NCBI GenBank assembly: GCA_903857865.1
Contig: CAIOGO010000015.1
Span: 62,001-126,000, forward strand
Reading direction: 5' to 3'
Length of the DNA: 64,000 nucleotides
Origin: an uncultured bacterium
GTDB lineage: Bacteria > Bipolaricaulota > Bipolaricaulia > UBA7950 > UBA9294
Positions 1 through 64,000 of this stretch are shown here, piece by piece. The translations under genes were made by a program, and so were the position numbers. Under the pieces are notes generated by a model that saw nothing but the letters and a program-made list of their open reading frames with translations, was not told where the DNA came from and did no database searches. Position 1 is the stretch's first letter. Each line of letters begins with the position of its first letter.

Positions 1-395
1 TCGCCCGTGTGGGACGCGAGGAGAACGAACACCATGTCTCGCGTCGGCTCTTCGAGGACCTTCAATAGGGCGTTGGACGCCTCGGGGGTCAAGTCCTCGG
101 CAAACGGGATGAGACACGCCTTGCGGCTCGCTTGGACGGCGGAGAACTGCGCCATGCGGAGCACCTCGCGGACCTGGTCGATGCCGATCTTCTCCTTGCC
201 GCCCGCGGGAAGGAGCTCCATCACATCGGGGTGGACGCCGCGCAAGGCGAGGGCGTGGTCTTGCGGCCGGCCACCGAGAAGCGGCGCGACAAGGCGCCGT
301 CCGAGCGTCAGGCGATCGGCCCGCGGTGGGACGAGGAAGATCGTCGCCGCGGCAGGCACTGTGGAAGCTGAGGCGGCTGTAGCCAACACTGTCAT
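1..395 (-). CDS. holB: DNA polymerase III delta' subunit, C-terminus cut by window edge
   Basis: Open from an ATG at 395 to the left edge (131 codons, no stop), so the C-terminal part is missing. Residues about 68-120 match the clamp-loader AAA+ core of HolB/DnaX: a VDQVRE-type segment read here as IDQVREVLR (72-80), then an NALLKVLEEP motif (108-117) followed by a hydrophobic sensor-1 strand. The N-terminus lacks a P-loop, as expected for delta', which does not hydrolyse ATP. The subunit opens and loads the sliding clamp at the replication fork. It is the last visible gene of an AOR-mobB-holB series, 7 nt after the mobB stop. The reading is by motif only. Confidence 0.85.
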   Translation of the reverse strand, partial: MTVLATAASASTVPAAATIFLVPPRADRLTLGRRLVAPLLGGRPQDHALALRGVHPDVMELLPAGGKEKIGIDQVREVLRMAQFSAVQASRKACLIPFAEDLTPEASNALLKVLEEPTRDMVFVLLASHTG

Positions 396-402
396 TGTCC
401 GC

Positions 403-942
403 TCAGGGTAGCACAGCCTCCTCGGAGGCGCAATCGTCGTCAGTGCCTGCGATCACCGCTTCGACGAAGTCGACGATCCGCTCGAAGTCGTGCGCGCCGA
501 AGCGGCGCACGCCGTCAGGCAGGGCGACGCGGTCGTCGGTCACGACGGCAAGGACGTCGATCTCCCCCGCCAGCGGCTCGCGGTGAAGGTCCCGCCCGCG
601 GCGGAACACCTCGATCTTCGGCCACGGGCCGCGCTTGTAGCCTTCGATGACGATGAGATCGCAGCCAACGAATAAGACGTCGAACTCGCTCTCAAGGTCG
701 TCCGTCTCGCCCTGCTCGAAATAGAGGGCCGAGGTGGTCTCTCCGCGAAGCAGCGTTCGCACCGCCCCGGCCGCCTGGTGCTCGGCGCTGTCGGTGCCCG
801 GCGCGTCGACCTCATCGAGGTCGGGCGCGTGTTTGACCGTGCCGACGCGGTAGCCGCGTTCGGTCAGCCGCTTTGTGATCTCGACCACGATGCGCGTCTT
901 CCCGCTCTCGTGGTGTCCGATGAATGCGACGGCCGGGATCAC
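403..942 (-). CDS. mobB: Molybdopterin-guanine dinucleotide biosynthesis protein B (GTPase)
   Basis: A 179-aa cytoplasmic P-loop protein. The N-terminus carries the GxxxSGKT motif (GHHESGKT, about residues 8-15), followed by a VGTVKHAP segment and the IVIEGYKRG motif typical of MobB. It assists attachment of GMP to molybdopterin or tungstopterin. I chose the GTG at 942 because it overlaps the preceding AOR stop (GTGA), implying translational coupling; an ATG at 972 would overlap AOR by 34 nt. Position straight after a pterin-dependent AOR fits a cofactor role. Confidence 0.85.
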   Translation of the reverse strand: MIPAVAFIGHHESGKTRIVVEITKRLTERGYRVGTVKHAPDLDEVDAPGTDSAEHQAAGAVRTLLRGETTSALYFEQGETDDLESEFDVLFVGCDLIVIEGYKRGPWPKIEVFRRGRDLHREPLAGEIDVLAVVTDDRVALPDGVRRFGAHDFERIVDFVEAVIAGTDDDCASEEAVLP

Positions 943-2789
943 GCCGCCCTCCGGCGGATCCGGCCCGCGCAATCGTCGAGGCCGAGCGCGCGCAACGTCT
1001 TGTCCGTCGGGCCGAAGCGGTCGTAACCGCGGGCCTTGTAGTAAGCGGAGATCGCCTGCTTCATCTCCTTCGCCGGAATCGGGTGCTCGGCACTCGCGCC
1101 ACGCGGCAAGGGCTCGGCGAATCGCGCCGGGAGCCCGTCAACGTCGCGCGTGTGCCCGGCCCGCGCGCTCAAGACCCGCAACAGGGCGTAGGCTCGTGCC
1201 CCCACGCGCAGCATCTCGGTCGCGTCTAGCGCGAGTCCCGTTGCGGCCTCGAGGAGGGAGCGAATGGCGGGGAAGTTGTAGTCCGAACCGACTTCGCGCG
1301 TCGTGAAATAGCAGAGGACGAGCGAGTTCGTGAACGAACGCAAGTTCTCGAAGATGACCGAAGGTTCGATCTTGTCGAGCAGCGTGAAGCGGCTGTAGGT
1401 CTTCGTCACGCCGAGTTCGGGGCAGGGGCTCTCGCGTTCGAGCATCGTGTCATGCACGCCCTCTGTGTGGTTGGCTCCCCGGGGAGTTGTGGCGTAGGAG
1501 AGGCCCATCCCCTGCTTGCCGCGCGGCTCGTGCATCGGCAGTTCGACGCCCTTGATTGTCATTGCGAAGTCAGCACCGATCTCGCGCGAGAAGAGTTCCA
1601 GGCCGTCGGCGAGGCGATCGCCGATTCCCTCGCGGCGGGCGATCGCGTGGACGACCGAGACGACGGCGTGCGGATCTCCCCAGGCGATCTCCTCGCGGAT
1701 GAGTCCCTTCTCGCTCGCCTCCATCAGGAAAGCGACGGCTACGCCGGCCGAGATGGTGTCGAGACCGTAGTCGTTGCAGAGCTGGTTGGCGAGCGCGATG
1801 GAAGCGAGGTCCGCGTTGCGGCAAAGGGACCCGAACGCGGCCAGCGTCTCGTACTCCGGGCCGCCGAACTCCGGCAGGACGTCCGTCCCGTCGAACGACG
1901 TCTTCACCACGCGCTTGCAGCGGATCGGGCATCCGGCGCACGTGTCGCGGCCGACGAGGATCGTGTCGTGCATGCGCTCGCCGCCGATCGCCTCGGCCTG
2001 GTCGAAGGTGCCCTCGCGGAAGTTGTCCGTGGGGAGGATGCCCTGCTCGGAGAACCATGGGACGCCGGTTCCTGTTCCGTACTCTCCGAACCCTTGCGTG
2101 CGCTCGTCGAGGTATGTCTTGACGTAGTCGGCGCGCTCGCGCGCGAATCGCTCCGCGTCGTGGAGCGACTTGTCGACGTGGCCGCGGACGACAATCGCCT
2201 TGAGGAGCTTCGAGCCCATGACGGCGCCGAGTCCCGGACGCCCAGCCGAGCGGTTGCGGTCGTTGACGATGCACGCCTGGGAGACAAGGCGTTCGCCGGC
2301 CGGCCCGATCGAGCTCACGCGCGCGCCGGGATGGCGGGTCTTCAGCGCCTCCTCCGTTTCGCCCGTGCCCATGCCCCACAGGTTGGAGGCAGGTTGGATT
2401 TCGGCCTTCCCGTCCAGGAGCGTGAGGACGACGGGCGTCTCCGCGTGGCCGCGGACGAGAATCCCGTCGTACCCCGAGCGGCCGAGTTCGTGCCCGAAGT
2501 GGCCGCCGGCGTAGGAGTCAGCGACGGCGCCCGTCTTCGGCGACACGGCGAGGACGGCGTGGCGTCCTCCGCCGACGATGCCGGTTCCCTGGAACGGGCC
2601 GGTGGCGAAGACGAGGACGTTTTCCGGGCCGAATGGGTCGACACGCTCGGGCAGCTGTTCAAGGAGAATGCGCGCCGCAATCCCCTTGCCGCCGACGAGG
2701 CGCTCGCGCCACGCTTCAGGAATCGGATACTCGCCCACCTTGCCGGACGACAAATCGACGTCGAGGTACTTCCGGGTGCTACCCGTCAT
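939..2789 (-). CDS. aor: Tungsten-containing aldehyde:ferredoxin oxidoreductase
   Basis: A 616-aa protein of full family length. AOR proteins oxidise aldehydes to acids with bis-tungstopterin and pass electrons to ferredoxin. The N-terminal domain has the pterin-binding segments GGKGIAARIL (about 33) and SPKTGAVADSYAGGHFG (83-99). The 4Fe-4S ligands CAGCPIRC fall at 284-291, with a probable fourth Cys in the LVLC segment near the C-terminal third. Start ATG 2789 has a strong GGAGGAGG ribosome site. mobB and holB follow in the same direction. The substrate is not deducible; a second, divergent AOR lies at 22043-24016. Confidence 0.93.
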   Translation of the reverse strand: MTGSTRKYLDVDLSSGKVGEYPIPEAWRERLVGGKGIAARILLEQLPERVDPFGPENVLVFATGPFQGTGIVGGGRHAVLAVSPKTGAVADSYAGGHFGHELGRSGYDGILVRGHAETPVVLTLLDGKAEIQPASNLWGMGTGETEEALKTRHPGARVSSIGPAGERLVSQACIVNDRNRSAGRPGLGAVMGSKLLKAIVVRGHVDKSLHDAERFARERADYVKTYLDERTQGFGEYGTGTGVPWFSEQGILPTDNFREGTFDQAEAIGGERMHDTILVGRDTCAGCPIRCKRVVKTSFDGTDVLPEFGGPEYETLAAFGSLCRNADLASIALANQLCNDYGLDTISAGVAVAFLMEASEKGLIREEIAWGDPHAVVSVVHAIARREGIGDRLADGLELFSREIGADFAMTIKGVELPMHEPRGKQGMGLSYATTPRGANHTEGVHDTMLERESPCPELGVTKTYSRFTLLDKIEPSVIFENLRSFTNSLVLCYFTTREVGSDYNFPAIRSLLEAATGLALDATEMLRVGARAYALLRVLSARAGHTRDVDGLPARFAEPLPRGASAEHPIPAKEMKQAISAYYKARGYDRFGPTDKTLRALGLDDCAGRIRRRAA

Positions 2790-2813
2790 CGCCTCCTCCT
2801 CCCAGAGCCATCG

Positions 2814-2842
2814 ATTCTACTCTGCTGCCTGGCGCGTGTCCG
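2814..2842 (-). promoter_or_regulatory. Predicted promoter for the AOR-mobB-holB operon
   Basis: On the minus strand a TAGAAT -10 box (2814-2819) is 17 nt from a CGGACA -35 box (2837-2842, 4 of 6 matches). Transcription would begin about 18 nt before the AOR start at 2789. Confidence 0.45.
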
Positions 2843-2935
2843 ATCGGCTGCGCTAGGCAGGCGCCTCGTCCGGCGGGGAGCGCCTGGCGGCGCCCGTCCG
2901 AGCGGGTGCGGCAGGCAGCGCCCGTCGGGCAGCCG

Positions 2936-2964
2936 TTGCAGCCCTCCATCGAGGGTCGGATAAT
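2936..2964 (+). promoter_or_regulatory. Predicted promoter for acyl-CoA synthetase operon
   Basis: TTGCAG (2936-2941), a 17-nt spacer and GATAAT (2959-2964). A transcript starting near 2971 would leave about 30 nt before the ATG at 3003, which supports that start over the GTG at 2979. Confidence 0.5.
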
Positions 2965-3002
2965 GCTACCAGTTCCCTGTGGATCTAGACGACGAGGTGA
3001 AG

Positions 3003-4631
3003 ATGAGAACGCTGTCCACCGTGCTTCGCGACACGACGAGGAAGTTTCCCCAGCGGCCGGCTATCCTCGGCCCGAGCGGCCGGTCACTCACCTACGCCGA
3101 GCTCGATCGGGAGGCGAGCCGCCTCGCGCGCGGTCTCCTCGACCTCGGCGTTGGCAAGGGAGACAAGGTCGGCCTGTGGATGCCCAACAACCCCGAGTGG
3201 GTGATCGCCTACTTTGCCATCGCCCGCGTCGGCGCCGTCGTCGTTCCGATGAACACGCGCTACAAGACCCACGAGGTCGAGTACATCCTCGGGAACTCCG
3301 AGGCGACGACCCTGTTCGCCGTCGACTCGTTCGTCGGCATCGACTACCCCACGATGATCGACGAGATCCGCCCGAAGCTCCCGAACCTGAAGCACGTCGT
3401 CATCGTCGGGAACGCAGGAAAGAACACGCACCGCTGGGACGACGTCGTTGCTTGCGGGACGAAGCTCCTTTCCGATGGCAAGCTCGAGGCGCGCGAGAAG
3501 ACGTGCAGGCCGGAGGACAACGTCTTCATCCTCTACACGTCGGGCACGACAGGAAACCCGAAGGGCGCGATGCTGTCGCACCACAACATCGGCCACAACG
3601 GGGAACAGGTCACGGAGGTCCTGCACGCGAACGAGAAGGACGTGTTCCTGCTCGCCGTGCCGTTCTTCCACTGCTTCGGCTGCGTCATGGGCATCGCCGG
3701 AGCAATCACGTGGGGCGCGTCGATCGTCCCGATGGCCGTGTTCAAGCCGAGCGAGGCGCTCGAACTCGTCGAGCGATTCGGCGTCACTGTTCTATACGGC
3801 GTGCCGACGATGTTCGTGCTCGAGCTGGAAGAGGTCCGCAAGGGCAAGTCCGATGGCTCGAAGTACAAGATCTCGACCCTGCGCACCGGGATCATGGCCG
3901 GCGCGCCGTGCCCGGTCGAAGTCATGCGTGGCACGATGAACGAGATGCACTGCAACGTCTCGATTGCGTATGGACTCACCGAGGCGTCGCCCGTCATCAC
4001 CATGACGCGGTTCGACGACTCGATCGAGCGCCGCGTCGAGACCGTCGGCCGCGCGCTCGAGGGGATCGAAGTCAAGATCGCCGACGACGACTGGAAGTCC
4101 GTCGGGACCGGCGAAACCGGCGAGCTCGCCTGCCGCGGCTACAACGTCATGATGGGCTACTACAAGATGCCCGACAAGACGGCCGAGTGCATCGACAAGG
4201 AAGGCTGGCTCTACTCCGGCGACCTCGCGACGATGGACGCTGAGGGCTACGTGCGCATCGTCGGGCGCAAGAAGGACATGCTGATCACCGGCGGGTTCAA
4301 CGTCTACCCGGCCGAGATCGAGGAGTACCTGTTCACCCACCCGAAGGTGCTGAACGTGTCCGTGATCGGCGTGCCCGACCTGGTGATGGGCGAAGTGGCC
4401 GCCGTCTACGTGATCCAGCGCGAGGGTGCGAAGATCGAGCCGCAGGAGATCGTCGACTACTGCGCGAAAGAGATCGCGAACTTCAAAGTCCCGCGCTACG
4501 TCGTCGTGGTGAAGGAACTACCGATGACGCAGTCGGGCAAGATCCAGAAGTTCCGCCTGCGGGAGATGGCCCAGGCCGCGTTCGACAAGGGTGAGATGCA
4601 GAAACTCTCGCCCACCGGCGGCAAGAAGTGA
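3003..4631 (+). CDS. AMP-forming acyl-CoA synthetase / fatty-acid CoA ligase
   Basis: A 542-aa ANL-superfamily enzyme that adenylates a carboxylic acid and transfers it to CoA. The A3 loop reads YTSGTTGNPKGAML (about 177-190); later motifs are AYGLTEASP, the YSGDLATMD hinge region and GRKKDMLITGGFNVYPAEIE. The catalytic Lys sits near the C-terminus in TQSGKIQKF. I prefer ATG 3003, with a GAGGTGA ribosome site, over GTG 2979. The stop overlaps the next gene by GTGA. Specificity (medium or long chain, or aromatic) cannot be read from the sequence. Confidence 0.93.
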   Translation: MRTLSTVLRDTTRKFPQRPAILGPSGRSLTYAELDREASRLARGLLDLGVGKGDKVGLWMPNNPEWVIAYFAIARVGAVVVPMNTRYKTHEVEYILGNSEATTLFAVDSFVGIDYPTMIDEIRPKLPNLKHVVIVGNAGKNTHRWDDVVACGTKLLSDGKLEAREKTCRPEDNVFILYTSGTTGNPKGAMLSHHNIGHNGEQVTEVLHANEKDVFLLAVPFFHCFGCVMGIAGAITWGASIVPMAVFKPSEALELVERFGVTVLYGVPTMFVLELEEVRKGKSDGSKYKISTLRTGIMAGAPCPVEVMRGTMNEMHCNVSIAYGLTEASPVITMTRFDDSIERRVETVGRALEGIEVKIADDDWKSVGTGETGELACRGYNVMMGYYKMPDKTAECIDKEGWLYSGDLATMDAEGYVRIVGRKKDMLITGGFNVYPAEIEEYLFTHPKVLNVSVIGVPDLVMGEVAAVYVIQREGAKIEPQEIVDYCAKEIANFKVPRYVVVVKELPMTQSGKIQKFRLREMAQAAFDKGEMQKLSPTGGKK

Positions 4632-5908
4632 TCGGTCGCTCGCCGAGTGTGACGGGCATCACCATCGATTCCGACGAGGTCGTGCGTCTGGCGTGTGACC
4701 TGATCGCGATCGAGAGCCATAGTCAAGCGCCCGGACGCGAAGCCGCCATCGGCCGCTTCCTCGTCGACTGGTTCCATGCGCGCGGCATCGAAGCGGAGCT
4801 CGTGCCCGCAATCGGCGATCGCGCCAACGTCATCGCGTGGCATAGCCACCCTAGCTTGGACACCCGAGCCGCTGGACGTACCCTCCTATTAAACGGGCAT
4901 ATGGACACGGTTCCGGCGGGCGCGATGGTGGATGCCTTCACGCCTCGGATCGAGAACGGCGTCTTGTGGGGGCGCGGAGCGTGCGATATGAAAGCGGCGG
5001 TAGCCGCTATGTGTGGTGTCCTCGCTGCGGTGGCTAGAAGTGCGACTGGGGTTGAGTCGCGCCATGGCACCGCAGCTTCTAGGTCCGCTGGTTCCCAGCT
5101 AGGTGCAGGACGCGTCCTGCTGTTCGCGGGGACGGTGGATGAAGAGACGGGATCGCTCGGGGTGAAGCGGCTGGTTGAGTCCGGCTTGAAGGCCGACTAC
5201 GCCGTCGTCGGCGAGCCAACGAACTTGCGCGCGGCCATTGCGCATAAGGGGGCGTGCTTCATCCGCATCGTCCTCACCGGCCGCGGCGCGCACGGCAGTT
5301 GCCCCGAGAGAGGCGTGAGCGCCGCATCGTACGGCGCGCGGATCGTGACCGCGCTCGAGGACGAGCTGCGCCCGCGGCTCGCGAAGCGCGTCTATCCGCT
5401 TCTTGGTACCTCAACCGTCAGCGTCGGCCGGATCTCAGGCGGCACCGAACCCAACATCGTCGCCGAGCGCTGCGAGATCGACGTCGATCGGCGCACTCTT
5501 CCGGGCGAAGCCGACTCAGTCGGCCGCGACACCGTCGGCGAGGTGCAGGACGTCGTCGCTGCGATCTGCGATGGCGTCGAAGGACTGAGCTACGCGGTCT
5601 ACGAGACCGAACGCACATCGACCGTGCCGCACGTTGCGCTCGGGACCGCGCCCGATTCCCCGCTTGTTCTGGCCGTGGCGGCGGCGTGTCGGGAGGCAAG
5701 CCTCCCCGCCGATCCCGTCGGCGTCACCTACTGGACCGACGGCGCGCACCTCGCCGCGAACGGGATCGCGACCCTCATCCTCGGCCCCGGAGACATCGCC
5801 GACGCCCACGGCCCCAACGATCACGTCAGGGTTGACGACATCATCAAAGCCGCTGACGTGTACTGTCACCTGTGCGCGGACCTCCTGGGACGCTATCGGG
5901 AACCCTAG
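4628..5908 (+). CDS. M20-family metallopeptidase / deacylase (ArgE/DapE/CPG2 type)
   Basis: A 426-aa zinc hydrolase starting at a GTG that overlaps the upstream stop (GTGA). The M20 metal ligands are visible: LLLNGHMDTVP (His, then catalytic Asp), GRGACDMKAA (Asp), DEETGS (general base Glu and ligand Glu), VGEPT, and a C-terminal GDIADAHGPNDHV with the last His. The middle region matches the dimerisation domain of the family. Such proteins remove acyl or peptidyl groups from amino acids. Coupling to an acyl-CoA synthetase suggests release and activation of an acyl group, which is inference. Confidence 0.88.
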   Translation: MIGRSPSVTGITIDSDEVVRLACDLIAIESHSQAPGREAAIGRFLVDWFHARGIEAELVPAIGDRANVIAWHSHPSLDTRAAGRTLLLNGHMDTVPAGAMVDAFTPRIENGVLWGRGACDMKAAVAAMCGVLAAVARSATGVESRHGTAASRSAGSQLGAGRVLLFAGTVDEETGSLGVKRLVESGLKADYAVVGEPTNLRAAIAHKGACFIRIVLTGRGAHGSCPERGVSAASYGARIVTALEDELRPRLAKRVYPLLGTSTVSVGRISGGTEPNIVAERCEIDVDRRTLPGEADSVGRDTVGEVQDVVAAICDGVEGLSYAVYETERTSTVPHVALGTAPDSPLVLAVAAACREASLPADPVGVTYWTDGAHLAANGIATLILGPGDIADAHGPNDHVRVDDIIKAADVYCHLCADLLGRYREP

Positions 5909-6026
5909 AACGTAGCCATTGCGGTGACTCGCAGGGGTGCGCGGCCCGCCCATGTTGCTTGTGATGGCAACCTCGCGGCTGTAGGATGGGACTAAGCAGG
6001 ACTAAGGAAAGGAGGGGCAGAAACAC

Positions 6027-6878
6027 ATGGCCCCAGTGCAGGAGAGAGAGCTGGACAAGTCCCTCCGAGATCTGTCGATCTACGGATTTAAACCCTCGGC
6101 CGCCTCATCCATCCCTCTCTACTATCAGCTCTACCTCGTGTTGCAGCGTGCGATTCGGGACGGCCAAGTGGAGCGTGGCGAGAGGTTCCCCTCAGAAGAG
6201 GCGATCGCCGAGCACTTTCGCGTGAGTCGACCGACTGCGAATCGGGCAGTCCAGGAACTCATTGGCCGCGGGTGGTTGGTCAGGAAGCGTGGGCTGGGAA
6301 CCTTCGTCCAAGAGGCGGAGATTGCGGAGTTGAGTCTGCTGAACAGGACCTTGAGTTTCGCGGATGAGATTGGCGCTCTAGACGACCATCGAACGCGGTT
6401 CGCCTATCGGGGACTCGCCAAGGCGACAAAAGAGGACGCAGCCGCCCTGCACGTTGAGGTGGGAGCAAACGTCGTGTACTTCCGCCGCGTCCATGCAGTT
6501 GGAGAGCGCATCATCATGGTATGCGACTCGCGGTTGCCCGCCGCTCGGTTCCCCGGTCTTGAGTCGGCGAAGTTCGTCGAAGGAAGCCTCTTCAAGACCC
6601 TGGATGCATCCTACGGTTGCCCGGTGCGTTTGGCTCGGCGGAGCGTCGAAGCGGCCGAAGTGCTCGATGCGGAAGTGGCTGAACTTCTCGAGGTTCCCCA
6701 GTTTGCCCCGGTCCTTCTCATGATGGGAGTCGCGTTTGACGCAGAGATGCGCCCGGTGGAGCGCATGAGCGCCCACGTCAAGGAGGGCGTCGTCTTCCGA
6801 AACGTGATTGAGTCATCGCATGAGGATCCTTCATGCGGCGGGCGCGCGGTTGCGGGGGGGCCTCAATCCGGTCCCTAG
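6027..6878 (+). CDS. GntR/HutC-family regulator with UTRA sensor domain (copy 1)
   Basis: A 283-aa protein. An N-terminal winged helix (about residues 28-98: PLYYQLYLVLQRAI, FPSEEAIAEHFRVSRPTANRAVQEL, then a GLGTF wing) is followed by a UTRA ligand domain (about 110-260). HutC-type regulators bind sugar phosphates or related metabolites. Start ATG 6027 has an AAAGGAGGGG site. It faces the last gene of the catabolic arm, and the CTAG at 6875-6878 supplies TAG stops to both genes. It is a clear paralogue of the regulator at 19580-20428, especially in the DNA-binding domain. Confidence 0.9.
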   Translation: MAPVQERELDKSLRDLSIYGFKPSAASSIPLYYQLYLVLQRAIRDGQVERGERFPSEEAIAEHFRVSRPTANRAVQELIGRGWLVRKRGLGTFVQEAEIAELSLLNRTLSFADEIGALDDHRTRFAYRGLAKATKEDAAALHVEVGANVVYFRRVHAVGERIIMVCDSRLPAARFPGLESAKFVEGSLFKTLDASYGCPVRLARRSVEAAEVLDAEVAELLEVPQFAPVLLMMGVAFDAEMRPVERMSAHVKEGVVFRNVIESSHEDPSCGGRAVAGGPQSGP

Positions 6879-7426
6879 ACGAAGGCCGGACGCCCCTCTT
6901 GGTCTACAACTCGCTTCGGGAAGCCCTGTGCCTCGATGTCTCCATAGTTGTGGCCGGCGTGGGCCGGGTAGACGCAGAACGAGACGAGCCGCTCCCGGCC
7001 AGTGTTGATCGAACGGTGCGCCCAATGGGGAGGAACGTACACAAGTCGGCCGCGCATCATGAACTCCCACGCGCAGTCCCCTTGGGCGGTCTTCATCAAC
7101 ATGTATCCCTGGCCATGCAGTGCGAGGTACGCCTCCGCGGTGTCGGGCACGCTGTGGTAGTGACCTTTGGTCATGAAGTATTCCCTGCCCACCGTTCCAG
7201 GTTCCAAGATGCTCACGCAGAAGAGCAACTGGCCTGGGACTTCGGGGACCGCCTTCTCATAGACGCGGTAGTGGACGGGGTCGCCCGCGGCGACGAGTCG
7301 CTCGAGCGCGTCCGCGTCCTTGTAGTGCCCGCGCATGTCGGATGCGTGACGGACGACGACTCGGTCCGGGTTCTCCATCGTGCCTTCGATGAGATCGAGT
7401 TGGGTTGCGAATGGGGTCATGACCAT
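6875..7426 (-). CDS. Cupin-type glucose-6-phosphate isomerase
   Basis: A 183-aa protein resembling archaeal-type cupin phosphoglucose isomerase (cPGI), which interconverts aldose and ketose phosphates using a bound metal. Visible motifs are TKGHYHSVPDTAEAY (two His and a Glu of the metal site) and VPPHWAHRSINTG (a further His). I start at ATG 7426, preceded by GAAAGGACG; upstream in-frame codons lack a ribosome site. It ends the minus-arm catabolic operon and its TAG stop overlaps that of the facing GntR gene. Confidence 0.82.
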   Translation of the reverse strand: MVMTPFATQLDLIEGTMENPDRVVVRHASDMRGHYKDADALERLVAAGDPVHYRVYEKAVPEVPGQLLFCVSILEPGTVGREYFMTKGHYHSVPDTAEAYLALHGQGYMLMKTAQGDCAWEFMMRGRLVYVPPHWAHRSINTGRERLVSFCVYPAHAGHNYGDIEAQGFPKRVVDQEGRPAFV

Positions 7427-7443
7427 AGGAACGTCCTTTCGTA

Positions 7444-8397
7444 TCACCCGCGCGCCTCGCGCGCTGTGTCGGACAGAGCGTCGAACCGGGGGCCTTCGGT
7501 GGGGATATCGATGTGGAAGACCTCGCTGATGACACGCGTCCAACCGTGGAGGAAGTAAACCCACCCGTCCTCAAGGCAAAGCCTGCGAGTTGCCTGCTGG
7601 CGTCGAGCCTGGTCGAGGAAGAGGAGGGCGCCCCGATAGTTGAAGTCCCAGGCGAACGCCTCCGCGGGGAACGAGGCGGCGTCGGTCAAGGGCGATCCGG
7701 GGCGGTCCTTGCCGAGTCCCGTGGCGTTGACGATCAGGGAGCCCGGCGCCATGCGTGCAAGCAGACGGTCGTTGTCCTCGGGGAGAGGGGCAAGTTCGTA
7801 CTCGATTCGGACCGCCGCGCGGAATGCTGCGTGAACCGCGCGCATCTCGTCGAGGCGACCTTGGCTTCGATTGGATACGACGATGCGTGCCGGCGAGGGT
7901 CGCCCTAGGACGGCGCGCTCGAGAAGGTTCACGGTGAGGGCGAGAGAGGAGCCACCTGCCCCGAGAAGGAGGACTTCCCCGGAGCCTTCACGCCAGGTCC
8001 TGTCGGGGAAGAACGCGTCCAAGGCGAGGCCGCTCGTCAGCGGGTCGAGGGCCTCTCCGACGAGGTGTTCGCCGCGCTTCGAGATGCAGCTCACCTCATG
8101 GAGCTGCGTGGCGTAGCCGCCGAGCTCATCGAAAAGGTCGTGGCTTGCCTGAAGGAGGTCCAGCTTGTGGGTGGTGACGAGCGCGCCCATGGACAGAGGA
8201 TCGCGACGGATGTGGTCCACGATGCTGCGGTAGGCTTCGCGCTCGTCGTGTAATGCGAAGTCCACGCCGACGATCTGGGCTTGAAGTCCGAGGAGCTCGG
8301 CCCAGCGGGGGAAAACACGCATGATGGACGAATGGGCGGTCGTCACCCCAATGAAGTAGATCGTGGGGACGTCTCGTTCCTCCGAGCGGTACGCCAT
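7444..8397 (-). CDS. Shikimate dehydrogenase-like NAD(P)-binding protein
   Basis: A 317-aa protein with AroE-like architecture: an N-terminal substrate domain containing GALVTTHKLDLL (the Lys aligns with the catalytic Lys of AroE), then a Rossmann fold with LLLGAGGSSLAL (about 143-154) and NRSQGRLDEM. It is longer than typical AroE (about 270 aa) and lies in a sugar catabolic operon, so it probably acts on a different hydroxy/keto substrate rather than shikimate. It follows the aldo-keto reductase by about 25 nt. Confidence 0.72.
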   Translation of the reverse strand: MAYRSEERDVPTIYFIGVTTAHSSIMRVFPRWAELLGLQAQIVGVDFALHDEREAYRSIVDHIRRDPLSMGALVTTHKLDLLQASHDLFDELGGYATQLHEVSCISKRGEHLVGEALDPLTSGLALDAFFPDRTWREGSGEVLLLGAGGSSLALTVNLLERAVLGRPSPARIVVSNRSQGRLDEMRAVHAAFRAAVRIEYELAPLPEDNDRLLARMAPGSLIVNATGLGKDRPGSPLTDAASFPAEAFAWDFNYRGALLFLDQARRQQATRRLCLEDGWVYFLHGWTRVISEVFHIDIPTEGPRFDALSDTAREARG

Positions 8398-8422
8398 GGG
8401 CGCGATCTCCCTTCAGGTGGGC

Positions 8423-9238
8423 CTACGTATCCCACTTGGGGCCGAAGTCGGGCTCGATCATTCGCTCGCCCCGCGCGAGCCCGTGGATCGTCTTCATTTC
8501 CTCGTCTGTGAGCGAAAAGTCGAAGATGTCGAAGTTCTTCGCGCAGTGCTCGCGGCTCGACGCTTTGGGAATTGCCCCCACCCCGGGTCGCTGGACGAAC
8601 CAACGGAGGGCGACCTGCGCCGCGGTCTTCCCGTACGCGGCACCGATTCCGGCGAGTGCGGCGTCATCGTGCACCTTGCCGATTCCAAGGGGCGCGTACG
8701 CCATGACGAACGCGTCGTGCTTGCGGGCGGCCGCGATGACCTTATCCTGGGCTAGGTAAGGATGGTACTCAACCTGGTTGCAGAGGATCGGAGCAGCCTT
8801 GGCAGCGCGTTCGAAAAGCACTGCGGGGAAGTTGCTCACGCCGAGGGCGCGCACGCGGCCTGCGTCGACTTCCTCCTGCATGGCTGCGAGGGTGACCTCA
8901 ATCTTGAACTTGGGATTCGGCCAGTGGATGAGCCACAGATCGACGTAGTCCGTTTGGAGTGCCTTAAGGCTCGCGTCGAGACTCTTCCGCAAGCCGGCGG
9001 GCGACATGTCGTCCATCCAGGCTTTCGTGGTGATGAACAGCTCCCGGCGGGCGATCCTAGCCGCGGCAATCCCCTGCGCCACGGCCGTTTCGTTGTCGTA
9101 GATTTCCGCAGTGTCGAGGTGGCGGAAACCGACGTGGAGCGCGTTCTCCACGGCTTTCGCGCACTCCTCACCCTTCATGCGAAACGTCCCGAATCCAAGC
9201 GCGGGCACCGAGAAGCCATGCGACTTCACAAAGATCAT
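8423..9238 (-). CDS. Aldo/keto reductase
   Basis: A 271-aa single TIM-barrel AKR. The catalytic tetrad is visible: Asp and Tyr in LDTAEIYDNE, Lys in TTKAWM and His in LWLIHWPN. The C-terminus has the IPKASSREH nucleotide-binding segment. These enzymes reduce sugar or keto carbonyls with NAD(P)H. The gene lies between the transaldolase and the shikimate-dehydrogenase-like gene of the minus arm, so reduction of an aldehyde from aldol cleavage is a reasonable guess. Confidence 0.9.
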   Translation of the reverse strand: MIFVKSHGFSVPALGFGTFRMKGEECAKAVENALHVGFRHLDTAEIYDNETAVAQGIAAARIARRELFITTKAWMDDMSPAGLRKSLDASLKALQTDYVDLWLIHWPNPKFKIEVTLAAMQEEVDAGRVRALGVSNFPAVLFERAAKAAPILCNQVEYHPYLAQDKVIAAARKHDAFVMAYAPLGIGKVHDDAALAGIGAAYGKTAAQVALRWFVQRPGVGAIPKASSREHCAKNFDIFDFSLTDEEMKTIHGLARGERMIEPDFGPKWDT

Positions 9239-9259
9239 GGGTCTCCTTTCCCAACCATC

Positions 9260-9919
9260 CTAGCGCGTTCGCGGGCCGAAGCGCGCAGAGTACTCCCCTG
9301 AGAACGCCTGCGCCGCCGCCTCAACTGCAGGGTTCGCGCAGATCTTCCACACGAGCGACGACTGCACTGCCGCGAAGTGAGCTCCGACCTTCCAAGCAAG
9401 CGACAGTTCCTCAGGCGTTCGCACGCTCGCCGCGATCACCTGGGCCGAAAACTCCCGTTCTCTGATCAGGTCGACAATGTCGCCCACGATGCGGCATCCG
9501 TCTCCGCCGATGTCGGAGATCCTCGCCATGTAGGGAGCGAGGTATCGCGCACCGGCCAGAATGGCGAGCAGCGCCTCGTTAGCAGCGCAGATCGCCGTGG
9601 CCGTGACCGCCACGCCTTGGTTCGACAGTCGGTGGATCGCCTCGATCCCGGCGGCCGTCACCGGGACCTTGACGATGACTCGCTTGGGGTCAAGCTCCGC
9701 GAGGGCGGAGCCTTCCGCTACCATGTCAGCCGTGGCCACGCCCGACACTTGCACGAAGACAGGATCGGGCACCATGCGGAGGACCGCCTTCACCATTTGA
9801 GGCGAGGGAACTCCCGCCTCTGCGACTAGAGATGGATTGCTCGCGACGCCGCAGAACACGCCGAGCGCGTACGAGCGCTCGATGTCTCGCATGTCGGCGG
9901 AGATGAGGATCAGTTTCAA
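9260..9919 (-). CDS. Transaldolase / fructose-6-phosphate aldolase-type protein
   Basis: A 219-aa short-form transaldolase (TalC/FSA size). The Schiff-base Lys is in RVIVKVPVTAAG and the barrel strand GVAVTATAIC follows. The start is inferred as TTG 9919: the TTGA overlap with the upstream stop and the AAAGGAG site 8 nt before it fit, and no ATG lies nearby in frame at the right place. Upstream in-frame extension has no family similarity. It cleaves or transfers a dihydroxyacetone unit in the family. It is the fourth member of a coupled gene chain starting at 11686. Confidence 0.87.
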   Translation of the reverse strand: MKLILISADMRDIERSYALGVFCGVASNPSLVAEAGVPSPQMVKAVLRMVPDPVFVQVSGVATADMVAEGSALAELDPKRVIVKVPVTAAGIEAIHRLSNQGVAVTATAICAANEALLAILAGARYLAPYMARISDIGGDGCRIVGDIVDLIREREFSAQVIAASVRTPEELSLAWKVGAHFAAVQSSLVWKICANPAVEAAAQAFSGEYSARFGPRTR

Positions 9920-10275
9920 TGCGAATCTCCTTTGTGGGCTTCGATGGCGTCCAACACGAGTCCCATGTGAGCCAGTGCCGGGCCGCCGTCCATGATCACT
10001 GCGACGAAGGCGGCTTCCACGATCTCTGCCGACGAAGCCCCGTGCGCGAGAGCCGCCTTCACGTGGTACGAGATACAGCTCTCGCAGCCCTTCACGACGG
10101 ACGCGGCCACCGCGATCAGTTCCTTGTGCTTCCGCGAGAGAGCTCCATCCGCGTGCGCGGCGGCCGTGAAGCGACGCCACGCCGAAAGGGTGGGGCCTGC
10201 GTCCGACTTCGACAAGGCCTCGAGCGTCGCGGCCAGCTCGTCCGTCGCTTCGCGCATCGCTTGTACGTGGTTCAT
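9916..10275 (-). CDS. Carboxymuconolactone decarboxylase / AhpD-like protein
   Basis: A 119-aa all-helical CMD-family protein. The conserved CESCISYHVKAALAHGAS segment supplies the CxxC and downstream His of AhpD-like proteins, which act as thiol-disulfide peroxidase partners or small decarboxylases. Start ATG 10275 overlaps the DeoC-like stop (ATGA) and its own stop overlaps the transaldolase start. Its position inside a chain of aldolase genes is odd; a redox or lactone-processing step in the pathway is possible but not shown. Confidence 0.85.
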   Translation of the reverse strand: MNHVQAMREATDELAATLEALSKSDAGPTLSAWRRFTAAAHADGALSRKHKELIAVAASVVKGCESCISYHVKAALAHGASSAEIVEAAFVAVIMDGGPALAHMGLVLDAIEAHKGDSH

Positions 10276-10985
10276 CGCGAAGCTCCCTCCGCCCACGCGG
10301 CGAGGAGTCCTCGCTGAGCCGAGACGGCAACCCGTTTCGCTCCGGCGGCCCGCAAACGCTCGACGTCTGCAAGCGCAGTGACCCCGCCGATGGCTTTCAC
10401 GCCGATCGTACCTTTGGCAAGTTGGCAGAGGTGGCGAACCGCTTCTTCGGATGCCGAGCCTTCCGTGCTCGGCTGGGTCGAGACCAAGCGGAAGCCGATC
10501 GTGTTGCACACGAATGCGAACCCCGCGTCACGGGCGAGCTTGCACACGCGTTCGAGGATGTCCGGCTCGAGGGAGGCGGTCTCAAGAACGAGCTTCAGCG
10601 TTGCCCCCCGAGCCACCTGAGCGATGGCCTGCAACTCGGCGGCGGCGTCTTGCCAATGCCGAGCACGGAGGGCGCCGAAGTGAGGTACGACTTCGAGTTC
10701 CGCCGCTCCTGCAGCGACGGCAACCTCGGCTTCATGCGCCTTCACCGCGGCCGCTTGCGTGCCGAATGGATACGCGATGGGGCACGAGACGCGGCAAGCT
10801 CCGGTGAGGCTCCGCACCGCTCGCGGCACGAGAGCCGATGGCACGACGACGGTGTGCAGTCCGTACACCGTCGCCTCAAGGCAGAGCGCTTCGACGTCGG
10901 CGTACGTGATCTCCTTGCGCAGGTCCGTGTAGTCGATGGTTTGTGCTAGCGCGTCAGGCAGACGTTTTGGATGAGGGGCTCTCAT
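10272..10985 (-). CDS. DeoC-like aldolase homologue B, lacking the Schiff-base Lys
   Basis: A 237-aa TIM-barrel homologue of deoxyribose-phosphate aldolase. Against E. coli DeoC (recalled), the region around Lys167 (FIKTSTG) reads FVCNTIG here, so the Schiff-base Lys is Cys. Asp102 is replaced by Glu (ELEVV). The Lys201 equivalent is kept in IGVKAIGGV. The adjacent paralogue A has the opposite pattern. The start overlaps the A stop by ATGA, giving tight co-translation. It may be a pseudoenzyme partner or a different lyase; aldolase activity of this chain alone is doubtful. Confidence 0.85.
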   Translation of the reverse strand: MRAPHPKRLPDALAQTIDYTDLRKEITYADVEALCLEATVYGLHTVVVPSALVPRAVRSLTGACRVSCPIAYPFGTQAAAVKAHEAEVAVAAGAAELEVVPHFGALRARHWQDAAAELQAIAQVARGATLKLVLETASLEPDILERVCKLARDAGFAFVCNTIGFRLVSTQPSTEGSASEEAVRHLCQLAKGTIGVKAIGGVTALADVERLRAAGAKRVAVSAQRGLLAAWAEGASR

Positions 10986-11686
10986 GACCAGCGCTCCTTC
11001 GCTTCGTCGAGGATCTTGAAGATGGGGCTGGCGTGGATCTTGTCCGTCCCCACGGCGAAGTAGCCGAGGGCGTCTTCGAGCGTACGGACGCCTCCGGAGA
11101 CATCGACTTGGAAGGTGGACCCAAACCGCCGCCGAATGAGCAGGACGTGTTCGAGCTGGGTGTTCCAGCCGTAGCCAGACGAGGTCTTGATGCCGCGGAC
11201 GCCCGTGCGAGCGAAGGCGTCCAGGGTGTACAGGAGCTCGTCGCTCGTGAGGATCGCGGTCTCAGGCACGACCATCATCCAGATCTTGTCTTCTGCGGCC
11301 TCGACCATCGCGCGGGCATCGGACTCGACATCGTCGAACCGCCCCGACTTGATGGCGGAGAAGTACGATCCGATGTCGATTTCTTGTGCGCCGCGGCGGA
11401 TGCCCTCTCGGATGGCAGCGACCTTCGCTTCCGTGGATGCGTTGCCCACCGGGTAGGCTGCCTCGATGCCGATGCGGATGCCCTGGGGCGCAAGGATCTC
11501 GCGGGCGAGCTCAACCCAAGGCTGATCGACGAAGATGGCGTCCACGGGGGGGTATGCCGCGAAGCTACGGAGGAACTGGCGTGCGTCGTCCTCGGTTGCT
11601 GCGGGGGAGAACGTCGCGGTCATCATGCGGCTCGCGAAGGACGCGAGAGTCCTGGGCACTGTAGCGTTCTCAGTCTGCTGGAGCAT
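10982..11686 (-). CDS. DeoC-like aldolase homologue A, keeps Schiff-base Lys, lacks second Lys
   Basis: A 234-aa DeoC/FbaB-family barrel. It retains the Schiff-base Lys in GIKTSSGYG and the Asp in EIDIGSYF, but the second active-site Lys (E. coli Lys201, GFKPAGGVRT) reads FQVDVSGGVRT, a Lys to Asp change. I start at ATG 11686 behind GAAAGGAG; a further in-frame ATG at 11707 lies upstream. It heads the four-gene coupled chain to 9260. It likely cleaves a 2-deoxy or related sugar phosphate; its relation to partner B is the interesting point. Confidence 0.87.
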   Translation of the reverse strand: MLQQTENATVPRTLASFASRMMTATFSPAATEDDARQFLRSFAAYPPVDAIFVDQPWVELAREILAPQGIRIGIEAAYPVGNASTEAKVAAIREGIRRGAQEIDIGSYFSAIKSGRFDDVESDARAMVEAAEDKIWMMVVPETAILTSDELLYTLDAFARTGVRGIKTSSGYGWNTQLEHVLLIRRRFGSTFQVDVSGGVRTLEDALGYFAVGTDKIHASPIFKILDEAKERWS

Positions 11687-11707
11687 GGCTCTCCTTTCGA
11701 TGTCCAT

Positions 11708-13240
11708 TCACGGTCTCGCGCCGCCCACTTGGAGTGGTGCCAGTTGCTCGAAGATCGGCTCGAGCGCGTAATACGCCCGCTCGAAAATCGGGAAGAGCGC
11801 TCGATAGGCTTGAACGTCCGCGGGGCGCGGGTCTTCCGTCAGAGTAATCGGACACAGCCGTTCGACGATGCGGAAGTCGTCGAACACGCCTGTTCCCACG
11901 CCGGCGCACACCGCCGCACCGAGCGACGTCGCGAATTCCCCGCTCTCCAGGCACTGGATGGGGAGTCCGAGGACTCCCGCGAGGACCTGGCGCAGGACGG
12001 GGTTCCGGATCCCGCCCCCGATCATGCGCAGCGCTCGGAGAGAGGTTCCCTGCTCGGTCAAGGCGTGGAGAATGAGGTTCAGATTAAAGGCGACCCCTTC
12101 AAGAACCGCTCGCACGACATCCTCGACGGAATGGCTGCGGGCGAGGCCGACGAAGGCTCCGCGAGCGTTCTCATTCCAGTGGGGACTTCGTTCTCCAATG
12201 AGGTAGGGCAGGAAGAGCACTCCATGCGCTCCCGCCGGGCTGGCCGCAGCCCAGCGATTGAGCTGCGTGTACGCTTCCTCGGCGTTGACGTCCGTGTCGA
12301 CGGGGAAGAGGATGTCACGGATCCAGTCGTAGGAACCACCTGCGCTTTGCATCGTGCCGACCGGCATGTAGAGGTCGGGGACGAGGTGGCAAAGGTTGAA
12401 GATCCGCATGCGGGGATCGATGACGGGCCGCGCGGTGGCGATGGCGATCCAGGACGACGAGCCAAAGTAGTTGTAGCCTTCACCGGCCTCGATCACTCCG
12501 GCGCCGACCGTGGCGCACGCGCCGTCGCCGCCGCCGATGACGACCGGGACCCCCGCCAAGTCGACGCCGTCTACCTGACGTACGTGCCCGACGATCTGCG
12601 TCGACGGAACGGCCTGTGGGAAGAGGCGCTTGGGGATGTCCGCGGCCGCCAGGATCTCCCCGCTCCACTTCTTCGCTTGGAGGTCAAACGCGTTCGTCGC
12701 CGAGGCATCGGAGTAGTCCGTCACGTGTTCCCCAGTCAGTCTGCTGACGATGTAGTCCTTGGACTGGAGGACAACGCGGGTTCGCGCGTAGGTCGATGGC
12801 TCGCGATCTCGCAGCCACATGAGTTTCTCGAGAGTGTAGTTGGGGTTCGGCCGCGTCCCTGTGACCTCGTAGATGGCTTGCGCGGACATCCGCGCGAGAA
12901 GGACCTTCGTTTGGTCCGAGGCCCGCTGGTCGGCCCAGATGATGGCGCGCCGGAGAGCTTGGCCGTTGTCGTCGACCGGTACACAGCCCATCATGTGGCC
13001 ACTAAAGCTGATTCCCGCGAGTGCGGCCTTCGTGATCCCGGCGGAAGTCATGACGTGGGCCGAGGCGCGGCAAACGGCCGCCCACCACGACTCGGGGTCC
13101 TGCTCGACCCAGCCCGGCTGTTCGTAGAACGTTGGGTAGCTTTCGAAGGCCGAAGCGATTAGCTTGCCCGCTTCGTCGAACAGCGCGGCTTTGTTCCCCG
13201 TCGTCCCGAGGTCGTGCGCCAACAAGTAGGCCCTTCCCAT
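11708..13240 (-). CDS. FGGY-family carbohydrate kinase (xylulokinase-like)
   Basis: A 510-aa two-domain sugar kinase. The N-terminal phosphate loop is HDLGTTGNKAALFD (about 8-21), with a SGHMMG segment near residue 85. The C-terminal ATPase domain has GGGIRNPVLRQVLAGVLG. It phosphorylates a pentulose, hexulose or polyol using ATP. ATG 13240 has GGAGG 8 nt upstream; a TTG at 13261 is less likely. The start lies about 20 nt from the upstream dehydrogenase stop. It probably acts on the product of the isomerase-like or dehydrogenase step. Confidence 0.9.
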   Translation of the reverse strand: MGRAYLLAHDLGTTGNKAALFDEAGKLIASAFESYPTFYEQPGWVEQDPESWWAAVCRASAHVMTSAGITKAALAGISFSGHMMGCVPVDDNGQALRRAIIWADQRASDQTKVLLARMSAQAIYEVTGTRPNPNYTLEKLMWLRDREPSTYARTRVVLQSKDYIVSRLTGEHVTDYSDASATNAFDLQAKKWSGEILAAADIPKRLFPQAVPSTQIVGHVRQVDGVDLAGVPVVIGGGDGACATVGAGVIEAGEGYNYFGSSSWIAIATARPVIDPRMRIFNLCHLVPDLYMPVGTMQSAGGSYDWIRDILFPVDTDVNAEEAYTQLNRWAAASPAGAHGVLFLPYLIGERSPHWNENARGAFVGLARSHSVEDVVRAVLEGVAFNLNLILHALTEQGTSLRALRMIGGGIRNPVLRQVLAGVLGLPIQCLESGEFATSLGAAVCAGVGTGVFDDFRIVERLCPITLTEDPRPADVQAYRALFPIFERAYYALEPIFEQLAPLQVGGARP

Positions 13241-13257
13241 CGCGGTTCCTCCGATGC

Positions 13258-14295
13258 TCAACCCTTCAGGTCCACCGTGACCTTGATCGCCTTCTGCGAC
13301 GTGACGAGGTCAATGCCTTTCTGGAAATCCTCCATGCGTGGGATGACGTGGGTCACGAACTGCCCCAGGTCGATGGCGCCGGCGTCGACGAGCGCGATCA
13401 CTTCGTGGTGGACGGCGGCCTCGTCTTGGAATGTCGGCCACTGCACGAAGTGGATGGCCCAGTTGTACGGAGCTTCCTTCCAGTCGATCTCCGCGTGGGT
13501 CTCGGCGGCGATGCCGTAAACGCCGACCTTTCCGTTGAATCTCACCAGCTTGAGGCTGTCGGACATCAGCCGGTTGATGCCGACCGCGTCGATGACGTAG
13601 TCGAACCCATCCGGGCGAATGGCCTTGGCGCGAGCCACAAGGTTCTCGGCCTTCGGATCGATGGCGGCGTCGGCGCCCAAGTGCACCGCGCGGTCGCGCC
13701 GCTCGGCGTTAGGCTCACTGACGACGATGGGAGAGGCTCCCTTCAGCTTCGCGAAGCGCACCATCGACAGGCCCACCGGCCCCGTCCCGTGGATCAGCAT
13801 CGACTGGTTGCGAGCCACGCCGAACCTCTCGATGCCGGACAAGACCTCCTTCAACGTGATGAGCATCACCGCCTGATGGACGTTGAAGTGGTTCGGCACG
13901 ATCTGCTGGGCAAGGTAGATGTCGTAGAAGTCCGTGCGCCCGTCCCGTTTCATCGCCTCGATGTCGCCCACGACCCCGTACTCGGCGAAGCTGCCCCAGC
14001 CGGAGGAATAGCGCTCGTCTTCCACTTTTTCGAGAATCGAACGCAAGACGAGGTCCCCCGGCTTGAACGACGTTACCTTCTTGCTGATGTCCACGACCCG
14101 ACCGACGCTCTCGTGCCCGAGGACGGCAGGATACGTGTCGAATCCCTTGAATTGCCCGTGGATGAGCTTGAGGTCAGTCCCATTGCATATCCCGCAGCTC
14201 AGATTCTCGACGAGTGCCTGGTACTCGCCGAACTTCGGCTTTGGGAGCTGCTCCACCTTCAACGATCCATCTCGATAGACGACTACGCCCTTCAT
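13258..14295 (-). CDS. Zinc-type alcohol dehydrogenase (MDR family), no structural-zinc loop
   Basis: A 345-aa medium-chain dehydrogenase. Catalytic-zinc residues are in SCGICNGTDLKLIHG and LGHESVGR; the Rossmann glycine motif is HGTGPVGLSMVRFAK (about 178-192). The usual four-Cys structural zinc lobe after GD.V is missing: the segment GDLVLRSILEKVEDERYSSG has no Cys. Sorbitol, threonine and glucose dehydrogenase-like members of this family oxidise polyols or sugars with NAD(P). It sits between the isomerase-like gene and the kinase in the catabolic arm. Confidence 0.9.
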   Translation of the reverse strand: MKGVVVYRDGSLKVEQLPKPKFGEYQALVENLSCGICNGTDLKLIHGQFKGFDTYPAVLGHESVGRVVDISKKVTSFKPGDLVLRSILEKVEDERYSSGWGSFAEYGVVGDIEAMKRDGRTDFYDIYLAQQIVPNHFNVHQAVMLITLKEVLSGIERFGVARNQSMLIHGTGPVGLSMVRFAKLKGASPIVVSEPNAERRDRAVHLGADAAIDPKAENLVARAKAIRPDGFDYVIDAVGINRLMSDSLKLVRFNGKVGVYGIAAETHAEIDWKEAPYNWAIHFVQWPTFQDEAAVHHEVIALVDAGAIDLGQFVTHVIPRMEDFQKGIDLVTSQKAIKVTVDLKG

Positions 14296-14365
14296 CCTGG
14301 ACCCCCCTTTTCCTGCCTCTTCGAGTCAGACGCTCAACGGCCCGACTCGACGCGCGATGCGCCTT

Positions 14366-15796
14366 CTACCAGGAGCGTGTCTGGAGATAGTTCCTGTACG
14401 GGACCTTCTCGAGCGGCGTGATGCTCATCCACGCGGCGAACTCGAGCACGGATTCGCTCAGATCCCCCATGGCGAGCGGGAAGTGGTGCTCGAACCCGCT
14501 GACCATGACCGTGTTCACCAAATCCATAGCGGACGCCGGATCCTGGCCGTTGAGCCTGAAGTGGCTCGCCCAACCGCGCGTGCCGCGCGGACTCATCTTG
14601 CGGCCTCCCAACGTCTCTCCCGTGGCGAGCAGGAGCCGGTTGCCGCCGTCGGTCAGCCGCATGAGGGTGAACGGAGTGGCTTTCAGAACGGCATCGAAAG
14701 CCGCTGGCGCAGGGCCCATGGTCCCAGCATCGTCGGCGGCCTGGATCAGCGTGTGTCGGCACTGCACGCACTTCTCGGTCCAGCATGGATGGCCGACGCC
14801 ACAATGCCAGAGGAGGATCGAGTCGTCCGATAGGTCAAGGGCGGAGAGGTCCATGAGAACAGGTCGGTCTCCTCCCATTGCCTTGAGGATGGCCATCGAC
14901 ACCGCGCTGGGGACGTCGCCCTCGCACGCTGCTACATGGCCGTGCTCGTTGAGGCGGCCGAGCGTTGTGCAAGCGGTCAACCCGTAGGCGGCCTGGAAGT
15001 GCGGCCAGCACGCGATACCAACCCCCGTGTATCCGTGTCGCTCGATCAATCGTTCGAGAACAGCATACACGCGGGCGAGCTTCAGGAACTCGCTGTCGGT
15101 GATCCCGTCGCTTGGCACTTCCTTGCAGAGCTGTGTCGCCAGTCGTTGAGCTTCTGCCTTGGGCAGCGCTTCGGCCTGGGCCAGGAGTTCGGTCAGCTCG
15201 TGCCGGTCGACGGTGATGTTGAACTTCGAGCGCAGGCGGCCGTCGTTCCAGTAGACATCGTAGTAGCCTTCAGGCGTGCCGCCGATGTTCGCGAACTTGG
15301 CGCCGTCGAGCTCCTTGATCGCATGCAGTGCCTTTACCGTCGGGGCGAACCGATCCCGGAACTCGCAGTCGTCGGCAAGGCCGTAGAACCACTTGTACTT
15401 CGCGCCGCGCTCGGCGAGGTACGTGCCGAGGATTCCAGAGTAGAGGTTAACGCCACAGAGCGAGTTGAGAAGGAGCGGACCCTCCGTGTGCGGCTCAGGA
15501 ACTGCCCAAAGGCCCAGGGGAACGTCCAGCGCGGCAAAGGCCGCCACGATCTCGCCCGCGCCAAAAGAGCAGGATTGGATGAGCACCATGTCCACATTCG
15601 CTTGCTTCAGTTCGCCGCAGAACGCGGCGCAGAGCTCGACGTCGTTCGTTGCGTCGGGTGCTGCCACGAGGTCGAAGCCCCACTCGCTCCCCAGCGCGCG
15701 CAGGGACGACACTGACTCGCGGTAGATCTTCTTCGACAAGGCTTCGTTGAAGCAGTCGTACCACACCCCTGCGAGTCCAATCTTGAGCTTCGTCAC
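14366..15796 (-). CDS. L-fucose/L-arabinose isomerase-family protein
   Basis: A 476-aa protein with the overall pattern of the fucose isomerase family: an N-terminal KIGLAGVWYDCFNEAL segment, a middle region with LIQSCSFGAGEIV, and a C-terminal domain containing ILLWHCGVGHP, where His and nearby acidic residues bind Mn in relatives. It would convert an aldose to a ketose; the family also includes members of unproven activity. It begins about 40 nt after the permease stop. Substrate identity is open; the neighbouring FGGY kinase suggests a ketose product. Confidence 0.8.
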   Translation of the reverse strand: MTKLKIGLAGVWYDCFNEALSKKIYRESVSSLRALGSEWGFDLVAAPDATNDVELCAAFCGELKQANVDMVLIQSCSFGAGEIVAAFAALDVPLGLWAVPEPHTEGPLLLNSLCGVNLYSGILGTYLAERGAKYKWFYGLADDCEFRDRFAPTVKALHAIKELDGAKFANIGGTPEGYYDVYWNDGRLRSKFNITVDRHELTELLAQAEALPKAEAQRLATQLCKEVPSDGITDSEFLKLARVYAVLERLIERHGYTGVGIACWPHFQAAYGLTACTTLGRLNEHGHVAACEGDVPSAVSMAILKAMGGDRPVLMDLSALDLSDDSILLWHCGVGHPCWTEKCVQCRHTLIQAADDAGTMGPAPAAFDAVLKATPFTLMRLTDGGNRLLLATGETLGGRKMSPRGTRGWASHFRLNGQDPASAMDLVNTVMVSGFEHHFPLAMGDLSESVLEFAAWMSITPLEKVPYRNYLQTRSW

Positions 15797-15835
15797 GGTT
15801 TCCTCCCTCTGCAGTCGCCTTGGATGTGTCCCTTC

Positions 15836-16825
15836 CTATGCGGTCCTTCTCTGTCTCAGCCGGTCGATGACAACGGCGATCACGACAAGAGTGCCGATGA
15901 GAATCTGCTGGTAGAACGGCGACACGCCGATCAAATTGGCGCCATTGCGAAGCACCCCGAGGAACAGGGCTCCAATGAGCGTGCCGACCATGCCCCCGCG
16001 GCCGCCGAAGAAGCTCGTCCCCCCAATGATAACCGCCGTGATGACGTCCAATTCCCATCCCGTGGCCGCTGCCGGCCAAGCGGAACGCGTCCGCGAGGCA
16101 AGGATGATTCCGGCGAAACCGGCCAGCGTGCTGCAGATCACGAAGTTCATGATCCGGTAACGATCGACCTTGATTCCAGAGAGTCGCGCGGCCTCCTGAT
16201 TCCCACCGATAGCATAGATGGCCCGGCCGTAAGGCGTTCGCGTCAATACCAAGTACCCGAGGATCATGAAGGCGGCAAATATGATGACAGGAATAGGAAT
16301 CGGCCCCACCATTCCCCCGCCCAGAGCGCCGAATTCCTTCGGGAGGTTCCCGATTGAGAGCCCCTTCGTGTAGACAAGAGCCAGGCCGCGCGCGATGGAC
16401 ATCATGCCAAGAGAAACGACAAACGAGTGAACCTTCGCCTTCGTGATGATGATTCCCATCACCCATCCCAGCAGTGCAGCCACCGGGAGGGGCAGAAAGA
16501 TGGCTACGAGGGGTGGCAGACCTTGGCGGGCAATGACTCCGGCGGTCAGGGCACCGCAGAGGCCGGCAACCGATCCTACGGAGAGGTCGATATCCGCCGA
16601 AAGGATCACGAACGTCATCCCCACGGACATGATGCCGATCATCGACACTTGGCGAATGACGTTGAAGATGTTGTCCACGCTTAGGAATACGGGTCGAATG
16701 CTTGTGATCACAACGCAGACGAGCAGAAAGATAAAGAAGATGCTGTATTCCCTGAAGAGCGTTTGCACCGCCCGCTTCACATGCGCACCGGTTCGTTGAG
16801 CTGACGTCTCACTCGTCTGTCCCAT
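15836..16825 (-). CDS. Sugar ABC transporter permease (RbsC type)
   Basis: A 329-aa inner-membrane protein with about eight to ten hydrophobic helices and the BPD_transp_2 segment LSADIDLSVGSVAGLCGAL typical of ribose, xylose and galactose transport permeases. Repeated charged loops (YGRAIYAIGGNQEAARLSGI) match the EAA-like cytoplasmic contact with the ATPase. It works with the ATPase at 17944-19575 and the binding protein at 16946-17914. A strong hairpin lies between it and the binding-protein gene. Confidence 0.94.
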   Translation of the reverse strand: MGQTSETSAQRTGAHVKRAVQTLFREYSIFFIFLLVCVVITSIRPVFLSVDNIFNVIRQVSMIGIMSVGMTFVILSADIDLSVGSVAGLCGALTAGVIARQGLPPLVAIFLPLPVAALLGWVMGIIITKAKVHSFVVSLGMMSIARGLALVYTKGLSIGNLPKEFGALGGGMVGPIPIPVIIFAAFMILGYLVLTRTPYGRAIYAIGGNQEAARLSGIKVDRYRIMNFVICSTLAGFAGIILASRTRSAWPAAATGWELDVITAVIIGGTSFFGGRGGMVGTLIGALFLGVLRNGANLIGVSPFYQQILIGTLVVIAVVIDRLRQRRTA

Positions 16826-16903
16826 CCTGACATCCTTCTTCTTTTCCTCGCCCTGAGTCTTCGGTTCCGCGATGGTGTTGCCACGCCTTCGTTTGACAAT
16901 GGC

Positions 16904-16929
16904 GGGGGAGCTTGCGTGTAAGCCCCCCC
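16904..16929 (-). promoter_or_regulatory. Intercistronic hairpin between binding protein and permease genes
   Basis: A 10-bp stem (16904-16913 pairing with 16920-16929, one G-T pair) and a 6-nt loop, just after the binding-protein stop and with no T-run on the minus strand. Such stems usually protect or partly terminate the transcript, raising the binding protein relative to the permease. Confidence 0.6.
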
Positions 16930-16945
16930 GCCCCCAGTGATCGGT

Positions 16946-17914
16946 CTACAGGTCGTAGTTCATCTCGGCCTCGGACCAGATGTTCGAGGGCACGAGCATC
17001 CAAGGATTGATGTCGAAGTCGAGAATCGCGGGAAGGGTACCGTGGATCAGGTACTTGCACAGCTGTTCCGTTGCCAGTCGGGCCATCTCGACCGGATACT
17101 GGATTGTTGCATCCAGCTCTCCGGCCATGACGGCTCTGAGACCGCCAGGAACGCCGTCATATCCGACGACGATGACTTTGTTGAAGTCGATGCCAGCATC
17201 GGTCATGGCTCGAATTGCACCGAGAGCGGAGTCGTCATTCGCGCAGATGACAGCGTCGAAGTCGCCGTGGGTGGCGGTGATCGCGTCTTCCATCACACGT
17301 AGCCCCTCGTCGGGCGAGAAGTGACCGCTCTGCTCGAAAACGATCTGGAGCCCAGGATAGTGAGCCAATTGCGCCTTGACACCGATTTCCCGGTTGATGG
17401 CGGGCGATGAGCCGAGTTCACCAAGGATGTGAACGATCTTGCCCACGCCGCCCAGCCTGGCCGCCACGTATTCGAGCGCCAACCGGCCGCCGAAGATGTC
17501 ATCCGCGCCGACGTGGAACAGGGTGGAAGTCTGGTTGAAAGCCCGACGGTCGAATGTTGCGACAACGATTCCCGCAGCCTTCGCCTCTTCAATGACGGGC
17601 ACAAGAACGTCCACGTTAAGAGGGTTGACCAGAATCGCGTCGACACCTTGTGAAATGAAGTTCTCCATGATCTCGACTTGCCGGCCTGCATCGCCTTCGG
17701 CGTTTTCCACAATCAGTTGGATCTCGGGGTACTTCGCCGCCTCATCGATGACGGCCTGGTACGCGTAGGTCATCCACGTGTAGGCGAGCGTCATGCATGC
17801 GAAGCCGACTTTGTAGGTCTTAGCTGGAGCAGCGCTGAAGATGGGCAGCGCCACCACACCGATCATCAGGGCAATCAACAACATGCCCTTCACAATCAAC
17901 GACGCGCGTTTCAT
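16946..17914 (-). CDS. Periplasmic sugar-binding protein (RbsB type)
   Basis: A 322-aa type-1 periplasmic binding protein. A signal peptide (KRASLIVKGMLLIALMIGVV...) precedes the mature domain. Family motifs include GVDAILVNPLNVDVLVPVIEEAKAAGI near residues 88-115, the GEPGS-like segment read as LGELGSSPA, and VIVVGYDGVPGG. It captures a sugar outside the membrane and delivers it to the RbsC-type permease. A GGAGG ribosome site precedes ATG 17914. The ligand is unknown. Confidence 0.93.
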   Translation of the reverse strand: MKRASLIVKGMLLIALMIGVVALPIFSAAPAKTYKVGFACMTLAYTWMTYAYQAVIDEAAKYPEIQLIVENAEGDAGRQVEIMENFISQGVDAILVNPLNVDVLVPVIEEAKAAGIVVATFDRRAFNQTSTLFHVGADDIFGGRLALEYVAARLGGVGKIVHILGELGSSPAINREIGVKAQLAHYPGLQIVFEQSGHFSPDEGLRVMEDAITATHGDFDAVICANDDSALGAIRAMTDAGIDFNKVIVVGYDGVPGGLRAVMAGELDATIQYPVEMARLATEQLCKYLIHGTLPAILDFDINPWMLVPSNIWSEAEMNYDL

Positions 17915-17943
17915 AGAACTTCCTCCTCGCTTGATATAGCCAG

Positions 17944-19575
17944 TTAGAGGTCTTCCTTCTGGGTTCGATGACGGCCGCCATCCTCACCTGTTGTGCCGGT
18001 GAGGGCCGCTGCAAGAATGGCCTCCTTGGAGATCTCGTCACGGAGCAATTCGGCGACGATGCGACCCTGGCGCAAGATGTAGATGCGGTCACACGCGTCG
18101 ACCAGTTCCTCGACCTCCGAGGAGATGAGCAGGATGCCGGCTCCTTCTGCCGCCAGCGTCCTGACCAAGCTGTAGATCTCGGACTTCGCGTTGACATCGA
18201 CGCCCCGCGTCGGCTCGTCGAAGAGGAAGATCCTTGCGCTTGAGCATAGCCATCGGGCTACGACAACCTTCTGCTGGTTGCCGCCGCTCAAGGATTCCAC
18301 GAACTGTCCGATACTAGGCGTCTTGATGTCGAGCGACTTCACCCGCTCTACCACCTCCTTTCGAATGCGATGTTGGTCCAACCAGATGCCCTTGCCGGCG
18401 ATGCGGAATCGACAGAATCTAGCGAGAGAGGCGAGTATAATGTTGTCCCGCACGGACGAGGAAAGGACCAACCCTAATTTCTTTCGATCCTCCGGGAGGT
18501 AGCAGAGACCCTCACGGACGGCATGGTTGGGGGATTTCACCCGAATCGGCTTGCCTCTGACCGAGATCTCTCCCGAATCGGCGCGATCGGCAGCGAAGAT
18601 CGCACGAGCGACTTCCGTTCTTCCCGATCCCATAAGGCCCGCAAGTCCGACGACTTCTCCCTCGCAGATGTCGAGAGAGACGTCCTCGAAAATCCCCTTC
18701 CGACTCAGGCGGTCGACGCTGAGAAGCTTGGCTCCGGGGGCGCACCCGGGATGGCGAGCCGCCCGCTCGACGCTGTGACCCACCATGAGTTGGACGAGCC
18801 GCGATGTCGGTGCGTTTTCCGCCGCCAACGTGTCGACGCAGCGGCCGTCTCGCATGACCGTGACGCGATCGGCGAGCATCCCGACTTCTTCCAACCGATG
18901 CGAGATGTAGACGACGCCGCAACCGCGATCACGCATGCTTCTCGTAACCCGGAAGAGCTCCTCAATCTCCTTGGAGCTGAGGGCCGCGGTCGGCTCGTCC
19001 ATAATGTAGATCCCCGATTCGAGCGAAAGCGCTTTGGCAATCTCCACCATTTGTTGCTTGGCGACTCCGAGACGTCGCAACGGGATCGTCGGCGAGATAT
19101 CTACCTGGAGGTCTCTGAGAATCCGCTCGGCGTGGCGGTTCATCTGCTGCCGGCTCACGATGAACTTCGTGAGAGGGCTCGAACCCTTCGGAAGGTGCCC
19201 CAGGCAGATGTTCTCCGCAACGGAAAGGTCGGGAACAAGGTTGTACTCCTGGTAGATCGTGGCGATGCCAAGCTCTTGGGCATGACGAGGGCTGCGGATC
19301 TCGGTCTCGTGGCCGCGAAGGCGAATGACGCCGGCGTCTTTCGTGTACACCCCCGCGAGGATCTTGATCAGCGTCGACTTCCCCGCACCGTTCGCGCCAA
19401 GAAGCGCGTGGACCTCTCTGGCACGAAGGTCAAAAGTGACGTCGCTTAAGGCCAGCACGCCGGGGAAGCGTTTCGAGATCCCTGTCATCTCGACGAGGAG
19501 CTGGTGGTCCACCGGGGTAACGTGATCCGGGGAGAAGGTGCTGACAGCGGGAGTGCCGATGGATGCTTGTCCCAT
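17944..19575 (-). CDS. Sugar ABC transporter ATPase, duplicated domain (RbsA type)
   Basis: A 543-aa protein with two ABC modules. The first has Walker A LLGANGAGKST (58-68), a degenerate signature (RLGVAKQQMVEIAKAL) and Walker B IYIMDEPTAAL. The second has a degenerate Walker A (GLMGSGRTEVA), signature LSGGNQQKVVVARWL and Walker B FLFDEPTRGVD. This asymmetry is typical of RbsA/XylG/MglA. It starts 4 nt after the GntR stop, so regulator and transporter share a transcript. Confidence 0.95.
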   Translation of the reverse strand: MGQASIGTPAVSTFSPDHVTPVDHQLLVEMTGISKRFPGVLALSDVTFDLRAREVHALLGANGAGKSTLIKILAGVYTKDAGVIRLRGHETEIRSPRHAQELGIATIYQEYNLVPDLSVAENICLGHLPKGSSPLTKFIVSRQQMNRHAERILRDLQVDISPTIPLRRLGVAKQQMVEIAKALSLESGIYIMDEPTAALSSKEIEELFRVTRSMRDRGCGVVYISHRLEEVGMLADRVTVMRDGRCVDTLAAENAPTSRLVQLMVGHSVERAARHPGCAPGAKLLSVDRLSRKGIFEDVSLDICEGEVVGLAGLMGSGRTEVARAIFAADRADSGEISVRGKPIRVKSPNHAVREGLCYLPEDRKKLGLVLSSSVRDNIILASLARFCRFRIAGKGIWLDQHRIRKEVVERVKSLDIKTPSIGQFVESLSGGNQQKVVVARWLCSSARIFLFDEPTRGVDVNAKSEIYSLVRTLAAEGAGILLISSEVEELVDACDRIYILRQGRIVAELLRDEISKEAILAAALTGTTGEDGGRHRTQKEDL

Positions 19576-19579
19576 AGAG

Positions 19580-20428
19580 TTACCCCTTAGGCCTTTCGCC
19601 CTTTTCGGTTCCAGTCTTCAAGTGCTCTCGGGTCCTTCGCCGCACGGTATTCGCGAACGAGATGCACTCTCGCACATAGGCGACCATGTGCTCCAGAGGC
19701 CGTTCGTCTCCGGCGACGAAGGTCAGACCCGTGAGGAGAAGGATGGGACTGAACAGAGGCACGTCGAGAAGGAGGGCGATATCCTGGTCGACGAGTTCCT
19801 GCGCAGTGAGCTTGCGCTCCGATCGCTCGATGGTGTAGCCGTACTTCTCCTCCAAGGTCGCGTAGAGGCTTCCGCGTACGAATGCCTTCTCGTTGAGGTC
19901 GCGGAAGCGGGCGGCCTCCAGAAAGGAGTCGCAAACCATTACCGGTTGCTGATTGACCGCACGGAGGCGCCGAAGCATCAAAGTGGCCGCTCCATCGGGA
20001 AGTCCCAGAAGCTCGCACGTCGCGGGGTCATGGGCAAGGATCTCGCGCCTGACCAGCGTCGTTTGCAGAACCGTCTCCGGAGGGAACTGCTGCGTGAGGC
20101 TCAGGTTCTCGCTCAGGAGGGATAGAGAGCCAAGTTGCTGGTCCTGCACGAATGTGCCGCGACCTCGCTGGCGAACGAGCCAGCCCCGGGTGACGAGCTC
20201 CTGGACAGCACGATTCGCGGTCGGCCGACTGACATTGAATGTTGCGGCGATGGCGTCCTCTGACGGAAAACGTGCGCCACGCTGAAGGGGGGCCTGCTCG
20301 ATGAACCGCTGGAGGAACCGATAGAGCTGGTAGTACAAGGGAATGGACGAGTCTGCGGCGAGCGAGGATCGCTTGCTTTCCGCGTACTGGTCTAGCACGC
20401 CTTCGATGTCGGCTCCGTGCGTCGCCAT
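19580..20428 (-). CDS. GntR/HutC-family regulator with UTRA domain (copy 2)
   Basis: A 282-aa protein: winged helix at about 27-97 (IPLYYQLYRFLQRFI, PSEDAIAATFNVSRPTANRAVQEL, GRGTFV wing), then a UTRA domain to about 265. It closely matches the copy at 6027-6878 across the DNA-binding domain, including TANRAVQEL and GRGWLVR-type segments, so both may read the same operator. First gene of the minus arm, behind a strong promoter at 20515-20543. It probably controls both divergent arms and itself. Confidence 0.92.
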   Translation of the reverse strand: MATHGADIEGVLDQYAESKRSSLAADSSIPLYYQLYRFLQRFIEQAPLQRGARFPSEDAIAATFNVSRPTANRAVQELVTRGWLVRQRGRGTFVQDQQLGSLSLLSENLSLTQQFPPETVLQTTLVRREILAHDPATCELLGLPDGAATLMLRRLRAVNQQPVMVCDSFLEAARFRDLNEKAFVRGSLYATLEEKYGYTIERSERKLTAQELVDQDIALLLDVPLFSPILLLTGLTFVAGDERPLEHMVAYVRECISFANTVRRRTREHLKTGTEKGERPKG

Positions 20429-20514
20429 ATCTATCCTGATCGGGCTGCGTCCTGAGGTTTCCTCGTTCGCTGATGCGAATAACCGTCACTTCGCGTTGCC
20501 GCGGACGTCCAACC

Positions 20515-20543
20515 ACTATAACGTGACATCAATCACCCGTCAA
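20515..20543 (-). promoter_or_regulatory. Promoter for GntR-ABC-catabolic arm
   Basis: On the minus strand TTGACG (20538-20543), a 17-nt spacer and TATAGT (20515-20520), each matching consensus at 5 of 6 positions. The start would fall about 80 nt before the GntR gene. Confidence 0.72.
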
Positions 20544-20565
20544 GACATATGGAGATGCATACAGC

Positions 20566-20594
20566 TTGACAGGATAGCAGGTGCATGGTATCGT
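20566..20594 (+). promoter_or_regulatory. Promoter for the AOR / glycyl-radical arm
   Basis: TTGACA (20566-20571), a 17-nt spacer and TATCGT (20589-20594). It is back-to-back with the minus promoter: the two -35 boxes form an inverted repeat GTCAAG/CTTGAC separated by 20 nt that contains the palindromes CATATG and ATGCAT, a likely operator zone. Confidence 0.68.
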
Positions 20595-20651
20595 GGCGGG
20601 TGAGCGGCGTGGCGGGTCTGGCTGGGATCCGCCCACGAAAGGAGAAACCAG

Positions 20652-21362
20652 ATGATTGCCCAGTTCTCGTACCCTCTCGACAGCGCGAGCGTCGTCATGC
20701 CGAGCGGGATCCGCGGGCCTGACCTGAGGCCCCGCTCGAGGATGACCCCGCCTCCCGCTGCCGACGTTTCGATAGACGTTCGATGGAATTCGTATAACAA
20801 CACGAGCTTCATCGATGCATTCGTTCACACGGGGACGCACGTCGATACGGCGTTTCACGTGGCGAAAGAAGGGCCGCGCCTGGGAGATTTCGACTTGGCC
20901 GACTTCATCTTCGACCACCCGCTGCTGCTTGAGATCCCAAAAGGGAACGAGGAGGAGATCCTTGTGAATGACCTCAAGCCGCACGAGAAGCGTCTGAAGC
21001 AAGCGGACCTCCTGCTCGTCCACACGGGGTTCTCGCGGTTCCGCACGACCGAACCGGAGAGGTACATGATGAAGCAACCGGGGTTCTCGGTGGAAGCGGC
21101 GAAGTACCTTGTCTCGCTTCCCAACCTGCGCTGCGCCGGGGCCGATACGATGGGAATCGAAAACATCCCGCGCGGCCGAGCGGCGACCCCCCCGTTCCCC
21201 GTGCACGGAGCATTTCTTCTCTCGGGCAGGAAGTTCCTGATCCTGGAAGATCCGAACACCGCGTCTCTCGTGGGCAAGAAGATGAAGAGGGCTTTCGTGA
21301 TCCCGCTTCTGTTCCCCGAAGCCGAGGCCATGATGGTTACGGCGTTTGCGGAGACTGACTAG
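20652..21362 (+). CDS. Cyclase-family metal-dependent hydrolase (kynurenine formamidase-like)
   Basis: A 236-aa protein of the cyclase family (PF04199). The metal site HTGTHVDTAFH (about 58-68) matches the HxGTHxDxPxH signature, with Pro replaced by Ala/Phe context. A DTMGIE segment near residue 166 and the C-terminal LLFPEAEAMM complete the fold. Family members hydrolyse amides, formamides or lactones. ATG 20652 is preceded by GAAAGGAG. It is the first gene of the plus arm; lactone opening in a sugar-acid pathway is a plausible role but is inference. Confidence 0.85.
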   Translation: MIAQFSYPLDSASVVMPSGIRGPDLRPRSRMTPPPAADVSIDVRWNSYNNTSFIDAFVHTGTHVDTAFHVAKEGPRLGDFDLADFIFDHPLLLEIPKGNEEEILVNDLKPHEKRLKQADLLLVHTGFSRFRTTEPERYMMKQPGFSVEAAKYLVSLPNLRCAGADTMGIENIPRGRAATPPFPVHGAFLLSGRKFLILEDPNTASLVGKKMKRAFVIPLLFPEAEAMMVTAFAETD

Positions 21363-21374
21363 GGAGGAGAGGGC

Positions 21375-21743
21375 ATGAACGTCGAGCACATCGGGCTGTA
21401 CGCGGCGGACTCCGGCGCATTGGCCGCCTGGTATCGTGACGTGCTGGAGCTTCGAGTTGTCAGCCGGATCGAGAAGCCCGGGCGGCCGCCGATCGTGTTT
21501 CTTCAGGGCGCAAGTGGCGCAATCCTCGAGATCTTGCCTACGCAGGCAGTCGCTGGCGATCGTGAGCTTGATCGTCCAGGCTTCACGCACCTTGGGCTGC
21601 CGGTGGCGAATCTCGACACCGAGAAGGCTCGACTCGAAAAGCAGGGCGTCGAGGTTTGGGGTGTCCGATCAACGAGCAATGGGTGGACGATCGGATATCT
21701 CCGGGACCCGGAGGGGAACATCCTCGAGCTGATCCAGCGGTAG
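21375..21743 (+). CDS. VOC / glyoxalase-family protein
   Basis: A 122-aa protein with one vicinal-oxygen-chelate module pair: EHIGLYAADSGALAAWYRDVL at the N-terminus (His ligand) and a C-terminal YLRDPEGNILELIQ (Glu ligand), with a central FTHLGLPV (His ligand). VOC proteins include lyases, epimerases and dioxygenases. It lies 12 nt after the cyclase gene with a GGGAGGAG site. In this context an epimerase or isomerase role is possible. Confidence 0.85.
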   Translation: MNVEHIGLYAADSGALAAWYRDVLELRVVSRIEKPGRPPIVFLQGASGAILEILPTQAVAGDRELDRPGFTHLGLPVANLDTEKARLEKQGVEVWGVRSTSNGWTIGYLRDPEGNILELIQR

Positions 21744-21754
21744 AGGGAGAGCGG

Positions 21755-22027
21755 ATGGAGAGCGGGGCCGGGCGCCTCGTAGTCTGGCGTGATCGGTGTC
21801 GAGGGTGCCGAAGTTGTCAGTTGGCGTGCTCGTTTCGCAAGACGGGGGAATACAACCCATCGGGTAGTGCGATCGTGCTTGAGCGCGATCTGGCAACGGA
21901 GAAGACAGCTCCGATGATCCGCGCTCTCTCTTGTGACCTCTGTGGAGGACGTCCCGCGTGCGTTGAGGCGTGCACGTATGGCGCGCTGACGTTCGAGTTA
22001 CTGCCGCGGATCGAAGTTCGCTACTAG
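21755..22027 (+). CDS. 4Fe-4S ferredoxin-type subunit next to AOR
   Basis: A 90-aa protein with two Cys groups: CRGCRSCQLACSFRKTG (about 14-30) and CDLCGGRPACVEAC (about 67-80). This matches the dicluster ferredoxin subunit (AorB/HycB-like) often found with AOR-family enzymes. I start at ATG 21755 behind GGGAGAGCGG; a longer frame from 21656 overlaps the VOC gene by about 90 nt and is unlikely. It probably takes electrons from the AOR encoded 15 nt downstream. Confidence 0.85.
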   Translation: MESGAGRLVVWRDRCRGCRSCQLACSFRKTGEYNPSGSAIVLERDLATEKTAPMIRALSCDLCGGRPACVEACTYGALTFELLPRIEVRY

Positions 22028-22042
22028 ACGAAGGAGCTGGCG

Positions 22043-24016
22043 TTGCGAGCTGGGACGGACAAGACGTGGTTCGTGGACCTCACCGCGGGCAAGTCGTGGG
22101 TCGAGGAGTCTCCTCTCGACGAAGTGGCTCCGTACCTCGGAGGCTCGGGGTACGGGTGGAGGCTGCTCGCGGATCGACTCCCTGCGCGGGTGGATCCCCT
22201 CGGGCCGGAGAACATCGTCGTTCTCAATCCAGGAGTCCTCGTAGGAACGCGGACGGTCGGCGCGTCGAAACTGACGGCGATCACGAAATTCCCAACGGTT
22301 GCTTCCGCCGACCGTCGTTTCTTCGTGGGCTCCTGCACGAGCGGAGGACGGTACTTCGCCCTCGGCTTGCGTCAAGCAGGCTGCGATCGGCTGGTACTGC
22401 TTGGGAAGGCGCCTCGGCCGGTCGTTCTGGCGATCCGTGACGGCGGGGTGGCGATCGAGGATGCTTCCCATCTTTGGGGAAAGGGCATCGACGAGGTCTC
22501 GCGGCATCTGGTTAAACAAGAGGGACCCGACGCGGGCGTGCTGGTCATCGGGACGGGCGGGGAGAAGCTGGTACGAAACGCGCTCGCAATCATCGACCGC
22601 ACCAACTCGCTCGGTCGCGGCGGCCTCGGAGCGGTCCTCGGGTCGAAGAATGTCAAAGCGATTGTGGCTCGGGGAACCGGCGGCATCCGGGTAGCTGACC
22701 CAGCTCGATACGATGCGCTGTCGACCGAACTGGTCTCTCGCGTCGCGGCGTGGCCGCGGCGGGCCCACTGGATCAAGCTGGGATTGGCTGCCGGCTGGGA
22801 CACGTTCAAGCACACCCAGAACCCTGGAATGTGGCCCAAGGAACGCTGGGATGATCTCTACGGCGAGGCGAAGCGGATGGAATCCCTGCGCTCCGTCATT
22901 GCCTGCACGAGCTGTCCGTTGAGTTGCCGATTGCGTTGGGAGATTCCCGGCGGCCAGTTTGGTGGCGAAACGGGGCTTGGATCTCCGTACAGCAAGAGCG
23001 CGACGTCGGGCCAACTGCTGGGGATCGAGGACGACCGGAAGATGATCCACCTCGTCACGCAGGCGAATTCGCTCACGGGAATAGACTTCTACACGACGAC
23101 TCGCATCATCGATTTCCTGACGCGGATGGCCGAAGAGGGACGCATCCCGCGCAGGCAAGGGGACGTTGACCTCTCGCGTGGCTACGAGACCGTGGAGCGT
23201 CTGTTCCGGATGACCGCGGATCGCGAGGGGATCGGGGACGTCATCGCGGACGGCTGGTACAGGGTAGAAGAGGAGTTCGGCCTTGATCCGCAAGACTACT
23301 GGTACGCTGGCGTCTGCAAGGGCATCGACTTCATCTACGACGCGCGGCCGTCGCGATTCCACCCATTGATGATGACGTTTCTGACCAGGCCGCGGCCGCA
23401 TCACGGAGGCTCGCACACACGGACCAATTCGCGCAACAAGACGCTCGAAGAGTTCCGGGAGCAAGTCGCTCACTGGGGCCTGTCCGCCGAGACGCTCGAA
23501 CGGATCTTCACCGCGGCTCCGTACACCGGGAAGTTCAACGTCGGGCGGTACACGAGCCACATGGAAGACATGATGCAAGTCAAGAATGCACTGGGAATCT
23601 GCACGATCTACACATACCAGGCACTCGTGTTCGGCGACGACATGGCGCGGCTCTACAGCGCGGCGGTTGGCGAGGAGGTCGGTCCCGGCGAGCTGATTCG
23701 GCGCGGCGAGCGGATCAGCAACGTGGCCAAAGTCCTGAACGTTCGTGAGGGATTCACGCGTCTCGACGACCGCGCACCCGATGTGTGGTTCCGCCCTATG
23801 AACACGCCTGAGGGGACGATCGAGATGGAGGACTACTTCCAAACGAAGGTTCTCACGCGGGAAGACGTCGAGCGGATGCTCGACGACTACTACGACGAAC
23901 GGGGGTGGACACGCGAATTGGGAATCCCGACGCCGGAGGCACTGGAAGGCCTCGGGCTGGCTGACTTGATCGATGGATCTGGGAAGACACGTACGGAAAC
24001 AGGGAGGCAGAGATGA
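22043..24016 (+). CDS. AOR-family tungsten oxidoreductase (second copy)
   Basis: A 657-aa protein starting at TTG 22043 behind AAGGAG. Pterin-binding region motifs include YLGGSGYGW (31-39) and the double-glycine SLGRGGLGAVLG; Fe-S ligands CTSCPLSC fall at 288-295, with a probable fourth Cys in ALGICTIYTY about 500-520. It differs clearly from the AOR at 939-2789 and belongs to a different branch of the family. With its own ferredoxin partner it may oxidise an aldehyde formed by the glycyl radical enzyme or by an aldolase. The stop overlaps the next start (ATGA). Confidence 0.9.
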   Translation: MRAGTDKTWFVDLTAGKSWVEESPLDEVAPYLGGSGYGWRLLADRLPARVDPLGPENIVVLNPGVLVGTRTVGASKLTAITKFPTVASADRRFFVGSCTSGGRYFALGLRQAGCDRLVLLGKAPRPVVLAIRDGGVAIEDASHLWGKGIDEVSRHLVKQEGPDAGVLVIGTGGEKLVRNALAIIDRTNSLGRGGLGAVLGSKNVKAIVARGTGGIRVADPARYDALSTELVSRVAAWPRRAHWIKLGLAAGWDTFKHTQNPGMWPKERWDDLYGEAKRMESLRSVIACTSCPLSCRLRWEIPGGQFGGETGLGSPYSKSATSGQLLGIEDDRKMIHLVTQANSLTGIDFYTTTRIIDFLTRMAEEGRIPRRQGDVDLSRGYETVERLFRMTADREGIGDVIADGWYRVEEEFGLDPQDYWYAGVCKGIDFIYDARPSRFHPLMMTFLTRPRPHHGGSHTRTNSRNKTLEEFREQVAHWGLSAETLERIFTAAPYTGKFNVGRYTSHMEDMMQVKNALGICTIYTYQALVFGDDMARLYSAAVGEEVGPGELIRRGERISNVAKVLNVREGFTRLDDRAPDVWFRPMNTPEGTIEMEDYFQTKVLTREDVERMLDDYYDERGWTRELGIPTPEALEGLGLADLIDGSGKTRTETGRQR

Positions 24017-24897
24017 AGTTCAAGCTGACAGGGATCATTCCGCCGCTTCTCACGGCGTTCAAGGAGAACGGAGACTACGATCCCGTTGCCCAGAAGGAAA
24101 TCGTTTCCTTCCTCGTTGATCGCGTCCAGGGGCTCTACATCTGCGGGACGTACGGTTCGGGTCCGCTCATGTCGTCGGAGGAGCGGAAGCGGGTGACGGA
24201 GGACGTCATCAAGCAAGTCGCCGGGAAGATCCCGGTGGTCGTCCATGTAGGTGGATGCTCGACGAAGTCCGTCGTCGATCTGGCGAAGCACGCGCAGGCT
24301 GCAGGCGCTCCGTCAGTAGCTGCGGTTCCCCCGACGTACTACGGGTTCAACGATGATGCGGTCGAGCGTCACTTCGACGCACTGGTCAAAGCTGTCTCCA
24401 TCCCTGTCTTCGTCTACAACAACCCCAAGACCACGGGGGTTACGTTGACGCCCAAGCTGCTGGCTCGCCTCGTTGACGTAGGGGTGCAAGGGCTTAAGGA
24501 TTCCAGCTTCGACATCATCACGTTCTGGCGGCTCCTCTGGGCGGTGAAGAATCCCGACTTCATTGCGGTAATCGGGACTGAAGCGCTCATCCTTCCCGCC
24601 GTCGGCATGGGCGCGCACGCAGCCGTGTGCGGCCTGGCGAACGCCATCCCGGAGCCCGTCCTCGAGCTCTTCACAGCGTCGCAGAAGGGTGACTTGAAGA
24701 AGGCGGGCGTGCTACAGGAGACAGTCGCGAAGATGCGCGACGTCATGCACCTTGCGCCGACACTTCCCATGATTCAGGCCATCCTGCGCGAGCGGGGAGT
24801 GAATTCGGGGTATCCCAGGCTGCCGTTTGTTCTCCCTGACAAGACGCTGGTACAGAAGGCCAAGGGGGAGTTCATGGCGCTCGGCGTGAAGTTCTAG
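24013..24897 (+). CDS. DapA/NanA-type lyase (dihydrodipicolinate synthase family)
   Basis: A 294-aa class I aldolase-type barrel. The Schiff-base Lys is K162 in GLKDSS and the catalytic Tyr is Y135 in FVYNNP; the GTYGSG segment (45-50) replaces the GTTGE motif of DapA, and this substitution points away from lysine biosynthesis. Relatives act on 2-keto-3-deoxy sugar acids, N-acetylneuraminate or 4-hydroxy-2-oxoacids. It is coupled to AOR by ATGA. Cleavage or dehydration of a keto-deoxy acid would suit the operon. Confidence 0.88.
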   Translation: MKFKLTGIIPPLLTAFKENGDYDPVAQKEIVSFLVDRVQGLYICGTYGSGPLMSSEERKRVTEDVIKQVAGKIPVVVHVGGCSTKSVVDLAKHAQAAGAPSVAAVPPTYYGFNDDAVERHFDALVKAVSIPVFVYNNPKTTGVTLTPKLLARLVDVGVQGLKDSSFDIITFWRLLWAVKNPDFIAVIGTEALILPAVGMGAHAAVCGLANAIPEPVLELFTASQKGDLKKAGVLQETVAKMRDVMHLAPTLPMIQAILRERGVNSGYPRLPFVLPDKTLVQKAKGEFMALGVKF

Positions 24898-24906
24898 GGG
24901 GGCGGT

Positions 24907-25893
24907 GTGCGCGTCGTGCTGGTCAGCTCAAGGTCGTTCGGGCAGATCGTCCCGGACGGCGAGCAATTGCTCGCAAGGGGGGGATTCGACGTCCGGCGGG
25001 TGCCCGATTCGGAGCGCCCGCTGGATGCCTCCAAGCTGGCGCGCCTCGTGGCGCGCGAGCGCCCGACGGCTCTCATCGCGGGAGCGGAGCCGATCCCGCG
25101 GGAGGTCCTCATCGCGAGCCCGATGCTGAAGCTCGTGCAGAAGCACGGGGTCGGGGTGGACAATATCGACGTTGAGGCGGCCACGGCGGCGGGGATCGTC
25201 GTGACGAACGCCCCGGGGACGAACACCGAGGCGGTTGCCGATCTCGCCGTGGCGTTCATGTTGGCTCTCTTGCGGCAGATGGTTCCGGCGGTCGAGTCGA
25301 CGCGGCAAGGAAAGTGGGATCGGTACATGGGGCGGGAGCTTGGGCAGTTGGTGGTCGGGGTGATTGGCACCGGCAGGATCGGCAGAGCAGTCATCCGTCG
25401 ACTCGGGGGGTTCGGATCGAGGATCCTTGCCTACGACGTCATCCAGGATCGCTCGCTCGCCGCGGCGCACAACCTGCGCTACGTCGAGCTCGATGAACTC
25501 ATCGAGACGTCGGACATCGTCACGCTGCACATCCCCTTGATGGAGGGCACGCGTGAGCTTCTAGGGCGCAGGGAACTTGCGCGGATGAAGAAGAGCGCCT
25601 TCCTGATCAACATCGCGCGGGGGGAGCTGGTCGACGAGACAGCGCTGGCCGAGCACCTCGCGGCCGGGCGAATCGCCGGTGCGGGAGTCGACGTATTCGC
25701 GACCGAGCCGCCACAGGACAGCCCGCTTCTCAGGTTGCCGAACGTCCTCGCGACACCTCACATCGGTGCGTACACCCACGAGGCGATGGAAGCCATGGAT
25801 CGGGTGTGCGCCGAGACGGTCGTCGCCCTCTTCTCGGGCGGACGGTCGGACGACATCGTGAATCCGGAGGTTCTCGGTCGCTGGATCCCGTAG
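24907..25893 (+). CDS. D-2-hydroxyacid dehydrogenase (phosphoglycerate dehydrogenase-like)
   Basis: A 328-aa NAD-dependent dehydrogenase with start GTG 24907. Motifs: VIGTGRIGRAVIRRLGGFG (Rossmann loop, about 157-175), the SDIVTLHIPL strand, INIARGELVDETAL (catalytic Arg), AGVDVFATEPP (Glu) and PHIGAYTHEA (catalytic His). It interconverts a 2-keto acid and a D-2-hydroxyacid. It follows the DapA-like gene by about 10 nt, so the keto acid released there could be its substrate. Confidence 0.92.
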   Translation: MRVVLVSSRSFGQIVPDGEQLLARGGFDVRRVPDSERPLDASKLARLVARERPTALIAGAEPIPREVLIASPMLKLVQKHGVGVDNIDVEAATAAGIVVTNAPGTNTEAVADLAVAFMLALLRQMVPAVESTRQGKWDRYMGRELGQLVVGVIGTGRIGRAVIRRLGGFGSRILAYDVIQDRSLAAAHNLRYVELDELIETSDIVTLHIPLMEGTRELLGRRELARMKKSAFLINIARGELVDETALAEHLAAGRIAGAGVDVFATEPPQDSPLLRLPNVLATPHIGAYTHEAMEAMDRVCAETVVALFSGGRSDDIVNPEVLGRWIP

Positions 25894-25919
25894 GCCCGTC
25901 GGAAGCTGGAGGAAGGATC

Positions 25920-26507
25920 GTGGAGTCACGGAAGGAGAACGTGGAGCAGGTATGGATGCCGTCCAGAAAGGCATCCTACGATTCTCAGACGGCTCCCGCG
26001 AGCCGCGACAAGGTCTTGGACGCCATCGCATGGTCCGCATTCACAAGCTTGGCCGTGTACGGCAACTGCTGCCGGTCGACGCTGTGGGCCATCCAGACGC
26101 ATCGCAGAAAGGAAGAGCCCGCCACGCTCCGCGCCGCGGCGGTGCTCGCCGGGGGCCTGTGTGGGACGGGCGAAACCTGCGGAGCCGTGCTGGGCGGTCT
26201 GATCGCCATTGGAGAAGCAACCGCCTCCGAGGACTTCGCGAATCTTGACGCCTACAAGGAAGCGAACAGCAGGGCGAAGCGTTTTCTCGATGAGATGCGA
26301 GCCTTCTACGGCAGTACCCGATGTTTCGACATTCAGAAGGCGGTGCTGGGCTGGTCGTGCGACGATCCGAGCAAAGCGCGAGCGTGGCAGGAAGCCGGAG
26401 GACCCACAGCGTGTGCCGGCGTGTGCGCGGAGGCTGCTCGCCGCGCTGCAGGGACCCTCTGCGGGGGCGAGGTCGCCGCCGTGAAGCCTGCCGAGAAGGG
26501 ATGCTGA
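25920..26507 (+). CDS. C_GCAxxG_C_C-family putative redox protein
   Basis: A 195-aa protein of the family named for its Cys pattern (PF09719). The signature is NCCRSTL, then GGLCGTGETCGAVLGGLIAIG, then later Cys in TRCFDI, GWSCDD, TACAGVC and a C-terminal KGC. Function of the family is not established; members often lie beside redox enzymes and may bind a metal or cluster. I start at GTG 25920 behind GGAGGAAGG. It precedes the glycyl radical enzyme gene. Confidence 0.75.
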   Translation: MESRKENVEQVWMPSRKASYDSQTAPASRDKVLDAIAWSAFTSLAVYGNCCRSTLWAIQTHRRKEEPATLRAAAVLAGGLCGTGETCGAVLGGLIAIGEATASEDFANLDAYKEANSRAKRFLDEMRAFYGSTRCFDIQKAVLGWSCDDPSKARAWQEAGGPTACAGVCAEAARRAAGTLCGGEVAAVKPAEKGC

Positions 26508-26644
26508 CGGGGGGACTCGGACCGTCCGCGGAACGTGACGCGTGGCCGACAGGGCACGAAGGGCGTGGAAGCCGCGCTGCGACTCCGGTACAGTGGCTGG
26601 GCAAGGACTAATGGAGCTGGCAGGACTCAAGGAGGCTTCTTGGG

Positions 26645-29062
26645 ATGACTCTCCGAACGGATAGGTTGCGAAACGAGCTTCTTGAAGCCAGGCCGAGAAT
26701 CTGCCCCGAGCGGGCGAGGTTCTTCACAGCTTCGATGAAGATGACGGATGGGCAGCCGATCGTCAAGCGGCGTGTCAGAGCGTACGGCGACGTCCTGCGG
26801 TCGATGAGCCTCTATGTCCGAGACGGCGAACTCCTCGTGGGTAACCTTGCCAGCACGCCGCGAGGAGCGCCGGTCTTCCCCGAATACTCCGTCGAGTGGA
26901 TCGAGCGCGAGTTCCACGGAGACCCGTATCACTTCTACGAGCGCCCGAACGACGTCTATGACTACGATGAGGAAACGAAGACCGAAGTCCTTGAGATCCT
27001 GGCACAGTGGCGGGGACATACGGTGTACGAAATCGTCCGCGGGCTCATCCCCGACGCAGCGCGGCAGGCGTGGGACATCGGTGCGATCGACGACGACTGG
27101 GTCACGCAGAACGGGTTCGGCAACATCCTGCCCGACTACGGCGTCCTGCTTCCGCAGGGACTGCGCGGCGTGATCGATCGCGCGAAGGCCCGACTCGCCG
27201 AGCTCGACCTGAAACAACCGGGCGAGGCGAAAAAACAGTGGTTCCTCGAGTCTGTGATCGCCGCCAACGAGTCCGTGATCGGGTTCGCCGGCCGCTACGC
27301 TGAGAAGCTCGAGGAGATGGCGACGCGCGAGTCGGACAAGGCCCGGCGCGCCGAACTCGAGACGATGGCGCGCAATTGCCGCAATGTCCCGGAGAACCCG
27401 CCGTCCTCGTTCTGGGAGGCGCTGCAGGCCGTGTGGTTCATCCACGTCGGCATTCTGCTTGAGACGAATGGGATCGCGATCTCCTTCGGGCGGTTCGATC
27501 AGTACCTGTGGCCGTACTACGAGAGGGATCTTGCGAGTGGGAAGCTCACGCGGGAAAAGGCACTTGAACTGGTCGAGAGCTTCTTTATCAAGGTGAACGA
27601 ACTCAACATTTTCCGCTCGTGGGCGGGCGCCAAGTTCTTCCCTGGCTACCACATGGCGTTCAACCTCGCCATCGGCGGGCAGACGCGGGACGGGAAGGAT
27701 GCGTCGAACGAGCTCACCTACGTGGTGTTGGACGCCACGGCGAAGGTGGCCATGCCGAAGCCGTCGGTGTCGCTCAAGTGGTTCGAGCGGACGCCGCGAG
27801 AACTGATGAGCCGAACGCTCGAAGTCGTCCAAGAACACTCCGGCGGCCAGCCCGCGTTCTACAACGATCCCGGTGTGATGCGGATGCTCAAGAACCTCGG
27901 CGTCGCTCAAGAGGACCTGTGGAACTGGGCGCCCGTCGGTTGCATCGAGGCCTCGATCCCGGGCAAGTGGGACTTCGCCTGCAAGGGGCCGCGCTTGAAC
28001 AAGGCGAAGGTGCTCGAGATGGCGCTGCATGGCGGCAAGGATCCAGCGACGGGAATCACGCTCCTCCCGGGAGGGGACCTCGCGAGCTTCGCGAGCGCGC
28101 AGGACGTCATGGACGCCTACAAGCGCCAACTGCACTACTTCATGGAGCTGCAGGTGATGATCGAGCAGATTAACGACGAGGTACACATCCAGAACGACCT
28201 CAATCCGTTCCGGGCGTCGCTCATCTCCGACTGCATTGGGCGCGGCAAGGATCTCCTCGAAGGCGGATCGATCTACTCGACCGACGGAGGCCCGACCGTA
28301 GGCGCGATGACTGCGGGCGATGCGCTTGCGGGAATCGAAACGGCGGTCTTCGAGCAGCGGTGGATCACGGGAGCGCAACTCCTGCATGCGATCGACACCA
28401 ACTTCGAAGATGACTCGACGACGCCAACCGGCGAGGAGATCCGCCTCCTCCTCCTCAACAAGGCGCCGAAATTCGGGAACGACGACGACCGCGCCGACAA
28501 GTGGACGGTCGCCTTGACTGACTACCTCGGATCGACGTACCAGAAGGAGTTCAAGAACTCGCGATACGGGAAAGGGCCGGTACCGGCCTGCTTCGCGTAT
28601 TGTCAGAGTTCCGTGACCGCCAACGTCGCGATGGGGAAAGGCGTCGGCGCCCTGCCGAACGGGCGCAAGGCCGGCGAGCCGCTCAACAACGGCGTGTCGC
28701 CGGCGACGGGCGCCGAGAAGAACGGGCCTACCGCCACGATCAACTCGGTCGGGAAGCTGCCGAGCATCTGGTTCTCCCGCGGCGCGATCTTCAACCTGCG
28801 ATTGAGCCCCGACACGCTGCTGACGCAGGCGGGGCGGGACCGGGTGACGGCGCTCGTCCAGACGCTGTTTGAGAAGAACCAGTACCACATTCAGTTCAAC
28901 GTCGTCGGTACCGACACCTTGCGTGCCGCGCAGGCTCATCCTGAGGAGTACCGCGATCTGCTCGTGCGCGTGGCCGGGTACAGCGCGTTCTTCGCACCGC
29001 TCAACCGCGAACTTCAGGAGGACATCATCCGTCGGACCGAGTTCGACATGGCGCAGTGCTAG
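26645..29062 (+). CDS. Glycyl radical enzyme (eliminase/dehydratase-type, PFL family)
   Basis: An 805-aa pyruvate formate-lyase-family protein. The catalytic loop reads GCIEASIPGK with thiyl Cys433 and Glu435; the Cys-x-Glu arrangement is that of glycerol, propanediol, hydroxyproline and choline eliminases rather than the Cys-Cys of PFL. The C-terminal radical site RVAGYSAFF places the glycyl at Gly778. It starts at ATG 26645 with AAGGAGG. Its activase follows. An uncharacterised C-O (or C-N, C-S) bond-cleaving substrate is likely; the AOR and aldolases nearby suggest a polyol or sugar acid. Confidence 0.93.
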   Translation: MTLRTDRLRNELLEARPRICPERARFFTASMKMTDGQPIVKRRVRAYGDVLRSMSLYVRDGELLVGNLASTPRGAPVFPEYSVEWIEREFHGDPYHFYERPNDVYDYDEETKTEVLEILAQWRGHTVYEIVRGLIPDAARQAWDIGAIDDDWVTQNGFGNILPDYGVLLPQGLRGVIDRAKARLAELDLKQPGEAKKQWFLESVIAANESVIGFAGRYAEKLEEMATRESDKARRAELETMARNCRNVPENPPSSFWEALQAVWFIHVGILLETNGIAISFGRFDQYLWPYYERDLASGKLTREKALELVESFFIKVNELNIFRSWAGAKFFPGYHMAFNLAIGGQTRDGKDASNELTYVVLDATAKVAMPKPSVSLKWFERTPRELMSRTLEVVQEHSGGQPAFYNDPGVMRMLKNLGVAQEDLWNWAPVGCIEASIPGKWDFACKGPRLNKAKVLEMALHGGKDPATGITLLPGGDLASFASAQDVMDAYKRQLHYFMELQVMIEQINDEVHIQNDLNPFRASLISDCIGRGKDLLEGGSIYSTDGGPTVGAMTAGDALAGIETAVFEQRWITGAQLLHAIDTNFEDDSTTPTGEEIRLLLLNKAPKFGNDDDRADKWTVALTDYLGSTYQKEFKNSRYGKGPVPACFAYCQSSVTANVAMGKGVGALPNGRKAGEPLNNGVSPATGAEKNGPTATINSVGKLPSIWFSRGAIFNLRLSPDTLLTQAGRDRVTALVQTLFEKNQYHIQFNVVGTDTLRAAQAHPEEYRDLLVRVAGYSAFFAPLNRELQEDIIRRTEFDMAQC

Positions 29063-29144
29063 TCGGCGGAGACGGGAGCAGGCGCGGGAGTCCCGAGATC
29101 GGGGAAGGCCGCGCCCCTTCTACGCGTGAAGGCGGCGGGAGACG

Positions 29145-30053
29145 ATGGGACGGATCTTCGACATCAAGCGGTACGCGACGGGAGACGGGCCCGGCATCCG
29201 CGCGCTCGTCTTCCTCAAAGGCTGCCCCCTCGCGTGTGCATGGTGCGCGAACCCCGAGTCCCAGCACGCCGAGACCGAGATCCTCTTCTACCGCGACCGA
29301 TGTGTCGGCTGCGGGCGGTGCGTCGCCGTCTGCCCGACCGGGGCGATCGGTCTGGACCCAGCGGTCGGCCTGACGACGGACCTGGCCAAGTGCACCGCCT
29401 GTGGCCGTTGCGTCGACGCGTGCCTCCATGAAGCGCGGGAGAAGGTGGGAGAGGACAGGTCGGTTGACGAGGTGATGGAGCTTCTTGGGCGGGACCGCCG
29501 GTACTACGAGAATTCGGGCGGAGGCGTCACGTTGACCGGTGGGGAGCCGCTCTTTCAACCCCAGTTCTCAGCGGCGCTGCTCGGGGCGTGCAAGCGGGAG
29601 GGGCTGCACACGGCGCTCGAGACGTCCGGCTTCGCGGACCGGGAGGCGATGGAACTCGTCCTGGAGCACGTCGACCTCCTCTACTACGATCTCAAGCACC
29701 CGGGACCCCGCGCGCACCAAGCCGGAACGGGACAGTCAAACGCCCCCGTGCTTCGGAACCTCTCCCGCATTCGCGAGGCGTTCTCCGGGGACCTGATCGT
29801 CCGCATTCCGTACGTTCCCGGGTTCAACGAAGATCCGGACGTGCAGCGGAAGATGATCGAGACGGCGAGCCGCGTGCGCGGGATTCGGAGAGTCGAGATC
29901 CTTCCGTACCACCGTCTGGGCCTGACGAAGTACGCGGCGCTCGGGCGAACCTGCGCCGTGGCGGACCTGGCGCCGGTCGACAAGGGTTCGCTCGGCGGCC
30001 TGCGGGATCTCGGAAGGCGCCACGGGATCGAGGTGGAGATCGATGCCCGGTAA
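29145..30053 (+). CDS. Glycyl radical enzyme activase (radical SAM)
   Basis: A 302-aa protein. The radical-SAM motif CPLACAWC gives Cys27, 31 and 34 (CxxxCxxC). A ferredoxin-like insert supplies two further clusters: CVGCGRCVAVC (53-63) and CTACGRCVDAC. This is the PflA-like type with extra clusters used for eliminase-type glycyl radical enzymes. GGVTLTGGEPLFQ is the SAM-binding GGE strand. It activates the GRE at 26645 by abstracting H from Gly778. Confidence 0.95.
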   Translation: MGRIFDIKRYATGDGPGIRALVFLKGCPLACAWCANPESQHAETEILFYRDRCVGCGRCVAVCPTGAIGLDPAVGLTTDLAKCTACGRCVDACLHEAREKVGEDRSVDEVMELLGRDRRYYENSGGGVTLTGGEPLFQPQFSAALLGACKREGLHTALETSGFADREAMELVLEHVDLLYYDLKHPGPRAHQAGTGQSNAPVLRNLSRIREAFSGDLIVRIPYVPGFNEDPDVQRKMIETASRVRGIRRVEILPYHRLGLTKYAALGRTCAVADLAPVDKGSLGGLRDLGRRHGIEVEIDAR

Positions 30054-30933
30054 GGACTCGCGCGCTGTGGGAGGGGCGACGGGGAAGACCTCTTACGATG
30101 CCATCGTCTTCGACCTCGACGGAACCCTGTACCGCGGGGACGCGGCGATTCCGGGCGCCCCGGAGGCGGTTACTGCGTTGCGCGAGTTCGGTCGCTGCCT
30201 CTTCCTTTCGAACAACGGCGAGTGCACGTCGCCGACGCTGGCGCGTCGGCTCATCAAGCTGGGGTTCGACGTGCGCGAGAGCGAGGTCACTTCGTCCGCC
30301 GATCTGGTCGTGAAGCGCCTCGAGGCGGAGAAGCCGGGGGCGCGCGTCCTCGGGCTCGTATCGGCGGAACTGGCGCGCACTCTCGAGGCCCACGGATTCG
30401 AAGTCGCGGACGACTCCCGCGTGGACTTCGTTGCCGTGGGCGTGGATCGTGAGTTGACGCGGCGCCGGCTCGTGCTAGGGCTCGAGGCGATGCTCGGCGG
30501 CGCGGCGCTCGTGGCGACCAACGAGGACCCGACGTATCCCGGCGAGAAAGGCATCCGGCCGGCGGCCGGTGCGTACGTAGGGTTCTTCCGCGGCATGGGC
30601 TTCGAGCCGGCGTGGCGATGCGGGAAACCCGACGTCGGGGCCGTTGAGAGCGCGCTCCGCGCGTGGGGTCTCCCGCGCGATGGGCGGTACCTGTTTGTCG
30701 GCGACAACCTCCACTCGGACATAACGGCGGCCGAGCGGATGGGGGCGGAGTCGGCGCTTGTCCTCTCGGGCGTCGCGAGAGAGGCGGATCTCGAGAAGCA
30801 CGCCGTGCGCCCGACGGTTGTCGTCGACGACGTCGCACGCTTGGCGGAGCTGCTCGAACGGAATGGCGGGGACGTCCGCGGCGGGCGCGGGCGAACGTCG
30901 GCACACGCGAAGTCGGCGAGAGGGGAGGTCTGA
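30043..30933 (+). CDS. HAD-superfamily phosphatase (NagD / 4-nitrophenylphosphatase type)
   Basis: A 296-aa HAD hydrolase. Motif I is FDLDGTLYRG (Asp nucleophile, about 23-32), motif II LFLSNNGE, and motif III/IV the FVGDNLHSDITAA segment near residue 225. The C2A cap fits the NagD group, which dephosphorylates sugar or nucleotide phosphates. It overlaps the activase gene by 11 nt. Its likely job is to remove phosphate from a pathway intermediate. Confidence 0.9.
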   Translation: MPGKDSRAVGGATGKTSYDAIVFDLDGTLYRGDAAIPGAPEAVTALREFGRCLFLSNNGECTSPTLARRLIKLGFDVRESEVTSSADLVVKRLEAEKPGARVLGLVSAELARTLEAHGFEVADDSRVDFVAVGVDRELTRRRLVLGLEAMLGGAALVATNEDPTYPGEKGIRPAAGAYVGFFRGMGFEPAWRCGKPDVGAVESALRAWGLPRDGRYLFVGDNLHSDITAAERMGAESALVLSGVAREADLEKHAVRPTVVVDDVARLAELLERNGGDVRGGRGRTSAHAKSARGEV

Positions 30934-30938
30934 GACAC

Positions 30939-31577
30939 ATGGAGTCGAAAGGCTCCGAGAAGGCGCTCGCGCGGATGCTGAAAGAGAAGATCGTCGCCGT
31001 CGTGCGCCTCGACGACGCGAACCAGGGGATTGACGTGGCGAAGGCGCTCGTCGCCGGGGGCGTGACGCTGATCGAGATTGCCCTCACGACGCCCGATGCG
31101 GTCGAGTTGATCGCGCGGATCAAGATGTCCGTACCGCAGGCAATGGTTGGCGCGGGGACCGTGATGACGACCGGCGACGTACTCTCACTGCGGCCAGCCG
31201 AACCGGCCTTCGCCGTCGCCCCCATCCTCGATCCACGGGTGGTTCGTTGCGCACAAGAAGAGGGGATCCTGTTCTCGCCCGGCGCATACTCGCCGACCGA
31301 GACCTACCAGGCGTGGGAGATGGGTGTGCCGATCGTGAAGGTGTTTCCGGCTGCGCGCCTGGGGCCGAAGTACCTGTCCGACCTCAAGGCCCCGATGCCG
31401 TTTCTGCGGCTGATGCCAACCGGAGGAATTGACGACAAGACGATTTCCGAGTACCTCCAGTGCGGCGCGGACGTCGTCGGCGCCGGCGGATGGCTTGTCG
31501 ACATGAAGGCCATCGCGCGGGGTGACCTATCCGTGCTCACCGAGAAGGCAAAGCGCCTCGTCGCGGCGCGCGGCTAG
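30939..31577 (+). CDS. eda: KDPG/KHG aldolase
   Basis: A 212-aa class I aldolase. Glu46 (LIEIALT) and Schiff-base Lys134 in IVKVFPA match Eda; GAGTV (70-75) and the C-terminal TGGI and VGAGGW phosphate-binding loops are present. It cleaves 2-keto-3-deoxy-6-phosphogluconate or 4-hydroxy-2-oxoglutarate to pyruvate plus an aldehyde. I start at ATG 30939. It ends the plus arm and gives that arm a clear carbon exit to pyruvate. Confidence 0.92.
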   Translation: MESKGSEKALARMLKEKIVAVVRLDDANQGIDVAKALVAGGVTLIEIALTTPDAVELIARIKMSVPQAMVGAGTVMTTGDVLSLRPAEPAFAVAPILDPRVVRCAQEEGILFSPGAYSPTETYQAWEMGVPIVKVFPAARLGPKYLSDLKAPMPFLRLMPTGGIDDKTISEYLQCGADVVGAGGWLVDMKAIARGDLSVLTEKAKRLVAARG

Positions 31578-31753
31578 TCGGCCTCGCGGCGATGCCGGCA
31601 CACAGGATCCAGAAGATGGCTAGCCCGGCACCTGCGGTCGCAACAGACGGCGACGGCCCGAACACGACCACGTGCGGATCGACGACCTCGTCAGTGCGAC
31701 AAGCATCTATCTCCACATTGCGCGCGCACTGCTCCAGCGATAGCGCGCGCCCG

Positions 31754-31816
31754 GAGTTCGCACCGCTCCTTAGAGCGAACTCACTAGCTACTTGACACAA
31801 GAGACCGTCAAGTAGC
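31754..31816 (+). repeat. Double-hairpin element, family 1 (plus)
   Basis: Hairpin 1: GAGTTCGC (31754-31761) with GCGAACTC (31775-31782). Linker ACTA. Hairpin 2: GCTACTTGAC (31787-31796), loop ACAAGAGACC, GTCAAGTAGC (31807-31816), a perfect 10-bp stem. Both stems differ from those of sister elements with compensating changes. Confidence 0.75.
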
Positions 31817-31914
31817 CGGCGGCAGACGTCTATCTGCGTATCGCCTACGCCTTGCTGGCGGCCTAGTCCTCCGCCAAGGCGCAACAGCCTTCTCGACTAG
31901 TCGCGTCACGAGCC

Positions 31915-32012
31915 GGAGAAGCCAGCGGCCAAGCTAGGCTTCTCCCCCAGCTACTCAGTCCCACGGTCAATGAGCAGCCAGCTACATCAGCAACCAAGAC
32001 CGCCGCGTAGCC
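31915..32012 (+). repeat. Triple-hairpin element, family 1 (plus)
   Basis: Stem GGAGAAGCC/GGCTTCTCC (31915-31923, 31937-31945), then GCTACTCA/TGAGCAGC (31950-31957, 31971-31978), then an imperfect GCTAC...GTAGC stem with loop AACCAAGACC (31992-32001). The order matches the minus-strand element at 38858-38953. Confidence 0.65.
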
Positions 32013-32032
32013 CGCTACCAAACGCTACCATC

Positions 32033-32062
32033 TTGACGAATAGTGTCACCAAACGCTAAGAT
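32033..32062 (+). promoter_or_regulatory. Predicted promoter for the DUF4143 ATPase gene (leaderless)
   Basis: TTGACG (32033-32038), an 18-nt spacer and TAAGAT (32057-32062). The -10 box ends 8 nt before the ATG at 32071, which has no ribosome site, so the mRNA is probably leaderless. Confidence 0.5.
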
Positions 32063-32070
32063 GCCCGCGT

Positions 32071-33225
32071 ATGGTTGCGAGAGGGTTGTGGATCGAACGT
32101 GTGGAGAGTGCTTGGCGGGAGCGCCGAATCGTGTGGCTAGCCGGCGTTCGGCGGACCGGGAAGACCGTCCTGAGTCAGTCCTTGCCCGACGTCGAGTACT
32201 TCGACTGCGAGCTGCCTCGCGTCCGGCGCATGCTCGAGGATGCGGAGAGCTTCCTCGGCGACCATCACGGGCAGCGCATCGTGCTCGATGAGATCCATCG
32301 ACTCCCGAACCCGTCGGAGATCCTGAAGATCGCGAGCGACCACTACCCCGATGTGCGGATCCTTGCCACCGGCTCGTCAACGCTGGGCGCTTCAACCAAG
32401 TTCCGCGACACGCTGGCAGGGAGAAAGCGAAACGTGTGGCTCACCCCCATGACACTCGACGACCTCGATGACTTCGGACAGCCAGACCTCCGGCATCGGC
32501 TCCTGCACGGCGGGCTTCCTCCATTCTTTCTGGCGAAGAGCGTGCCGGAGCGAGACATCCAGGACTGGATCGACGACTACTGGGCCAAGGACCTGCAGGA
32601 GCTCTTCCGCGTCGACCGGCGCGCCTCGTTCCAGCGATTCCTTGAGCTCCTCTTCACCCAGAGTGGCGGGATCTTCGAAGCCACGTCCTTCGCTGGTCCC
32701 TGCGAAGTCAGCAGGGGCACCATCTCGAACTACCTGGCGGTCCTGGAAACCACGCTCCTCACGCATGTTGTTCGGCCGTTCAGCGCGCGTCGGTCCAGTG
32801 AAATCGTTGCCGCTCCCAAGGTCTATGCCTTCGACACTGGTTTCGTCTGCCACATGCGCGGCTGGCGCGTCATCCGCGATGAGGACCTTGGCACCCTATG
32901 GGAGCATCTCGTGCTGAATGAAATCCAGGCGCAGCTTCAGACCCGCGAGATCCACTACTGGCGCGACAAGCGGAAGCACGAAATCGACTTCGTCCTTGCC
33001 AGGCGCGGGCAGGCCCCGCACGCCATAGCGTGCAAGTGGACCGCCGGAGCTTTCGATCCGACGAATCTGCTCGCCTTCCGTCGCCAGCACCCAGAGGGGA
33101 CCAATTGGGTTGTGGCAACCGACGTCGACCGCCCGTTCACAAGGAACTGGAACGGCGTCGCTGCGCGCTTCGTCGATCTCCGCGGTCTGATCGCCGGCCT
33201 GACAGGACCACAGACTGCCGATTAG
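32071..33225 (+). CDS. AAA-family ATPase with DUF4143 domain
   Basis: A 384-aa protein. The N-terminal P-loop is GVRRTGKT (about 25-32) and Walker B is IVLDEIHR (about 70-77), followed by sensor-1 LATGSST. The C-terminal half is the DUF4143 domain with a winged-helix region and an archaeal-Holliday-junction-nuclease-like core in EIDFVLARRG...ACKW. Function of the family is unknown; members are common in accessory regions and are horizontally spread. It stands alone between hairpin elements. Confidence 0.85.
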   Translation: MVARGLWIERVESAWRERRIVWLAGVRRTGKTVLSQSLPDVEYFDCELPRVRRMLEDAESFLGDHHGQRIVLDEIHRLPNPSEILKIASDHYPDVRILATGSSTLGASTKFRDTLAGRKRNVWLTPMTLDDLDDFGQPDLRHRLLHGGLPPFFLAKSVPERDIQDWIDDYWAKDLQELFRVDRRASFQRFLELLFTQSGGIFEATSFAGPCEVSRGTISNYLAVLETTLLTHVVRPFSARRSSEIVAAPKVYAFDTGFVCHMRGWRVIRDEDLGTLWEHLVLNEIQAQLQTREIHYWRDKRKHEIDFVLARRGQAPHAIACKWTAGAFDPTNLLAFRRQHPEGTNWVVATDVDRPFTRNWNGVAARFVDLRGLIAGLTGPQTAD

Positions 33226-33597
33226 TCACCTACGCCGAGTTCTGCAGCCGCAGCGCCGGCAGAACTCTCTAGCTACTCGGCAACGAAGACCGCCGAGTAG
33301 CCGAGCACCACGGACACCGGACCAAGGACTGCTCCTGCATCCTCGGCCAAAGGGGAGGGGTCCCCATGACGGAGACCCCTAGCCCGTGTTCTCACTTCTT
33401 CTGCCACCCCGGCGTCGCTACTCTAGCATGTTTCCGGCTCCCGGTGAAGTCGCTCGCAGCTCCCGCAGTTGGTTCTTCCACATGCCACGGGCTACGAGCC
33501 ACAAGCCGCGCCGTCCGAAGACTCTCGCTGGGGTTGGCCAGACTGGACTCCTCGTGAGTGCAGCGCGCGCTTCAGAAGCAGTCCGCTGGAACGGAGA
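33226..33597 (+). other. Gene-free stretch with a double-hairpin element
   Basis: No coding potential with codon periodicity. It carries the element at 33237-33301, an imperfect GC-rich inverted repeat around 33351-33390, and a GCTACGAGCCACAAG segment near 33491 that resembles (inverted) the GTGGCTCGTAGCATG segment near 34870. Confidence 0.5.
33237..33301 (+). repeat. Double-hairpin element, family 1 (plus)
   Basis: Hairpin 1: GAGTTCTGC (33237-33245) with GCAGAACTC (33259-33267). Hairpin 2: GCTACTCGGC (33272-33281), loop AACGAAGACC, GCCGAGTAGC (33292-33301), a perfect 10-bp stem. It is the clearest member of the family. Confidence 0.8.
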
Positions 33598-34047
33598 TCA
33601 GCGCGACGTCGCACCGTAGTTGAACCCCCAGACGGCGAGGCCGACCGCCGCCACCGGTATGAGGAGAAGGTCGAGGTCGATTCGAGCCAGGCTGTAGATG
33701 GGGATCGAGATGAGGGCTCCCACACCGACGCCGAGACACGCGCCAAGTAGGCATAGTGGCAGGTTCCCGTTTACCCCGAGTAGTGTCCCAGTGAGCGCCA
33801 CCCCTCCGAACGCACCCGCGAGGATACCGCCGAAGACGACACCTGTGCCAAGCTGATGAACCCAAGCTCCCTCGTTCGGGAGTGAGTCCCTGAGCAGCAC
33901 CGAGGCCTCCGAACCCAGGTACAACCCGGCGAACGAGCCAATGAGTCCGCCTGCTACCTCGCCCAGCATCGCTTCCTCCGGCGGCCGCGCGACCGCTCCA
34001 GTCCCCAGGATGAGTACTGCCATCATTGCGACCACGATCTTCCTCAT
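33598..34047 (-). CDS. Small multi-pass membrane protein, unknown function
   Basis: A 149-aa hydrophobic protein. It has a signal-like N-terminus (MRKIVVAMMAVLILGTGAVA) and four Gly/Ala-rich membrane segments, including repeated GxxxG patterns. No family recognised. Start ATG 34047 has GGAGGG upstream. It is monocistronic and convergent with the DUF4143 gene. Glycine-zipper-like repeats might insert in the membrane, but nothing more can be said. Confidence 0.65.
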   Translation of the reverse strand: MRKIVVAMMAVLILGTGAVARPPEEAMLGEVAGGLIGSFAGLYLGSEASVLLRDSLPNEGAWVHQLGTGVVFGGILAGAFGGVALTGTLLGVNGNLPLCLLGACLGVGVGALISIPIYSLARIDLDLLLIPVAAVGLAVWGFNYGATSR

Positions 34048-34333
34048 GACAATCCCTCCGAGCGGTGCGCCCCCAGCAGTTGGTGGCAGGGGCACTCCTT
34101 GAGTGAGTCTAGCCGACTCTCGACGCTGTCACGGAAACCCCGCGGCCTGTCCATCAAGAATCGTGGGGACCGGCGCAATCGCCCAGCCACGCAGTGGAGC
34201 CGGAGCCGACCAGAGCGCCAAGTTGCACCAAGCGGCTGCGAAACCACTCGCCAGATCGAGGGGATCGAGTTCGGCAGCCGTCCACCGCGAACTGCGCACC
34301 GCGAACCCAACGAACTCAACAGACTCAACGAGC

Positions 34334-34576
34334 TCAACGAACTCGCTTCGGTCCGACATCCACGATCTCGAACAACCCCTCGAACGTCTTGCCTACGACA
34401 TCGGCGATCTTATGTGCGGTCGTGACGCTCGTGCCGGCGCCGTTTTCGATCGAGGAGAGCATAGGGCGGGAGACGCCGACCGCGACGGCGCAGTCGACCG
34501 ACGTCAGCCCGGCGACGATGCGCGCTCGTCGGACAGCGTCCCCTTTCGACACGATGCGGTAGTACTTCTTCGGCAT
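34334..34576 (-). CDS. XRE-family HTH regulator
   Basis: An 80-aa protein with one Cro/CI-type helix-turn-helix (about 12-66: AVRRARIVAGLTSVDCAVAVGVSRPMLSSIE region, then a TTAHKIADVVG helix). It starts at ATG 34576, since the upstream extension is not family-like. Probably a stand-alone repressor of the accessory region; no toxin partner is visible beside it. Confidence 0.8.
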   Translation of the reverse strand: MPKKYYRIVSKGDAVRRARIVAGLTSVDCAVAVGVSRPMLSSIENGAGTSVTTAHKIADVVGKTFEGLFEIVDVGPKRVR

Positions 34577-35112
34577 GAGCAGCCATACTCTACCAAGGCG
34601 CACGATGGCCGGAGAAGACACGCAACGGCTGTAGAATGGACATCCAAGGGCAATAGACATCACTCTCGACGAGCCATGACTTGACATAGGCCGACCAACG
34701 TGCTAGGGTGTCGCGGATTCCACCTGGCGCCCCGGGACGATGGGTGCGAGATGCGATCGGACCGCACCGGGTGGTAGCAAGAGGCTGGGTTAAGGAATGG
34801 TCAAACCCTTGCGCTCGCGAACCGGGGCGCCGAGTGAATTCTCTCCGAACACGTGCGGCATGTAGCGCGTGGCTCGTAGCATGTAGATTCGGAACTCCCA
34901 AACCTGAACTTCCATCTCGCCGGTAGTCAGTTCTTCTCTGTGTTCCGTGCGGCCCCCACGGGCAGCCGAAGAGAGAAGCCAACGCAAGACCGTGGCTTCT
35001 CCCTAGCGACTCGGCAACAAGGACCGCCGAGTAGCCAGCTACAGGACATGTGCTACGAGCCGGCGCGCTCGTGAATTGTCGGAGCGCACCCGCTTGGGGC
35101 ACTATCGGAGCC
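34577..35112 (+). other. Gene-free stretch with a double-hairpin element
   Basis: No gene supported. Contains TTGACA at 34681-34686 without a convincing -10, and the double-hairpin element at 34973-35035. An ATGTGCTACGAGCC segment near 35047 recalls similar strings near 33491 and 34870. Confidence 0.5.
34973..35035 (+). repeat. Double-hairpin element, family 1 (plus)
   Basis: Hairpin 1: GAGAAGCCA (34973-34981) with TGGCTTCTC (34993-35001). Linker CCTA. Hairpin 2: GCGACTCGGC (35006-35015), loop AACAAGGACC, GCCGAGTAGC (35026-35035), one mismatch. Confidence 0.75.
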
Positions 35113-35820
35113 ATGACTCCCGATACCGACCGCCGTTCGACTGCTTCGTGCGATCTGCCCCGTGAGGACGTTCACGTGGGCGCTCGCGCGGCTCCGACGC
35201 GGACTGAGGCTGGCCTTCTCGGCGGAAGGGGATTCGGGACGAAGCGGCGCATCCTCGAACGCTACGCGCGCACCGACGACGGCCGTGTGGTCATCGACAT
35301 TGCCGCCGGGCGGATCGCCGATCTGTACGACGATTTCGACAAGCACGCCTCGTATCTCAAGAAGGAGCTCGACCAGGAGCTCGTCGACTACATCATCGAC
35401 TCGGTCCGCGAAATCGCCACAGAGCCTTTTCTTGTTCAGGTCAGTCTCGCCGCGCCCATGGATTCGAGCGCGGTGTGCCGCGTCCAGACCAGCCTGCACA
35501 ACTACTTCCTCTATCTGCGGGAGCTCGAAGCCCGCGAGATGCGGCGGCTACTGCGCACGTCGGTGATCTTGTTCGTCGTCGGGGCCGCGCTCCTCACCGC
35601 CTCCGTGTGGATGAACAGCCGACCCGCCGTGCGCGACGTCGTCCTCGGCAGCGTGATCGCTGAGGGTCTGACGATCGCCGCGTGGGTCTCGCTGTGGGAA
35701 GCGCTCGCGATGTTCCTCGTCAACTGGGCGCCGCATCGGCGCCTGATCCGCATGTACGAGCGCATCGCCAAGGCCGACGTGCGGTTCCAGGAAGTCGAGC
35801 ACGAGGCGGAGGTGGTGTGA
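35113..35820 (+). CDS. Two-TM membrane protein, unknown function
   Basis: A 235-aa protein. The soluble N-terminal part is charged (about 1-150, including a KKELDQELVDYIIDSVREIA helix), then two membrane helices at about 156-175 and 190-215, and a short charged C-terminal tail. ATG 35113 follows CGGAG. No family recognised with certainty. It lies alone upstream of the nuclease gene at 35942 but is separated by about 120 nt. Confidence 0.65.
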   Translation: MTPDTDRRSTASCDLPREDVHVGARAAPTRTEAGLLGGRGFGTKRRILERYARTDDGRVVIDIAAGRIADLYDDFDKHASYLKKELDQELVDYIIDSVREIATEPFLVQVSLAAPMDSSAVCRVQTSLHNYFLYLRELEAREMRRLLRTSVILFVVGAALLTASVWMNSRPAVRDVVLGSVIAEGLTIAAWVSLWEALAMFLVNWAPHRRLIRMYERIAKADVRFQEVEHEAEVV

Positions 35821-35941
35821 AGCCCGTACCATGTAGCGCGGCTGGCGAGCGCAGCCGGACGGTGTAGCCCGGATCACAATCAGGAAGCGCGAGCGCAAGA
35901 GCGGTGCGTGTCCTGCGTTGGGGCTACGATAAGGAGGCCTG

Positions 35942-37189
35942 ATGCCTCGCGAGGACTGCCTATTCACGGGGCCTGGCTGGTATTTGGCGGACCAACACCA
36001 GCGCCAAGAGATGGCCCGCGATATTGAGAGCATGGACGGGAACCGCCTGCTCAATTCCGCCGTCGACGACCTTGCCAAGTACTTCGCTGAGAAGTACCAG
36101 GTAGCGGTTCCCGAGTTGGATATGGGCAACTTGGTCGTCGACCACCGTGAGACGGAGATTGAAGTGAGGGGCGAGTCACTGAGGATGGTCATGGGGCGCA
36201 GCCAGCCGTCCTACGTCAAAGGCACAGAGGTCGAGGCCGAGATCCCTTTCACTGGTGATGCGGAAGCCTTCAAGGTCCAGCCCAACCCGTTCTCTCTGAA
36301 TCCTCCAAGAGCCACAGTCTCCGGATCTCGTGTCGTATTCACCGTGGTCGGGACGAGTCTAGGTGCGACTGATGTCAAGCGCGAGATTGACGCCACTGTC
36401 ACGTCAATCGAGTCCTGTCTCACGAACCTTCGGGGCAACTTCGCAGGCCTGAACGCTCAGTTGTTTGACGAGGCAAAGGCAGCCATAGAGGCCCGCCGCA
36501 CCAAGCTGCTGGCAAACCAGAATATGGTGGCCTCTCTCGGGTTCAAGGTCAGGGAGAGACAGGGAGCGCCGACAACGTACGTCGCGCCCGAGATTCGACG
36601 GAGGATCACTCCCGTCATGCCGCCGGCCAGCGGGACACCGTTCAGGCCAGAGCCTGCCCTATCCACGGATGACTACGAACACATCCTTGCTGTGATGCAG
36701 AGCATGACGCAGGTCATGGAGCTCAGCCCGTCGGCCTTTCGCGCGGTCGACGAAGAAGCTCTTCGATCCCATTTCCTCGTACAGCTCAATGGGCACTACC
36801 AGGGCCAGGCCACAGGAGAAACCTTCAACTACGAAGGGAAGACTGACATCCTGATCCGGTCCGAAGGGAAGAACATCTTCATCGCCGAGTGCAAGTTCTG
36901 GTCAGGACCGAAGAGGCTCGCTGAGACGATCGACCAGCTGCTAAGCTACAGCTCATGGCGCGATACGAAGACCGCGGTTGTGGTCTTCAATCGCAACCGC
37001 GACTTCTCGAAGGTGTTGGCCGCGATTCCTGATGCCGTCCGCGAACACCCTCGGTACAAACACGATCTGCCGGGTTCCAGCGAGACTGCCTTTCGCTACC
37101 TGTTCGCAAACCGCGATGACCGGAATCGCGAGCTCTTTCTCACGGTCCTAGCGTTCGACGTCCCGACCTCCACAGAACACGGAGCGTGA
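35942..37189 (+). CDS. PD-(D/E)xK-type nuclease-domain protein
   Basis: A 415-aa protein starting at ATG 35942 with AAGGAGG. The C-terminal quarter has the restriction-endonuclease core: an Asp in GKTDILIR, then FIAECKFW (ExK) and a QLLSY helix, matching PD-(D/E)xK folds seen in restriction-like and DNA-repair nucleases. The N-terminal 250 residues are of unknown fold, with a helical segment and a proline-rich linker near 210-230. No methyltransferase is adjacent. A defence role is possible but is inference. Confidence 0.72.
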   Translation: MPREDCLFTGPGWYLADQHQRQEMARDIESMDGNRLLNSAVDDLAKYFAEKYQVAVPELDMGNLVVDHRETEIEVRGESLRMVMGRSQPSYVKGTEVEAEIPFTGDAEAFKVQPNPFSLNPPRATVSGSRVVFTVVGTSLGATDVKREIDATVTSIESCLTNLRGNFAGLNAQLFDEAKAAIEARRTKLLANQNMVASLGFKVRERQGAPTTYVAPEIRRRITPVMPPASGTPFRPEPALSTDDYEHILAVMQSMTQVMELSPSAFRAVDEEALRSHFLVQLNGHYQGQATGETFNYEGKTDILIRSEGKNIFIAECKFWSGPKRLAETIDQLLSYSSWRDTKTAVVVFNRNRDFSKVLAAIPDAVREHPRYKHDLPGSSETAFRYLFANRDDRNRELFLTVLAFDVPTSTEHGA

Positions 37190-37432
37190 GGGATAGATCT
37201 TGCCATTTTTCGGCCCTTGTCGCGGCAAGCGTCGAGGTCTGTCCTGATGGCAGGTCGGGACCAGGGTGCGTGCTGGCGCGTCGGGGCATGTCTCGTAGTC
37301 CAGCACTGGGTAGGCTCCTGTTGACGTTTGCCAGGTTGTTCCTACCGCAATGCGCTCGCCCGGCTTGACGACCATGCGGCGAGTGCCGGGAGAGAGCCGG
37401 ACACCGCCTTGTCTTGTGGCGTACAGCGCCCG

Positions 37433-37853
37433 TCAGAGGACGCAAATCCGAACGCCTTCCGACAGCATGCGTGTCTCGTCCAATGCCCACTCGCCTGGAA
37501 TTACGAGTTCAAGGCGCTTCTCGACCTTGCGGGCGTTGCCGACCGCCGGCCACCCGGCGATCTCCGTTGCCGGGTCGCTAGAGAGTTCTGCCGGCACTTG
37601 GCAGCAGAACTCCTGGCGTTTTCAGGGCGCGACGAGCTTCGATCGTCGTGTTCTGGGCCTCGCCGGGGAACTGGCGCCGCCGCGCGGGGTCGAAGATGTG
37701 CCCTAGCGTACAGAACGCATACATGCCGGGCGATAGCGCGTCGAGGAACGGCTTCAGGGTCCACGACCAGAGGAGGTTTTTCGGCAGAAACGAGGTTGGG
37801 CGCCGGAACGAGTCGTCTCTGTGTCCGTGTGGCAGCTCACCTAACGCAGCCAC
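37433..37853 (-). pseudogene. 5'-truncated copy of the gene at 38743-39484
   Basis: On the minus strand this region encodes the same SFLPKNLLWSW...SPGMYAFCTLGHIFDP block as the gene at 39484, then QNTTIEARRALKTPGVLLP, then a stop created inside a double-hairpin element (37549-37612), and after it the family tail VEKRLELVIPGEW...SEGVRI ending at TGA 37433. The N-terminal third is missing. It is a paralogous, decayed copy about 1.3 kb from the first. Confidence 0.75.
37549..37612 (-). repeat. Double-hairpin element, family 1 (minus), inside a decayed gene
   Basis: Read on the minus strand: GAGTTCTGC/GCAGAACTC stem (plus 37604-37612 and 37583-37591), TCTA linker, then GCGACCCGGC, loop AACGGAGATC, GCCGGGTGGC (plus 37569-37578 and 37549-37558). 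It interrupts the decayed reading frame. Confidence 0.7.
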
Positions 37854-38109
37854 ATCACAAAGGGGTGATGAAGAAGGGGCATAGGCTCGCTGTGACGAAG
37901 AAAACCTGCTATGGTATCACACGATGAGTGGCCGTCCCCAATCCGTGGGTCGCTAGTGCATTCGGACGGGAAGGGGCGTTGCACCGATCAGGCGACGACT
38001 TCCGCCGCTCGCGAGTTGACGACGGATGATCTGCAGGGCACGTCAGGAGGGGATTGGTGAGCGTCGAAGGCGGTGCGCCGCCTGTTGCGAGAGACATGGA
38101 GGTGGCGGG

Positions 38110-38541
38110 ATGCCAGGCAAGCAGCTCTTCATCAGCAGAGTCAAGATCTCGGACAAGAAAGAGGGAGCGCTCAATCGCGGTGACATCAGTTTCGTTGCGG
38201 CCAAGTACACGCCGGGCGCTCCGGCATGGACGCCACTGGCGTCCGAGGCGTTCGTCAAGGTAGCCAAGAAGGATCTGAACAAGTGGCTTGCGTGCACCGC
38301 ATACATCACTTCGCCAAGCGCGCCCCTTATGGCGGGGGAGGTCATATCCCTTGTCCTCTATGAGCACGACAACAAGCCACAGAGGACATGGACGGTAGAC
38401 GGCAACAAGACGCTGCACTACGACTCAAAGGAGTCTGAGTACGGGGTTGTCACTCTCGTATACAGCACGTGCGTACCCAGTCAAGCCCAGACCTTCAATC
38501 TCACGGGGGCAAGCATCGAGATCAAGTGCGTCAACGGCTGA
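38110..38541 (+). CDS. Hypothetical protein, 143 aa
   Basis: A 143-aa protein with no signal peptide or membrane segment. ATG 38110 follows GGAGGTGGC. It has a beta-rich profile with aromatic-containing strands (ISFVAAKYTPG, KWLACTAYI, ISLVLYEHD, TLVYST). No family recognised. Codon use and ribosome site suggest a real gene. It lies between two copies of the decayed gene. Confidence 0.6.
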   Translation: MPGKQLFISRVKISDKKEGALNRGDISFVAAKYTPGAPAWTPLASEAFVKVAKKDLNKWLACTAYITSPSAPLMAGEVISLVLYEHDNKPQRTWTVDGNKTLHYDSKESEYGVVTLVYSTCVPSQAQTFNLTGASIEIKCVNG

Positions 38542-38742
38542 CATCGCAGGACCAGAGTCTGGCCGGGTCGATGCGCGCACTGTGACGAAGGGAGAGCTGG
38601 GCGACGGGGTCAGATCGTTGGTCGACAGGGCGACTCTCCCGCTGCAGTCCGACAGACGGCTCCAGGCGCTTGCGCCTGACTGCTTCGCGTAGTCTTCCGG
38701 AAGAGGGTCGGAGTGCCCCTGATTCCGCTGGCGAGGCACGCG
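38542..38742 (+). other. Spacer with no feature seen
   Basis: Between the hypothetical gene and the C-terminal end of the decayed gene copy. No gene, hairpin or promoter is supported. Confidence 0.4.
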
Positions 38743-39484
38743 TCAGAGAACGCGGATCCGTACGCCTTCCGACAACATGCGTGTCTCGTCCACCGTCCAC
38801 TCGCCGGGAAGCACCAGTTCGAGGCGCTTCTCGACCTTGCGGGCGTTGCCGGCCGCGGGCTACCCGGCGGGTCTTGTTGCCAACGTATCTGGCTGCTCAG
38901 CCTTTCTTGGGCTGAGCAGCTAGGAAGAAGCCTGGCTCGTTCGTTGGCTTCTCCTGGTCAAGAGGTCCGGCAGCAGAACTCCTGGCATTTTCAGGGCGCG
39001 ATGGGCTTCGATCGTCGTGTTCTGGACTTTCACCGGAGGACTCTCGTCGCTGCGCGGGATCGAAGATGTGTCCGAGCGTGCAGAATGCGTACATGCCGGG
39101 CGACAGCGCGTCGAGGAACGGCTTCTCCGTCCACGACCAGAGGAGGTTCTTCGGCAGGAACGACGTCAGGCGGCGGAACGAACCGTCGACCTCCTGCATC
39201 AACACGTCGGCGACGAAGACCTCGACTTGCTCGACGCGGCTGTTGCCGGTGTTGCGGACGCGGAGGTTGAAGTAGTACGCGTCGGCTGGCGCGCCCGGGG
39301 CGCTCGGGTTTGAGACCAAGGTGTGGTGGAAGTCGGGCCGCTCGGGGTTCACTTCTAGATTGAGTCTAGGGCGGACGAGGAGCCGCGCGATCCGGCTCTG
39401 GAATGCGGCAATCGTCGCCGACGTGACGGCGACGGCGGCCAGGATCCATGTCCCGATCGGCGTCCCACTTGCTCCCGTAGCCAT
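38743..39484 (-). pseudogene. Membrane-anchored hypothetical protein, frameshifted and interrupted by a hairpin element
   Basis: ATG 39484 begins a protein with an N-terminal membrane helix (TWILAAVAVTSATIAAF) and a conserved block ending ALSPGMYAFCTLGHIFDP. Compared with its copy at 37433-37853, one extra base near 39022 shifts frame, giving a 195-aa product ending at 38897. The original frame resumes as QNTTIEA..., then a three-hairpin element (38858-38953) lies in it, and the family tail continues to TGA 38743. A short product may still be made. Function unknown. Confidence 0.65.
38858..38953 (-). repeat. Triple-hairpin element, family 1 (minus), inside a decayed gene
   Basis: On the minus strand: AGAAGCC/GGCTTCT stem (plus 38946-38952, 38926-38932), CTA linker, a perfect 11-bp GCTGCTCAGCC/GGCTGAGCAGC stem (plus 38910-38920, 38892-38902), then an imperfect third stem with loop AACAAGACC. 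The three-stem order matches the plus-strand element at 31915-32012. Confidence 0.7.
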
Positions 39485-39689
39485 GGCACCTCCTCCCGTG
39501 TTCCGTTCCAGCCCACGAATCGACCCCCAAGCCGTCAACCCGGCCGGTCACTCCAGAAGCGGGCGGATGCGGGCGGGCGGAGTGACATCGTGGAGTGGCA
39601 GGTCAGAGAAGGTCGGCCGCAGGTGCCCCCCCTCCGCTTGACGGCGTCCCAGCAGAGAGTGTCGTTGGCGGCGAGAGTGCGGCTCGATC

Positions 39690-39956
39690 CTATCGGTAGG
39701 TCGCCCCGTCGCGGGCCAAGATGGCGGCGATGTCAACGCGTTGCGCTTTGGGATCGACGGAGTAGATGATCCGGTACGGGCCGACGCGCTTGCGGAGTGC
39801 ACCCCGCAACTTGCCGCTCTTGATCGGGCGAACGTCGCCGAGAGTGGGATCCTTCTCCATCTCTTCGACGGCCCGTGCGATCTGCGCTTGTCGGTCTCTC
39901 GGGAGCCCGCGGAGTTGCTTCGCCGCGACGCGCGACAGGCTACACGCCCAGCTCAT
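39690..39956 (-). CDS. RelE/ParE-family toxin
   Basis: An 88-aa protein with the RelE fold signature: SRVAAKQLRGLPRDRQAQI helix, a KSGKLRGALRKRVGPYRIIYSV core (basic active-site region) and a short C-terminal strand. RelE toxins cleave ribosome-bound mRNA. It overlaps the upstream antitoxin gene by 17 nt, so both are co-expressed. The AbrB-type antitoxin is less usual for a RelE partner than RelB. Confidence 0.9.
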   Translation of the reverse strand: MSWACSLSRVAAKQLRGLPRDRQAQIARAVEEMEKDPTLGDVRPIKSGKLRGALRKRVGPYRIIYSVDPKAQRVDIAAILARDGATYR

Positions 39957-40197
39957 CTTCCAGCTCGCTCCAGAGAACGGAGTCGCCGCGCCGGAGTTGC
40001 CGGAAGCCCTGCTCGACGAGCTTCTCTTCGTCGGGGCTCAGCGTATCGTCGAGATCGACGAGACGCTTGGGACGAATGACGATGTCGCTGCCTTCGCGGT
40101 TGACCTCGACGAAGTCACCTTCCTTGAGGCCAAGGTCGTCGAAGATGACCTTGGGAACGGTTACCTGGCGATTGGTGCGGATCTTCACGATCGACAT
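39940..40197 (-). CDS. AbrB/MazE-type antitoxin
   Basis: An 85-aa protein. The N-terminal swapped-hairpin AbrB domain (about 1-45: VKIRTNRQVTVPKVIFDDLGLKEGD) binds DNA; the acidic C-terminal part (DLDDTLSPDEEKLVEQGF) likely wraps the toxin. It lies directly upstream of the RelE gene and probably represses the promoter at 40231-40259. Confidence 0.9.
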   Translation of the reverse strand: MSIVKIRTNRQVTVPKVIFDDLGLKEGDFVEVNREGSDIVIRPKRLVDLDDTLSPDEEKLVEQGFRQLRRGDSVLWSELEDELGV

Positions 40198-40230
40198 GGC
40201 GACCTCCTCTCGTTTCCGCAGGCTAATGGA

Positions 40231-40259
40231 CTAATACTCCATCACTTGGCCGCTGTCAA
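40231..40259 (-). promoter_or_regulatory. Promoter of the AbrB-RelE operon
   Basis: On the minus strand TTGACA (40254-40259), a 17-nt spacer and TATTAG (40231-40236), with a start about 25 nt before the antitoxin ATG. Confidence 0.7.
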
Positions 40260-40308
40260 CTCCGTAGTGCGCCATGGGAATGCGCGGCGGCAGGTGGGCC
40301 CTGGAGTT

Positions 40309-40336
40309 TTGACTCGATTGTGGCTTGGGGTATCGT
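40309..40336 (+). promoter_or_regulatory. Predicted promoter of lepB
   Basis: TTGACT (40309-40314), a 16-nt spacer and TATCGT (40331-40336). The TATCGT -10 is the same as in the promoter at 20589. Confidence 0.55.
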
Positions 40337-40371
40337 GAGGAGACGGAAACTGAGAGAAAGAGGAGTCTACG

Positions 40372-41217
40372 TTGCCGAAGAAGCGAGAGAAGAAAGCGAA
40401 GAAGCCGGCGATGATTGTGCGGCTTGTGCGACGGTGGGGCTGGAGGCCGGGACGGGCAATGCAGGAGGTTCTGAGCTGGATCGAGACGCTCGTGGTGGCG
40501 GGCGCGCTGGCGGCGGTCATCATGACGTTCGTCACGGTGCGGATGCATGTTCCGACGGGGTCGATGATCCCGACGATCGATCCGAAAGACTCGTTCTTCG
40601 TTGATCGAATCACCTACTACTTCCGCTCGCCGAAGCCGGGCGACATCGTCGTATTCCGCCAGGGCGAGGTAGCAGTTCGGGGAGCGGTAGAGGGCTCGAC
40701 CGCGGCGGCTGCGCATGTGTCGACCGGCGTGAAGCTCGTCTTCGCGAACGGAAAAGCCGTCCGCACGGTGGCGGAGGCGAACGAGATCATTGCGGGCCTG
40801 GCCGACGGTGCGGTGGTCCGCCTGGAGACCTCGAACGGCGCGGCGTTCAACCTCGGGGCGAAGACGGCGTCTACATCGCTCGCGAGCCTCGGTGTGATCG
40901 CCAGGGACGCTCCGACTCGCTACGTGAAGCGGCTGATCGCGGTGGGCGGGCAGACGGTCCAGATCCGCGACGGTGGCATCTACGTCGACGGCGTGAAGCT
41001 CACGGGTCCGCGCTTCGATCGCACCTACGTCTCGACGGGCGCGCGGCTGCAGTACGGCATCGAGCCGACGCTCGTGCCGGAGGGGAAGTACTTCATGCTC
41101 GGCGACAACTCGGGTGACTCGTTCGACTCGCGCTACTGGGGCTTCGTCGACAAGTCGGCGGTGATCGGCGTGCCGTACTTGCGCGTCTGGCCGATCTCGC
41201 GGTTTGGAACGATGTAG
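40372..41217 (+). CDS. lepB: Signal peptidase I with an internal insert
   Basis: A 281-aa S26A peptidase starting at TTG 40372 behind AGAGGAG. One membrane helix (about 36-56) leads to the catalytic Ser64 in PTGSMIPT. Box C GDIVVF (90-95) and box D with catalytic Lys186 (RYVKRLIAVGGQ) are separated by about 80 extra residues (101-180), which in typical enzymes is a short link. The insert has the look of a PDZ domain (GVKLVFANGKAV, NEIIAGLADGAVVRLE). Box E is GDNSGDSFDSRYWG. It removes signal peptides at the outer face of the membrane. Confidence 0.92.
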   Translation: MPKKREKKAKKPAMIVRLVRRWGWRPGRAMQEVLSWIETLVVAGALAAVIMTFVTVRMHVPTGSMIPTIDPKDSFFVDRITYYFRSPKPGDIVVFRQGEVAVRGAVEGSTAAAAHVSTGVKLVFANGKAVRTVAEANEIIAGLADGAVVRLETSNGAAFNLGAKTASTSLASLGVIARDAPTRYVKRLIAVGGQTVQIRDGGIYVDGVKLTGPRFDRTYVSTGARLQYGIEPTLVPEGKYFMLGDNSGDSFDSRYWGFVDKSAVIGVPYLRVWPISRFGTM

Positions 41218-41220
41218 GAG

Positions 41221-41628
41221 GCTGGCCGGCTCTCCATAGAATCAGCCGGCTAGGGGATTCAGCTGAGGCAGCCGAATCCCTGTCTGTTTCCGAATCGAGC
41301 AGCTGGCCAGCTTCTCCACAGAACCAGCTGGCTAGGGGATTCGGCGGAGGCCGCCGAATCCCTGGCAGGTCTAGCGTTAGGCCGAGGTCGCTGGCCAGCT
41401 TCTCCACAGAACCAGCTGGCTAGGGGACTCGGCCGGCGGTCGAATCCCTGGCAGGTCTAGCGTTAGGCCGAGGTCGCTGGCCGGCTCTCCATAGAATCAG
41501 GGCGGCTGGCCGGCCTCTCGGCAGAATCGGCCGGCTAGGGGGATCTGGCGGGGCCAGATCCCTGGACGTGTCCCTTCCTCAGAATCGTGAGCTAGGGGAT
41601 GCGGCTGGCAGGCGAGTCCCCTAGCGCT
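41221..41628 (-). repeat. Tandem array of double-hairpin elements, family 2
   Basis: Four to five degenerate units between the convergent lepB and cyclase genes: 41221-41280, 41302-41363, 41390-41447, 41477-41562 and a partial 41572-41625. Each has a GCTGGC-type stem with a conserved loop like TCTCCACAGAACCA, a TAGG linker and a GGATTCGGC/GCCGAATCC stem (or variant). Two units share a 29-nt tail (41362-41390 and 41448-41476) with GCGTTAGGC. Read on the minus strand, the order hairpin-CCTA-hairpin parallels family 1. Confidence 0.8.
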
Positions 41629-43377
41629 CTACGTGTCCCAGCGCAGGCGGTAGACGTTCACCGGCTCGCGTCGGCCGCGGAGGAAGAGGGGGGCGGTCGC
41701 CTCGACGGGCAAGCCCCCGTGCACGAGCTCGTAGACGGCCTCCGTCACGAGGATCTGGCCTGGTTCAGCCATGGCCTGCAGGCGCGCGGCGACGTTCACG
41801 GCGTCGCCGATGACGGTGTAGTCCATGAACTCCTCGGAGCCGATGTTGCCGACGATCACGGGGCCGGCATTGATGCCGACTCCGAGTCCGAGCTCACACA
41901 GTGCTGCGCCATCGCCTTGGAGGGCCGTAAACGCGGTCTGCATCTCGCGCGCCGCGGCCACCGCGCCCTGCGCGGCTTCTGCGCGGCTTCCGCGTGGCTC
42001 GAAGAACGCGAGGAGGCCGTCGCCGATGTACTTGTCGAGGACGCCATTGTGCCGGAGTAGGGGTGCTGTGATCTCCGACAGAGCGCGATTCAGCGTCGCG
42101 ACAACGTCATCGGGGCTGTGCGATTCGGAGAAGCGCGTGAAGCCGCGGATGTCGGCGAACAGCACCGCGACGAAGCGGCTCTCGCCGCCGAGTCGGGCAA
42201 GGCGGGAGGAGTCGCTGCGAAGTCGCGCGGCGATCTTCGGAACGTAGCGGCCGATGGCCGAGAAGAGGTCGGCGTTCTCCGCCACGACGCGGGTGCGGAA
42301 CTGCCGCGCGCGGGTGGTTCGCTGGACGACGAACCACGACACGCCGGCAAGGAGAAGGACGGCCAGGAGATCGAAGATCAGAAGGGCGCTCAGGCCGAAG
42401 TACCGCGTCGCGAGCAACGTGGAGATCGGAACGTGCGACACGATGTGCCATACGTCCAGGCCTGTCTCGGGCGCGCTCGCAAAGGCCGGCAGCGCCGGCA
42501 GGCCGGCGGCGGCGTTCGTCATCTCGGCGAGAGGATGGATCGAGGAGTACGTGAAGAGACCACCCACGGTCTCGAATTGCCCGTTGTCGGAGGCGGTGAT
42601 ACGGCGCCACTCGTTGGGGAACGCGGTGGCGAAGGCCGCGACGGGGCGACCGCTGAGGTTGCCCCACTCTGAAGTGGGGTCATTGCCGCGCATCCAGTAG
42701 CCGGCCGCGTCGACGAGCATGGACTCCGAACCCGACTGTGGATGAGCCTGATCGAACTCGCGGAGGAGCGCGGATGCGAGGACGTCAACGTACACCGCAC
42801 CTTCGTAGGCGCCATCCTCCCAAAGCCCGATGCCGACTGAGAGGACGGGCGTTGGCGAGGATTCCGCGGTTCCGTCGTGGGTTGCCAGCGCGAACGGAGA
42901 GAACGCGATGCCATCCTGCGCAATCTGCGATCGAGCCTCGGTGGGCACGTCGACGGGATACGGGTCGAGAGATCGCAAGACGGGGATGCCGCGGGCGTCG
43001 CGCTCTACGCGCAGGACCTCGGCGCCGAGTGTGTCGACCACAAGGACCTGATCGTACGCCGTGCGCTCGCGCAGGAAGGCGATCGCCTCGGCTGCCAGGT
43101 CTTCCCTCCAGCCTGGAGAGGCTGTCTCAAATGCTCGCACGCCGTACAGGTCGGAGAAGAGGGCGAGGTCGGACACTGTCGAGCGGAGGAAGTCGGACAC
43201 GGCCTGCCGTCTCATCTCGACGGCGTGCGCCTCGTCGTCGCGGACCATCGTGTCGCGGTGGAGACTGGCACTCCGGTAGATGAGGAATGACGCTCCGAGA
43301 AGGAGGGATGATGAGACGGCGAAGGCAACGGCAAAGCGAATCCACACGTCTCGACTCGGCTTCGGTCGACCCGTCAA
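41629..43377 (-). CDS. Membrane sensor adenylate/guanylate cyclase
   Basis: A 582-aa protein. It has a membrane helix at about 12-34, an extracytoplasmic sensor of dCache type (about 40-320), a second helix (about 330-352) and a C-terminal class III nucleotide cyclase domain (about 395-570). The cyclase shows VAVLFADIRGFTRFSE (metal Asp), KYIGDGLLAFF (second Asp) and DYTVIGDAVNVAARLQ (transition-state Asn-Arg). It probably makes cAMP in response to an external ligand. Substrate preference is not certain. Confidence 0.9.
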   Translation of the reverse strand: MTGRPKPSRDVWIRFAVAFAVSSSLLLGASFLIYRSASLHRDTMVRDDEAHAVEMRRQAVSDFLRSTVSDLALFSDLYGVRAFETASPGWREDLAAEAIAFLRERTAYDQVLVVDTLGAEVLRVERDARGIPVLRSLDPYPVDVPTEARSQIAQDGIAFSPFALATHDGTAESSPTPVLSVGIGLWEDGAYEGAVYVDVLASALLREFDQAHPQSGSESMLVDAAGYWMRGNDPTSEWGNLSGRPVAAFATAFPNEWRRITASDNGQFETVGGLFTYSSIHPLAEMTNAAAGLPALPAFASAPETGLDVWHIVSHVPISTLLATRYFGLSALLIFDLLAVLLLAGVSWFVVQRTTRARQFRTRVVAENADLFSAIGRYVPKIAARLRSDSSRLARLGGESRFVAVLFADIRGFTRFSESHSPDDVVATLNRALSEITAPLLRHNGVLDKYIGDGLLAFFEPRGSRAEAAQGAVAAAREMQTAFTALQGDGAALCELGLGVGINAGPVIVGNIGSEEFMDYTVIGDAVNVAARLQAMAEPGQILVTEAVYELVHGGLPVEATAPLFLRGRREPVNVYRLRWDT

Positions 43378-43562
43378 CGTCTCTTGCCTCCCTCACTGGC
43401 GTGCCGACGGTCGATCTCTCAGGATGGCCACGACTTCTCGCCGGCATCTGCGCGGTCGGCCCATGCTAGCGCGTTGTCCACGCTGCGCCTATGAACGAGA
43501 CACTCCTCTGGAATCAGATTGCCGCCGAGGCTTGGAGAAGTGATGTCCAGGACGTGATCATG

Positions 43563-43640
43563 CGGTGGGCCGCCTTCGTCTCAGGACCAGGCGGCTAGGG
43601 GGATTAGGCTTCGGGGCCAAATCCCTGGGCTCGGTCTGGG
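43563..43640 (-). repeat. Double-hairpin element, family 2 (single copy)
   Basis: GGCCGCC and GGCGGC (43567-43574 and 43590-43595) with an interior TTCGTCTCAGGACCA loop, a TAGGG linker, then a GGATTAGGC/GCCAAATCC stem (43600-43624). It lies between the cyclase start and the EEP-lipoprotein stop. Confidence 0.6.
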
Positions 43641-43665
43641 TGGCCGAATCCCGGGCGGGGACATC

Positions 43666-44670
43666 CTAGGGCGCGGTGCTCGCCACTGCAGCGGGAATCG
43701 TCAGATCCATGACGATGGGCCAGTGGTCGGAGACGGCGCCGGCCGGCGTGGCGTGGGCGATGGTGACGTAGGCGATGCGCTCTGCGAGTCCGTGGGAGAC
43801 GAGGATGAAGTCGATCTGCGAGTGTTCGAGCTTCCCGTCGTCGATGCCGTTTCCGTTGCGGTCGTACCAGTCGGTGTAGCGATCTTCCTGCGGCAGCGTG
43901 GCGCAGACGTTCACGAGCTCGTCGCCCTCGGCGGCCGGGTCGAGGTTCTTGAGGATGGACAGAACCTGCGAGCTGGGTTTGTTCCCAGCGGCATCGAGCG
44001 CGGCGCCGTCGAAGTCGTTGAGGTCGCCGAGCACGATGACCTCGCGTCCACGCGAGATCGCTTCGCGGGCGAGGTTGGCGAGGACCGTGGCCTGCGCCTC
44101 ACGCTCGATCGAGCGGCTGCAGCGGTCGGGATACGCGAGGAAGTGGGCGCCGATGATCGTGACCGGCGTTCCTTGAAGATCGAACTCGGCCCAATAGTTC
44201 TTCGACACTCCCGTGTCTCCCGCGCCGCAGCTGAGGAAGGAGCCCGCGACGGGGTAGTTGACGCGTTCGTCGGTGCGGTCGGGCGTCCGCGTGGGCGTGA
44301 GAGTCGAGAGGGCGGCGACGTCCTGCCCGGTCGACGAGTCGGTTCCCTGGACGAAGAGAGGCGTGTAGGCGCCGCCGAGGAGCGCGTTTAGCCTCGATAG
44401 CATGTCGGCGTTCTCAACCTCGGCGAGACTGATGTAGTCCGCATCGAGCGGGCGCAGGACATCGGCGACGGCTTCGAGGTGTTGCTGCGCACGCGCGGGG
44501 GTACCCCAGTGGTCGATCGAGTCGCTGACGCCGTCGAACAACCACTCGGCGTTGAACGCTACGATGCGGAAGGTCGATGCGGCCGCAACGGGTACGAGAT
44601 CGGACGCACGAGCGCATCCGGCAAGGAAGAGAGCCCCGAGAACGAGGAGACACAGACCGCGGCGTGCCAT
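43666..44670 (-). CDS. Endonuclease/exonuclease/phosphatase-family lipoprotein
   Basis: A 334-aa protein. It has a lipoprotein signal ending in the lipobox LAGC (Cys about 19). The EEP fold motifs are VAFNAEWL (metal Asn), LAEVEN (metal Glu), GAHF (His), VLGDLNDF (Asp-x-Asn) and the C-terminal SDHWPIVM (Asp-His). It hydrolyses phosphodiesters; the lipid anchor places it at the envelope. It may scavenge extracellular DNA or phosphate esters. Confidence 0.88.
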   Translation of the reverse strand: MARRGLCLLVLGALFLAGCARASDLVPVAAASTFRIVAFNAEWLFDGVSDSIDHWGTPARAQQHLEAVADVLRPLDADYISLAEVENADMLSRLNALLGGAYTPLFVQGTDSSTGQDVAALSTLTPTRTPDRTDERVNYPVAGSFLSCGAGDTGVSKNYWAEFDLQGTPVTIIGAHFLAYPDRCSRSIEREAQATVLANLAREAISRGREVIVLGDLNDFDGAALDAAGNKPSSQVLSILKNLDPAAEGDELVNVCATLPQEDRYTDWYDRNGNGIDDGKLEHSQIDFILVSHGLAERIAYVTIAHATPAGAVSDHWPIVMDLTIPAAVASTAP

Positions 44671-44881
44671 GATCCCACCTCGCCCGGAGTGTATGGGAGA
44701 CCGGCGGGATCAGCAAGAAGATGATAGATATAGGCACATAACAGGAGAGAGGAGAAGCGAGAGGTACACAGAGGAGGGGCGAGGGAAGGTGATTGCCTGG
44801 CGGGGAACGTCGCGCAACGCACCGAAGGGTCGCGTTGCAGTACCCTTAACGGCGGCCTATGGCCGAAAGAGGAGGAAGAGG

Positions 44882-45346
44882 ATGCTGATCGCGACGCCGA
44901 AACGCTGGTTATCCTGGGACTTCGAGGTACACGAGGGAGGCGGGCAGCCCGTGGGTGAAGTCAAGGTGTCAGCGTGGCGGGAGCAGGGCGCCGTCACGGT
45001 CGGCGGAATCGAGTACCCCGTGACCCGCCAAGGCGCCGTCGGCGCCTTCACTCTATCAGGAGCGGGAGGTGTCCTGGCGCAAGCGATGAAGCCGAGTGCC
45101 TTGCGGAGGATGTTCACCCTCGAGCACGACGGCAAGGAGTACACCTTGAAGGCGATATCTGTGTGGGGAAGGGGGACCGTCTTGCTCGACGGCGAGACAA
45201 AGATCGGTGCCGTCCGTCACTCCGGCGTGTTCACCTGGCAAGCGCGCGCCGATCTGCCTGAGGACATGCCCCTTGAAGTCCGACTTTTCGTCATCTGGCT
45301 TACCGTATTGCTGTGGAAGCGACAACAAGCCGCGAATTCGGCCTAA
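44882..45346 (+). CDS. Hypothetical protein, 154 aa
   Basis: A 154-aa protein from ATG 44882 behind GAGGAGG. It begins with LSWDFEVHEGG and has a repeated beta-strand pattern, with a hydrophobic C-terminal helix (VRLFVIWLTVLLW) that may anchor it in the membrane. The strand layout is somewhat like tubby/scramblase-type domains; this is a weak impression only. Its stop falls in a GGCCTAACGCC palindrome, 14 nt before the next gene. Confidence 0.65.
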   Translation: MLIATPKRWLSWDFEVHEGGGQPVGEVKVSAWREQGAVTVGGIEYPVTRQGAVGAFTLSGAGGVLAQAMKPSALRRMFTLEHDGKEYTLKAISVWGRGTVLLDGETKIGAVRHSGVFTWQARADLPEDMPLEVRLFVIWLTVLLWKRQQAANSA

Positions 45347-45359
45347 CGCCGGACACTGC

Positions 45360-45758
45360 ATGAAGAGTCCGAAGAGGGAAGCGAGTGTACCCTCGGACGC
45401 CCGGGCGTTTCTCGGCGGTCTGCCGCACGAGTCTCGCGAGATCGTCCTCGCTCTGCGTGACATCGTTCGCCGCACGGTGCCCGACGCCGAGGAGACGGTG
45501 TTGTGGGGCGGCCTCTCGTATCACACGCCGTGGATCGGCGGACGCGTCAAGGGTGCGCTGTGCCAGATCACGGTCAAGCGCGGCGAGGTGCGGCTCGAGT
45601 TCATCCACGGCGTCCGCTTGGCCGATCCGGCGGGGCTCCTGCGAGGCGATCGGATCTCGAAGCGCTACGTGGCAATTTGCACGGTCGCCGACGCCCGGAG
45701 GCCGGAGATCGTCGCGCTGATCGAACAGGCATCGACCATCGACTTTGGGGGCTGTTGA
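45360..45758 (+). CDS. DUF1801-type protein
   Basis: A 132-aa protein similar to the DUF1801/YdhG family: ESREIVLALRDIVRRTVPDAEETVLWGGLSYHT near the N-terminus with the LWGGLSY-type core, and a C-terminal RPEIVALIEQA helix. Such small proteins are of unknown function, sometimes associated with iron or stress. Possibly co-transcribed with the gene upstream (14 nt gap). Confidence 0.75.
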   Translation: MKSPKREASVPSDARAFLGGLPHESREIVLALRDIVRRTVPDAEETVLWGGLSYHTPWIGGRVKGALCQITVKRGEVRLEFIHGVRLADPAGLLRGDRISKRYVAICTVADARRPEIVALIEQASTIDFGGC

Positions 45759-45828
45759 TCGATCTGCCCCACCCTAGTACGCTCGCGGCCTGAGGTGGCC
45801 GCGCAGCGCGGCATTCCACGGAGGCGCC

Positions 45829-46464
45829 ATGGCGAAACCAGATGCGAAAGGCAGCGAGGCCCAGACATCCGAGTACATCGGCCAGACGATCCCGGTTCAC
45901 GTCGAGTTGTCCGCGCGAGAGATCGTGCTCGCCCAGCCGGAGATGCGCGCCCTCCTTGAGGCCGCGGAACTGATTGCCGTTGGCGATTGCGGATGTCGGA
46001 AAGGGAAGGGCGCGGAGGCGTGCGAGCGACCGCTTGAGGTGTGCTTGGCCGTCGACGCTGAGGCTAAGAAGGAGATTGCGACGGACGGCTGGCGTGAGAT
46101 TGCGCTAGACAACGCGCTCGCCGTGCTCGAAACCTCGCACCGGGCGGGCCTCGTCCACCTCGCCTACCGCAAGGCGAACGAGGACGTCACCCTCGTCTGT
46201 TCGTGCTGTCCCTGCTGCTGCGTGCACTTCAACGCGCTCAAGGGTCGCGAGTATCACGAGGCGATGACCGAAGCGGCGTTCGTGGCGCGGTTCGATTCGG
46301 ACGCCTGCGTCGGCTGCGGTACGTGCGCAGAGCGCTGCGCGTTTGGTGCCTTCACCTGGCCGGCTGACGGCGAGCACCCCGAGTTCCGCGCTGCGAAGTG
46401 TTTCGGCTGTGGCCTGTGCGTCAGCACGTGCCCGAGCGGCGCGATCGCGTTCGTCAGGCGCTAG
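45829..46464 (+). CDS. Iron-sulfur protein with ferredoxin tail and Cys-rich centre
   Basis: A 211-aa protein. The N-terminal half has a CGC...C...C pattern (GDCGCRKGKG, ACERPLEVC). A central CSCCPCCC group (about 124-131) precedes two classical 4Fe-4S motifs at the C-terminus: CVGCGTCAERC and CFGCGLCVSTCPSG. Related proteins carry electrons for reductases or act as methyltransferase-linked ferredoxins. It stands alone; start ATG 45829 with GGAGG. Confidence 0.82.
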   Translation: MAKPDAKGSEAQTSEYIGQTIPVHVELSAREIVLAQPEMRALLEAAELIAVGDCGCRKGKGAEACERPLEVCLAVDAEAKKEIATDGWREIALDNALAVLETSHRAGLVHLAYRKANEDVTLVCSCCPCCCVHFNALKGREYHEAMTEAAFVARFDSDACVGCGTCAERCAFGAFTWPADGEHPEFRAAKCFGCGLCVSTCPSGAIAFVRR

Positions 46465-46499
46465 TTCGGCGGCGGTCGCCTCAGGCGAACGGCGGCGGC

Positions 46500-46658
46500 T
46501 CAGGGGCGCGCGAGCAGTCCGAGGTAGTACGGCCAGATGACGAGGCCGACGATGCACTGCCACCACAAGAGCTTTGCGAATGCGATCGTGAACAGCCATC
46601 CGCCGAACCAGACCGCACCCGCAAGACTTCCCGCACCTACTCTGATGTCCCTCGACAT
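46500..46658 (-). CDS. Small membrane protein, 52 aa
   Basis: ATG 46658 with GGAGGG upstream starts a 52-aa frame rich in Trp and hydrophobic residues: two membrane helices (GSLAGAVWFGGWLFTIAFA and WWQCIVGLVIWPYYLGLL). Members of a widespread small integral membrane class look like this. Function unknown. It is too short for standard calls, but its ribosome site and hydrophobic pattern support it. Confidence 0.6.
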   Translation of the reverse strand: MSRDIRVGAGSLAGAVWFGGWLFTIAFAKLLWWQCIVGLVIWPYYLGLLARP

Positions 46659-46867
46659 GGTCCCTCCTTCTAGGCTCTGGCGGCATTCTACTCCGAGGAG
46701 GTTGCGACGGGGAACTGGTGACCCAGGTCCAGTTGCTCGGGCTCCGGCGTCACGCTGTGCGCGAGGCGGCCGTGTTGCCTGTTCAGGTGCGGATCGCGGC
46801 GAGCAGCGGGCGGGGAGAGCCTGCGATCGATATCTGGGATGCGGCGATCGCACGGAGCAAGCAGCGT

Positions 46868-47971
46868 CTACAGCGTGCGACGGATCCCGTCGACCAGCCG
46901 GTCGATCTGTTCGGTCGTGTGAGTGGAGAAGACGGCGATGCGAAGCGACTCGACGTCGGGTGCGTCCGAGTACCCGCGCGGCGGCACGTAGAGGACGACG
47001 AGATCCTCGCGATCGAGGGCGTCGCAGACGTGGCGAAGGTCGATCGACGGCGCGCCTGGAAGACTGACGATCGGGATCGGGGTGTCGGCGAGGTCGAAGC
47101 CGGCGGCGCGGAGCCCGGCTCGCATGTGCCGGACGTTGTCCCACAACTGGCGGCGCATCTCGGGGTGCTCCTCGAGGAGCCGCATGCCCATCGCGGCCGC
47201 AGCGGCGGCCGGTGCGGACGGGGCTGAGGCGCCGGCGGGAATGTGGGAAAGCCCCCGCATCTTCGCCTCGAGGACGCGGTCTCCGGGGACGATGCCGCCG
47301 GTGCCACCGAATGCCTTGCTCAGCGTGCCGCAGAAGTAGAGGGCATCTCCCTGCAGGCCGTGGTACTCGAAGCTGCCCCGCCCCTGCGTACCGATGACGC
47401 CGAGCGCGTGCGCGTCGTCGACGCAGAGGAGGCTCCGAGGATAGGCGTCGAGCACCGCGGCGTAGGCCGGCAGCGGGGCCATCGCGCCCGTCGACGGAAA
47501 GACACCGTCCGTCAGAACGAGCGGCCTTTGGCCGGGACAGACTCGGAGCGCGAGCTGACGAGCGAGGTCGTCGGCATCGAGGTGGCGGAAGAGGACGACC
47601 TCCTTGGCCGTCGCTCGCAGGGCGTCGAGCACGCTGTAGTGCGAGGCGCAGTCAGCGAAGGCGACGTCGTAGTCCTCACGGAGTGCCTGGGTGAGGACCA
47701 TCGGTCCCAGGTAGCCCGAAGCTACGTACGTGATCGTCTCCGTCCCGAAGAACCGGCACGCCCGCTCGATGGCCTCCTCGTGGGCCGGCGTCAATGCGGC
47801 GGTCGCCGGGCCGATCCCGTACTTCTGCGCCGCGGTGCACGCGGCGGCGATCACAAGCGGGTGTCCGTGCAGGCCGAAGTAGCTCGTTCCGCAGAAGTAG
47901 TCGACCTCGCGCCCGTCGATCCTCACGCGCGAGCCAACCGGAGAACTCATGCGCCGGATGTCTCTGTCCAT
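46868..47971 (-). CDS. Alpha-oxoamine synthase (AONS / glycine C-acetyltransferase family)
   Basis: A 367-aa PLP enzyme of aminotransferase fold type I. It shows LTDGVFPSTGAMAPL, the DDAHALG segment (PLP-N1 Asp and His), and the Schiff-base Lys in CGTLSKAFGGTGG. Members condense an amino acid with an acyl-CoA: KBL with acetyl-CoA, BioF with pimeloyl-CoA. There are no biotin or threonine genes beside it, so the substrate is open. Confidence 0.88.
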   Translation of the reverse strand: MDRDIRRMSSPVGSRVRIDGREVDYFCGTSYFGLHGHPLVIAAACTAAQKYGIGPATAALTPAHEEAIERACRFFGTETITYVASGYLGPMVLTQALREDYDVAFADCASHYSVLDALRATAKEVVLFRHLDADDLARQLALRVCPGQRPLVLTDGVFPSTGAMAPLPAYAAVLDAYPRSLLCVDDAHALGVIGTQGRGSFEYHGLQGDALYFCGTLSKAFGGTGGIVPGDRVLEAKMRGLSHIPAGASAPSAPAAAAAAMGMRLLEEHPEMRRQLWDNVRHMRAGLRAAGFDLADTPIPIVSLPGAPSIDLRHVCDALDREDLVVLYVPPRGYSDAPDVESLRIAVFSTHTTEQIDRLVDGIRRTL

Positions 47972-48118
47972 TCCGTACCCCTCGCCGACCGAGCCGGCCT
48001 TAGCTGCTCGAGGAGCGATGGTACAGGTTCGAGCCCCGTGGCTGCGAGGGTTCCGCCAAACTCAAGGGATGCCGCTGCACGCGACGGAGGGTGCTGCTGC
48101 AGCGACCGCGATTGCCAC

Positions 48119-48144
48119 TCCTGTCGGGCCATTGCCCGACAGGA
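48119..48144. repeat. Perfect 11-bp inverted repeat
   Basis: TCCTGTCGGGC (48119-48129), a 4-nt CATT loop, then GCCCGACAGGA (48134-48144). It sits between the AONS gene and the ABC operon's last gene. No T-run follows on either strand, so it may be a hairpin stop or mRNA stabiliser. Confidence 0.6.
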
Positions 48145-48208
48145 ATGGCCCGCGGCGGTGAGAGGCTGTGGAGTCCCTTGCCGCGCGCGTTCCGCGGACC
48201 TAGAAGCG

Positions 48209-48670
48209 TTAGGGCGTGGCGGTGGCGCTTCGGAGGGTGTGCTTGCCGCGACTGTCGACCCAGGTGATGGTGGCCCAGAAGGTCATGCTGATCGGCATGC
48301 CCGTCGGATCCTCGTAGGTCGACGTGAAGACTTGGTCGGGCCCGTGGAACGTGAACGCCTCCGACTTGTGCGTCCCGCACGATGCGGACCAGTCGACGCG
48401 AATCTGGATGGGCTGGTTGCCGTCCACCCCGAGCTGCGTCGCTTCGAACGTGCAGGCGAGTTCCGACGTGTCGGAGCCGCCGACCGGATCGTCCAGGATG
48501 ACAATGTCGGCCGCGATGGGCAGCGATGTCGATCCGGGGCCTGGGTCGGTGCCCGGGCCCGTTCCGGGTCCGGCGACGGGAGCGCAGCCGAATGCCGCAA
48601 GCAAGAGGGCGGCGGACGCCATCAGGCTGAGCGTGCGCTGTAGGAAGATTCTGGTGCCTTGGATTCTCAT
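48209..48670 (-). CDS. Small secreted lipoprotein, unknown function
   Basis: A 153-aa protein from ATG 48670 with a lipoprotein signal (SLMASAALLLAAFGC). A Gly/Pro-rich linker (PGTGPGTDPGPG) precedes a beta-rich domain with two Cys that could pair. It is the last gene of the exporter operon running from 52098. No family recognised. Confidence 0.65.
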   Translation of the reverse strand: MRIQGTRIFLQRTLSLMASAALLLAAFGCAPVAGPGTGPGTDPGPGSTSLPIAADIVILDDPVGGSDTSELACTFEATQLGVDGNQPIQIRVDWSASCGTHKSEAFTFHGPDQVFTSTYEDPTGMPISMTFWATITWVDSRGKHTLRSATATP

Positions 48671-48689
48671 AGGGCCCCCTCCTCCACCC

Positions 48690-49289
48690 CTACTTGACGA
48701 ACTGCCAGCCGTTCGGATCCTCAATGACGACCTGGGGTCGCGGGGCGGCACGGAAGACGCCGTGGATCTCGATCTTCTTCCCCACTTTGCCGAGCGGAAT
48801 CAGACGATCCTTGCCCTTTCCCTCGAGCTGGACGGAGAGAACGCCCGTGCCGTCATCGAGGGCGAACTCGCAGCCGGCCGTACACTGCGTCAGGATCGTG
48901 CCCCGCAGCGCGATTGAACTTCCCTCGTACAGAGCCTGGTTCTGAATGAGCTCGTCGATCGTCGGCGTCGCGCTGGGAACGGCGGCCGACGGCTGTGCCG
49001 CAGCCACGCCGGTGTCGCTCGACGAGACGGGAACGGATCCTACGACGGCGGGAGCCGGCGCGCTTCCCTCGGAGCTGCCGGGAGCTGTCCCGCTCGCCGA
49101 GATCGAGACCGCCGTCGGAACAGCAGAGATCGGAACGGCAGAGGCTGGGCCGGCTAAGGCCGGAACAGCTGAAGCTGGAACAGCTGAAGCTGTGGGCTCG
49201 CCGCGCGGGCCGAATTGCATGAACGCGACAGCCGACAGGCCGGCCACCGCGAGAACGCCAAGGACTACCCAGATCACTGACTTACTCAT
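48690..49289 (-). CDS. Membrane-anchored OB-fold (tRNA_anti-like) protein with repeat linker
   Basis: A 199-aa protein. It has one N-terminal membrane helix (VIWVVLGVLAVAGLSAVAF), a low-complexity Ala/Pro/Ser linker with repeated SAVP-type units (about 30-110), and a C-terminal OB-like domain (about 120-199; GTILTQCTAGCEFALDDGTG with a CxxxC, then IPLGKVGKKIEIHG). It starts at ATG 49289, overlapping the ATPase stop (ATGA). The role is likely periplasmic and tied to the exporter. Confidence 0.72.
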   Translation of the reverse strand: MSKSVIWVVLGVLAVAGLSAVAFMQFGPRGEPTASAVPASAVPALAGPASAVPISAVPTAVSISASGTAPGSSEGSAPAPAVVGSVPVSSSDTGVAAAQPSAAVPSATPTIDELIQNQALYEGSSIALRGTILTQCTAGCEFALDDGTGVLSVQLEGKGKDRLIPLGKVGKKIEIHGVFRAAPRPQVVIEDPNGWQFVK

Positions 49290-49945
49290 TGAATCCTCCC
49301 ATCGTGAATGGCAATGTGCGTCCGGGCGCGGGCGGCCACGTTCGGATCGTGCGTCACAACCACGAGCGCCAGACCTCGCGCGGCGTGCAGGCCCTCCATG
49401 AGTTGTAGAACGTGTTTCCCCGACTCGGAGTCGAGACTGCCCGTCGGTTCGTCGGCCAGCAGGAGTTCGGGCGAATTGACGAGCGCACGGGCGATCGCAC
49501 ATCGCTGTTGCTCGCCGCCGGAGAGCTGAGACGGGTAGCTCTTCTCCTTGTCGGCCATCCCGACGTTCGCGAGGGCGGCTCGGGCGCGTTCGACGCGATC
49601 CTTCGCGTGCGCCAGCTCGAGTGGCAGGAGCACGTTCTGCAGCGCCGTCATGGCGTCGTTCAGGTAGAACTGCTGGAAGATAAAGCCGATGCGGTCGCGC
49701 CGCACGCGGCTGAGCTCGGCGTCCGACAGCCGATCGACGGCGACTCCATCGACAAGGACGGAACCCGACGTCGGGCGGTCGAGGCAGCCGGCAAGGTGGA
49801 GGAGTGAGGACTTCCCCGACCCGGACGGGCCGACGATCGAGACGAAGTCGCCACTCGCGACCTTGAAGTCCGCGTCGCGCACCGCCCAGAAACGCAAGCC
49901 GTTCTGGCCGTACTCTTTCGATACCTTCTTCAGTTCGACGATCAT
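49286..49945 (-). CDS. ABC transporter ATPase (LolD/MacB type)
   Basis: A 219-aa ATPase. Walker A is GPSGSGKSS (about 39-47), the Q-loop FIFQQF, signature [15 protein letters not shown], Walker [13 protein letters not shown] and H-loop VVVTHDP. It pairs with the FtsX-type permease gene whose stop overlaps its start (ATGA). LolD/MacB systems move lipoproteins, peptides or other envelope substrates outward by mechanotransmission rather than import. Confidence 0.94.
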
Positions 49946-51060
49946 AGTTCCCTCAGTGCGCGGATCGGTTGGATGCGCGCGGCCATCATGGCCGGGTAGA
50001 CGGCGGAGACCGCGCCGACGGCGATCGCCACGAGCAGGCAAATCCCGACGAACGCGAGCGAGTACTGCGGCGGGGCGTCGAGACCCATGCCGCTGGCACG
50101 CGGGAGCATCAGGGTGGCCAGGTAGCCAATGCCGAGGCCGACGACGCCACCGATGGCGGAGACGACGATCGACTCGGTCAAGAAGAGGTTGAACACCTCG
50201 CGCCGGGTGGCGCCGACGGCGCGGAGCAGGCCGATGTCGCGGCGCCGCTCCTGCACCGACATGATCATCGTGTTCATCGTCGTGAACACGCCGACGGCGA
50301 TGGCGATGCCGGCGATGAGGATCATCGTCTGCCGCACCGTGGCGAGGATCCCGACGAGGGTGTCGAACACCTCGTTCGGCGGAATGGCCTGCACTCCAGC
50401 CATGTGGCCGAGTTGGGTCCTCGTCTCGGAGACGCGCGACACGTCGGCCGTGCGCACGAGAACGGCCGCCAGCTTCCCCTGGAGGCCGAGCACGCGCTGG
50501 GCGTCCTCAAGCGGCAGGAAGACGAAGGTGTCGTCGCGTCCTCCGCTGACGGGCAGGATCTTGATGACGGGGACAGCAATCGGTGCGTAGAGGCTGACGT
50601 TGACCGTGTCGCCCACGGAGAGGCCGAGGTCGGCGGCCGCCTTGCTTCCGACGACGGCGCCGTCAAACGAGGCGAGATTCCAATTCTTGAGGATCGCGGT
50701 CTGAATGTCGCTGCCGTAGACGGGCGTGAGCGTGCCGTTCACCTTCGCGCGCCCGACGACGACGGGCGCCGCGATCTCGACGTTGTCCACGGCGCGGAAT
50801 CCGGGCAACGAGTCCTCGGAGATGTACTCGATCGTGTCGGCACCCTGCATGAGCGACAACGTGAGCGAATACGGGCACCCGATGGGCAGGACGAGGACGT
50901 GGGCGCCGAGGCCGTCGAGCTCGCGTTCGAGCGCCGTTGAGATCCCGGCGCTGAACGAGAGGAGGGCGAACAACGTGGCGACTCCGACGGCGATGCCGGC
51001 CACGGTCAGCGCGAGGCGCGCCTTCTTGCGCTTGAGGTTCGCGCGGAGAATCCAGTTCAT
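49942..51060 (-). CDS. FtsX/MacB-type ABC permease
   Basis: A 372-aa protein with an N-terminal membrane helix (about 18-40), a large extracytoplasmic MacB_PCD-like domain (about 45-235) and three C-terminal helices with FtsX signature MSVQERRRDIGLLRAVGATRREV. I use ATG 51060. It makes a mechanotransmitter with the ATPase encoded downstream, whose start overlaps its stop. Confidence 0.92.
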   Translation of the reverse strand: MNWILRANLKRKKARLALTVAGIAVGVATLFALLSFSAGISTALERELDGLGAHVLVLPIGCPYSLTLSLMQGADTIEYISEDSLPGFRAVDNVEIAAPVVVGRAKVNGTLTPVYGSDIQTAILKNWNLASFDGAVVGSKAAADLGLSVGDTVNVSLYAPIAVPVIKILPVSGGRDDTFVFLPLEDAQRVLGLQGKLAAVLVRTADVSRVSETRTQLGHMAGVQAIPPNEVFDTLVGILATVRQTMILIAGIAIAVGVFTTMNTMIMSVQERRRDIGLLRAVGATRREVFNLFLTESIVVSAIGGVVGLGIGYLATLMLPRASGMGLDAPPQYSLAFVGICLLVAIAVGAVSAVYPAMMAARIQPIRALREL

Positions 51061-51117
51061 GCCATGCACTTCCTTTTCACGAAACGCGACGCATAGCGCC
51101 AAGGCGCCCGCCTCGAC

Positions 51118-52098
51118 CTACGAACTTGCGCACACCCACTGCCATTCGACGAACCCCGGCGACACGAGGACCTCGATGTCGGGGGAGAGGTGGATCTTCG
51201 TCGTCGCGTGGGAGTGAGGCGTGAGATAGCCGCGCACTCCCTCGGTGGCGGCTTGATCCATGTACCCGCACGTGGGGCTCTTCTCGCCGAGGACGTCGGG
51301 AATCCCGATCCAATCGACCATGTAGTGGTTCACGTTCGCGATGCCGTCCACCTCGGCGTGCCACGCGAGGTCAAGACTCGCGATCTTGCCCTGCTCGCCG
51401 AGAGAGAGGAGGACGTCGAGGACGGTGATCACTCCCGGCTGGAAGAGATCGGGGCGGACGTTGTGGGACGTCACGAGGACGTTCTCGAACGTCGTCGTCG
51501 AGCGAGGTCCCTTGATGGTGACGACGGGGACGATGATCTGGCCACCGTGCTCGCTGCGCAGAGCGACCTCCTCGCGGAAGCTGGCCTCGATCGCCGCAAG
51601 CCGCGCGGGATCCTCCAAGTACACGTAGAGGCTCGTCCCATCCTTCATGGGATAGAGATCCATGCGCAGGGCCGTGCGTTCGAACGCTCCGCCCGGGACG
51701 CGGGCGTCGTACCACCAGCCTTCGAGACCGTTGAGCGACTGGATGACGTACGTGTCCGCGGTCTCGTCATAGGCGTAGACAAGGCTGATCTGGCCTGTCA
51801 CGGAGAGGTGGACGAGCACGTCGAAGGCGGAGAATCGACCTTGAGCGAAGACGTGCGGCTGGAGCGTTGTGATCGCTTCGGGGTCGTACGTGAACGTCCC
51901 GACGCCGCGAATCTCCACGGTCCCCGGCTGGCTCGGAAGCGGGTCCACGCGCATGTCCGCAGACATCGCCCAACTGCCGCCGTTGCCCGGGAGCGCGACG
52001 GGCTCCGCGCCCTCTTCGTTCCCAAGAGCAACGCCAAGGCTCGCGAGGAGCCCCACAAGAACTGCGATGACTACGGTTGCCCGTTTCCTTGCGCTCAC
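51118..52098 (-). CDS. Secreted protein of exporter operon, unknown function
   Basis: A 326-aa protein starting at GTG 52098 behind GGTGGAGG. Signal peptide RKRATVVIAVLVGLLASLGVALG. Two similar beta-rich modules are visible (FSAFDVLVHLSVTGQ...DTYVIQSLNGLEGWWYDARV and TVLDVLLSLGEQGK...ANVNHYMVDWIGI), like DUF4430-type repeats. It is the first gene of the operon and probably the exported or assisting protein. Confidence 0.72.
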   Translation of the reverse strand: MSARKRATVVIAVLVGLLASLGVALGNEEGAEPVALPGNGGSWAMSADMRVDPLPSQPGTVEIRGVGTFTYDPEAITTLQPHVFAQGRFSAFDVLVHLSVTGQISLVYAYDETADTYVIQSLNGLEGWWYDARVPGGAFERTALRMDLYPMKDGTSLYVYLEDPARLAAIEASFREEVALRSEHGGQIIVPVVTIKGPRSTTTFENVLVTSHNVRPDLFQPGVITVLDVLLSLGEQGKIASLDLAWHAEVDGIANVNHYMVDWIGIPDVLGEKSPTCGYMDQAATEGVRGYLTPHSHATTKIHLSPDIEVLVSPGFVEWQWVCASS

Positions 52099-52316
52099 TG
52101 TACCTCCACCTGGGGAGACCTTTCGCGTTGCGTTCCGCGAGATCGAACTCCCACCTTTCTCGCCGCGGCGCCGGCATTCGCACATCTCAGGCCGCTACGT
52201 CACTATTCGCCGCGAGACCGTAGCGTCATTATACGGATATTCGGGGCGACATGTCCGATATGGAGTAGACAGTCGCTCCTCCGTGTGAAGAACGCGTGGA
52301 GAAACGACCAAGAAAG

Positions 52317-52736
52317 CTAGGAGACGAGGCCGGCGCGCGCTTCCGCTACGTCGGCGACCGTGGTCTTTGTGAGGAAGGCGACCAAGGCGTCGCGCGCCTC
52401 TCTCCACAGCGCGTGGAGCGAGCACGGCTTCTTGCACTCACATGGCTGGAGGAAGAGCGGGCAATCGTTCAGCGCGCCGGGCCCGTCGATGGCGATGACG
52501 ACGTCGAGGATCGAGATCTCGGAGGCCGGCCTCGCCAGGACGATGCCGCCCGTCTTGCCGCGGGATGTGACCAGGAGTCCGGCGCGCTTGAGTTGGGCGA
52601 TCGTCTTGGCGAAGTGGGCGTAGGGAATCGCCGCCGCCTTGGCAATCTCCTCGGTCGGGACGAACCCATCGCCAGAGCGTACGGCCACCTCGGCCAGGGC
52701 GAGCACAGCGTACTTCGCGGTCTTTGAGTAGAGCAT
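52317..52736 (-). CDS. Rrf2-family regulator
   Basis: A 139-aa winged-helix protein (N-terminal SKTAKYAVLALAEVAV, PTEEIAKAAAIPYAHFAKTIAQLKRAGLL). A C-terminal Cys cluster CPLFLQPCECKKPC can bind an Fe-S cluster, as in IscR/NsrR types. It senses redox, iron or NO in the family. ATG 52736 is preferred. It lies close to the nuclease gene on the same strand. Confidence 0.88.
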   Translation of the reverse strand: MLYSKTAKYAVLALAEVAVRSGDGFVPTEEIAKAAAIPYAHFAKTIAQLKRAGLLVTSRGKTGGIVLARPASEISILDVVIAIDGPGALNDCPLFLQPCECKKPCSLHALWREARDALVAFLTKTTVADVAEARAGLVS

Positions 52737-52800
52737 AGGAACCGCGTTGAGGCTACGGAGTTCCGAAGGCCGTGTCAACCAACGAGGTGAAGGGGCGAGA

Positions 52801-53454
52801 CTAGAAGAGATCCGTCGGGGCCTCGGCGGATTCCGGCGGCTGGTCGACGCGGTACAGACAGTCGGCGGGACCGATGTCGCAGAAGCGGCACTCCGTCCAG
52901 GCCGGGTTCTTCGGTAGCGGCTTCTCGCCACCCACCTTCTGAACGAGGGTCACGAAGCGCTCGCGGAACGCATCGTCCAGGCTCTCGGGCGGCACGTCGA
53001 GCGCGCCGTTGCGGTACACCACGCGGCCCGACAGTTTGAGTCCGGCGCAGCGAGGATTGCCGATCGGAAAGAGGAGGAGGTAGACGAGGACCTGTGCCGT
53101 ATCCGACGTGCGCGGCCGGCCGGTCTTGCAGTCCTCGATGATCCCGTTTCCGTCGCGAAAGGCGACGAGGTCAGGCTTGCCGGAGACAATGATGCCCGTC
53201 TTGCCGACGCGCTTGAACGCGTTGTCGTCCTCGACGAACACCTCGTAGCCTTCGGCGAGCAGTTGCTCGCGCCGCGTCCGGACGAGCTGGCCGTGCTCGA
53301 GCGTCCATGCAGCAACGTCGAGGTCGGTCGGCAAGCGGTCGTAGTCCTTGTGATGGGCGCGGAACCACGCCGACCACTCGCACTGACTCTCTCCCGAGAG
53401 GAGCTTGGTCAGCCACGTCACCCAGATATAGGGGTCGCCCCTGCGGATCGCCAT
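52801..53454 (-). CDS. Cas4/RecB-like PD-(D/E)xK nuclease
   Basis: A 217-aa protein. The nuclease core has Asp95 in SGKPDLVAF and D108-x-K110 in IIEDCKTG, then a QVLVYLLL helix. One N-terminal Cys (25) and three C-terminal Cys (189, 192, 199 in CRFCDIGPADC) suggest a 4Fe-4S cluster as in Cas4 and AddB. No CRISPR array or other cas gene is present. It may be a DNA-repair or defence exonuclease. Confidence 0.78.
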   Translation of the reverse strand: MAIRRGDPYIWVTWLTKLLSGESQCEWSAWFRAHHKDYDRLPTDLDVAAWTLEHGQLVRTRREQLLAEGYEVFVEDDNAFKRVGKTGIIVSGKPDLVAFRDGNGIIEDCKTGRPRTSDTAQVLVYLLLFPIGNPRCAGLKLSGRVVYRNGALDVPPESLDDAFRERFVTLVQKVGGEKPLPKNPAWTECRFCDIGPADCLYRVDQPPESAEAPTDLF

Positions 53455-53786
53455 CGGCCTCCTTCTCTCTGGGAGAATCTAGCGAGTCGGCAACTGGGCG
53501 GCAACTGCTCTCGGTGCGGATGCGGTTGCGCGGGGCGCCGTTCGTATCTAGAACGCGCAGCACACGGAGACTGGCTAAGCGATCTACGCCACCGGTTTGG
53601 AGAACCAGGGTACTTCTCGTGGGTGCCGTGGGTTCAAATCCAGCTCGGTCTCTACGACTCAGCAACTCAGGTGGTGCAGCTTCAGCCGTCCCCCTCTCTC
53701 TCCACTCCCCGCGCGGAGTTGACATGAGCCTCGCCACGCGGCGGATCGTGCGCTGAAACAGTACAGTAGGAAGCAAGGGGCGAACC
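53455..53786 (+). other. Gene-free stretch with a degenerate tRNA-Ser-like sequence
   Basis: No gene supported. The tRNA-like part is described at 53566-53653. Confidence 0.4.
53566..53653 (+). pseudogene. Degenerate tRNA-Ser(GGA)-like sequence
   Basis: Acceptor-like GGAGACT and GGTCTCT ends, a GGC/GCC D stem, an anticodon loop TTGGAGA with GGA (Ser), a 5-bp long variable arm (GGTAC/GTGCC) and a T-loop TTCAAAT. The anticodon stem has one mismatch, the T stem one, and two extra bases separate T stem and acceptor. It is probably a decayed tRNA or an integration scar. Confidence 0.35.
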
Positions 53787-54071
53787 ATGGCGTATAGGAT
53801 CCACGCGAAAGTGAAGATCGACGCGACGCGGCTGCGAGCCGTTCGGATCGAGCGGGAGCTCACGCAGCAGTCTCTTGCCAAGCAAGCGGGGATGCCATTC
53901 ACCACGGTGAACCGTATCGAGAGCGAAGTCTACAGGTCCGTCGAGATCATCACCAAGCGGGCTCTCGAGGCTGTCCTTGAAGTCGACCTCACCCCCTCGC
54001 GTTGGCCGACGGTAGCAAAGGGCGACTTGCCCCGGGGCGGCAGATCGCCAGCCCCCACAAGAGCAATGTAG
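53787..54071 (+). CDS. Small HTH (XRE-like) protein
   Basis: A 94-aa protein with a Cro/CI-type helix-turn-helix at about 14-64 (LRAVRIERELTQQSLAKQAGMPFTTVNRIES). ATG 53787 is preceded by a weak AGGAAGC site. A proline-rich tail follows. No target or partner is clear beside it. Confidence 0.72.
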   Translation: MAYRIHAKVKIDATRLRAVRIERELTQQSLAKQAGMPFTTVNRIESEVYRSVEIITKRALEAVLEVDLTPSRWPTVAKGDLPRGGRSPAPTRAM

Positions 54072-54282
54072 GCACTCCGCCTCCGGGTGACGGGGTCCGG
54101 TCCTGCAATGACACACCACTCAGTTCTGCTCGACTCGATCTCGCGCTGTCGCCCCGCCCGACTCACAGTGCGCCGGACTACCTCAAGAAGTGGACTGAAC
54201 CGCCCGGGCCGACCGCAGGGGGTATGCTGTGTGATGGGGATGCAGGCGTCTCATGGCTCACGAGATGCCGAGGAGGACGAGG

Positions 54283-54948
54283 GTGACGAATGCCATCGCG
54301 GTGGTGGCCCACTACGACGATGCGGTCATCTGGGCCGGCGGCACGATCAAGCGCACGCGGTCGCTAGGATGGGACTGGACTATCGTCACTACCTGCGCGG
54401 CCGAGGAGAGTCGCAGGGACTACTTCGTGCGGTGGTGCGAGTCGTTCGGTGTGCGCCCGGTCGCTCTCCTCTTCAAGGACCACCCGGACGGAGGTCCGTT
54501 CTCGCAGAACGATCGCGTGGCGCTGTGCGAGGCTGTCCGTGAGACCGTCCGCAGCGCCGCGCCGGACTGGCTCTTCACGCACAGTCTCGATGCGGACGGT
54601 GAGTATGGGCCTCACCCGAATCACACGGAGGCAGCGGAGGCATTGGCCTCTCTGGCAGGCGAAGGAATGTTCAGAGTCAGCCAAGTCGCCCATTTCGCTT
54701 ATCGGAGGGTCTACGGACTCCCGGAACTCGCTACCGTCGCGAGAGTGGAGGCGTCGCACTATCTCCAGCTCGACTATGACGAGTTGAGATGGAAGGCGGA
54801 GTGGTGCGAGGCGGCGAACGGCGTGGAGATGCGTGACCCGGCGCTCGGTGCGAACACGTGGCTGAAGAGACTGGCGTGGCCTTGCCCGAATCCGGAAGCG
54901 TTCACTGGGAGTGGCCTCAGGTTGCCGTCACCCTTTGTTGGACGTTGA
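54283..54948 (+). CDS. PIG-L/LmbE-type deacetylase-like protein
   Basis: A 221-aa protein. The LmbE/PIG-L motif AHPDDE is read here as AHYDDA, with the Glu replaced by Ala, and the C-terminal GPHPNHTEAAEA His-x-x-His is kept. It deacetylates N-acetylglucosaminyl compounds in the family. GTG 54283 follows AGGAGG; an ATG at 54253 is possible. Loss of one metal or base residue leaves activity uncertain. Confidence 0.78.
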   Translation: MTNAIAVVAHYDDAVIWAGGTIKRTRSLGWDWTIVTTCAAEESRRDYFVRWCESFGVRPVALLFKDHPDGGPFSQNDRVALCEAVRETVRSAAPDWLFTHSLDADGEYGPHPNHTEAAEALASLAGEGMFRVSQVAHFAYRRVYGLPELATVARVEASHYLQLDYDELRWKAEWCEAANGVEMRDPALGANTWLKRLAWPCPNPEAFTGSGLRLPSPFVGR

Positions 54949-54977
54949 CTCAGCCCCGGTGGGCGGCCGACCTTTCG

Positions 54978-54995
54978 AGCTCCCTCGGGCTTTTT
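54978..54995 (+). terminator. Rho-independent terminator of the LmbE-like gene
   Basis: AGCTC/GGGCT stem with a CCTC loop, followed by four T (54992-54995). Confidence 0.55.
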
Positions 54996-55074
54996 CGGGG
55001 GCGGTTCGTGGTCATAGACGGCGTGGGCGGCCCGGGGTCTGTGGGCCTCAAGTTCATACGCACAGATGCTGTAC

Positions 55075-55147
55075 CGCCGCGCAGCTCAGCCGGTAGAGCT
55101 ACGGTCCGGCAAACCGTGAGTCCGGGGCTCGGATTCTCGCGCCAGCC
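55075..55147 (+). pseudogene. Degenerate tRNA-Ala-like sequence
   Basis: Typical D arm GCTCAGCCGGTAGAGC (55084-55099), a perfect anticodon stem ACGGT/ACCGT with loop CCGGCAA (anticodon GGC, T33 replaced by C), and a T arm CGGGG/TCTCG with loop CTCGGAT. The acceptor stem does not pair. Probably a tRNA remnant. Confidence 0.4.
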
Positions 55148-55293
55148 TACGCGCATCGAGTTCTTGCCGCGCTTTCTCCGTAGGACAGGGGTCTCTTTCC
55201 GACGGGGCACAGGCCCGCCGCGCTCTTTCCGGGAACGCTACGATGAGTCGCTGATTCCGCCGATCCACGGCGGCCAGAAAGGGGTGAGAGGCA

Positions 55294-55986
55294 GTGACTG
55301 ATTTTGGCAAGTTCGCGGTGATCGGCGCCATCATGGGAGCGCTCCTCCTCGTCGGTCTTCTGCTGCAGCCGGCGAAGATCGAGGAACCAGTCGTTCCTGC
55401 GGCGACGGCCGCCACGGCGGAAGTGACGGTTCTGGAGACGAAATCGCTCGAGCTGCTCGATCCGATCTACTCGGAGAAGGCGGTGTTCCAGGACGGGACG
55501 ATCCGCGTCTCCTTCGACGTCTCCCAGGATGCAACGGGCGTCGAGAGCCGCCTGTCGTTCTGGCTTCACAACACATCGGGCAGCGTCATCAACGTTCTGT
55601 GGGACCGCTGCTCCATCCAGCTCCCCGAGGGGAACACGATCAGCGTCCTGAGCGAGGAAGGTCTGAAGTACGGCACGGGCACGGCGCTTTCGATCGCTCC
55701 GGCCGGGGACCTCTTCGACGCGATGATCCCGATGTCGGAGCTGGCCTGGACGGAGAGCGGCTACGATGTCTCGAGTAACGTCCTCGACCAGGGCATCTTC
55801 ACGGTCGTCTTGGCCGTCGAGCGCGACAAGGTGATGCCGGAAGCTGGATGCATGCACCAGGCGATGGCCGTGGACGCGTGTGGGCAGCCGGCGGCGGCGC
55901 AGCCGATGTCGATGTCGATGTCTCCCATGGGCTGTGGGGACGGGCGTGAGGTCGTGTACTACACGTTCCGTTTCGTCATTCGATAG
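55294..55986 (+). CDS. Secreted/membrane-anchored hypothetical protein
   Basis: A 230-aa protein from GTG 55294 with an N-terminal membrane helix (FAVIGAIMGALLLVGLLL). The rest is beta-rich (LSFWLHNTSGSVINVLWDRCSI) and ends with a Met/Ser-rich patch (MSMSMSPMG) and two Cys. No family recognised. A terminator follows at 56010. Confidence 0.65.
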   Translation: MTDFGKFAVIGAIMGALLLVGLLLQPAKIEEPVVPAATAATAEVTVLETKSLELLDPIYSEKAVFQDGTIRVSFDVSQDATGVESRLSFWLHNTSGSVINVLWDRCSIQLPEGNTISVLSEEGLKYGTGTALSIAPAGDLFDAMIPMSELAWTESGYDVSSNVLDQGIFTVVLAVERDKVMPEAGCMHQAMAVDACGQPAAAQPMSMSMSPMGCGDGREVVYYTFRFVIR

Positions 55987-56009
55987 TTGCAGCAGCATTG
56001 CGGCCGAGC

Positions 56010-56037
56010 GGGGCTCCCTGAGGAGCCCCCTTTCTTT
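56010..56037 (+). terminator. Rho-independent terminator
   Basis: 8-bp stem GGGGCTCC/GGAGCCCC with a 4-nt loop, then a T-rich run (56031-56037). It ends the 55294-55986 transcript. Confidence 0.8.
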
Positions 56038-56107
56038 GACCGCGTGAGGCAAGAGACAGAAGCTTGCCCGATTTGCCGATTGCGCTTGACTTGCTGTAGG
56101 CTACACG

Positions 56108-56133
56108 TTGTCACAAGGACCTCAAGGTGACAA
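56108..56133 (+). promoter_or_regulatory. Inverted repeat, likely operator of the RHH gene
   Basis: TTGTCAC (56108-56114) and GTGACAA (56127-56133), 12 nt apart. A TTGACT -35-like box at 56086 puts the -10 region over its left half. This fits autoregulation by the small RHH protein downstream. Confidence 0.5.
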
Positions 56134-56146
56134 GGAGGTGGCACGA

Positions 56147-56323
56147 ATGGTGCGCAAGAGCGAAGTGACGACGCTCTCGATCTACATTCCGAAGAGCAAG
56201 CTCGACCGCAAGCCGATCGAGCGACTCGACCGCCTGGCGAAGAAGCTGGATCGATCGATCAACTACCTTGTCGTCGAGGCCATCGTCCAGTACCTCGACA
56301 AGGAGGAGAAGAAGAAGCAGTAG
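56147..56323 (+). CDS. Ribbon-helix-helix (CopG-like) protein, 58 aa
   Basis: A 58-aa protein: one N-terminal beta strand TTLSIYIPKSKLD, then two helices (IERLDRLAKKLD and INYLVVEAIVQYLDKEE). This is the CopG/Arc layout of antitoxins and repressors. ATG 56147 with GGAGGTGG. No toxin gene is adjacent. Confidence 0.78.
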   Translation: MVRKSEVTTLSIYIPKSKLDRKPIERLDRLAKKLDRSINYLVVEAIVQYLDKEEKKKQ

Positions 56324-56405
56324 GCCCTTCTTCTTGAAGGTGAGTTGCGACTGGAGACCGACGGGCGACCGGTGCTGACTCCCTCTCGCTGGGTCTGTGG
56401 CGCGG

Positions 56406-57785
56406 CTACAGATCGTAGTACAGCGAGTACTCGTGAGGATGGGGATGCAGCGCAACGGCGGCCGCCTCTTGTTGCTTGGCGCGGATCCAATCTTCAATTC
56501 CGGCTTCCGTGAACGCGCCGGGCGCCGTGAGATAGTCGTGGTCGCTCTCCAAAGCGTCGAGCGCCTCCTCGAGGCTCCGTGGAGTCGTCTCCCCGGTGGC
56601 GTGGTCGTACGCCTCCGCCTCAAGCGCGTAGCCAAGGTCCTTCGCGTTCAGCTTGCGCGCGATGCCATCGAGCCCAGCCAAGAGAATCGCCGCGAACGCG
56701 AGGTACGGGTTGCACGTCGCATCCATCGTCCGCAGCTCCATGCGCGTTTCCTCCCCACGAGCGTAGGTGGGAACGCGGACTGCCGCGCTACGATTCCCGG
56801 ACCCAAACACGAAGTTCACCGGCGCCTCGTATCCCGGGACCAAACGGCGGTACGAGTTGGTCGACGGATTCGTGAGCCCCATCAGACTCCGCCCGTGCAC
56901 GAGCAAGCCGCCGATGTAGCACAGCGCGAGGTCCGAGAGGCCTTCCGTGCCCTGGAAGCGGTTGGCTCCCGCCTTCACGAGGTACTGGTGAAGGTGCATC
57001 CCGTTCCCGGCCTGTCCGGCCATGGGCTTGGGGAGGAAGGTCGCAGTCAACCCCGACTCGGCGGCGACGCTCCGCACGAGCGACTTCATGAGGAGGGTCG
57101 TGTCGGCCATCTTCACCAACGGAGCGAAGCCGAGCTCGATCTCATGCTGCCCAAACGGCCCAACCTCGTGGTGGTGGTACTTCACGTCCACTCCGGCGGC
57201 TTCGGCCTGGCGCGCGATCTCGCAGCGCAAGCCGAACAGGCGATCCTCGGGAAAGGGTGCATGGTAGGCGAGCGGCGCGCCTGCAGACGGCACGGAGGAA
57301 TCGCGGTACGCACACCCTTCCACGGTCTCGATCTCAATGCACGACCGGCCGACTCCGCTCTCGAAGCGGACGGCGTCAAACACGTAGAACTCGAATTCGG
57401 GACTGACGAGGATCTCGTCGGCCACTCCGCGCTTGCGCATCGTCGACACGGCGGCTTGAGCGACCCCGCGAGGGTCGGCGGCGGCCCTCTGGCGTGTGAC
57501 CGCGTCGTAGATGTCGGCAATGAGCGTCAGGATGAGCTCTCCGGCGCGCTCTTCCGTGTGTGCGGTCTCGAGGTCCGGGATGAGGACCATGTCACTGCCG
57601 GCCACTCTGCGATAGCCGTAGTTCGAGGCGTCGAAGCCGATGCCGTCGCGCAGCAGGGCCTCCGTGAAGCGAGCGGCTGGAATCGAGATGTGTCGCCACC
57701 GTCCGACGAGATCGACGACCCGGAAGTCGACGAACCCGATCTCTTCTTCCTCGATACGTCGTTTGAGCGAAGCGAAGTCAGCCAT
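56406..57785 (-). CDS. glnA: Glutamine synthetase (type I-like)
   Basis: A 459-aa GS-fold protein. ATP- and metal-site motifs: SPEFEFYVFD, HHEVGPFGQHEIE, NGMHLHQYL, STNSYRRLVPGYEAPV, GNRSAAVRVP, RMELRTMDATCNPYLAFA. The C-terminus ends HPHPHEYSLYYDL and lacks the adenylylation Tyr. It makes glutamine from glutamate and ammonia, or (given its context) ligates another amine. Start ATG 57785 was chosen because the upstream frame is not family-like. Confidence 0.85.
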   Translation of the reverse strand: MADFASLKRRIEEEEIGFVDFRVVDLVGRWRHISIPAARFTEALLRDGIGFDASNYGYRRVAGSDMVLIPDLETAHTEERAGELILTLIADIYDAVTRQRAAADPRGVAQAAVSTMRKRGVADEILVSPEFEFYVFDAVRFESGVGRSCIEIETVEGCAYRDSSVPSAGAPLAYHAPFPEDRLFGLRCEIARQAEAAGVDVKYHHHEVGPFGQHEIELGFAPLVKMADTTLLMKSLVRSVAAESGLTATFLPKPMAGQAGNGMHLHQYLVKAGANRFQGTEGLSDLALCYIGGLLVHGRSLMGLTNPSTNSYRRLVPGYEAPVNFVFGSGNRSAAVRVPTYARGEETRMELRTMDATCNPYLAFAAILLAGLDGIARKLNAKDLGYALEAEAYDHATGETTPRSLEEALDALESDHDYLTAPGAFTEAGIEDWIRAKQQEAAAVALHPHPHEYSLYYDL

Positions 57786-57865
57786 CAGCACCTCTCTGTC
57801 CCAGATCCGGAAGGGGCGAGAGGGTATCGCGTGCCCCCCGCCCTCACAACCTCCCGGGACGTCGC

Positions 57866-59131
57866 CTATCGATGCAGGTTGCGCGCGGCGATGAACGACA
57901 GGCCGCGCTTCGTGAGCGCTACGGCCGTTGCGTTCACGGCATCGTGCTTGTCGAGGTAGTTCTGCTCCATCGCCGGCATGAGTCCCTGCGCGACGATGTC
58001 CGCCTTGGAAGCGAAGTAGTCGAGGATGTCCGACGGGTGCGCGCGGCCCTGCTCGACGGAGGGGTTTCCCCCCTCGTGCTTTGCGGAGATGTTCGCCACG
58101 CGTCCGGCCAGCTCGACCAGTTCGTCCGTGCGATCGTACGGTTGGATGACGATCGACTTCCACGTCTCGGTGATGTGGTGCTCGAATCGCACGACGTCCT
58201 CAAGGCCGAGAGACTTGCGGATCGCGGCGCCCTTCTCGATCGTGGCGTTCGACACTGAGTTTGCCCAGTTGAAGCCGATGAGCGATGTCGTCCCATCCTC
58301 GCGCGAGAAGAGCTTCGCGCCGAGCAGCGTCCACAGTGCGGCGTACGGGTTGTCATTCCCCATGAACACCGAGATCTTGAACTCGATGTCGATCCCCAGC
58401 TTGTGGAGGAAGTAGCCCAACAGCACGGTGCCCGGGTTGATGTTCAGGACTTGGCGGATCCCGTACTCGGTGTAGTAGGAGAGGAACTCGTCCACCCAAG
58501 CGAGGGCGTGTTCGTTCGGCTGGCCGACGCCGCCGAAGTACCCGGTGATGGTCGCCGGGCCGCCGAGATGGATGTTCGAGCCGTCCGTGCCCTTGGTGTC
58601 CAGCGTTTCGACGTAGCTCGCGCCGACGATCTGCATCGCCGCGGCGACGGCCAACGTGTCACCCTGATCCTGGACTTGCTCCGCCATGTTTCGCACGCGG
58701 ATGTACCGCCCCGGCATGACCTCCCGCTTGGCGATCGCCTGGCGCGCCTCGGCGATGAGCCATGGGAAGTACTGCAGGGCGCTCACCTCGAGGGTCACGG
58801 GGTGACGCTCGTCGAACCGCGTCGCCTTCAGCCGGTCCCCGAGGACGCGCTGGCGGAACTCAGCGATCGTTACGAACGCGCCGCGATCCCGCTCGCGGGT
58901 CAACCACTCCACGTCGGCGAAGTAGGGTGAGCCCGATGCCCGCAGGCGTTCGAGGAGCCGCGGAAGCTGACGTGCCTCGTTGGCCTTGCGGTTGATCGCC
59001 TCCGGGCCGCCGTGCTTGCGCACGACGTCGAGAAACGCGTTCACGACTTCGCTCTTCGGGTCCAAGATCATGGCGTTGATCTCCCCCACGTGCTCAGGGG
59101 AGATCAAGAGCCGCTGCCTGAGATCGTCCAT
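57866..59131 (-). CDS. Conserved protein of unknown function, 421 aa
   Basis: I do not recognise this family. The protein is mostly soluble and alpha/beta, with conserved-looking segments NMAEQVQDQGDTLAVAAAMQ, GPATITGYFGGVGQP, KISVFMGNDNPYAALWTLL and RVANISAKHEGGNPSVEQGR. ATG 59131 has a GAGGAGGACACG site. It lies 22 nt after panB and before the GS gene, all on one strand, so it probably shares a transcript with them. A TIM-barrel enzyme is an impression only. Confidence 0.6.
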   Translation of the reverse strand: MDDLRQRLLISPEHVGEINAMILDPKSEVVNAFLDVVRKHGGPEAINRKANEARQLPRLLERLRASGSPYFADVEWLTRERDRGAFVTIAEFRQRVLGDRLKATRFDERHPVTLEVSALQYFPWLIAEARQAIAKREVMPGRYIRVRNMAEQVQDQGDTLAVAAAMQIVGASYVETLDTKGTDGSNIHLGGPATITGYFGGVGQPNEHALAWVDEFLSYYTEYGIRQVLNINPGTVLLGYFLHKLGIDIEFKISVFMGNDNPYAALWTLLGAKLFSREDGTTSLIGFNWANSVSNATIEKGAAIRKSLGLEDVVRFEHHITETWKSIVIQPYDRTDELVELAGRVANISAKHEGGNPSVEQGRAHPSDILDYFASKADIVAQGLMPAMEQNYLDKHDAVNATAVALTKRGLSFIAARNLHR

Positions 59132-59153
59132 CGTGTCCTCCTCGTTGGAGAGG

Positions 59154-60017
59154 CTACTCGAACTCTTTCTCGAGCTCGGGGAACCGCCCGGCTTCGTCCT
59201 TCAGCATGTGGTAGCAGTGCTCGTCAGCCGGGAATCGGCCGGTGCGAACGTCGGCGACGTACGCCTTCATCGCCTCCGTGATCGTTGTGGCGACATCGCA
59301 GTACCTCTTGACGAATTTCGGGGTGAACGCCTGGAACTGACCGATGAGGTCCGACACGATGAGCAGCTGCCCGTCGCAGAGGGGGCCGGCGCCGATGCTC
59401 AAGACCGGAATGTGCAGCTTCTTCGCGATGAACCCGGCGACCTCCGGCGGGACGGCCTCGAGGAGGAGGAGCTGCGCGCCCGTCTCCTCGATGGCCAACG
59501 CGTCCTCGATGAGCAGGCGGGCCGATTCGATCGTGCGGCCCTGCGCCTTGTGTCCCCCGAGTTGCCCGGAGCTCTGCGGGGTGAGCCCGATGTGGCCGCA
59601 GACGACGATGCCGGCATCGAGGAGGGCGCGAATGCGGGGAACGATGCGCTTGCCACCCTCGAGCTTTACCGCATCCACGCCGGCCTCCTTGAGGAATCGG
59701 CCGGCGTTGCGAACCGCCTCTTCGTCACTGATTTGGTAGCTGAGGAACGGCATGTCGCCCATCACGAAGGTGTTCGGCGCCGCGCGACGAACGGCTTCCG
59801 AGTGAACGATGCATTGATCCATCGTCACGGGGACCGTGCCCTCGTAGCCGTAGACGCACATGCCCAGGGAGTCGCCCACCAAGAGCATGTCGAGGCCTGC
59901 GGCCTCGGCGAACTGGGCGGTCGGGAAGTCGTAGGCGGTCAACCAGGCGATCTTCTCGCCACTGCGCTTCATCTCCTGCAGGGTGTGGATGCTGTGCTTC
60001 TTCTTCTCCATCGTCAT
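59154..60017 (-). CDS. panB: 3-methyl-2-oxobutanoate hydroxymethyltransferase
   Basis: A 287-aa PanB. Motifs: WLTAYDFPTA, LLVGDSLGM (metal Asp), TMDQCIVHSEAVRR, VKLEGG and GHIGLTPQ with the catalytic Glu in LLLEAVP. It adds a hydroxymethyl group from methylene-tetrahydrofolate to 2-oxoisovalerate, the first step of pantothenate synthesis. No panC or panD is beside it. Confidence 0.95.
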   Translation of the reverse strand: MTMEKKKHSIHTLQEMKRSGEKIAWLTAYDFPTAQFAEAAGLDMLLVGDSLGMCVYGYEGTVPVTMDQCIVHSEAVRRAAPNTFVMGDMPFLSYQISDEEAVRNAGRFLKEAGVDAVKLEGGKRIVPRIRALLDAGIVVCGHIGLTPQSSGQLGGHKAQGRTIESARLLIEDALAIEETGAQLLLLEAVPPEVAGFIAKKLHIPVLSIGAGPLCDGQLLIVSDLIGQFQAFTPKFVKRYCDVATTITEAMKAYVADVRTGRFPADEHCYHMLKDEAGRFPELEKEFE

Positions 60018-60089
60018 GTGTCTTCCTCCCTCGGCGGCCGCGGCGCGGCCTTCCGGTCGCAGCGCCGCCTTAGGGCGGCGGTGTAAACG

Positions 60090-60650
60090 CTACACGTCGA
60101 CGCCCAACTCCCGCAAGAGGAGAGTCAGGCGGCATACCGGGAGCCCCATCACGTTCGTGTAGTCGCCGCAGATGCGCTCGACGAAGACGGACGCGCGTCC
60201 CTGGATCGCGTAGGCTCCCGCTTTGTCCGCGTACTCCCCGCAGTCGAGATACGAGGCGATTTCCCGCTCCGATAGGGAGCGGAAGCGCACGCTCGTCCGT
60301 TCGACCGCCGAACGCTCGTCTCCGCGTTGCGTCGCGATGATGCACAACCCCGTCAGCACCTCGTGTTCGCGACCGCTCAGGCGAGACAGCATCTGACCCG
60401 CCTCGACGCGAGACGAGGGCTTTCCCAGGATGGAGCGGCGAACGACCACGACCGTGTCGGCGCCGATCACGATGCCTTCGGTGCGCGACGCAACATCGCG
60501 GGCCTTTGACCTTGCAGCCTCGAGGACGCGCCTTGCCGGCCGGCCGCGTGTTGTCTCCTCAACCCCGCTCGGAACGACGTCGAAGCTGTCGACAATCCGC
60601 CGCAAGAGTTCCTCTCGGCGCGGCGACGCCGACGCTAGCACGATGTTCAA
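60090..60650 (-). CDS. Maf-like nucleotide pyrophosphatase
   Basis: A 186-aa Maf/Ham1-type protein. Family motifs: LASASPRREELL, GADTVVVV, GKPSSRVEA and a DKAGAYAIQG near the C-terminus. Family members hydrolyse modified or canonical nucleoside triphosphates to monophosphates and may affect cell division. It is monocistronic or joined to panB on the same strand. Confidence 0.92.
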   Translation of the reverse strand: MNIVLASASPRREELLRRIVDSFDVVPSGVEETTRGRPARRVLEAARSKARDVASRTEGIVIGADTVVVVRRSILGKPSSRVEAGQMLSRLSGREHEVLTGLCIIATQRGDERSAVERTSVRFRSLSEREIASYLDCGEYADKAGAYAIQGRASVFVERICGDYTNVMGLPVCRLTLLLRELGVDV

Positions 60651-60682
60651 TCGTCCTCCGTTCGTAAGGCTGTTGGAGGTGC

Positions 60683-61759
60683 CTACGGGTACGTCACCCC
60701 AAAGGTGCTGTACCGCACGGCGAAAGGAGCCTGCGCGTCGACGCCTTTCGGCAGGCGGATGACGGCCGCGGCCAGAGTTGCCGGCTCCAGCCGGTCAAGG
60801 CCCAGGAAACCGGACGTGAGCTCGACGAACGACGCCGAGCTGAAGAACACGAAGTTCGTTCCGGACTGCTGAACATAGAAGTACCATGGCGAGAACGGGG
60901 CACCGGTCGTCGAGATGGCCCACACCATCACGGCCCCCGTCCCGATGACCGGATCCAGTCGGCTGAGAAGATCGACCCCGAGGGCGCTCGTGCGGACGGA
61001 CTCCTCGAGCCGAATGAAGACGAATCGCACCGCGTTTGACGCTACCGTCGCATCGAGCATGCGGACGAGCGACCGGTCGAGCGCGAAGAGCGCGGCGACC
61101 GAGACTTCCGTGAGATCTGGACGCGCCAACACGCTCTCGAGGCTCGAGACGTCGCCAAGCGCGGGAACGGAAATCGGGTCGTGGGACGCGGCCGTCGAGC
61201 CTCTGCTGGATCCGGCGGGCAAGATGCGAAAGGTCGTGCGCTCGTTCCCGTAGAAGATGTCGAACGGTCGTGTGGGGTCGATGAGGTCGCCGAGGACGAG
61301 CACTCCCTCGCTTCCCGAGCCCTGCGACGCCCCGGCCGGATTGACCTCGAACGTGCCGCCGAGGAATCCCGGAGTGAGCTCGACCCACGCCGATGCGGGC
61401 GGCGTCGTTCGCTCGCGTCCCTCTCCTTGGACGGCGATAGCTTGCGGCGTGAAGTCGAAGTGCGAGACGACGTCCCGCACGCTCGGATTCACGTAGAGGG
61501 CGTTGCGTCCGACGTAGGGCTGGAGAGCCTGTCGCAGGCTTGGCGAGACGTGGCTTTCGAGGGCACGCGCGTCGACAAACACGAACGCAATCGTCATCCC
61601 GGTTCCACCGACATCGACCTGGATGACGCCGATCAAGTCGCTGTCGAGGCCCGTCTCGCGGGCGAAGTCATCCCGGGGATCGCCGAGCGCGGTCGACGCC
61701 GCGCAGAGAAAGAAAAGAGAAGAGGCAAGAAGCACTCTTCCCACGTCGCTCCACCTCAT
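60683..61759 (-). CDS. Secreted hypothetical protein, 358 aa
   Basis: A protein with a signal peptide (RVLLASSLFFLCAASTALG) from ATG 61759. A beta-rich body has repeated segments with similar phrases (WVELTPGFLGGTF and FVELTSGFLGLDR), suggesting an internal duplication. No family recognised. It follows the 32-aa membrane peptide gene on the same strand and may share its transcript. Confidence 0.65.
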   Translation of the reverse strand: MRWSDVGRVLLASSLFFLCAASTALGDPRDDFARETGLDSDLIGVIQVDVGGTGMTIAFVFVDARALESHVSPSLRQALQPYVGRNALYVNPSVRDVVSHFDFTPQAIAVQGEGRERTTPPASAWVELTPGFLGGTFEVNPAGASQGSGSEGVLVLGDLIDPTRPFDIFYGNERTTFRILPAGSSRGSTAASHDPISVPALGDVSSLESVLARPDLTEVSVAALFALDRSLVRMLDATVASNAVRFVFIRLEESVRTSALGVDLLSRLDPVIGTGAVMVWAISTTGAPFSPWYFYVQQSGTNFVFFSSASFVELTSGFLGLDRLEPATLAAAVIRLPKGVDAQAPFAVRYSTFGVTYP

Positions 61760-61800
61760 GATGTTCGGTCTCTGCTCTTCTGGAGCTAGTAGCTCTGGAG

Positions 61801-61899
61801 CTAGCAGCCGCCGCCACACCACCAGCCGCCGAACGCGAAGATCCAGAACGCCCAGAAGAAGGCGAGGAGCATCCCAGCGGTGATCTCAATCGTGATCAT
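61801..61899 (-). CDS. Small membrane peptide, 32 aa
   Basis: ATG 61899 with a near-perfect AAGGAGGTGG ribosome site. The peptide is one hydrophobic helix (ITIEITAGMLLAFFWAFWIFAF) followed by a GGWWCGGGC tail with two Cys. Too short for routine calls, but its ribosome site, upstream promoter and helix make it likely real. Function unknown. Confidence 0.6.
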   Translation of the reverse strand: MITIEITAGMLLAFFWAFWIFAFGGWWCGGGC

Positions 61900-61924
61900 C
61901 AGCCACCTCCTTGATCCTGTCTGC

Positions 61925-61953
61925 AGGATAGCACGTCCGACGCGCTCCGACAA
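61925..61953 (-). promoter_or_regulatory. Predicted promoter of the 32-aa peptide / secreted protein genes
   Basis: On the minus strand TTGTCG (61948-61953), a 17-nt spacer and TATCCT (61925-61930). Confidence 0.45.
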
Positions 61954-62151
61954 TGTCCCATTCGCGACAGGGGGCTTCTGGACATCTGTCGGCAACGGTG
62001 GACGGGTTCGTCGGCATGTCGGTCTGGACCTACGCGTGACGGCCGAGTCTCAGAGGGGCAGGCAACGCCGATCGGGATTGAAGAGTGCAGAGTCGGGCGG
62101 GCGGGGCGGCACATGGTGGCGGTGAGCCGCATTACGGTCAGGTGTCCGTCG

Positions 62152-62180
62152 CTGACCGGCCGGCAAGGATCCGGTACCAT
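62152..62180 (+). promoter_or_regulatory. Predicted promoter of the decarboxylase gene
   Basis: CTGACC (62152-62157), a 17-nt spacer and TACCAT (62175-62180), about 30 nt before the ATG at 62212. Confidence 0.4.
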
Positions 62181-62211
62181 CGCTCGGCAGGAGAGGAGAT
62201 CAGAGCGAGCA

Positions 62212-63663
62212 ATGACCGAACACCTAGACCCGCTACTTGGGCGTCACCACGACCTCATCGAGGCGGCCGTCGACCGCTACGGCCTTCCGCTTCACGTCTT
62301 CTTCGTCGAGGAGATGAAGCAGAACGCCAAGGGGTACGACAAGGTGCTCGCTCGTCTCTACCCCAAAGCCCTCGTCCTCTTCGCCGTGAAGTCGAATCCA
62401 TGCCGCGGAGCCGTTCGCGCCGCCGCGCGGCTCGGCCTTGGCGCCGACACGGCATCGGAGCACGAGCTTCGCGCGGCTCTCGAGGAGGGCATTCCGCCCG
62501 AACGCATCGTCTGCAATGGGAACGCCAAGACGTCGCAGTACATCGAGGCGATCGTGCAGTGCGGAGCCCTGTGCGCGGTCGACAATGAAGACGAGCTCGA
62601 CGAGTTGTCGCGCACCGCGGCGCGGCGTGGCGCCCGGGTCCCGACTCTGGTGCGCTTCCGCGGCATGCCGCTCTCCGGGTTCACCGCCGACGACCAGACG
62701 ACGGCGGCTGACTGGACGAAGTTCGGGTTCCCTATCGACGAGGCCGACGAGGTCTTCGCGCGCGTCACGGCAGCGCCGGGAGTGCACTTCGTCGGGACCT
62801 CGGCGCACATCGGGACGCAAGTCGCGGACCCCATCGCCTACGAGCGGCTGGCCGTCCACTCCGTCGCGTTGGCGCAACGCGCCCGCGAGCTTGGCTCTCC
62901 CGTCTCCGCAATGGATCTCGGTGGTGGCTACCCCGTTTCGTTCGTGTCGGGAGGGGACTGGCTTGCGTTTCAGACGCGCCTCTTGATGCGCCTCCGGGAG
63001 TCGTCTCATGAGGGCGATTCCGTCACGTGGATTGACCTTCCGATGGGGTACGCCGGAGCCGACCTCTGCGACGACCCTCCACGCTGGACGGGGAAGGCGT
63101 ACTGGTCGGCGTTCCCTGCCTCGAAGATGCTCGAGCACGTGCTCGTCTACCGGCATGCGGACGGGCGTACGACGATCGAACATCTCGTCGACCTAGGGTC
63201 GCCGACGCTCATCGTCGAGCCGGGGCGCAGCGTGATGGCCACGGCCGGCGTTACGCTCGCCGAAGTTCGCGGAACGAAGAGCGTTCTCGGGAACCGCGTC
63301 GTGTCCCTCGACCTGGGGATTACGAACCATGGGACCAACCTGATCACGCCCGACATCTTCCTCGCGGCCGTCCTGCCGCGCCGGGCGGATGACGAGCCGG
63401 TCGACGCGTTCCTCGCGGGACGTCTCTGCTTCTCCGGCGACATGGTGAGCAAAGTGAAGGTGCGCCTGAATCGTGCCCCCCGCGTGGGGGAGCGCGTCGT
63501 CCTGTACTCGACCGGCGCGTACAGCGCCGACCACTTCGCCTCGAACAGCTGCGGGTTCCCCTTGCCCTGCAAGGTGGCCATCGACGGACACGGGAGGCTC
63601 GAGGTGTGGCGCCGTCCGGAGACATACGAGGATGTCTTCGGCGCGATCGACGGCTCGCCATGA
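62212..63663 (+). CDS. Group IV PLP decarboxylase (DAP/ornithine decarboxylase family)
   Basis: A 483-aa protein of the alanine-racemase-fold decarboxylases. The PLP-Lys is in FAVKSNPC (about 60-67), followed by GADTASEHEL, SAHIGTQV, MDLGGGYP, IVEPGRS and the C-terminal GAYSADHF. It decarboxylates a basic amino acid or a diamino acid (ornithine, lysine or DAP); the exact substrate cannot be told. I use ATG 62212. The insert near residues 300-330 is longer than in LysA. Confidence 0.85.
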   Translation: MTEHLDPLLGRHHDLIEAAVDRYGLPLHVFFVEEMKQNAKGYDKVLARLYPKALVLFAVKSNPCRGAVRAAARLGLGADTASEHELRAALEEGIPPERIVCNGNAKTSQYIEAIVQCGALCAVDNEDELDELSRTAARRGARVPTLVRFRGMPLSGFTADDQTTAADWTKFGFPIDEADEVFARVTAAPGVHFVGTSAHIGTQVADPIAYERLAVHSVALAQRARELGSPVSAMDLGGGYPVSFVSGGDWLAFQTRLLMRLRESSHEGDSVTWIDLPMGYAGADLCDDPPRWTGKAYWSAFPASKMLEHVLVYRHADGRTTIEHLVDLGSPTLIVEPGRSVMATAGVTLAEVRGTKSVLGNRVVSLDLGITNHGTNLITPDIFLAAVLPRRADDEPVDAFLAGRLCFSGDMVSKVKVRLNRAPRVGERVVLYSTGAYSADHFASNSCGFPLPCKVAIDGHGRLEVWRRPETYEDVFGAIDGSP

Positions 63664-63770
63664 GGCTCCGGCCCGCCAGAGCGCCATCGGACGGCCGGTG
63701 CTCCTGGTGTCCCAAGGCAGTACCGGGCTGGCTTCGCCGGACGGCGGCGGTCACCGGAGGCCCGTAGGCG

Positions 63771-64000
63771 ATGAACCCCTCCCGTCGCATCCGGCAGCTG
63801 CTCGGAGTCCCGTACCCGTGGAGGACGGCTCTCGCGTGGTACTGGGACTACCTGCACCCCTCTGTACGTCGCAGTTCGCCTTTCGACTTGCTGGGCCAGA
63901 GATCTTCTATCGCGGCGGACTGCATCGGGCAGACCGCGTCCCTCGTCTTTCTCGGCGACATCATGCCGATCGACTCTGACCTGGACCTGCACGTCGACTC
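63771..64000 (+). CDS. CapA-like (PGA_cap) protein, N-terminal part at window edge
   Basis: Open from ATG 63771 to the right edge (76 codons). The segment SLVFLGDIMPID near the end resembles the first metal motif of CapA/PgsA-type capsule proteins (GDIMLG), after a basic N-terminal region with Trp and Tyr. The C-terminal part is not visible. The call rests on one motif. Confidence 0.45.
   Translation, partial: MNPSRRIRQLLGVPYPWRTALAWYWDYLHPSVRRSSPFDLLGQRSSIAADCIGQTASLVFLGDIMPIDSDLDLHVD

Follow-up and report, generated by a model that had tools for sequence, protein, structure and literature searches.

DERA (DeoC), a classic example of a Schiff-base aldolase, splits 2-deoxyribose 5-phosphate into acetaldehyde and glyceraldehyde 3-phosphate. 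It is a preferred synthesis catalyst and is restricted to acetaldehyde-like donors. LacD/FbaB-type aldolases, which are grouped in the DeoC/LacD family (PF01791), carry a lysine on strand 6. PDX1.2 is a (beta/alpha)8-barrel pseudoenzyme of plant vitamin B6 synthesis, where it acts together with catalytic PDX1 paralogs. The role of PDX1.2 is non-catalytic (PMC6829848). K167 of DERA is the Schiff-base residue, with a pKa lowered by K201, and D102 takes part in a proton relay (PMC6016325, PMC6244999); K201 is essential (PMC6244999). K167 and K201 are located on the adjacent strands 6 and 7 in the same barrel interior, close to helices on the side opposite the dimer interface, and engineered monomeric DERAs retain activity (PMC4725968). 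Here we report two adjacent DeoC homologues, copy A and copy B, which are encoded in the window (the whole stretch of 64,000 nucleotides of DNA that was analysed) of a genome whose nearest relatives are Candidatus Bipolaricaulota MAGs. Both copies share the fold of E. coli DeoC and align with it over the full length, but each lacks part of the catalytic set that DERA activity is known to require. The literature searched yielded no paper on a DeoC pair of this kind.

Copy A (10982..11686, minus strand) encodes a protein of 234 aa, and its partner, copy B (10272..10985, minus strand), one of 237 aa. The start of copy A was set at ATG 11686 rather than at the ATG at 11707 because AAAGGAG is located immediately 5' of the former. 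The stop codon of A and the start codon of B overlap in the sequence ATGA (10982..10985, minus strand), as originally predicted, and we infer from this overlap that the two copies are translationally coupled. Residues are numbered according to E. coli K-12 DeoC, which was included in the alignment with its own D102, K167 and K201 in register. In this alignment, D104 of copy A (codon 11375..11377) corresponds to D102 and K167 (codon AAG, 11186..11188) to the Schiff-base lysine, and D195 (codon GAT, 11102..11104) occupies the position of K201. In copy B, the position of D102 is occupied by E98 (codon GAA, 10692..10694) and that of K167 by C160 (codon TGC, 10506..10508), and K197 (codon AAA, 10395..10397) corresponds to K201; all six codons are on the minus strand. 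HMMER alignments of both copies to solved DERAs gave the same placement, so that the residues and coordinates of the original prediction are confirmed. The two gaps in the catalytic set that it described also stood, with no other lysine aligned to the vacant position of A (201) or B (167) in the alignment with E. coli DeoC. Copy A retains D102, K167, G171, G204-G205 and S238 and has Met at the positions of both D16 and K137, and copy B retains D16, K137, K201 and G204-G205. The lysine changes are not due to chance, because all of the approximately 90 other DeoC sequences checked outside the pairs keep both lysines, and they are not due to sequencing error, because the same kind of pair is present in an independent genome (G092; K167 and Asp201 in A, Val167 and Lys201 in B).

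With the NCBIfam model deoC (TIGR00126), copy A scored 108.9 bits, just below the cut-off of 117.3 bits, and copy B 130.8 bits, above the cut-off. Copy B also narrowly passes Pfam PF01791 (24.2 bits versus a cut-off of 23.8 bits) and is therefore in the same Pfam family as the LacD/FbaB-type aldolases, whereas copy A had no match to this model at E up to 0.001; the leading structure and sequence matches of both copies, however, are of the DERA type only. The AlphaFold models, which are monomers, had pLDDT values of 93.9 (A) and 85.5 (B), with a low-confidence loop directly after strand 6 in copy B. They superimposed on solved DERAs with TM-scores of mostly 0.8-0.9, and for both models the 50 PDB structure matches listed were all DERA-type aldolases. 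In the model of copy A, residue 167 falls in strand 165-167, the sixth of the barrel, and D195 in strand 193-197, the seventh, which matches the arrangement in DERA. Both copies are members of the DERA TIM-barrel fold according to the sequence and structure searches.

Copy A belongs to a rare and uncharacterised clade of DERA relatives. Two A-type patterns, which could miss divergent A genes, were scanned against the genomes of 84,980 species and recovered only the G092 contig, a second contig from Bipolaricaulota and a single one from Actinomycetota. The A-type set consists of five sequences at four loci, all derived from MAGs (three Bipolaricaulota and one Actinomycetota), and no further A proteins were found among the loci fetched from 297 Actinomycetota genomes, 40 genomes of the class of the Actinomycetota MAG and 389 domain-wide relatives. 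All five A proteins have K167 together with Asp or Glu at position 201 and lack D16 and K137; the position of Asp102 is occupied by Asp in the window and in G092 and by Asn in two other A proteins. Each of the five A genes has a DeoC neighbour (in the window, in G092, twice in G097 and at the Actinomycetota locus), and no A gene without such a neighbour was found among the four loci. The pair is thus conserved in homologous loci (five pairs of A and partner, four loci, two phyla), as the original prediction required.

G092 belongs to the same family as the window genome and to another genus, and contains the same operon split over two contigs. One contig (C55) ends with the isomerase, dehydrogenase and kinase genes, and the other (C86) carries A, B and the genes for the CMD protein, the FSA-like aldolase, the aldo/keto reductase, the AroE-like protein, the cupin and the GntR regulator; the matching gene order suggests that the two contigs adjoin. 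The B ortholog of G092 has Asp at position 102. On the G097 contig (L035/L060; the MAG has an estimated contamination of about 8%), there are two pairs, in each of which an A-type gene (K167, Glu201) is located beside a DeoC gene with all residues. The two pairs are convergent (L035 5076-7810), and this is the sole locus seen with two pairs. The Actinomycetota contig (L061) contains an A gene (K167, Glu201) and an intact DeoC gene, followed by an FGGY kinase gene, with a sugar ABC transporter alongside. A PF04199 'cyclase' family gene is located near an intact-partner pair in both phyla (L035 8716-9429, L061 231-950), which gives a hint of the substrate.

In three of the five pairs (both pairs of G097 and that of L061), D102, K167 and K201 of the partner are all intact, and the loss of Lys167 in the partner is limited to the window (Cys) and the G092 ortholog (Val). 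Orthologs of copy B are likewise present only in these two genomes, judging from the gap in bit scores (452 and 479 bits versus 128 bits for the next best). The complementary loss of active-site residues described in the original prediction therefore holds for the window, but not as a principle of the pair, and the replacement of Asp by Glu in copy B is real in the window, but not a conserved trait, because the G092 ortholog keeps Asp. At the sequence level, the replacement of K201 by Asp or Glu in A is the only general change, and the loss of K167 in copy B is a later event in the window genome and its ortholog only.

In the main tree (101 sequences), the five A proteins formed a single clade (100/100). 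The partners, including copy B, formed another (99/83), in which the three intact partners grouped together (100/97). Copy B was also placed within the partner clade in a tree from which A and the long outliers had been removed (84/77) and fell outside the clade of the intact partners in one other tree without A; its long branch makes this placement less certain. From the separate clades of A and partner it follows that the pair predates the divergence of these lineages and has been co-inherited, and it was probably also passed between phyla. A recent local duplication as the origin of A and B is incompatible with the separate clade of the A proteins.

The sugar-breakdown operon that contains the pair starts with a sugar ABC transporter (ATPase, 17944..19575; sugar-binding protein of the Peripla_BP_4 type, 16946..17914; permease, 15836..16825), followed in the order of transcription by a sugar isomerase akin to sulfoquinovose isomerase SftI and L-fucose isomerase FucI (14366..15796), a zinc-type medium-chain dehydrogenase (13258..14295; at the same place in contig C55 of G092), an FGGY sugar kinase immediately 5' of A (11708..13261), and copies A and B. 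Copy B is followed by a carboxymuconolactone decarboxylase (CMD)/AhpD-fold protein (9916..10275), an FSA/TalC-like aldolase (9260..9919), an aldo/keto reductase (8423..9238), a shikimate-dehydrogenase-like protein (7444..8397; a weak match) and a cupin protein resembling glucose-6-phosphate isomerase (6875..7564; the true start is probably further in). All of these genes are on the minus strand, and a divergent GntR/UTRA regulator is located on the plus strand at the far end of the operon (6027..6878); the last three genes are conserved in G092. The operon is tightly packed, since copy B overlaps the CMD gene by ATGA and the CMD gene runs into that of the FSA-like aldolase. The shikimate-dehydrogenase-like protein had no Pfam match at E up to 0.001 and occupies the same operon position in G092. 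A further deoC gene, whose residues are intact, is located elsewhere in the genome (L001).

The isomerase and the dehydrogenase of the operon are both distant from characterised families. The isomerase (180 bits versus a family cut-off of 700 bits) has a 72% identical ortholog in G092, its sequence matched no solved relative, and it probably has a new sugar specificity. The FGGY kinase passes only the general xylulokinase model and is 71% identical to the kinase of G092 and 36% identical to the kinase beside the pair in L061; the kinase gene adjoins the pair in the window and in L061, and in G092 it is the last gene on the neighbouring contig.

FSA/TalC aldolases are class I aldolases of sugar-phosphate cleavage, and A and B differ from the FSA-like aldolase of the operon in having the DERA fold. 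The FSA-like aldolase has the motif LILISAD, in contrast to LFIDTAN or LFIDSAN in housekeeping homologs, so that Ile occupies the position of the conserved strand-1 Asp, as it does in G092. The Schiff-base Lys and a Gln and a Tyr are retained, the latter two of which we take to be typical of FSA rather than of transaldolase. Among the four pair loci, orthologs of this aldolase are present only in the window and in G092 (63% identity); no close homolog was found in G097 or G100, which have distant homologs at most. Because the conserved strand-1 Asp is lacking, the activity of this aldolase is uncertain. The protein is the third unusual aldolase within one operon.

The best explanation of these observations, to which we assign a probability of about 0.4, is that copy A would act on the product of the FGGY kinase as a Schiff-base aldolase with a remodelled, acidic site and that copy B would be a companion without Schiff-base chemistry. 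As a class I aldolase, copy A would cleave or otherwise act on the phosphorylated sugar provided by the adjacent kinase. Asp or Glu at position 201, in place of the lysine that tunes Lys167, might serve as acid/base or bind a hydroxylated donor, and copy A should not be an acetaldehyde-type DERA. The altered site of A is under selection, since Lys167 and the acid at position 201 are present in all five A proteins, and the invariance of this lysine and carboxylate in five diverged proteins points to a functional site of another class I type. The combination is reminiscent of class I enzymes in which a carboxylate acts as acid/base. A natural branch in which the lysine is joined by a carboxylate would show the same barrel taking other donors.

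Copy B would be a descendant of the intact DeoC partner of the other loci, whose retro-aldol role would have passed to another enzyme, probably the FSA-type aldolase encoded two genes downstream. It may have been freed in this way to lose its lysine, because the FSA-type aldolase is present only in the operons that carry B. It would have been kept as a non-catalytic companion that stabilises or regulates A, perhaps in a mixed oligomer, and would supply no missing residue to the active site of A. PDX1.2 offers a possible mode for such a pair, since it too is a barrel paralog that lacks the Schiff-base lysine(s) and accompanies an active one. The residue pattern of such a pair is found in two genomes, in each of which B lacks K167 and A has it, and the two copies are co-inherited in the same operon in two genera, with substitutions in B that are biased to third positions. 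PDX1.2, however, is of unrelated family and function.

A bolder form of this explanation holds that A-type proteins (Lys167 and Asp/Glu201) have a new class I aldolase specificity and work only together with a second DERA-fold chain, the partner having become a true pseudoenzyme in the Bipolaricaulota lineage of the window. We consider this form tentative and somewhat unlikely. Since the partner is intact at some loci and without its lysine at others, the transition from enzyme to pseudoenzyme could be traced stepwise, and if the pseudoenzyme reading is true, the loci present a bacterial aldolase/pseudo-aldolase pair at two stages. If copy B is inert and copy A acts independently, the findings matter only as a correction of the automatic annotation "deoC".

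Of the possibilities raised in the original prediction, a catalytic chain with a non-catalytic companion and two different reactions are both viable at the sequence level. The main rival is a separate, non-Schiff-base reaction of copy B, e.g. as an isomerase, epimerase or lyase acting via K197, K131 and E/D98, with copy A as a Schiff-base enzyme of new specificity; the two enzymes would catalyze two steps and be neighbours by virtue of a shared pathway. Copy B keeps D/E16, K137, K201 and Gly204-Gly205 and has a remodelled loop after strand 6, with the pattern NT..FRLVST.P..EG..S common to both orthologs and absent from the intact partners, which exceeds what would be expected of a scaffold. 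At the other loci, each member of a pair appears equipped for catalysis in its own way, and the Actinomycetota genes do not overlap and are about 80 bp apart. However, the residues of copy B that vary between the orthologs include positions 167 (Cys/Val), 102 (Glu/Asp), G171 (Gly/Ala) and S238 (Ser/Ala), so that no new catalytic residue is evident; a Cys chemistry in particular is not selected, because position 167 varies. Moreover, B evolves faster than A (47-50% versus 63-64% identity between the window and G092). A second reaction catalyzed by copy B is thus a serious, if rather unlikely, reading of the pair.

Alternatively, neither copy might catalyze aldol chemistry (both acting e.g. as sensors or scaffolds), and the FSA-type aldolase of the same operon alone would cleave the C-C bond. 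Copy A could be inactive as well, since K201, which is required in DERA (PMC6244999), is missing in A. The invariance of Lys167 and the acid at position 201 in the five diverged A proteins, however, fits selection for catalysis, and A is also present at loci without an FSA gene; we regard the loss of catalysis in both copies as improbable.

A somewhat smaller chance still is given to the view that copy B is a functionless, decaying deoC duplicate and copy A a diverged DeoC, adjacent through tandem duplication. The loss of an essential lysine and the faster divergence of B would fit decay, and an origin of B from the housekeeping deoC of the family was not rejected (tree test, p-AU 0.096). Yet B has an open reading frame and the same gene order around it in two genera, changes between the two orthologs are dominated by third codon positions (0.43/0.34/0.68 for the three positions), and B, like A, is under purifying selection. 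Long invariant motifs persist in B despite its low identity between the orthologs, and the clades of A and partner are far older than the split between the window genome and G092, which argues against a local duplication.

An obligate heterodimer with a shared active site, to which each chain gives the lysine that the other lacks, would agree with the complementary residues, the ATGA overlap and the conserved adjacency, but is very improbable. Both K167 and K201 belong to a single barrel, on the side facing away from the dimer interface, and DERAs engineered into monomers are active (PMC4725968), so that a lysine of B could hardly reach the site of A. In addition, three of the five partners are fully equipped, which shows that the partner was not brought in to make up for a residue that A lacks.

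Several other candidates were rejected. When a plasmid collection was searched with both copies and two further A-type sequences, those matches that carry an annotation were labelled as ordinary deoC, and two Peribacillus plasmid clusters considered as pair candidates contain DeoC with all residues; no relatives of A or B were found in viral contigs. The extra DeoC copies in G047 and G058 are not this pair, since they belong to a different subfamily and keep both lysines. The members of this subfamily (L036 12379-13107, L037 7572-8252) have a KNSSG motif and Gln at the position of D16 and are encoded beside ribokinase and nucleoside hydrolase genes. One member has Asn at the position of D102 and Met at that of K137, and the subfamily possibly represents a further specificity.
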